From a virus, in IMG/VR virus record IMGVR_UViG_3300044675_004997, positions 1 to 22,484 of that record: a DNA stretch of 22,484 bases; one strand, given 5' to 3'. Within the stretch, counting starts at the first letter, position 1; each line of letters opens with the position of its first letter. Shown in pieces: positions 1-22,484 of this stretch. Under the pieces are notes generated by a model that was given only the letters and a program-made list of their open reading frames with translations, made no database searches and had not been told where the DNA came from. A program made the translations under genes and the position numbers.

Positions 1-1022
1 AACTGCGGTGATTGGAGATAACTCTGGTCAACCCCTACGGCTTCTGCTGAACTAAAACTTGCCTTTGAATTATAAAGCTGACCCCCATTTATAACATAAA
101 AAAGTCCTGCAGCCCCCGAAAACGTCCACCCGGTAAGGTTGTCCATCTTGCCCCAACTGTTGCGGATAGGCATATTAGATTTGGCTTTCTTAACGACTAC
201 ACTCTGGTGGCTAAACATCCGCCCAAAATAACCGCTCTGCCTATCTACATAAGCTTTGGTTGGTCGATTGTACGACAACTCGGTAAAAGATAAATCAGTC
301 CAATTGTAGGTCGTAATGGTGCTATTGTGCGAACTTACCTCATCTACATTACGAACAAACCAACAGCCGTTAACGTGGTCAAAGAAAACTTGGTTGTACG
401 GCTTACGGATTCGGTCTATTACTTCATAGCAATTCAGGCCTTCAAAGTCTATATCATCGCAGTAGGCCTCCCAATACTTTATCGGTGCTGCATCAAAAAT
501 ACTTCCATCATAGCATTTAGTATTGTCAATTACCTTAATCGGGAAATTATCAATGAAACCGATTTGAGCCAAACAGTTCTTTAAAACCGTTATTAGCTTA
601 ATCCTTGTTCCGGTGGTAGTGTATTTTTTGTTTTTAAGGTTTCGAAGTCCGCATTCAGCACTTAGCGTTATTGGATAACCACCGTTTCTGTCCAAATCAT
701 TAGCTTCAAACGGTGTAATGATAGCGTTTGACCTCAATGCTCCGTTTACCCTGAATTTCAGAATGTAGTCACCGTACTTTTGCTTTGAGAAATACGAACT
801 ATTAAACGTCTCGGTGGCTGACATCATTACCGTGGCCACCGTTGGCACTATTCCACCAAGATATTTTTCGGCTACATCGTTGTTGTTTTCGGTCACAAAT
901 GGTTCGGCACCTGCTTGAAGTTCAATGGTGGCGGTGGTTGTTCCTTCCTCCCAAATCTCCACACGGTGGGTTTCCTCTAATAAAGATTGGTACTCGAAAA
1001 AGAATTTTAGAAATTTTGCCAT
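1..1022 (-). CDS. Distal tail / baseplate-type structural protein, partial (3' end beyond left edge)
   Basis: The frame opens with ATG at 1022, four bases after the tape measure stop, and stays open for 340 codons to the left edge, so the C-terminus is missing. It starts MAKFLKFFFEYQSLLEE and continues as a beta-rich, aromatic- and Asn/Thr-rich sequence without signal peptide or membrane segment, as expected for a virion protein. The gene straight after the tape measure in siphoviruses usually encodes the distal tail (Dit) or tail-associated protein at the tail tip. I assign it by position and general composition, not by a diagnostic motif. It could also be a Tal-like hub protein. It belongs to the same minus-strand late operon as the tape measure gene. 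Confidence 0.7.
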   Translation of the reverse strand, partial: MAKFLKFFFEYQSLLEETHRVEIWEEGTTTATIELQAGAEPFVTENNNDVAEKYLGGIVPTVATVMMSATETFNSSYFSKQKYGDYILKFRVNGALRSNAIITPFEANDLDRNGGYPITLSAECGLRNLKNKKYTTTGTRIKLITVLKNCLAQIGFIDNFPIKVIDNTKCYDGSIFDAAPIKYWEAYCDDIDFEGLNCYEVIDRIRKPYNQVFFDHVNGCWFVRNVDEVSSHNSTITTYNWTDLSFTELSYNRPTKAYVDRQSGYFGRMFSHQSVVVKKAKSNMPIRNSWGKMDNLTGWTFSGAAGLFYVINGGQLYNSKASFSSAEAVGVDQSYLQSPQ

Positions 1023-1026
1023 TTTA

Positions 1027-3039
1027 TCAACCGAATTTATAATTTGCTACATCAATCGCCCCTTTCAAAGCTGAACCTTGGGCTTCTAATACAACAGGAT
1101 TAAAAGTTATATTAAGACCATTTGAACCAAAGCCTGGTCCATTACTTGCACCACCACGAGTATTTCTTTGTGTTGATGCTCCAAGATTGCTATTTGCACT
1201 CATGGCCATTCCACCGCCTTTTAATGCAGCTCCAAAAGCTAACATTTTACCACCTCCTAACATTTTTGTTGTACCTGAGCCGGGCGTTGCAATATTCATT
1301 AAAAGTCCTGCGGTTAATTCGGCTGCACCTATCCTTAGCATCATATCGCCTAATGCTGCTAAGAATCCAGCAATGATTTTAGAAAAATCAAATTTGATGT
1401 CTCTATTAAAAATTGAAGCAAAACCAGTGGCCAAAGTATCACCAAGCATTCCAAAACCCTGCTGCATGTTACCACTTACTTCTGCAAAATTTTCACTTGT
1501 TATATCTCCAAAAATTGTAGATATTTTTTCCATTCCTGTTGCTACAATAGGCTGTATTCTTTGGGCTAATGCTTTGTATCTTTGTTGTATGTTTGTTGCG
1601 AATTCTTCTTCTCCAATACCGATTTGCTTTATTTTTTCCTTTGAAGTAGAATCGTTTTGTTTTGCCTTTTCAGGAGTAAATCCGTTTCGACGAATCTTTT
1701 CTGTTTGTTCTTGTAAAGCAGCGATTCTTTTACGAGTTTCTTCTGTTTCAAGCCCTAAAAGCGTCATTTCAAAAGTGTAGTCTTGAACGGCCTTATTTGC
1801 ATTCTTCATTTTAGGCTCACCGCTTTCCAACTCATTGAAAAAAGCCATGATGTCTTTACTTGCGGTTTTCATCGCAGCCACAATTTTGGCTATTGGATTT
1901 GATGTGGTTTTTTGCCATCTTGTGACTTTTTCAATAGATTTATCCATGTCACCAAATGCACTTACAGCGGTTGCCCCCATTGAAAAAGCAGCAATATTAA
2001 AAAGTACTTTTAGTTTTAAGATTTGCGTTTCTAAATCAACAAAGAAGTTTTTTACTTCTTCCCAATGTGTAAGCACATAAGCAGCGGCGGCTACTAATCC
2101 AACGGTAAAAAGGCCGATTGGTGTCATTAATCCCGTGAGTAAAACGCCAATGTTGGTAATTGCAGTAGCAATAGAACCAATTGCAATCAATGCAGGGCCT
2201 ATAAGAATTGCCAAACCGCCACCTATCAAAATGTTTGTTTTTGCGTTTTCGTCCAAGGCCAGAAATTCTTTGGATAGTTCATTTACTTTGTGAACTACTG
2301 AATTGAAAATGGGCAACATAATTGAACCTAAAGAGGTGCTGACTTCTGAAACCAAACCTTTAAATTTTCGCATTTGGTTGGCTGCTCCGTCTTGGGTTCT
2401 TACAAAATCGCCTTGAGCGTTTTTGGCTACGTCCATTATATAAGCGTATCTTAGTGACACCTTTTGGGCTTGTGTCATGTCTTCCATGTTGGTTTTGATA
2501 CCTTTCGATAATGCAAAAGCCTTTAAATTTGCTTCTGTCATAACATAACCAAGTGCCTGTAAAGACTCGGTTTCTCCTGAAAAGATACCTTTTAATGCGG
2601 TTGCAGCTACTTGCTCATTTACGTTTTTGAAAGACATCAAATTCCCTTGTAGTCCTACCAATTGTTTTGACATTTCGGCTGCACTTTTTGTAGAAAAGCC
2701 CATTGACGTAGCCATGTCCCCAAACAATGAAGCCGCTTCTAATGCCGCAGCTTGTGAAATACCGAAAGATTCTAATGAAGTTTTGGCAAAGGCCTTGACT
2801 GATGCGGAAGATTCTTTAAATGCTACATCTACCTTGTTGATGGATTCCTCCATATCAGATGCAGATTTTACCATTGTAAAACCCAAAATTGTCAAAGGAA
2901 GTGACACCGCCAATGATAAATTTTTTCCCATATCCACGGCCTTGTTGTCAAAATTTTGCAACTTGCCCATGGCAGCATCTATTTTTTTATTATACTCTGT
3001 GGTAAGTGCATCGAGGTTTACATATAACACATCAGACAT
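1027..3039 (-). CDS. Phage tail tape measure protein
   Basis: This 670-aa protein sets tail length and is threaded through the tail tube. The N-terminal third matches the PhageMin_Tail type: a segment near residues 100-180 with FGDMATSMGFSTKSAAEM, then FSGETESLQALG, then a GDFVRTQDGAANQMR stretch near 215. A strongly hydrophobic Ala/Gly/Ile-rich segment lies near residues 265-330, the membrane-active part usual in these proteins. The C-terminus is Gly/Ala/Asn-rich. By the common rule of about 0.15 nm per residue it would suit a tail near 100 nm (inference). It overlaps the end of the upstream chaperone fusion frame by 8 bases, the classic position after a G/GT gene pair. Confidence 0.93.
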   Translation of the reverse strand: MSDVLYVNLDALTTEYNKKIDAAMGKLQNFDNKAVDMGKNLSLAVSLPLTILGFTMVKSASDMEESINKVDVAFKESSASVKAFAKTSLESFGISQAAALEAASLFGDMATSMGFSTKSAAEMSKQLVGLQGNLMSFKNVNEQVAATALKGIFSGETESLQALGYVMTEANLKAFALSKGIKTNMEDMTQAQKVSLRYAYIMDVAKNAQGDFVRTQDGAANQMRKFKGLVSEVSTSLGSIMLPIFNSVVHKVNELSKEFLALDENAKTNILIGGGLAILIGPALIAIGSIATAITNIGVLLTGLMTPIGLFTVGLVAAAAYVLTHWEEVKNFFVDLETQILKLKVLFNIAAFSMGATAVSAFGDMDKSIEKVTRWQKTTSNPIAKIVAAMKTASKDIMAFFNELESGEPKMKNANKAVQDYTFEMTLLGLETEETRKRIAALQEQTEKIRRNGFTPEKAKQNDSTSKEKIKQIGIGEEEFATNIQQRYKALAQRIQPIVATGMEKISTIFGDITSENFAEVSGNMQQGFGMLGDTLATGFASIFNRDIKFDFSKIIAGFLAALGDMMLRIGAAELTAGLLMNIATPGSGTTKMLGGGKMLAFGAALKGGGMAMSANSNLGASTQRNTRGGASNGPGFGSNGLNITFNPVVLEAQGSALKGAIDVANYKFG

Positions 3040-3780
3040 GGCTCTCTAATTTAAACGTGCTTTGAAATATTCCCTTGTAATAATCGTCTGGGAGGTTCTG
3101 TTTTTTTCTTTCTTCGATGTATTGCTCGAAGGATATTTCTCTAAACTCCTTGTCCATCTCTAACGGCCAAAAATCTTCCTCTTTGGTCATTTTACCACCT
3201 CCGAAACTTGTGGCGAAATTATAGATTAGTGTGGCCGTTCTGCGGTGAAGAAATGCGTTTCGCTCCATTTCCTCACGTATTTTCTTGTGATACCCTTGGA
3301 TTATGTTATTGGTTTGTCGCCAATTTAAACCGTACCAGAATTCGTGAGGTCGGTATCCAAGTTCTCCGCAAAAGAGTTGTTCGAGTTCATCATCGTTGGG
3401 TTCGGGTTGTTCTTTTGGAATTCCTCTACCTTTTTTTTTACATTGTCAAGTTCAACCGTGAAATAAACTTTAATTGTTTCTCCTGCTTTGTCGAAAATGT
3501 CTTTTAGGTTGCTTTCAGTCTCGGGAACTTCTGCTGTGGTTATGGCTTCATCAAAATCAATGAAGTTTATTTCAACCGATTTACCCTCGTTTTTGCAAGC
3601 ACTCACATAAGAGTGATACAAGTACGAGATTAAGAAATTGACCTGACGAACGGCATCCTCTAAGTCCGTAACTGAAAAGAGATTACCTAACTCATGTCTT
3701 GAATCTCTATAAGCACGATTACAAAATAGTAACCGTGCCTTTAAAGTACCGTGTTTTAGTTCTATTGCTTGGTTCAACAT
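3032..3780 (-). CDS. Tail assembly chaperone GT-type fusion made by -1 ribosomal frameshift
   Basis: Residues 1-117 come from the 3325-3780 frame. Translation then slips back one base at A-AAA-AAG (3436-3430) and continues from GGT at 3430 in the -1 frame to the stop at 3032, giving about 249 aa. The -1 frame is open without a stop from the slippery run through KEQPEPNDDELEQLFCGELG and HEFWYGLNWRQTNNII to the end at LESHV. The +1 frame meets stops immediately (TAA and TAG). In lambda and many siphoviruses the long form (gpGT) is made in small amount beside gpG; both bind the tape measure protein and guide tail tube assembly but are absent from the virion. The W-x-GLNWR-type T domain between major tail protein and tape measure fits this. 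An ATG at 3268 could start a separate 78-aa product, but this would leave about 160 open bases unexplained. Confidence 0.85.
3325..3780 (-). CDS. Tail assembly chaperone, short G-type form
   Basis: A 151-aa protein starting MLNQAIELKHGTLKARLLFC, 5 bases after the major tail protein gene. It is the unshifted product of the chaperone locus and ends at TAA 3325-3327 after SGTV. The N-terminal 117 residues are shared with the frameshift product; the 34-residue tail is unique. Its middle is acidic and helical (EVPETESNLKDIFDKAGETI), as usual for G-type chaperones. Its position between major tail protein and tape measure, its length near that of lambda gpG, and the slippery site near the 3' end all agree. 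It should act in the cytoplasm on the unassembled tape measure protein. Confidence 0.87.
   Translation of the reverse strand: MLNQAIELKHGTLKARLLFCNRAYRDSRHELGNLFSVTDLEDAVRQVNFLISYLYHSYVSACKNEGKSVEINFIDFDEAITTAEVPETESNLKDIFDKAGETIKVYFTVELDNVKKKVEEFQKNNPNPTMMNSNNSFAENLDTDLTNSGTV
3430..3439 (-). promoter_or_regulatory. -1 programmed ribosomal frameshift slippery site
   Basis: On the minus strand the zero-frame codons are GTA AAA AAA AAG GTA, a run of nine A followed by G. It contains the heptamer A-AAA-AAG in the right phase, the most shift-prone heptamer known in Escherichia coli, and also A-AAA-AAA. Downstream codons run open in the -1 frame for 132 residues. I see no strong downstream stem-loop; only GGAATTCC, a loopless palindrome, follows. 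Confidence 0.85.
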
Positions 3781-3785
3781 ATCAA

Positions 3786-4259
3786 TTAAACAGTGGTTGT
3801 AACAATAGCGGAAACAGGCTGAATATTGAATGAGAATTCAATCTTGCCCATGTTTGGTGTTGGCTTTGAAAGGCTATCAACAAACCCGGTGAATGTTTGA
3901 ACGGTGTCACCAGTTGTCACTGATACCAATCTGATTTCAAAGTTTCCACCGCCTACACCATTTCCGGTAGTACCTCCGGTAGATCCTGCGGTCATTTGGA
4001 AAATTTCGTTGATTTCTTTGTAAGACAAGAAATTGGCTGATGGAGTGAAATCATCATAAGCCTTGCATGAAAGTGTGGCATCTTTTAAAGTTTTTAAATA
4101 CTTCTTTGAAGTACCCGTGTCTTTGCTCGAAACCTCTTCTTTATCGGCCGATTGCTCGATGCTTGTCTCTATTTCGTTTTGTAGTTGCTTCCACAATGGT
4201 ACGGCAGTCGTTCCCATGTTGAAGGCTATTCTTTGTACCTGACCTAATTTTTCTGGCAT
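3786..4259 (-). CDS. Major tail (tube) protein
   Basis: This 157-aa protein (start MPEKLGQVQRIAFNMG) should form the tail tube. It has the pattern of TP901-1/lambda-type major tail proteins: a short N-terminal arm, a Lys/Glu/Ser-rich exposed stretch near residues 30-60 (KYLKTLKDATLSCKA), a Gly/Thr-rich loop near 90-105 (GSTGGTTGNGVGGG), then beta strands FEIRLVSVTTGDTVQTFTGF and a closing strand IEFSFNIQPVSAIV. It sits right before the tail chaperone genes and after the tail terminator, the usual place. I saw no Ig-like extra domain. Family assignment rests on order, size and the beta-strand pattern. Confidence 0.85.
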   Translation of the reverse strand: MPEKLGQVQRIAFNMGTTAVPLWKQLQNEIETSIEQSADKEEVSSKDTGTSKKYLKTLKDATLSCKAYDDFTPSANFLSYKEINEIFQMTAGSTGGTTGNGVGGGNFEIRLVSVTTGDTVQTFTGFVDSLSKPTPNMGKIEFSFNIQPVSAIVTTTV

Positions 4260-4266
4260 TGTCGTA

Positions 4267-4695
4267 TTATTTTTGAGAAATTATAATTTCGAATTCTAAA
4301 ACCTTTCGCATGATCATTTCGGTGTCGGTTCTCATAATAGGCATATTTCTTGACCTGATGTTATGAGTAGCCAAAACCGCAAAGTCGGCACTATCAGCAA
4401 GTGCCTTTAACATTCTATTTGGACAAATAATGTCCAAAATTTCGTTTGAAATACTTACAACGGCTTCCCATGATTGAGCGTTGTCGGGTACTATGTCGTT
4501 TATGTCAATGTTTACATAATAATTTCCGTTAAAACGGTCTTTTGAACCTTCCTGCTCGTCAAATGAAGGACTAACAACTACATATCTCAAAGCGTTGCTG
4601 TTGGTGTCTTTTTCAGTGCTAAATACAGGCACCGAAATAACGCCATTCAACAAGCGATAAAACTCTGTCAATATGTAAAATGTGGCATCTTTCAA
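4267..4695 (-). CDS. Tail terminator / tail completion protein
   Basis: A 142-aa protein (MKDATFYILTEFYRLLNGVI) of the length and fold pattern of tail completion proteins (gpU/DUF3168-like): N-terminal helix, then strands with VVVSPSFDEQ and YYVNIDINDI, an SWEAVVSISNEILDII helix, and a C-terminal strand VLEFEIIISQK. Such proteins cap the tail tube and join it to the head. It overlaps the upstream gp10-like gene by 4 bases (ATGA) and precedes the major tail protein gene by 7 bases. The call is based on order and size more than on a signature. Confidence 0.75.
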   Translation of the reverse strand: MKDATFYILTEFYRLLNGVISVPVFSTEKDTNSNALRYVVVSPSFDEQEGSKDRFNGNYYVNIDINDIVPDNAQSWEAVVSISNEILDIICPNRMLKALADSADFAVLATHNIRSRNMPIMRTDTEMIMRKVLEFEIIISQK

Positions 4696-5117
4696 TTTTG
4701 CGTTTGTTTAACGTCTTCAATTATTTTCTTTTTCAAGTACTCTTTGGCTTTATAAAATGCCGGAATCAAATGTGGCCTTGCTGGAAGGTTGATTTTCTTT
4801 TTGCCTTTGCCTTTAAACTTAATCGCTATATCTTGCCACCCATTCGGAACACTTACAGAACCACCCGTGCCAAACTCCAAAAATGGTGCATAAGTTGCGT
4901 TTGCAAACATTCTGATGGTGTGCCACGATATTGGCCTGAAACCAATGTTTTGTTTGTGATGACCAAGGTCGTGAGGTGCATTGTTGGTGGCATCATTTTC
5001 ATAAACCATTCCAGCTTCCAGAATCCTTGTAGTAATAGCTTGTTTCAAAGCAATTGATTTACGGTTTTTTGTAGCCTTGAACGCTGACCAATTACTGAAT
5101 GCCCTCTGTGCTGACAT
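4692..5117 (-). CDS. HK97 gp10-like tail component
   Basis: A 141-aa protein with the hallmarks of the HK97-gp10 family: a motif YAPFLEFGTGG at residues 76-86 and a Pro/Arg motif PARPHLIPAF at 112-121, followed by a Lys-rich helix. A basic patch FKGKGKKK lies between. These proteins act at the head-tail interface or as minor tail components. It overlaps the upstream head-closure gene by 26 bases and the downstream tail terminator by 4, so expression is probably coupled. Confidence 0.85.
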   Translation of the reverse strand: MSAQRAFSNWSAFKATKNRKSIALKQAITTRILEAGMVYENDATNNAPHDLGHHKQNIGFRPISWHTIRMFANATYAPFLEFGTGGSVSVPNGWQDIAIKFKGKGKKKINLPARPHLIPAFYKAKEYLKKKIIEDVKQTQN

Positions 5118-5412
5118 GATATTTTATATTTCGTTCGTCCAACTCCAATGCATTAATTTTCAAAACTCCACTTTTGTATCTGAAATAATGAGCCACCGTT
5201 AGCGTATAAGCTGGGTTAACCCATAATTCAAAGTCAAATATTTTGTTGAAAACCAACTTCCCTGTTTCATCTGTCCTTTTCAGCATCCGCTCCGAAATGT
5301 TAACCTTTACCGTTTCAAGTACCGTTTCAGCACCGTTGGATTTATTGCCACCGGCTGCATCTTTCGTTGTTGCTTGAATGCAAACTTGTACTAATTCCGG
5401 GTAAAGTCTCAT
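5092..5412 (-). CDS. Head-tail joining / head closure protein
   Basis: A 106-aa protein placed between connector and gp10-like genes, where phage head closure proteins (SPP1 gp16-like, Phage_H_T_join) normally sit. It has the usual mostly beta pattern: VQVCIQATTKDA, VNISERMLKRT, FDFELWVNP, and a late strand pair YFRYKSGVLKINALELDERN that resembles the family's C-terminal section. No single diagnostic residue is visible, so the assignment is by order, length and pattern. It probably seals the portal after DNA packaging. Confidence 0.7.
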   Translation of the reverse strand: MRLYPELVQVCIQATTKDAAGGNKSNGAETVLETVKVNISERMLKRTDETGKLVFNKIFDFELWVNPAYTLTVAHYFRYKSGVLKINALELDERNIKYHVSTEGIQ

Positions 5413-5415
5413 TTC

Positions 5416-5640
5416 TTAGTTTTCTTTGAGTTTCACAAACCCACGGTTGATTAAATCTTCCTCGGCAATGGCTTTTTCTAACAATTCCACATCAACGCTC
5501 AGGTGGCTTCCAAACCCTATTCCTTGCGATGCAAAAGGAGTTAAGATAACATAAGGACAATCGGCATCTTGTGGAGATACTAAGCCCTTGTTTTGTGGTG
5601 CCACTTTGAGCGTTTTGTTTTTGACTTCGTCTTTTTGCAT
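5416..5640 (-). CDS. Small hypothetical head-tail region protein (74 aa)
   Basis: I do not recognise this protein. It is 74 aa, hydrophilic, and has the C-terminal pattern VELLEKAIAEEDLINRGFVK, in which a helix is followed by 'L-x-x-x-G-F-V', also seen in the 51-aa protein after the capsid gene (LVEQGFIEE). It is tightly packed: 1 base after the connector gene and 3 bases before the head closure gene. It may be a minor head or head-decoration accessory. Confidence 0.65.
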   Translation of the reverse strand: MQKDEVKNKTLKVAPQNKGLVSPQDADCPYVILTPFASQGIGFGSHLSVDVELLEKAIAEEDLINRGFVKLKEN

Positions 5641-5641
5641 T

Positions 5642-6163
5642 TTAGTAAAATCTAAAGATTTTCACATTCTTTAAAACCAACATACCCATGTCGGCAGTTG
5701 GGTTGCTAAACACCTCGGCCGCTATTCTGGCAATGGCCAGCTTTTGGGTCTCGGTGATTGTTAACTTTGAGGTTGTGTATGTGAGTTTGACACCATCGGG
5801 AAAATCCCCAACAAGACGATAAATCCTACCGTTATTGACCAACTGATAATCGGCAACCGGATAATCAACCCCTTCAAGGTCTTTTACTGTTACGTTTGTT
5901 TCAGCTTTTATTGGGCAATACGGCAGGATTTCGTCATCAAAAAATGATTGCCAAATCACACTAACCTCCCTCTCGGTTATTAGTGTCGTTTCGGTTATCC
6001 GCTCAACTTCCGAAATTACAGATTTGCAGATGTGGTCTAAATTGGTATCGTGTGTATTAAATCCAATATTAAGCACGTTTTTAACATCAGCAGCAACTAC
6101 CTGAGCCGTTCCGAATGTTTCGTTACTCAATACGATTGTCCTTCCCAAATTTAGACGCTCCAT
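5642..6163 (-). CDS. HK97 gp6-like head-tail connector
   Basis: A 173-aa protein with a helical segment LDHICKSVISEVERITETTL near residues 42-61, followed by strands and a late helix TETQKLAIARIAAEVFSNPT. This is the pattern of gp6-like adaptor proteins that form a ring under the portal (Phage_connect_1). The N-terminus is about 40 residues longer than in many relatives. Its ATG overlaps the stop of the upstream 51-aa gene as TAATG. The C-terminus ends LKNVKIFRFY. Confidence 0.78.
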   Translation of the reverse strand: MERLNLGRTIVLSNETFGTAQVVAADVKNVLNIGFNTHDTNLDHICKSVISEVERITETTLITEREVSVIWQSFFDDEILPYCPIKAETNVTVKDLEGVDYPVADYQLVNNGRIYRLVGDFPDGVKLTYTTSKLTITETQKLAIARIAAEVFSNPTADMGMLVLKNVKIFRFY

Positions 6164-6318
6164 TACTTCTCTGTTTTTTCTTTGGTTTTTGTGTCTTTTT
6201 TCTCTTCTATGAAACCTTGCTCTACCAGTTCAGCTTGGTATTGGGTAGGCACATTTGTTAAAATTGTGCCTACCTCTATTCCGCAAAAAGATTTTTTCAC
6301 TCTAAATGGCTTTTCCAT
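6163..6318 (-). CDS. Small hypothetical protein (51 aa) between capsid and connector genes
   Basis: ATG at 6318 opens a 51-codon frame that ends TAA at 6163-6165, sharing TAATG with the connector start, and begins 4 bases after the capsid stop. The protein starts MEKPFRVKKSFCGIEVGTIL and carries AELVEQGFIEEKK before a Lys/Glu/Thr-rich tail. Small proteins with this 'G-x-V/I ... A-x-L-V-x-x-G' pattern are common next to HK97-type capsid genes; their job is unknown to me. The tight spacing on both sides makes it very likely real. Confidence 0.75.
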   Translation of the reverse strand: MEKPFRVKKSFCGIEVGTILTNVPTQYQAELVEQGFIEEKKDTKTKEKTEK

Positions 6319-6322
6319 GTTC

Positions 6323-7588
6323 TTACGCTTGTAATGCAGTAATTGCAGTCGAGAATGTACCTTTCACAAACGCTGGAATCTCTGGAGTTTTCAAACGAGA
6401 AATGGCTCTCAATGATCCTGCAATGGTCAAGTAGTCTTTCAACACATCGTCCTCGTTTTGGTCGTATGTTTGGATTGAAAGGTTACGATACACAAACAAA
6501 CCGTACTTCGTGAAGTCTCCCATCAAGAAGTTTCCTGCAGCCATGTTGTCGTCTTCAACGATTGGAATGCCGTTAACATCAAAGCCTGTATTTGACAAAT
6601 ACAAAGGCATGATGTATTGACCTGTTGAATCTTTTAAAGTTTTTAACTTAGTTACATCAACCGGGTTCATCAATACCGCATTTGGTCTGAATGAACCTTT
6701 GCCAGCAACTCTTACTTGTAGGTAAGCGTGTTCCAAAACGTCTCTCATCGTTACGCCTGTTAGCGTACCAACGCCTGTTTGTTTTGCGAATGCCGGTGCT
6801 TGAGTATAAACACCATTGTGGTTTTCTCCGGTGTTGTTGCCCAAAAGGATTTGAGTTCCCAACTGAATCAAGAAATCTTCTGACATTTCAGCAATGGTTT
6901 CAGTCAATGCGAAAGGCAAATCACCGTCCAAATGCTCTTTTGAAATCTTAGAATAACCAGTGGTTTTCTTAGCCACCGCTTGTTCCTTATCCCATTTGTA
7001 CGAAACCTGATTGAATTTAACGCCCTCAGCCGTTTGACCAATTCCGCCTTCTGTCAAGGTTTTGATTACCCACTTCAATATTTCGTTGTTGGTTGTTCCT
7101 GTTCTGATGAAATCCAAAACCGTTGGCTTTGCTTTTGGTGCCTTAGCTATTCCAGATTCCACGTTTGCGAAAATATCCAACAAGCCCGCTGTTGCAGAAT
7201 AACCTGTTGTCATATCAGAAACCGCCTTTACATCAATGTTTTCAAAAGACATTTTCTGTCCTGATTTGATGTTTGGAATGTTTTCATCTGTGAAAACCTG
7301 AGATTTCAATGCGTGCATCAATCCGCCTTTTTGCTTTTGGCCTTCGCCTTGCTCCATTCTACCCTCCAAGCGGTCTAACTGACCTTTGGCTGCTTCGAGT
7401 GCTGATGCAGTCTTGGTTAAGTCCGCTTGCATATCGTTTAAAGACTTGGTGTCGGCCTTGTCTTTTACCATTGCTTCAAACTCTCCTTTTTGCTTTTCAA
7501 GTTGCGAGTTCAACTCTTTAAACTGCTCCTTTATTGGTGCGATTGCTTCCTCTGCAGCCGCTTTGATGTCTTTTACTTCGATTGACAT
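6323..7588 (-). CDS. HK97-type major capsid protein
   Basis: A 421-aa capsid protein of the HK97 fold. Residues 1-90 form a charged coiled coil (KEQFKELNSQLEKQKGEFEA, LEAAKGQLDRLEGRMEQ), which fits the delta/scaffold domain that the neighbouring protease removes. The rest carries typical elements: a substrate-like EILKWVIKTL strand near residue 168, FNQVSYKWDKEQAV near 192, the spine helix ALTETIAEMSEDFLIQLG, NAVLMNPVDVTKLKTLKD near 305, and a C-terminal LKDYLTIAGSLRAISRLKTP. It directly follows the prohead protease gene with an 18-base gap, the usual pair. Confidence 0.93.
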   Translation of the reverse strand: MSIEVKDIKAAAEEAIAPIKEQFKELNSQLEKQKGEFEAMVKDKADTKSLNDMQADLTKTASALEAAKGQLDRLEGRMEQGEGQKQKGGLMHALKSQVFTDENIPNIKSGQKMSFENIDVKAVSDMTTGYSATAGLLDIFANVESGIAKAPKAKPTVLDFIRTGTTNNEILKWVIKTLTEGGIGQTAEGVKFNQVSYKWDKEQAVAKKTTGYSKISKEHLDGDLPFALTETIAEMSEDFLIQLGTQILLGNNTGENHNGVYTQAPAFAKQTGVGTLTGVTMRDVLEHAYLQVRVAGKGSFRPNAVLMNPVDVTKLKTLKDSTGQYIMPLYLSNTGFDVNGIPIVEDDNMAAGNFLMGDFTKYGLFVYRNLSIQTYDQNEDDVLKDYLTIAGSLRAISRLKTPEIPAFVKGTFSTAITALQA

Positions 7589-7606
7589 TGTAATGATGTT
7601 TTGTGA

Positions 7607-8296
7607 TTAAAATTTAAAACCATTTTTGAATGCCTGACTTATATCTTCTAACTTCGGCTGAGTGGTGGCGTGCTTTTGCTCCGACTCAGTGATTTTGCTT
7701 TGAATGATCTCCGAAACGGCATCGTATTTCGGAAGTATAATTTCTTTGAATGTTTCGTCTGTGTAGGTGCCGGAAGTAATGGCTTTCTCTAAGGCATCCA
7801 TTAATTGCAAAAGGTCTGATTCTGACTTTACGCCTACGATTGGCGTATATTCGTTGGCCGCCCAAAATTGAAGCCCTGAGCCTTCGTACAGGTGGATTTC
7901 TTTTAGGTAAGTGGTTTTCATTTCCTCATTGCGTTCCCATTGCATTACCCGGTATCCGATTGAATGCTCGGTAATGATACCGTCTTCCACCATTTTGAGA
8001 TAATCAACTCCAAGCGTATGTGTTCCAACTTTGGCCTCATAGTATAGCCCGAAATCATCCTCTTTGAGCATTAAGAATTTACCAACACCTTTGCGTGGGT
8101 CGTGGTCTTGCAGATATTTGATTCGATTCTTTGCAGATGGTCCGTTTTCCATTATGGATTTCTGGAAACAGCCTTTAATAGTAATATCGTTGTCCGAATC
8201 TTTGACATTATATGCATTTAGATACCCGGTAACTATGCCCTCTTTTACAGATGCATCCTTAAACCCGCCTGAAAATCCTTTAGTCAACGTAATCAT
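7607..8296 (-). CDS. Prohead protease (peptidase S78/U35)
   Basis: A 229-aa HK97-type prohead protease that cuts the scaffold domain from capsid subunits during maturation. The expected catalytic signatures are visible: His65 in YLQDHDPRKGVG and Ser112 in ITEHSIGYRV, preceded by GYLNAYNVKDSDND near residue 24. The C-terminal 60 residues are charged and probably lost by self-cleavage. It is the first gene of the left structural block, facing away from the plus-strand island at 8429, so it must have its own promoter in 8297-8428 or depend on read-through from the portal block across the antisense island. Confidence 0.92.
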   Translation of the reverse strand: MITLTKGFSGGFKDASVKEGIVTGYLNAYNVKDSDNDITIKGCFQKSIMENGPSAKNRIKYLQDHDPRKGVGKFLMLKEDDFGLYYEAKVGTHTLGVDYLKMVEDGIITEHSIGYRVMQWERNEEMKTTYLKEIHLYEGSGLQFWAANEYTPIVGVKSESDLLQLMDALEKAITSGTYTDETFKEIILPKYDAVSEIIQSKITESEQKHATTQPKLEDISQAFKNGFKF

Positions 8297-8324
8297 ACCA
8301 CCTATTTTTATACAAAAAAAAACT

Positions 8325-8415
8325 AAGTGTAAAGTTTATTTTCAAAAAATTACAATTTAATTTTATTTTTCATCGAATAAGTGTAATATTTGTAAAGAAA
8401 TGTAAATAATTGTAA
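8325..8415. promoter_or_regulatory. Divergent intergenic region with helically phased TGTAA boxes
   Basis: This AT-rich gap separates the minus-strand protease gene from the plus-strand gene at 8429. TGTAA occurs at 8382, 8391, 8401 and 8411, a spacing of 9, 10 and 10 bases, so the boxes lie on one face of the helix. A further TGTAA is at 8329 and its complement TTACA at 8350. AATATTTG at 8384-8391 is one base from the -7 consensus TAnnTTTG, but no TTG lies at the right distance upstream, so the promoter call is weak. Tandem TGTAAA/TTTACA boxes also occur near the promoters at 15089 and 19844. Confidence 0.45.
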
Positions 8416-8428
8416 GAACAGCAAAAGC

Positions 8429-8788
8429 ATGAATGGACAATTTCAGGAGGTGATTTATAACTTAAATGGCGGAATTGGCATAATTACCGTAGGTCTGGAT
8501 GAGGAAGAATTTATTGACAAAACAGTCATAACCGTTGGAGGCCAAATTCTTCACCCAAACCAACTTACAACGCTAAATGGTTACTTCAACGAACCGATAA
8601 GATATTGCGGATTACAAAAGGGGCAGGAAAATAAAATAATGGTTTTTCATAGTGGAGAGAATGTTGATTTGTTCGAAATCAAGAATTTTTATTATTGCGT
8701 GTACTGGATTAATGAAGACAGAATCGGCAATGTATATGCTCTTGGAAGTTTTAGAGACTTCCATTTTAAAAATGCACAGTGGAAATGA
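8429..8788 (+). CDS. Hypothetical protein, first gene of plus-strand island 1 (119 aa)
   Basis: I do not recognise this protein. It is 119 aa with no signal peptide or membrane segment, and has a predicted mostly beta pattern (GIGIITVGLDEEEF, TVITVGGQIL, FYYCVYWINEDRIGNVYALG). It opens a set of four tightly packed plus-strand genes that run antisense to the structural block. The start ATG follows the phased TGTAA boxes by 13 bases. Base composition is more AT-rich than the structural genes, suggesting cargo acquired separately. Confidence 0.7.
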   Translation: MNGQFQEVIYNLNGGIGIITVGLDEEEFIDKTVITVGGQILHPNQLTTLNGYFNEPIRYCGLQKGQENKIMVFHSGENVDLFEIKNFYYCVYWINEDRIGNVYALGSFRDFHFKNAQWK

Positions 8789-8807
8789 AATTTAAAAAGA
8801 AACAACA

Positions 8808-9182
8808 ATGAAAGAAACAATTAAAGCAAACGATTTAAGGATTGGGAATTTAGTAAGGAATAATCTAAGCGGAGAAATTCTTAAGGCTTGCGATGTTTTA
8901 TGTGACGGAATAAATACAGATAAAATTGAAGGATTAAATTATGGTTTTATTGAACCAATCCCACTAACAGAAGAATGGTTGTTGAAGTTTGGTTTTAAAG
9001 AGATTATAGTAGATAGTTGGTATTCAAAACTTGCTGAAAATAAAAATACAATTAATATTTCAAAAAGCGGTTTAGTAGCAATAAATGATGATAAACCTAT
9101 TAGAGCAATAGAATACGTTAACCAACTTCAAAACATTTACTTTGCATTAACTGGAGAAGAATTAACTATAAAAGAACAATGA
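8808..9182 (+). CDS. Conserved Bacteroidota phage protein of unknown function (124 aa)
   Basis: This protein has the layout of a family that recurs in Bacteroidota prophages: an N-terminal NDLRIGNLV motif, a middle EPIPLTEEWLLKFGF motif near residue 50, and a C-terminal YVNQLQNIYFALTGEELTIK motif. I know these motifs as common in hypothetical phage proteins but no function is known to me. It is soluble, without membrane segments. Its stop overlaps the next ATG by 4 bases. Confidence 0.8.
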   Translation: MKETIKANDLRIGNLVRNNLSGEILKACDVLCDGINTDKIEGLNYGFIEPIPLTEEWLLKFGFKEIIVDSWYSKLAENKNTINISKSGLVAINDDKPIRAIEYVNQLQNIYFALTGEELTIKEQ

Positions 9183-9367
9183 ACGAAAACCAAGAAATTA
9201 CCGCAACAATGGCATCAACGGTGCTGAATATGCAATACATGAAGGCATACAGAAGAATTTGCAAGCTGCGAGCCAGAAAAGGCCTTACAGAACGAAAACC
9301 CACCGTTGGTGAATTCTGTAATTTTTATAAATACGATTTGAATATATTCTTAAATGCTAAATTATGA
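9179..9367 (+). CDS. Small basic hypothetical protein, possibly DNA-binding (62 aa)
   Basis: A 62-aa protein with a basic helix YMKAYRRICKLRARKGLTER and a C-terminal TVGEFCNFYKYDLNIFLNAK. The pattern resembles small Bacteroidota phage proteins with a helix-turn-helix-like core followed by 'VxEFCxYxxxD'. No function is assigned. Both ends overlap neighbours by ATGA, so it is surely part of the island operon. Confidence 0.65.
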   Translation: MNENQEITATMASTVLNMQYMKAYRRICKLRARKGLTERKPTVGEFCNFYKYDLNIFLNAKL

Positions 9368-9486
9368 CAAACGAAGAAATTAAGGAAAAGTACGGCATTG
9401 AGCCAATAATGAAAGAAATGTGGGTGTGGGATAATGAGCCAGAAAAAGCATTTTTTTCAAAAGAGAAACAACCATGGATGAAATGA
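9364..9486 (+). CDS. Small hypothetical protein (40 aa), last gene of island 1
   Basis: ATG at 9364 overlaps the previous stop as ATGA and the frame ends TGA at 9484-9486. The 40-aa product starts MTNEEIKEKYGIEPIMKEMW and contains WVWDNEPEKAFFSKEK. The pattern 'MWVWDxExEKAxx' resembles the first part of short Bacteroidota phage proteins of unknown function. It ends 6 bases from the convergent minor head protein gene, with no terminator between them. Confidence 0.6.
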   Translation: MTNEEIKEKYGIEPIMKEMWVWDNEPEKAFFSKEKQPWMK

Positions 9487-9492
9487 TAACAC

Positions 9493-10293
9493 TTATAATA
9501 CACCTTTCCAAATCCCAATTTCCTTCAAAACGTCTTCCGTAGCGTAGGTATGTTTACAACGGCAATTGATGACTTCACTCGCTCCGCCTGATGGGTCGCC
9601 CGGGTGTTTCATCATTTTGCCGTTTACGTTGAATTTATCAGACTTAGGCACATACTTTCGATTCAAGGCAGCGTGCGTGTCTCGGTAATCCCTGCTAAGG
9701 TTATGATACCAGACTTTAAACATCGGCTTTCCAATGTTCAATTCTATCTGATTTCCTGCAAATTCAGTCCCCAAAGCTGCGGCATGGGTCATCTCTGTAC
9801 GTGCTATTCTTAACGCCCTGTGCCTTACCAATGTCAAGCGTTTTGACACAAACAAACTTGCTATTTGTCTTGGTGCCAAAATACCGCCTGCAGCTTCCGC
9901 CAATAATTCCCGATAAAGCATTTTGGTTCGCTCCGTTACCTGAGTTATTCGTTTGGTGATTTCGGCATTTTGTAGAGCCGTTAAAATGTACTGTTGCCAA
10001 ATAGCATCGAAAAAATCAAAGCCTGACCGCTTGGTTTGTTTTTCATAAAATTCAAATTCTTTCTGGGCTACATACAAACCGCCTTTGGTGTACATTTCCT
10101 CATACATCATCGCCACGTCCGAAACTCTTATTTGGTCAATGGCAGCTTCGGCACCACGCAAACCCGAATTTTTATATCCAGCTTCAAATGCAAAATGAAC
10201 ACGTTTGAGGTAAGCAGTTACCAGGGTGTTTGCTTTTCGTTCTGCAATGTTCCTGATGCGTTCGGTTCGGGCTTGATGTTGTTCTACTGTCAT
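9493..10293 (-). CDS. Minor head protein (SPP1 gp7 / Mu gpF-like)
   Basis: A 266-aa phage head morphogenesis protein. The C-terminal Mu-F domain is clear: RIARTEMTHA at residues 162-171, RDTHAALNRKYVP at 204-216, and a final HPGDPSGGASEVINCRC at 230-246. The N-terminal part is helical and charged. These proteins go into the head near the portal, sometimes with DNA ejection or packaging roles. Its start overlaps the portal gene by 4 bases (ATGA). It is the last gene of the middle structural block and meets the plus-strand island head-on. Confidence 0.9.
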   Translation of the reverse strand: MTVEQHQARTERIRNIAERKANTLVTAYLKRVHFAFEAGYKNSGLRGAEAAIDQIRVSDVAMMYEEMYTKGGLYVAQKEFEFYEKQTKRSGFDFFDAIWQQYILTALQNAEITKRITQVTERTKMLYRELLAEAAGGILAPRQIASLFVSKRLTLVRHRALRIARTEMTHAAALGTEFAGNQIELNIGKPMFKVWYHNLSRDYRDTHAALNRKYVPKSDKFNVNGKMMKHPGDPSGGASEVINCRCKHTYATEDVLKEIGIWKGVL

Positions 10294-11618
10294 AGGTTTT
10301 CATCAAAGTTCAAAGGCTCAATATTCGATTCCCAATATTTCTGTGGTGTATTGGCTCTTTCGTCTTCCAATTTCTCAAAATCGTTCCATGAGCGTTTTTC
10401 ATTATCAGATATAAAGTCAACTTTGGCCAACCGTTCCATGTCGGCAATAACATCGGGATTCAGTTCCTCATAAGAATCGTAATCAAATCCAAATTCATAA
10501 CCAAAGTAAGGTTTGATTATTCGTTCGTTCATAGTTTCTTCAAATTGATTGAGCAACGGAAAAACACCGTTTCTTAGAGCATCTTTTTTGTCCTCCTTTA
10601 GATTGTTATATGTACCGCCTGATGTGTCGTTGTACACCACCCGAACAGGCAAATGAAAGACACCAGCAACTATTTCCTTAATGGCTTTTTTTGATTCTAT
10701 GACGTTTGCATCCTTCAAAGCCGAAGCGAGATTGATATGTTCTAAGGCATAAGGCACAAAAACGGCTTGGTGGCGGTCTTTTTTCCTTAAACCCGAAAAT
10801 ATATCATTCATAATTTTCTGAAAGAAACCTTTATCACCGGCTGCTGACTGTTGGGCTTCTGGGTCTTTTGGTGAAAGTATATGGGCAGAATCTCCCGTTT
10901 TAAAGGCCGTATATTCTCTGGCCACCGCTTCAATGTAGGTCAATATTTCCGAATATGCAATTTTGACCTTTGAATTACCGTACAGGTGTGTTCCCATGCG
11001 GTCGTATTTTGTCGAAAAAGTCCTGATTGGAAAACAAAACTTCGGATCAAGTTTGATTTGATAGTTCCCTTTGAACTTGTAAGACAATATCGGGTTCTTA
11101 GGACTTCCACCCTCGATGTCTATTTCATGTGTTGGTGCTGAATTTAGGTCTATAATGCCTTTGTTTGTAGTGTTGGCGTAAAGCATTGACCAGCCAACGG
11201 TTTGATTGAACACCACCAACGAATGCAGCATTTCACCGAACGTCTGAAAATCATTTGGACGTGTTAGGATTCGTTTGAGCCTTAACAGTTCGTCACCGTC
11301 ACCAAGGCCGATATCTTCCAAGTAAATCTCGTCTATGCCTTTTGTTTTAGCATCCTTGTACTGTTTGTACTCATAGGAATCTTTCCACATACCGGCCATT
11401 TTCCGCATTTCCTTTTCTGCTCCCCGGTCTTTGGTTTTAAAGATCATGGGTTTGGCTTGGCTTGCTTTCATTGCCAAGAAATCAACGGCAGTATAAACCA
11501 AGGCATTGGTATTGAACAAATCGACATACTTGTAAATCGGCTCATTTAGCGGAATTGCTATGTTTCGGACATACTCAAAGATTCCGTTTTGTAACGGATT
11601 GGAAGACAACTCTTTCAT
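10290..11618 (-). CDS. Portal protein (HK97 family)
   Basis: A 442-aa portal protein, the dodecameric ring for DNA entry. Support comes from order (after TerL, before the minor head protein), length, and typical stretches: FNTNALVYTAVDFLAMKASQ near residue 35, LTRPNDFQTFGEMLHSLV near 116, and a C-terminal half with AGVFHLPVRVVYNDTSGGTY, LKEDKKDALRNGVFPLLNQF and NERIIKPYFGYEFGFDYD. No truncation is seen. It starts the middle structural block, and the leader upstream (11619-11779) must hold its promoter, though I could not find a full minus-strand consensus there. Confidence 0.92.
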   Translation of the reverse strand: MKELSSNPLQNGIFEYVRNIAIPLNEPIYKYVDLFNTNALVYTAVDFLAMKASQAKPMIFKTKDRGAEKEMRKMAGMWKDSYEYKQYKDAKTKGIDEIYLEDIGLGDGDELLRLKRILTRPNDFQTFGEMLHSLVVFNQTVGWSMLYANTTNKGIIDLNSAPTHEIDIEGGSPKNPILSYKFKGNYQIKLDPKFCFPIRTFSTKYDRMGTHLYGNSKVKIAYSEILTYIEAVAREYTAFKTGDSAHILSPKDPEAQQSAAGDKGFFQKIMNDIFSGLRKKDRHQAVFVPYALEHINLASALKDANVIESKKAIKEIVAGVFHLPVRVVYNDTSGGTYNNLKEDKKDALRNGVFPLLNQFEETMNERIIKPYFGYEFGFDYDSYEELNPDVIADMERLAKVDFISDNEKRSWNDFEKLEDERANTPQKYWESNIEPLNFDENL

Positions 11619-11720
11619 TCTGTTGAATTAATGAAAGGCAGGAAGTATGATTTGGCGATGTAAAAGTATGTATTTTTTTTTAATGTGTGCAAAAACAAAC
11701 AATAAATTGTACTTTTTTAC

Positions 11721-11746
11721 AGATTCTTGTATTTTTTAAAGAATCT
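11721..11746. repeat. 8-bp inverted repeat in portal / island 2 divergent region
   Basis: AGATTCTT at 11721-11728 and AAGAATCT at 11739-11746 form a perfect 8-bp inverted repeat with a 10-base AT-rich spacer. It lies about 100 bases upstream of the portal ATG and 35 bases upstream of the plus-strand promoter. It could be an operator shared by both directions or a hairpin in the portal leader. No T-run suited to a terminator follows on either strand. Confidence 0.45.
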
Positions 11747-11779
11747 TTGATAAAATGTTAAATTATTATTGATTTTGTA

Positions 11780-11809
11780 TTGACATAATCAAATTATGTA
11801 TTATCTTTA
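11780..11809 (+). promoter_or_regulatory. Bacteroidota-type promoter with inverted repeat in the spacer
   Basis: TTG at 11780-11782, a 19-base spacer and TATCTTTA at 11802-11809 fit the Bacteroidota promoter (TTG, 17-23 nt, TAnnTTTG) with one mismatch at the last base. The spacer holds a perfect 7-bp inverted repeat, ACATAAT at 11783-11789 and ATTATGT at 11793-11799 with a 3-base centre, a likely repressor site. Transcription would begin near 11816, so the ATG at 11796 cannot be the start and ATG 11844 is preferred. Confidence 0.6.
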
Positions 11810-11843
11810 TATCATCAAACAAGGACATTTAAACAGTAAGACA

Positions 11844-12182
11844 ATGACAATTCAAGAAATAATAAAATTAACAGAGGAGAAAGTTCAAAACGTCATTAAT
11901 GGCGTTGCTTCACAATATTTCACATTTGAGCATCCAGAAACAGAAGAAACTTGGACAATAAGAGTTTCTAATCACAACGCAAATCCTCAAAGAGTTGATG
12001 ATAACACGGTTTCTTTTGTTGTTAACGTTCCTGAGACTGATTCAGAAGAGGAAAGTTCATCATGGAGCATTAATAAGAAAAATTTTAAGTCTATTCCAAA
12101 TCAGTTTTTTTTGAATGAAAATGGGGATTTTGAAGAGCAATTTTGCGACATTGAGGAGTGCTTAGAATATGTTTTATTTTAA
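11844..12182 (+). CDS. Acidic hypothetical protein, first gene of plus-strand island 2 (112 aa)
   Basis: I do not recognise this protein. With ATG 11844 it is 112 aa, starting MTIQEIIKLTEEKVQNVING. It is acidic, with a clear Glu/Asp/Ser-rich centre (VPETDSEEESSSWSIN) and an acidic end (FEEQFCDIEECLEYVLF). No membrane segment is seen. A frame start at 11796 would add 16 residues but lies within the predicted promoter. Small acidic phage proteins sometimes act as DNA mimics or inhibitors; nothing here proves that. Confidence 0.7.
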   Translation: MTIQEIIKLTEEKVQNVINGVASQYFTFEHPETEETWTIRVSNHNANPQRVDDNTVSFVVNVPETDSEEESSSWSINKKNFKSIPNQFFLNENGDFEEQFCDIEECLEYVLF

Positions 12183-12200
12183 ATTATTAAACGATAAAAA

Positions 12201-12428
12201 ATGCAAAAAGACATTCAAGGCTTATACTACCAAGGAGGATTAGTGGCCATAACTTATTCAGAATCTATTAAAATAATCTTTGATTTAGATGCAATTCCAA
12301 AAAGGTTTTGTGTTGATGAGGACCATCCAGCGATTGGATTTTCAATAGTTGACATAAACGGAATTCAACACATTTACGAATTAAACAACAGGAAATTTTA
12401 TAGTGAACTAATGAAATTGGAAGACTAA
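12201..12428 (+). CDS. Hypothetical protein, island 2 (75 aa)
   Basis: A 75-aa protein, MQKDIQGLYYQGGLVAITYS, with alternating hydrophobic residues typical of beta strands (SIKIIFDLDAIP, IGFSIVDINGIQHIYEL). I recognise no family. It lies 18 bases after the acidic protein gene, and its stop overlaps the next start as TAATG, so the three genes form one operon. Confidence 0.65.
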   Translation: MQKDIQGLYYQGGLVAITYSESIKIIFDLDAIPKRFCVDEDHPAIGFSIVDINGIQHIYELNNRKFYSELMKLED

Positions 12429-12625
12429 TGGAAAAAAAACCTAAAGGAGGCAAACGAGAAGGTGCAGGTAGAAAGCCCAAAAGTGGCGAATACGTGCAGT
12501 TTAGACCATCGGTCGAAGTCTGGAACATTCTCAAAGAAAAAACCAATAGGACGGCGTTTATTGAGGAATCAATAATTAAATGGGAATTACACAACCAAGC
12601 GGTTGAAGAAATTCTGAAAAGCTAA
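12428..12625 (+). CDS. Small basic protein with GGKREGAGRKP N-terminus (65 aa)
   Basis: The N-terminus GGKREGAGRKPKSG is a Lys/Arg/Gly tail often found on small Bacteroidota phage and plasmid proteins with a ribbon-helix-helix or similar DNA-binding core. The core here (YVQFRPSVEVWNILKEKT, then TAFIEESIIKWELHN) fits a short strand followed by two helices, as in ribbon-helix-helix repressors. It is a good candidate for the autoregulator of this island, acting at the inverted repeat 11783-11799 (inference). Confidence 0.65.
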   Translation: MEKKPKGGKREGAGRKPKSGEYVQFRPSVEVWNILKEKTNRTAFIEESIIKWELHNQAVEEILKS

Positions 12626-12658
12626 AACCAAATATTATTCGGGAGTGAAAAGAAACCA

Positions 12659-12697
12659 AATAATGTTCTGTAATTAATTGTAATGCAGAACATTATT
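12659..12697. terminator. Perfect 12-bp hairpin between convergent genes
   Basis: AATAATGTTCTG at 12659-12670 pairs perfectly with CAGAACATTATT at 12686-12697 around a 15-base loop. It lies between the last island 2 gene and the TerL stop codon (12693-12695), which it overlaps. The convergent position suggests a bidirectional terminator, but no long T-run follows, so a different role such as mRNA end protection is possible. Confidence 0.5.
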
Positions 12698-13886
12698 CTG
12701 TTATAACGTACCATTCGAATTTCTTTTTGGTGGCCAAACTTTCTGCGGCATACCTAATGGCATCAATGCAATGATTGTAAGAATCAATCGGCTTGTTTAA
12801 TGTCCTACCCTCTTTGTCTTTATCCCATGAATAGTTTCGGAGTTCTTTTATCAGGTTTGTACTTCTGGAGGTTACAAGTATGTCAAACTGTTGGAGTGTA
12901 TCAATACCGAAATTGATTGAATCACGGCCTTTTAATGCTCCTTTGATTCGTACACCACCCCTTTTGATTTCTTCAATACTTTTAGGCTCTGCACTATCGG
13001 CAATGATGTAAGTAAACCCATCTGTGGTTTCTTTGGCTTTCCTGACAATATCAGCGTTAACCATTCCGGTCTGATAACATAATTCGTCAAGAATCAACTT
13101 ACCATTCCATTTCCCTAAATAAATAATGGTGGTTGGGTCGTTGGTATATCCAAAATCAAGGCCATAATTGACTATCTCGGCTTCTTTTGGTATGGTGTCA
13201 ATGATTGACCAATTAGAGAAAATAACGCCCTCAAGACTTCCAATTTCACCAAGGCCATATACATTGTACCAGTTTTCCCAAAACTTTGAAGTCTTGGCTT
13301 TTTCTTTAGCTTTTAGGATAAAATCAACGGCTGATTGTGGACACGCTTCGTTGTGGGTGTAATTGATTACGAGAAAATCAACATCCGAATCACCTTTTAA
13401 CTCTTCGTGAAACCAAAATGGGCTTGTCGGGTTCCAATCCATCCAAACGTCTTGCTTGGTTCTTGATGCAAGTTCATTGTATGCATGAAGTGTCATGTTG
13501 TTGGCTTCATTCATGTACAATATATCACGCCTTGCACCCCTTAATTTAGCGTCATTGTCTGCTGAAAAAAACTCAACCGATGATCCGTTGGCAAACCTAT
13601 AAATACTGTCTGTACTGTGCCATGCTGAATTATTCCACCGCTTGGTCTTAATCATTATTTTTTTAAAGTCTTTCATTGCACCCCTTTTAAGGTGCGGAAC
13701 TGATTCAGCTACAACTGAAACTTCAAGACCAGGGTTTTTTATGGCCTTGTTGATTAATATTGGTAGAATGCCGAACGTCTTGCCTGCTGATGTGCCACCC
13801 TGAATGCCTTTGATACGCTTTTCAAGTGCCAACATCATGTTTATAGCCGTTGTTCTTCTGAATGGCTCTGTCTCATTAGTTTGCAT
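12693..13886 (-). CDS. terL: Terminase large subunit
   Basis: A 397-aa packaging motor with ATPase and nuclease domains. Walker A is GGTSAGKT at residues 30-37. Walker B and the catalytic acid are in DILYMNEAN (Glu127). A coupling motif WNPTSPFWFH follows at 151. The C-terminal RNase H-like nuclease shows YGLDFGYTNDP (Asp244), IIADSAEPKS (Asp297) and HCIDAIRYA (Asp375), the metal-binding acids expected. It overlaps the small subunit gene by 11 bases. Length is normal for compact Terminase_3/6-type subunits. Confidence 0.95.
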   Translation of the reverse strand: MQTNETEPFRRTTAINMMLALEKRIKGIQGGTSAGKTFGILPILINKAIKNPGLEVSVVAESVPHLKRGAMKDFKKIMIKTKRWNNSAWHSTDSIYRFANGSSVEFFSADNDAKLRGARRDILYMNEANNMTLHAYNELASRTKQDVWMDWNPTSPFWFHEELKGDSDVDFLVINYTHNEACPQSAVDFILKAKEKAKTSKFWENWYNVYGLGEIGSLEGVIFSNWSIIDTIPKEAEIVNYGLDFGYTNDPTTIIYLGKWNGKLILDELCYQTGMVNADIVRKAKETTDGFTYIIADSAEPKSIEEIKRGGVRIKGALKGRDSINFGIDTLQQFDILVTSRSTNLIKELRNYSWDKDKEGRTLNKPIDSYNHCIDAIRYAAESLATKKKFEWYVITE

Positions 13887-14250
13887 CTGGGAATAATGGT
13901 TGTTCTTCGATAATCTTTAATTCCTCCCTTGCTTTACCGAATAAATAATCTCTCATGTCAATCAATGCCTTTCCTCTGCTTTGTGGTTCTGTCATTTCTT
14001 GAATGATTAATCTAATTGCCAATGGCTGGGTTTCATCTTCTGCAAGTTCCGAAATCTTGGCTTCATCAATAGAAAACAATAATGAATAGGCTTCCATAAG
14101 TTGACCCTTAGTTAATGGCTCATAGCCTTCTTTCTTCAATGTTTCATTCATTAACGAAAAAGACTTTTTTGGCCTTCCGTTTGGGTTGTTTGTTTCCCCT
14201 TTTTCGGGTCGAAGCAACATTCCTCCATGTGGTTGTTTCTCTTCTTTCAT
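13876..14250 (-). CDS. terS: Terminase small subunit-like protein
   Basis: A 124-aa protein just upstream of and overlapping terL. The N-terminal NNPNGRPKKSFS motif is a basic patch found in many small terminase-like proteins (DNA recognition). The rest is helical: TLKKEGYEPLTKGQLMEAYS, AEDETQPLAIRLIIQEM and SRGKALIDMRDYLFGKAREE. Its role would be to recognise the packaging site and pass DNA to TerL. The assignment rests mainly on position, the basic N-terminus and helical content. Confidence 0.8.
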   Translation of the reverse strand: MKEEKQPHGGMLLRPEKGETNNPNGRPKKSFSLMNETLKKEGYEPLTKGQLMEAYSLLFSIDEAKISELAEDETQPLAIRLIIQEMTEPQSRGKALIDMRDYLFGKAREELKIIEEQPLFPDAN

Positions 14251-14271
14251 ACCGTTGTTATTCCGATGTTA

Positions 14272-14394
14272 TTAAAAAGGAACACTAACTGCTCTTCCAG
14301 TTCGTGAATCTCTTAGTGGTGTTCTTCTTGCTGCTGCGGTTGGTTTTAATTTCCCTCCACGATTCCCGCCTTTTCCGTTGCTACCGTTTGCCAT
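14272..14394 (-). CDS. Tiny basic protein (40 aa) overlapping the PLD-like gene
   Basis: ATG at 14394 opens a 40-codon frame ending TAA at 14272-14274. The protein, from MANGSNGKGGNRGGKLKPTA to RTPLRDSRTGRAVSVPF, is strongly basic and Gly-rich, like a nucleic-acid-binding peptide. Its first 49 bases overlap the end of the PLD-like gene in another frame, and 21 bases follow before terS. 'RDSRTGRxV' resembles the C-terminal tail of small Bacteroidota proteins. It may be real, but the bias in composition could also come from the overlapping frame. Confidence 0.45.
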   Translation of the reverse strand: MANGSNGKGGNRGGKLKPTAAARRTPLRDSRTGRAVSVPF

Positions 14395-15047
14395 AATTTT
14401 GACCCTCTAATGGATTTTTTAATTGTTTTATACTTATCTACAATGTTTGTCTGAAACTCATAATTGAAATCATAAAGACTTTCATTTTCTTCAATTACAA
14501 ATTGTTCGATGTTAGAACTTGTTCTGAGGTTTGCACTTCCATGTATTACGATTTTCTTACCACATTCGGTTTCTATAATACAAAGTTTACAATGTGTTCC
14601 GGCTGCTGCTAATTGGAATTTATTATCAATATCAAGTTTTTCGTATATGTAAGGAATCAGAAAACTTCTTTCATGTGAGAAAAAGAAATCTGAAACTATC
14701 AAATCAAGGCTTTGCACGAAATCACCGTTAATTAGGTTTGCGAGTGAATCAACATTGTTTTGATTCATTGAAAGTGTTGAAATAATAATTTTTTTGCAAT
14801 TCCAATTATTTTCAACAATTAACGCTTCGATAAAATCTCCAAAGAAAAATGAACCGTCTATAACTACAAAGTATCTTGATTTTTTATTGATTTTGATGTC
14901 TTTTGCTAATTTCTCAGCATTTCTATATTTGAGATACATTTCTTCAATTTCAATGGCTTGAGGTGGATTAATGTATCTGGTCGAAAACTTATTGTTAAGT
15001 TTTATGTCAATAGAAATCTTCCTTAACTCGATTGGATTATTTAACAT
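14346..15047 (-). CDS. Phospholipase D-like (HKD) nuclease-type protein
   Basis: A 233-aa protein with one HKD-type active site in the C-terminal half: H152-x-K154 in GTHCKLCIIE, followed by IVIHGSANLRTSSNIEQF (residues 166-183), where GSxN is the second signature of the PLD superfamily. The Asp of HxKxxxxD is replaced by Glu159 or lies further on. N-terminal strands such as FVVIDGSFFFGDF and LDLIVSDFFF fit the PLD fold. Single-motif PLD proteins are often dimeric nucleases. The gene is next to terS and outside the normal structural set, with its own promoter (15089-15120). A role in packaging, DNA processing or inter-phage competition is possible but unproven. Confidence 0.75.
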   Translation of the reverse strand: MLNNPIELRKISIDIKLNNKFSTRYINPPQAIEIEEMYLKYRNAEKLAKDIKINKKSRYFVVIDGSFFFGDFIEALIVENNWNCKKIIISTLSMNQNNVDSLANLINGDFVQSLDLIVSDFFFSHERSFLIPYIYEKLDIDNKFQLAAAGTHCKLCIIETECGKKIVIHGSANLRTSSNIEQFVIEENESLYDFNYEFQTNIVDKYKTIKKSIRGSKLWQTVATEKAGIVEGN

Positions 15048-15060
15048 AGATAATTTATTC

Positions 15061-15080
15061 TTATGTAAAATTATGTAAAA
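15061..15080 (-). repeat. Tandem TTTACATAA boxes in the PLD gene leader
   Basis: TTATGTAAAA occurs twice in a row on the plus strand (15061-15070 and 15071-15080), reading TTTTACATAA twice on the minus strand. The boxes lie between the predicted start site near 15083 and the ATG at 15047. The 10-bp period puts them on one face of the helix, as expected for a repressor site. A related pair follows the promoter at 19844. Confidence 0.5.
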
Positions 15081-15088
15081 TAACGAAA

Positions 15089-15120
15089 CAAATGTAATAA
15101 AAGTTTACGAAAAAAGGCAA
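15089..15120 (-). promoter_or_regulatory. Bacteroidota-type promoter for the PLD-like gene
   Basis: On the minus strand TTG (15120-15118), a 21-base spacer and TACATTTG (15096-15089) match the Bacteroidota consensus in both elements. The start site would be near 15083, about 36 bases before the ATG of the PLD-like gene. The -33 element lies within the hairpin at 15112-15140. Confidence 0.6.
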
Positions 15121-15140
15121 ATGGAAACCAAATGCCTTTT
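15112..15140 (-). terminator. Hairpin with T-run upstream of the PLD promoter
   Basis: On the minus strand AAAAGGCA pairs with TGCCTTTT, with two mismatches and then TGG/CCA around a small loop, and the run of T continues to six. It fits a Rho-independent terminator for transcripts that pass 15298, and may work in both directions. Confidence 0.5.
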
Positions 15141-15297
15141 GTTGTTAACCATTCTTAACCTATATAAACTATGAAAAAAAAATCCTAATCAAAGATAGCT
15201 TGTTTTATTTTCTTAACCACGTATTTTATGTTTTCATAAATCATGATCCAGCCAGAAAAGTATTTTTGCTGTTTTTGGTACATTTTTAAGAGTTCTA

Positions 15298-15336
15298 AAA
15301 ATAACCACTGTGGGCATTTCCGTTGGTGGTTATTTT
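15298..15336 (-). terminator. Terminator of the 95-aa gene
   Basis: AAAATAACCAC and GTGGTTATTTT form a perfect 11-bp stem around a 17-base loop, starting 10 bases after the stop of the 15347-15634 gene; a T-run completes the minus-strand signal. The stretch 15141-15297 between this hairpin and the next one holds no gene that I can see. Confidence 0.65.
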
Positions 15337-15346
15337 AATTAGTGGT

Positions 15347-15634
15347 TTATGCAGCGTCTAATGTTGTGATAGAATTTGTCACGCCTGACGGAACCGTAAC
15401 GCTTAAACTGTTTGCGATTCTTTGCGACTGAAGTAGTGCTTTTCGAATAAGATAATACATTTGAAACTCTTGCCTGATTTCTTGCTCGCTCCGCTTGTGA
15501 TTTGCCACGTGGTCAGAAAACCAACAAAAAAGCTGGTCGTCTATTTGTTCAAGCGGAAAAGCGGAGTGAAGTTCTTGAAATGAACTTTGAGGACTCATTT
15601 TAATGTTAAGACAAACAGAATTGTAATCCTTCAT
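15347..15634 (-). CDS. Hypothetical protein (95 aa)
   Basis: I do not recognise this protein. It is 95 aa, starts MKDYNSVCLNIKMSPQSSFQ and has an acidic helical middle (EQIDDQLFCWFSDHVANHKR, then EQEIRQEFQMYYLIRKALLQ) with a Ser/Thr/Val-rich end. ATG 15598 (MSPQSS) is an alternative start. It has a good terminator and no close partner gene, so it appears to be an isolated accessory gene. A -7-like TAGCTTTG (15822-15815) lies 180 bases upstream without a proper -33 partner. Confidence 0.6.
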   Translation of the reverse strand: MKDYNSVCLNIKMSPQSSFQELHSAFPLEQIDDQLFCWFSDHVANHKRSEQEIRQEFQMYYLIRKALLQSQRIANSLSVTVPSGVTNSITTLDAA

Positions 15635-16059
15635 TTTTTTAATGCTTAATAATTATTTCACCAGGACATAAAGCGGTGTCCATTAATCCGCCTCTACACT
15701 TGTTAAATATTCAAGATTTACCGCCTTTTTATAAAAAGAAAGATACGGTTTGATTTGCCTAATCGGAACTTTAGTCAATATTCAATTTATTTATAATTAA
15801 CTTGCTTGGTGATACAAAGCTATACATGAAAATGTAATTTTTAAAATATTTTAATATTTATTTTTGTATTTTTTTTTTACACTATTTTAATAATTGTCTA
15901 CTTAACACTTGATTTTGTCGCCAAATTATAGACATTTATAAAGTTTTTTTACACAAATTTCTAACGGTGAAAATAAAAAAAACGGTGTCCGTCTTCCGTC
16001 GCAAAACCCGTCAAGGCCAAAAGGATTGATTACCTTTTACAGAATAGGACACCGCTTGA
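15635..16059. other. Non-coding stretch with repeated CGGTGTCC octamer
   Basis: I find no gene of credible length here. The octamer CGGTGTCC is at 15674-15681 and 15983-15990, and its complement is at 16047-16054; the outer pair extends to 10 bp (AGCGGTGTCC and GGACACCGCT). A 14-codon frame starting MDTALCPGEIIIKH (minus strand, about 15683-15639) could be a leader peptide but has no other support. The middle part (15825-15960) is very AT-rich with long T-runs. Confidence 0.4.
15983..16054 (-). terminator. Terminator with long structured loop after the lipoprotein gene
   Basis: On the minus strand CGGTGTCC, right after the lipoprotein stop, pairs with GGACACCG, which is followed by eight T. 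The 56-base loop is GC-richer than its surroundings and may fold further. The stem plus T8 fits a Rho-independent terminator, but the loop is unusually long, so a small structured RNA is also possible. Confidence 0.55.
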
Positions 16060-16581
16060 TTATTTTTCAAGTATTGCAAAAAACGACTTTTCAAACACTC
16101 CCGTACTTCTGGCATCAAAATCCCACACAACGGGTGCCGAATACATACTTCCACCAATGGTAGTTGTGGCTTCGATACCAGTAATGGTTACGTTTACCAT
16201 TGTTTTTCCTGCTCCCGATTCCTTTACTCTGATATTCCACGAACCCACTATTTTGGCGGGCATTACTAACGGGCCGCCCGGTGATGTTTTTGGCTCTATG
16301 GCTATGTAAGCATCAATCCTCTTAGGCGTACCGTCTGAATTTTCCGTGGTCACCATGCCTTTAAAACTTGTTTTTTCAGAAATAACAATGCCTGATGCTT
16401 TATCAATGGTTTTGACTTCTAAACCTTGTGTGGCCAAAACATCAATAACACTTGACCAAACCTCTTCAAACGGTTTGTTGATTTCCTTTTGGTGGGTTGG
16501 TTTGTAATTACCCTTTAGCGGTATGCTTTGTAATCCTACACAACCAAGAACAATGAAGCTGAGAACAATTAATTTTTTCAT
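16060..16581 (-). CDS. Predicted lipoprotein (173 aa), phage cargo
   Basis: The N-terminus MKKLIVLSFIVLGC is a lipoprotein signal with lipobox VLGC, so Cys14 would be lipidated and the protein anchored in a membrane facing the periplasm or surface. The mature part shows INKPFEEVWSSVIDVLATQG and then LEVKTIDKASGIVISEKTSF, a pattern like the BamC/NlpB-type repeats, in which a helix follows 'FxxVWxxV' and a strand follows 'I..D...G.I...'. It has its own terminator and is not part of the structural or replication sets. Phage lipoproteins often block superinfection by binding a receptor; that role is an inference from context only. Confidence 0.8.
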   Translation of the reverse strand: MKKLIVLSFIVLGCVGLQSIPLKGNYKPTHQKEINKPFEEVWSSVIDVLATQGLEVKTIDKASGIVISEKTSFKGMVTTENSDGTPKRIDAYIAIEPKTSPGGPLVMPAKIVGSWNIRVKESGAGKTMVNVTITGIEATTTIGGSMYSAPVVWDFDARSTGVFEKSFFAILEK

Positions 16582-16632
16582 TTTAAAATAGATTTTTTTG
16601 TAAATGTACTAAAATGGCTTAGATATTGAAAA

Positions 16633-16658
16633 TTAAGGGGAGCCAGAAACTCCCCTAA
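16633..16658 (-). terminator. Strong terminator after the structured RNA locus
   Basis: On the minus strand TTAGGGGAG pairs with CTCCCCTTAA (one bulge) around the loop TTTCTGG, followed by TTTT. It lies about 90 bases after the tRNA-like element and before the lipoprotein gene, so it probably ends the transcript that carries the structured RNA. Another 6-bp hairpin (GGTACT/AGTACC) lies between, near 16700-16730. Confidence 0.65.
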
Positions 16659-16746
16659 TCCAACATCAACCCTATATTATAAAAAAATTTATTTCATACA
16701 CGGTACTTTTTCCAAGTCTTTAGTACCTGGTGATTAATAAATTTAG

Positions 16747-16804
16747 CTCCCAATGAAGGAATTGAACCTCCGACCCTTTGGCTCTACCACTGAGCTAACC
16801 GGGA
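16747..16804 (-). ncRNA. tRNA-like element lacking the anticodon arm
   Basis: On the minus strand the 7-bp acceptor TCCCGGT (16804-16798) pairs with ATTGGGA (16754-16748), including two G-U pairs. Then follow TA, a perfect D-arm GCTC-AGTGGTA-GAGC, nine bases CAAAGGGTC, a T-arm GGAGG-TTCAATT-CCTTC with consensus TTCAA, and discriminator G. A normal tRNA has about 23 bases between D-stem and T-stem; here there are nine, so the anticodon stem and loop are absent while all other parts pair well. No CCA is encoded. It cannot decode. It may be a tRNA pseudogene or a tRNA mimic recognised by RNase P and other tRNA enzymes. It starts 5 bases after the structured RNA domain on the same strand. Confidence 0.75.
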
Positions 16805-16809
16805 AAACT

Positions 16810-17029
16810 TTTTAACCGCAAAGACAATTTCCAAGTGTCGTGAAAGTTACACCCAACATTGAAACCTCGCCAGCTTGGTACTGGCTATCAGCCCCTCTGA
16901 TTGTTTCGCATTTGGTTTGCGGTTAAAAGAACTTTATTGTCGTCTCCGACCTTTGCAATCGCACCCAAAAAAATCAGGTGAAATTGTTATCGTGTCCGAG
17001 ATTAACCGTTTGCAAAAAAGGTCTCCCGG
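16810..17029 (-). ncRNA. Structured non-coding RNA locus, class not recognised
   Basis: There is no gene between 16582 and 17038, but the minus strand folds well. P1 is a perfect 13-bp stem, TTTTAACCGCAAA (16928-16916) with TTTGCGGTTAAAA (16822-16810). Nested inside are CCAA/TTGG, GAAAC/GTTTC, and a three-way junction with ATCAG-AGGGG-CTGAT (16901-16887) and GCCAG-TACCAAG-CTGGC (16885-16869), then GTGT/ACAC. The TACCAAG loop can also pair with CTTGG (16835-16831). Upstream is a second arm, CTCGGAC with GTCGGAG (17000-16994 and 16950-16944, one mismatch) containing CAAT/ATTG and CACC/GGTG. The 5' edge is uncertain because a weak hairpin plus T6 (17033-17014) after the XRE stop could be a terminator. 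I find no promoter. The strand is inferred from the tRNA-like element and the terminator. Confidence 0.65.
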
Positions 17030-17038
17030 ACTTGATGT

Positions 17039-17245
17039 TTAGAGTAATATCTCGTTTGGTGTTTTGCCTACCTCGTTGCAAAACTTTGACAAAGAATCCA
17101 TCTTTATGTCGGATTTTCCATTTTCAACACTGCTCAATGTCTCTCTGGTGATACCAAGAATTTCAGCCATTTTTTTCTGACTTAATTTCTTACGTCTCCG
17201 CTCGAGATATATCCTTTCTCCGATTTTAGACCTGTCGTATTTCAT
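17039..17245 (-). CDS. XRE-family transcriptional regulator (68 aa)
   Basis: A single-domain helix-turn-helix protein. The HTH covers about residues 21-47 (LSQKKMAEILGITRETLSSV, then ENGKSD), typical of Cro/CI-type proteins. The end KFCNEVGKTPNEILL is the usual fifth helix. The gene is the last in the RecT/exonuclease operon and overlaps the previous tiny gene as ATGA. It may control the operon's own promoter at 19844, but there is no divergent repressor pair nearby. It is the last gene before the structured RNA. Confidence 0.88.
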   Translation of the reverse strand: MKYDRSKIGERIYLERRRKKLSQKKMAEILGITRETLSSVENGKSDIKMDSLSKFCNEVGKTPNEILL

Positions 17246-17367
17246 AAGTTGCTGATAAAATAATGAATCATTCTAAAAATAGCCCATATCACCATGCACG
17301 ATGCAGCAATTTTCAGGCACCCATCGAATATTATTTCAGCTGCTTTGTTTTTGTCTTCCTTTGTCAT
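17242..17367 (-). CDS. Tiny membrane protein (41 aa)
   Basis: ATG at 17367 overlaps the exonuclease stop (ATGA) and the stop at 17242-17244 overlaps the XRE start (ATGA). The protein starts MTKEDKNKAAEIIFDGC and has one predicted membrane helix, about residues 18-38 (CLKIAASCMVIWAIFRMI). Coupling at both ends makes it credible although it is short. Function unknown. Confidence 0.65.
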   Translation of the reverse strand: MTKEDKNKAAEIIFDGCLKIAASCMVIWAIFRMIHYFISNL

Positions 17368-18092
17368 ATTGGTAATCCGTTTGTGATTAATGAATTATTG
17401 AATTTTACTCTGTCTAAATACTGCTGATGCAATTCGTTTAGATACTTCCGGGCTGTCATAACCGAATCGATCATTAACTCAAAGTGCTGATTGGTGCATT
17501 CTACCTCAAAGAGTTTGAACTTGTCCTCAATTTTCATGTAGTCGTAGGTCAATTTTCTTTTTAAGTCTTGGCTTGCTTGAATAAAGTCTTCTGATTCATA
17601 GCTTAAAAACTTTCCTTGGTAGAACAATTTACGTTCTTCGTCTGCAAACAAGAAGTCTGGCATATCTGAAAGGCAATACAGGACATATCCTCTTGTTTTA
17701 CCGGTCAAATACTGATAAGCTCTTACTTGCCATTCATAATCCCATGTGGCCGATGCTTTGCCGAAGCTGAATAAGTCGTAGGCGTTTTTGATGTCAAAGA
17801 CGATGTCTTTATGCAAACAGTCTGGCGTTCCTTTTACATAATCGTTTGAAAACTCCTCTTTGTTCTTTCCGGCAAAAGACTTGATCACGCACTTGGATAG
17901 GATATCTAAACCGTCCTGCTCGCAGGCAATGCCCTTGTCAAAGTACTTGCTTGTGATGTCTTTTTGTACACCGTACAATTGACTGATAAATACCTCTTCA
18001 AGGTGGGTTTTGATACCATCGGTAAGTTTTCCAGACTTGGAAATTATCTTACCGATGGATGATGCTCTGAATAAATGGTTATCAAAGTTCAT
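17364..18092 (-). CDS. YqaJ/lambda-exonuclease-like recombination nuclease
   Basis: A 242-aa PD-(D/E)XK nuclease that would resect double-strand ends for the annealing protein. Motifs in order: Glu58 in GIACEQDGLDIL, PD at residues 90-91 in KGTPDCLH, D-I-K at 100-102 in VFDIKNAYD, and Gln122 in YEWQVRAYQYLTG. The core is complete and the length is normal for phage versions. Its ATG overlaps the recT stop by one base (TAATG), the classic exonuclease/annealase pair. Confidence 0.9.
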   Translation of the reverse strand: MNFDNHLFRASSIGKIISKSGKLTDGIKTHLEEVFISQLYGVQKDITSKYFDKGIACEQDGLDILSKCVIKSFAGKNKEEFSNDYVKGTPDCLHKDIVFDIKNAYDLFSFGKASATWDYEWQVRAYQYLTGKTRGYVLYCLSDMPDFLFADEERKLFYQGKFLSYESEDFIQASQDLKRKLTYDYMKIEDKFKLFEVECTNQHFELMIDSVMTARKYLNELHQQYLDRVKFNNSLITNGLPI

Positions 18093-18982
18093 TATGCTAA
18101 TGCTTGTTTTTTGGTGTTAAAAATGGTCATTTGCGTAGCGTTCGCACGGTCAAGGTGTATTTCCACATCTTCGAGTTCTTTAATCGTTTTGGCGGTGTTT
18201 ATGTAGTCCACGATACGGTCGTGTTCCTTGGCTTCGTCTATCATTATAGGCGTTTCTGGCTGATTGTCGATGTAGTCAACCTCCAGCGTGTCGGCATTTC
18301 TGATAATTGCCTGGTCCGCAATGTGTGCCTTTTGCATCTCGATTGAAAGCGGTGCATATTTTGACAAAAGCAACTTAATGACCGTTTTTTGAGCCATTGC
18401 ATCGAAGTTGTCGTTCCATAGGCCAAAGCCTTTTTTGAAAGTTTGGGAATATGCCACCCCATGTTTTTTGAGTTCCTCAACGCTCATATAAAGCGTTTTT
18501 TCAAAACCGTTTATTAGGCTGAAATAAGCTGCATACCCGATAACGTTTTGACCTTTTTTGCTGAAATCAAACACAAACCCGGTAAGCGGATTTTCTGAAA
18601 CCAATTGGTTCTCATAAATCGGAGTTGCTGAAATGGTTTTGAATTGACCTGACCTCATGGCCAACTGAATGAAACCTTTGTAGCCGATTTGAAATTGGCA
18701 CTCCTGCTTGTTGGTTTTCCTGTTGTTGAACGGTATGAAGTAGGCAAACCCAAGGTTTTGATTTACTGGTAGATCCAACGTTGCAGCCATTAAAGCCGCT
18801 GAATAAATACTTTCGTTCGTTGCGTTTTTCAGCAAATCGCTTGAATTAACACTTGAAATAACACTTGCAATAAACCCCTGTGCTTTTGTTCCAAGTAAGT
18901 CCGCGAACTTTTCAAGAACGTTTTTCTGATTTAGGAACTGGCTTACCGCTTTTGTTCCTGTTGTTGCTAATTGAGTTTCCAT
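18092..18982 (-). CDS. recT: RecT-family single-strand annealing protein
   Basis: A 296-aa RecT-type recombinase. The core is clear: ESIYSAALMAATLDLPVNQN near residues 58-77, LGFAYFIPF, then QFQIGYKGFIQLAMRSGQFK near 97-116, with FDFSKKGQNVIGYAAYF and AMAQKTVIKLLLSKYAPLS further on. It binds single-stranded DNA and pairs homologous strands with the exonuclease next to it. The acidic C-terminal part is the variable partner-binding region. It is expressed from the promoter at 19844 with several small genes in front. Confidence 0.93.
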   Translation of the reverse strand: METQLATTGTKAVSQFLNQKNVLEKFADLLGTKAQGFIASVISSVNSSDLLKNATNESIYSAALMAATLDLPVNQNLGFAYFIPFNNRKTNKQECQFQIGYKGFIQLAMRSGQFKTISATPIYENQLVSENPLTGFVFDFSKKGQNVIGYAAYFSLINGFEKTLYMSVEELKKHGVAYSQTFKKGFGLWNDNFDAMAQKTVIKLLLSKYAPLSIEMQKAHIADQAIIRNADTLEVDYIDNQPETPIMIDEAKEHDRIVDYINTAKTIKELEDVEIHLDRANATQMTIFNTKKQALA

Positions 18983-19003
18983 TTTGATATAGATTAGATT
19001 GTT

Positions 19004-19342
19004 TTAAATTTCTGTAGCTTCTTTTATCAATTGCTTAATTTTATTCCACATTAATTCGGGAATTGACCCGTTATCATTTTCTAATGATTGCAACATTTCC
19101 AACATTTCTGGTGCCTTTGAGATTAACAAACAGTTTGCCTCCCATTTCTTAATGGTTTCGTTTCTGCCACATCCCATCATTTCGTGGTCCGTACTGTAGC
19201 TCACATCTGCTACAATCCTTCCGTCTTGGTCTTTAATATAAGCTACGGAGTGATACCATTCTATTTTGCCATTGGTTACTAATATTGGTTTTTCGAGTTG
19301 CTTCTCTACTGTCCAAGGTGCTTTTGTTCCTAAATTTTCCAT
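19004..19342 (-). CDS. Conserved Bacteroidota phage protein (112 aa)
   Basis: A 112-aa protein of unknown function with the layout seen in many Bacteroidota phages: N-terminal APWTVEK, a middle VAYIKDQDGRIVADVSY near residue 33, and then ANCLLISKAPEMLEMLQSLE near 70, where the 'NAxLISKAPEMLExLQ' helix is the recurrent feature. It is soluble and follows the tiny membrane protein by 14 bases in the recombination operon. Confidence 0.75.
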   Translation of the reverse strand: MENLGTKAPWTVEKQLEKPILVTNGKIEWYHSVAYIKDQDGRIVADVSYSTDHEMMGCGRNETIKKWEANCLLISKAPEMLEMLQSLENDNGSIPELMWNKIKQLIKEATEI

Positions 19343-19356
19343 GTTTTTAGATTAGT

Positions 19357-19461
19357 TTAAATTAATGCCTTGATTAATAGGCAAATGATTGAAAATAGAA
19401 AGAATGCCAACAGAAACCACGGGTTTGTGTTTTCTGCTGGGTCTTGAAAAAACTTCTTCAT
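19357..19461 (-). CDS. Tiny single-span membrane protein (34 aa)
   Basis: ATG at 19461 overlaps the stop of the gene before it (ATGA) and the frame ends TAA at 19357-19359. MKKFFQDPAENTNPW is followed by a strongly hydrophobic segment (FLLAFFLFSIICLLIKALI) to the end. It is probably a small inner-membrane protein. Coupling with the upstream gene supports it. Function unknown; it is far from any lysis cluster. Confidence 0.6.
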   Translation of the reverse strand: MKKFFQDPAENTNPWFLLAFFLFSIICLLIKALI

Positions 19462-19799
19462 GACATTCTGCTGATTTTGAGTTCAGAAATTTGACCATCA
19501 ATGTAATCCTCGAATCTGCGTTCGTCCATTTCTGTTTCTGATTGGCGAATCTCTGTTTGCTTTTCGTCTATGAGTTCGCAAAAGGTGTGAATCTCTTTCA
19601 TGAACTTGCGACTGTTTTCAGTGTACAAAATCATTGTTGAATAATGTGTTCCGTACTCTGGCGTTGTGGCCTTTAAAATTGTGGCCGTTTCGGTGCTTGA
19701 TACTTCAATGTCAATGCCTTGAATGTCTAATTCTCCGTCCAATGCCCAAAAGAACATTTGGACTGCACCGGCTGCTAATAACTCCCTGTTGTTTTTCAT
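19458..19799 (-). CDS. Hypothetical protein, first gene of the recombination operon (113 aa)
   Basis: I do not recognise this protein. It has an N-terminal helix (NNRELLAAGAVQMFFWALDG), strands with IDIEVSSTETATILKATTPE, and a long acidic coiled-coil-like end (ELIDEKQTEIRQSETEMDER). It is the first gene after the promoter at 19844, about 40 bases downstream of the predicted start site. Confidence 0.7.
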   Translation of the reverse strand: MKNNRELLAAGAVQMFFWALDGELDIQGIDIEVSSTETATILKATTPEYGTHYSTMILYTENSRKFMKEIHTFCELIDEKQTEIRQSETEMDERRFEDYIDGQISELKISRMS

Positions 19800-19820
19800 C
19801 TTATTTTGCGTTTTGATGTT

Positions 19821-19836
19821 TTGTAAACTTGTAAAC
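19821..19836 (-). repeat. Tandem GTTTACAA operator-like boxes
   Basis: GTTTACAA occurs twice without a gap on the minus strand, 7 bases after the -7 element, over the predicted transcription start. Further TTTACA/TGTAAA copies are at 19862 and 19883 and 19913 in the same intergenic region. The placement fits repressor binding. Confidence 0.5.
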
Positions 19837-19843
19837 TATAATG

Positions 19844-19874
19844 CAAATATATGTAGTTTATTTTACACTTGCAA
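19844..19874 (-). promoter_or_regulatory. Bacteroidota-type promoter of the recombination operon
   Basis: On the minus strand TTG (19874-19872), a 20-base spacer and TATATTTG (19851-19844) match the consensus TTG-N17-23-TAnnTTTG exactly. It lies in an intergenic region of 132 bases and drives genes 19799 to 17039. The transcription start is expected near 19838, inside the tandem GTTTACAA boxes. Confidence 0.72.
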
Positions 19875-19931
19875 ATATTTCTTTACAATTTATTTAAGTT
19901 TTGTTAAGAAAGTTTACAGAATAGGGCAAAA

Positions 19932-20144
19932 TTATAAATTTGCATGGTTTTCAAACAGATTTAGCTGGGTGTCTTGGGCTACTCTTATGCCCTTTGTGAT
20001 GTCTATAAGATCAATAAAGACATTATCAGTACACCAGTGACCGCATTTAAAATGAAATGTAAAGTTTCTTTTTTCTGCAAGAACAAACTTTCCTCCCTCC
20101 GGATACTTGTAAACATGGCCAATATTGTAATTTAGTAATCTCAT
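19932..20144 (-). CDS. Hypothetical protein (70 aa)
   Basis: A 70-aa protein starting MRLLNYNIGHVYKYPEGGKF. It has alternating strands, the segment FKCGHWCTDNVFIDLIDI and the end QLNLFENHANL. The Cys-Gly-His-Trp-Cys cluster might bind a metal, but only two Cys and one or two His are seen. It overlaps the XRE gene by ATGA and ends the early operon. Function unknown. Confidence 0.65.
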   Translation of the reverse strand: MRLLNYNIGHVYKYPEGGKFVLAEKRNFTFHFKCGHWCTDNVFIDLIDITKGIRVAQDTQLNLFENHANL

Positions 20145-20344
20145 AACTCTTTTGTTAATAAATCATCAATGCTTACTCTGAACAAAGCCGATAGGGCAAT
20201 AATAATTTTGATTGGTGGTTCGGCTCTGTATTCTTCATAAGAGGCATAAGCCGGTCTCTTGATTCCGATCATTGCTGATAAATGCTCCTGAGTTAATCCC
20301 ATTTTACTTCTTAGCTTTTTGAGGTTTTTTGATAGTTTGCTCAT
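20141..20344 (-). CDS. XRE-family regulator (67 aa)
   Basis: A single HTH domain: SKNLKKLRSKMGLTQEHLSA with the recognition helix region AMIGIKRPAYASYEEYRAEP, then IKIIIALSALFRVSIDDLL. I choose ATG 20344 because it overlaps the upstream stop as ATGA and gives a normal Cro-size protein. The same frame is open further upstream to 20614, but that part lies over two other coupled genes. It may regulate the early operon itself or the next promoter. Confidence 0.85.
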   Translation of the reverse strand: MSKLSKNLKKLRSKMGLTQEHLSAMIGIKRPAYASYEEYRAEPPIKIIIALSALFRVSIDDLLTKEL

Positions 20345-20544
20345 CTTTTTATTTTGTAATAATTGTTTATTTTTGAATATGCACCAGGCGTTCGAAACCT
20401 TAATTTTTCCAAAATAGACTTTGCACATAAATCGTCCAAAACGGGCTGGATTTCTTTTTCGGTAACATTTGCGATTCTTGCTATTTGAAATGCTGACAAT
20501 AGCTGTTTTGTGCCTTTTAGGTGGTTTATAATTTCTTCTTTCAT
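20341..20544 (-). CDS. Small winged-helix-like protein (67 aa)
   Basis: MKEEIINHLKGTKQLLSAFQ continues with IARIANVTEKEIQPVLDDLC and AKSILEKLRFRTPGAYSKIN. The order helix, turn, recognition helix ('VTEKEIQPVLDDL') and a short beta wing ending in an aromatic strand resembles winged-helix DNA-binding domains. It overlaps both neighbours by 4 bases. It may be a transcription factor or a replication accessory; I cannot choose. Confidence 0.65.
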   Translation of the reverse strand: MKEEIINHLKGTKQLLSAFQIARIANVTEKEIQPVLDDLCAKSILEKLRFRTPGAYSKINNYYKIKR

Positions 20545-20723
20545 CTGGTTGCTTTGTTAAATTCTTTAAATTTCTGCATTTGGTAATAATTTGAAAATCC
20601 TTTTCGCTCTGCATCTGATTTTTGGGCTTCCATTAGTTTCTGGCTTGTGCATTTCCTGCACGTTCTTGATTTTTCGGTGTAATAGCCTTTTGTTTTGGAA
20701 TTACATTGTCTGCATGGTTTCAT
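20541..20723 (-). CDS. Four-cysteine zinc-ribbon protein (60 aa)
   Basis: Cys4-x-x-Cys7 (PCRQCN) and Cys22-x-x-Cys25 (TCRKCTSQK) form a CxxC-14-CxxC zinc-binding site, followed by a basic helical tail. Proteins of this shape are common in phages beside RusA and often resemble HNH-type zinc-ribbon starts, but no HNH catalytic part follows here. It overlaps rusA and the winged-helix gene by ATGA. Confidence 0.7.
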   Translation of the reverse strand: MKPCRQCNSKTKGYYTEKSRTCRKCTSQKLMEAQKSDAERKGFSNYYQMQKFKEFNKATR

Positions 20724-21055
20724 TGTTTTAAGTTTAAAATTTCAAATTCTATAAATTCCGCACCTTTGGCGGTGTCGATTTTTTCAATCATCCAACGGTA
20801 AATCCGTTTGTCGTTGAATTTGTATTTTTTGGCGATTATGTCCTGAGTGCTTTTTATCGGATTGTCGCCATCGGCATTTTTGGAAGATAAACCGACTTTG
20901 ATTCTGAATTCCAACTTCCCACCTTCTGGAACTTCCAACCGGGCTGGTAACAGCATTGTCAAAAGTTTTTCATAAGCATGATAAGTGCTTGTTTTAAACT
21001 TTCGGCCTTTGTAGGCCTCGTTCTGGCTTATGGGTTTGATGTGTATTTTAATCAT
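20720..21055 (-). CDS. rusA: RusA-type Holliday junction resolvase
   Basis: A 111-aa RusA-like nuclease, which cuts branched DNA before packaging. The active-site pattern D62-x-D64-x-x-x-K68 in ADGDNPIKSTQD and Asp82 in FNDKRIYRW match the spacing of D70, D72, K76 and D91 of the E. coli enzyme. The start MIKIHIKPISQNEAYKGRKF and the end strand GAEFIEFEI are also typical. It lies 11 bases after a small gene and overlaps the zinc-ribbon gene. Confidence 0.92.
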   Translation of the reverse strand: MIKIHIKPISQNEAYKGRKFKTSTYHAYEKLLTMLLPARLEVPEGGKLEFRIKVGLSSKNADGDNPIKSTQDIIAKKYKFNDKRIYRWMIEKIDTAKGAEFIEFEILNLKQ

Positions 21056-21066
21056 TAAGGTAATTT

Positions 21067-21234
21067 TTAAAGGTGGTCATCTTCAATATCAATCCAGTCT
21101 TTGCCATTAATTGAATATTGGCAACTGATGTTGTTTAAAATCATAAAGCAATTCTCATCAGTCCAGTTATTTTCGTAATCGTACCAATCGGTATGAAAAA
21201 CGGTTTTGTCTTGTAGAATTATGGTATATTTCAT
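21067..21234 (-). CDS. Small hypothetical protein (55 aa)
   Basis: ATG at 21234 overlaps the upstream stop as ATGA; TAA is at 21067-21069, 11 bases before rusA. The 55-aa protein MKYTIILQDKTVFHTDWYDY continues with ENNWTDENCFMILNN and an acidic end. It is soluble. The pattern 'WYDYENNW' is reminiscent of small Bacteroidota phage proteins, but no function is known. The coupled start makes it likely real. Confidence 0.7.
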   Translation of the reverse strand: MKYTIILQDKTVFHTDWYDYENNWTDENCFMILNNISCQYSINGKDWIDIEDDHL

Positions 21235-21437
21235 AATTGATTTGTTTTAAATTGTTGAACATTGACCGCTTCCCGGCCTTTCTTGTACATGATGCTTTGC
21301 ATCTCGTCAAACTTCCATCCGTTTTCTATCCAATAAGGAATTTCACTCAATGGCAATTCGTATTTGTCAGTCACAAAATCTTTGATTACCTCACCTATTT
21401 TCATGGGTTCGCAAAATATTTGATTTAAATCTTTCAT
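21231..21437 (-). CDS. Hypothetical protein (68 aa)
   Basis: A 68-aa acidic to neutral protein, MKDLNQIFCEPMKIGEVIKD, with PLSEIPYWIENGWKFDEMQS. Its start shares one base with the helicase stop and its end overlaps the next gene by 4. It is of a type often found by replication helicases in Bacteroidota phages, but I do not know its role. Confidence 0.65.
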   Translation of the reverse strand: MKDLNQIFCEPMKIGEVIKDFVTDKYELPLSEIPYWIENGWKFDEMQSIMYKKGREAVNVQQFKTNQL

Positions 21438-22484
21438 TAGAAATTGGCTATTGATATGGTTGGCACTTCATTTTCAAATAGGCTTATATTTTGTGTGTTG
21501 TTAAAAATTGTCGGTGGTAATGTTTCGTCAACTATGCCCCAATTTCGAATCAGGTTGTATTTGCGGTCGTAATCGAGCAGTACCGTTTTTAATACACCGT
21601 TTCTGGCCTTAGCAATGATAAATTCAAGCAAATTGACTGTTGTTGATGCGTAATCCACCGATTCAATGCCGTAATACTCTGGGCGGTGTAGGAAAATGAC
21701 ATTATCAGCATCTTGTTCTACTGAGCCTGATTCTCTAATGTCTGATAATTTTGGCTTGCAGTCTCCGCCTCTTGATTCTACAAGTCTATTTAGTTGAGAC
21801 AAAGCCACAACAGGTATTTTTGAAAACTTAGCCAACTGCTTTAATGACTTGGATATTTTGGCTACTTCCTGCTCTCTGTTTCCGGAATCTTTGATGCTTG
21901 ATAATTGCAAGTAATCAAAGAACATTACCCGGACACCCGAGTTTTTAACCATTTGTTTGGTTTTTGAAACTATCTGGTTGCCGTCATAGATATTGTCTAT
22001 AATATGTATGTTGTTGGCCGTTAATGTCTTAATTCTCTGCTCAAACTCGTTGAATTTGTCCATGTCACGGTCAAAACCTTGTCTGATTTCAAAGTTTGAA
22101 AACCTTGTGTGTAGTGCCAAAATTCTCTTTGTAAGTTCCTGCTTGGTCATTTCCAGATTGAACATCAATACAGGCTTCTGCTGAATTACTGCAATGTTGT
22201 ACATTAATTGCACCAAAAAAGCCGTTTTGCCCATGCTTGGCCTTGCTCCAATTACCGACAATGAGCCATCTTCAAAACCTCCCAAAGCATTGTCAATGTT
22301 GCCAATATTGGTTTTAACTACTTTGGAATTATCCAAAACTCTTTCTTTCACCTCCTGAACAACTTCCTTTATCAAATCCTGAAAGTCTATTTTGCTCATG
22401 TGGTTTAGCGATTCGGATATTTCGTTTGAGAAATTTGTCAAATCATCGGCTACTGAAATAGATTCTGAATTATTGGCATAAACC
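21437..22484 (-). CDS. Replicative DnaB-type helicase, partial (5' end beyond right edge)
   Basis: The visible 349 codons are the RecA-like C-terminal domain of a DnaB-family helicase, which unwinds DNA at the fork. Walker A is GARPSMGKT (22249-22223), Walker B is MFFDYLQLS, followed by KIPVVALSQLNRLVESRGGD and DIRESGSVEQDADNVIFLHR with the arginine-finger region. A TTG at 22441 can be read as a start, but the frame stays open without a stop to the right edge (VYANNSESISVADD before it), so the N-terminal domain most likely lies outside the window. Confidence 0.92.
   Translation of the reverse strand, partial: VYANNSESISVADDLTNFSNEISESLNHMSKIDFQDLIKEVVQEVKERVLDNSKVVKTNIGNIDNALGGFEDGSLSVIGARPSMGKTAFLVQLMYNIAVIQQKPVLMFNLEMTKQELTKRILALHTRFSNFEIRQGFDRDMDKFNEFEQRIKTLTANNIHIIDNIYDGNQIVSKTKQMVKNSGVRVMFFDYLQLSSIKDSGNREQEVAKISKSLKQLAKFSKIPVVALSQLNRLVESRGGDCKPKLSDIRESGSVEQDADNVIFLHRPEYYGIESVDYASTTVNLLEFIIAKARNGVLKTVLLDYDRKYNLIRNWGIVDETLPPTIFNNTQNISLFENEVPTISIANF

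Follow-up and report, generated by a model that had tools for sequence, protein, structure and literature searches.

Few structured bacterial RNAs are as large as GOLLD and ROOL, neither of which has a known function. Elsewhere, tRNA-like elements at the 3′ end of a long RNA serve for its processing by RNase P, as in MALAT1/mascRNA and the plant mitochondrial t-elements; RNase P requires the acceptor and the T arm, not the anticodon. GOLLD and ROOL both occur near tRNA islands, tRNAs are found in the GOLLD linker, and GOLLD expression rises during lysis (PMC12286853). Mycobacterial GOLLD has a pseudo-tRNA inside (PMC6582537), and GOLLD is expressed as an RNA in its own right (PMC6582537, PMC12286853). 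The stretch of DNA analysed here (the window, 22,484 nt in full) carries an RNA that we conclude, from sequence comparison, to represent a new, small family of phage RNAs, with the organisation of a GOLLD or ROOL unit but membership in neither.

The window, a phage record of 22.5 kb from IMG/VR, has genes for RecT, exonuclease, helix-turn-helix, terminase and head proteins. On the minus strand, which carries all window features given coordinates here, the order is last early gene, a 3-nt gap, the folded RNA, a 5-nt gap, a tRNA-like domain, a terminator and the packaging genes. The last early gene (17039-17245) codes for a 68-aa helix-turn-helix protein. The terminator is an intrinsic terminator-like hairpin followed by a T-rich tail (16636-16656); a different terminator occupies the same place in the relative L088 (7236-7260). 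The terminase module (12693-14250) comprises the large subunit (12693-13886, PHROG match) and, upstream of it, a 124-aa ORF (13876-14250) in the position of the small subunit and with no PHROG match. A 233-aa ORF near the terminase genes (14346-15047, minus strand) has a sole match, phrog_20533, a PHROG of unknown function. Wherever a contig extends far enough to include the terminase genes, the RNA lies upstream of them and runs in the same direction. In the window no convincing promoter of the unit's own stands out, and co-transcription with the early operon is thus possible.

The conserved folded RNA begins at 17036 and extends for some 227 nt to about 16810. At its 5′ end, helix 1 (16989-17036) pairs 17036-17016 with 17011-16989 and contains one covarying pair (G-C/A-U). 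The helix 2 hairpin (16956-16986) also contains one (C-G/G-C, in the relative L096), and the pairs of helix 3, a small GUCG-GAGA-CGAC hairpin (16939-16950), are invariant. The multi-branched domain (16810-16928) follows, closed by the stem 16928-16916/16822-16810 (TTTTAACCGCAAA/TTTGCGGTTAAAA), all 13 bp of which are perfect. Within it, the helix AUCAG/CUGAU (16887-16901) has four pairs with double-sided change in the relative L004, and its loop carries an extension of 30-36 nt in most relatives. The neighbouring helix GCCAG-UACCAAG-CUGGC (16869-16885) has two covarying pairs (U-A/C-G and A-U/G-C), which show a mosaic distribution over the phages. A loop-tail pseudoknot of CCAAG (16878-16874) with CUUGG (16835-16831) is possible; the candidate, spanning 16831-16878, is invariant in all 12 aligned sequences.

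The first-pass annotation had described the multi-branched domain only, as a minus-strand RNA between 16928 and 16810 closed by a perfect 13-bp stem. The branched fold is indeed the minimum-energy one (−38.8 kcal/mol; z = −2.1, 7 of 200 shuffles equally good), and the stem lies where it had been placed. For 311 nt including the flanks, z falls to −2.8 and none of 100 shuffles is equally good. The window has no other perfect 13-bp inverted repeat with the span of the closing stem. When the entire window is shuffled with dinucleotides preserved, 4 of 60 shuffles contain one, so that the stem taken alone is just mildly surprising. Folding energy by itself is modest evidence, and the comparison with relatives settles the reality of the structure. 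The element thus stands as a structured non-coding RNA outside the known classes, whereas its limits were drawn too narrowly: three 5′ helices (17036-16939), the tRNA-like domain (16804-16748), the downstream terminator and the siting between the last early gene, which the RNA directly follows, and the terminase genes had all been missed.

Starting from terminase and exonuclease relatives of the window, together with three conserved-pattern scans, we found the RNA in twelve further IMG/VR phage contigs (L002, L003, L004, L082, L088, L089, L090, L091, L094, L095, L096 and L099). Eleven of these and the window make up alignment A2 (n = 12); L094 repeats L088 and was left out. The aligned sequences are 226-268 nt long with a mean column identity of 90%. 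With the structure written out, pairing is observed in 99.8% of alignment cells, against 28-45% for control structures slid by 1-3 columns. Double-sided changes affect eight pairs in four helices, compared with 2.4 ± 1.0 in shuffles, none of 500 of which reaches eight; the sequences are few and similar, and these covariation counts therefore stand for a handful of events. Homologues keep the pairs by compensation. The closing stem hardly varies (10 of 11 core pairs invariant, n = 12); stem and pseudoknot give no covariation signal because they are invariant or nearly so. Insertions and deletions of 1, 8 and about 35 nt among the relatives disrupt any protein reading frame. The RNA has no Rfam match even at E ≤ 5, which bears out the first-pass statement that no known class could be recognised; loose searches gave chance matches only, for example mir-361. 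These comparisons confirm the observation as real, and the sequences identify the window RNA as a conserved structured non-coding RNA.

Beyond these contigs, covariance model R1 revealed no further copy among about 90 related loci, and both this model and a reading of the intergenic gaps indicate that it is absent from the terminase relatives L005-L081; five of those (L055, L056, L059, L064 and L065) have a normal tRNA-Ala(TGC) about 0.8 kb upstream of TerL. The phage collection contains no relative of the window RNA. A candidate from an 18-mer scan of bacterial genomes (L098) was spurious, lying in coding sequence, as did two from the viral scan (L092 and L097).

Five nucleotides 3′ of the folded RNA begins a 57-nt tRNA-like domain (16748-16804) that lacks an anticodon arm. 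It gives a full-length match to Rfam RF00005 (16804-16747; 39.7 bits, the gathering score being 29) in which the anticodon positions are deleted. The domain is made up of the acceptor UCCCGGU/AUUGGGA, a D arm, the 9-nt linker CAAAGGGUC and a T arm. The acceptor, D and T arms of a cloverleaf are therefore present, whereas a readable anticodon stem-loop is not, the D and T arms being only 9 nt apart; the domain as encoded cannot decode. ARAGORN called no tRNA here, and the encoded 3′ end is not CCA. Model R2 scores the domain at 64.7 bits, the window sequence itself being part of that model. A tmRNA was considered and rejected, there being no Rfam tmRNA match and only 9 nt between the D and T arms, where an mRNA-like tag frame would be required.

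A 3′ element is found 4-11 nt after the folded RNA in the 12 relatives, and its identity differs among them. It is Asn-like in the window and L004, Leu-like in L002, L003, L095, L099, L088, L094 and L096 (two in tandem in the last three) and Gln-like in L082, L089, L090 and L091. No 3′ element of the family has a normal anticodon arm. The arm is missing from the window; in its place L004 has an 8-nt loop, the Gln-like members, whose acceptor stems are poorly paired, have a loop of 5 nt, and the Leu-like members have a long insert of about 50-140 nt. Within one RNA family the 3′ tRNA-like domain is thus exchangeable, to judge by the identities its sequences resemble. Comparing the second element of L088 with its orthologue in L096 gives four differences over 154 positions. 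Two of these make up a compensated pair in the acceptor (GGTCAGG/CCTGACC vs GGTCAAG/CTTGACC); acceptor pairing has therefore apparently been maintained after the loss of decoding. These two Leu-like elements (L088 7051-7204, L096 1604-1757) have a D-loop insert and, where the anticodon arm would be, a 10-bp stem, resembling a natural tRNA scaffold. The tandem elements of L088 are separated by about 145 nt (6905-7050), where L096 has an unrelated short spacer; the L088 spacer is possibly another small RNA. A group I intron at this place found no Rfam support.

Anticodon-less elements are more widespread than this family. An IMG/VR scan for D and T arms too close for an anticodon arm between them returned 105 tRNA-like stretches in phage contigs. 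We read 80 loci of the scan (L085 and L116-L194). The distinct elements number 68, including that of phage Danklef_1. A perfect 7-bp acceptor is present in 48 of the 68 (43 different sequences). The linker is mostly 8-9 nt and ends in C (position C48) in 54 of 56 cases, C48 lying outside the search pattern. At the 1-72 pair there is no difference from normal phage tRNAs. The window domain fits this class, with its 7-bp acceptor, D arm, linker of 8-9 nt ending in C and 5-bp T stem (alignment A5). The genes downstream are often TerL, portal or head genes; DNA polymerase, capsid, tail, integrase and endolysin genes also occur. This variety indicates that the class is not tied to packaging, and PHROG annotation of the neighbours ruled out a terminase-only siting.

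ARAGORN misses such elements or gives an undetermined call, for example in L160. In Polaribacter phage Danklef_1 a 58-nt anticodon-less element 1.8 kb upstream of TerS is annotated ‘tRNA-OTHER, Undet (NNN)’. We found no description of the class in the open-access literature searched, and no such element in 294 Planctomycetota genomes, a weak control. An unannotated 836-nt gap between a helix-turn-helix gene and TerL in Glutamicibacter phage BIM BV-113 (L220 3750-4585) shares sequence with the region of the anticodon-less element L146.

The same arrangement is observed beside GOLLD and ROOL. In L160, GOLLD (263 bits; locus 6773-7223) is followed 3 nt beyond by an anticodon-less element. Sister Streptococcus phages have a tRNA or tRNA-like element at the same place, 6-10 nt after GOLLD: tRNA-Phe in Javan565, tRNA-Ser in LYGO9, phiGBSVK-E1 and UPM1, a tRNA called as an ochre suppressor in Javan636, and a 113-nt tRNA-like element with a long insert in Javan584 and Javan577. 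In pneumococcal phages the element is degraded. The Streptococcus GOLLD loci with an exchangeable 3′ element 3-10 nt away are L160, L342, L344-L347, L351 and L352. GOLLD precedes TerS/TerL in LYGO9, Javan636, phiARI0285-1, Javan345 and K13, and in Javan565, Javan577 and Javan584 it is found between the TerL and portal genes. ROOL adjoins an anticodon-less element, with a 10-nt overlap, upstream of TerL in L353 (reverse strand, 1501-2129). GOLLD was present in only one of 50 anticodon-less contigs tested; among the 55 tested for ROOL, L353 was the one abutting case and another copy (L175/L354) lay 2 kb from its element, too far for the L175 phage to be counted as support. Most anticodon-less elements thus have other or no cargo.

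Four points are established at the level of sequence: the fold is conserved, the tRNA-like domain cannot decode, this domain is exchangeable, and the layout recurs next to GOLLD and ROOL. The reading we favour, at roughly one chance in two, is that the locus is a non-coding RNA unit of the phage, of the GOLLD/ROOL type but built around an unrelated, smaller RNA. Most likely the tRNA-like tail would direct maturation by RNase P. Recognition of its acceptor, T and D arms by host RNase P, and by the enzymes that process tRNA 3′ ends, would be the reason why the domain is kept. A cut by RNase P at about 16805/16804 would set the 3′ end of the folded RNA, leaving it a short 3′ tail past the closing stem, and the tRNA-like piece would end at the acceptor stem or at the terminator. 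If processing alone matters, any tRNA could serve; since RNase P needs only the acceptor and T arm, the tRNA identity could drift and the anticodon arm could be lost. The freed RNA would then act at the switch from early to late infection. Several observations fit this scheme less well: the 3′ end as encoded is not CCA, the poorly paired Gln-like acceptors suit RNase P recognition badly, no convincing promoter belongs to the unit itself, and a large RNA is missing upstream of many anticodon-less elements.

The chief rival, which we regard as unlikely, takes the whole stretch for the 3′ untranslated region of the mRNA of the early operon, whose end would be protected or trimmed by the RNA and the tRNA-like domain with no free RNA product. 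The RNA starts 3 nt past the stop codon of the 68-aa helix-turn-helix gene in one lineage and 3-4 nt past an unrelated 34-aa gene in a second; in L099, a third context, the distance is 15 nt past a 92-aa gene. The downstream terminator and the lack of a promoter in the window point the same way, as does the sequence upstream of anticodon-less elements, which is more structured than shuffles in 20 of 55 cases (z < −2; 13 of 55 downstream). The arrangement would be comparable to tRNA punctuation of mRNAs. Identity of about 90% over 230 nt, with complex junctions, is however beyond what protection demands, and the similarly placed GOLLD is expressed as its own RNA (PMC6582537, PMC12286853).

It is still less likely, in our estimate, that the 3′ domain is merely a decaying phage tRNA pseudogene beside an independent RNA. 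Decay does occur, full and degenerate tRNAs sharing one site in the streptococcal GOLLD phages, and the Gln-like acceptors are broken. Decay would however be expected in all arms, yet in an alignment of the 48 diverse elements acceptor pairs are kept in 92% of cells and T-stem pairs in 97%. Double-sided changes number 207 in that alignment against 64 in shuffles, a diversity partly inherited from different parent tRNAs. Scattered deletion sizes would also be expected, yet the linkers cluster at 8-9 nt, and the compensatory acceptor pair of L088/L096 arose after decoding had been lost.

A distinctly unlikely alternative is that the tRNA-like domain is a decoy or mimic for host or defence enzymes that bind tRNA, such as synthetases, the CCA enzyme, EF-Tu or tRNA nucleases. 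Some defence systems do act on tRNAs, as is generally known, and the domain retains the tRNA core (D arm, T arm, acceptor and C48) with the decoding part gone. Asn-, Leu- and Gln-like identities within one family are nevertheless unlike a decoy for a single enzyme, and the target of the anticodon nucleases has been removed along with the anticodon arm. A put- or EAR-like role, in which the RNA would act in cis as a leader or antiterminator of late transcription, would suit its place at the early/late boundary, co-directional with the late genes and with a terminator downstream. We consider this very improbable, as the RNA starts right at the end of an early gene with no recognisable late promoter and a tRNA-like domain inside it would not be expected. 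The constant position upstream of the terminase genes, and the siting of several anticodon-less elements near TerL, might recall phi29 pRNA or a pac/cos site, but a role of the RNA or its DNA in packaging is the least probable, given the lack of an Rfam match at E ≤ 5 (phage pRNA included), the compensatory changes, which point to RNA, and the other anticodon-less elements near DNA polymerase, capsid, tail or integrase genes.

The reading of the locus as a GOLLD/ROOL-like unit has a broader form, which we put forward tentatively: anticodon-less tRNAs may be a widespread phage module for 3′ maturation, with GOLLD, ROOL and the window RNA as three unrelated cargoes sharing a position before the packaging genes. 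A third, much smaller family with the same layout and tail would give access to the question of how such RNAs are made, and the window RNA would be a tractable 230-nt model. The anticodon-less elements recur as a structural class, which tRNA finders overlook or call undetermined, and they provide a simple sequence signature for finding further phage RNAs.

Compared with GOLLD, the window unit is alike in being a folded phage RNA between early and terminase genes, followed within 3-10 nt by a tRNA or anticodon-less element. It differs in size (a 416-position model against about 230-268 nt) and in host group, and in the Rfam search the RNA did not match the GOLLD model RF02032 at E ≤ 5; the cage-like multimer is GOLLD's, the window RNA being known from its sequence. 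ROOL is likewise a phage RNA that, in L353, adjoins an anticodon-less element upstream of TerL, whereas its model RF03087 has 574 positions and the window RNA was unmatched to it in the same search (E ≤ 5). With tRNA (RF00005) the window domain shares the acceptor, D arm, variable loop and T arm, without the anticodon arm. The Danklef_1 element is anticodon-less and tRNA-like as in the window, but it is preceded by a simple terminator hairpin and not by the window RNA. MALAT1/mascRNA and the t-elements, eukaryotic or organellar, provide an analogy only. The same pairing of an RNA with a stunted tRNA beside otherwise unrelated phage RNAs suggests that phages reuse broken tRNAs as the end-pieces of large RNAs.
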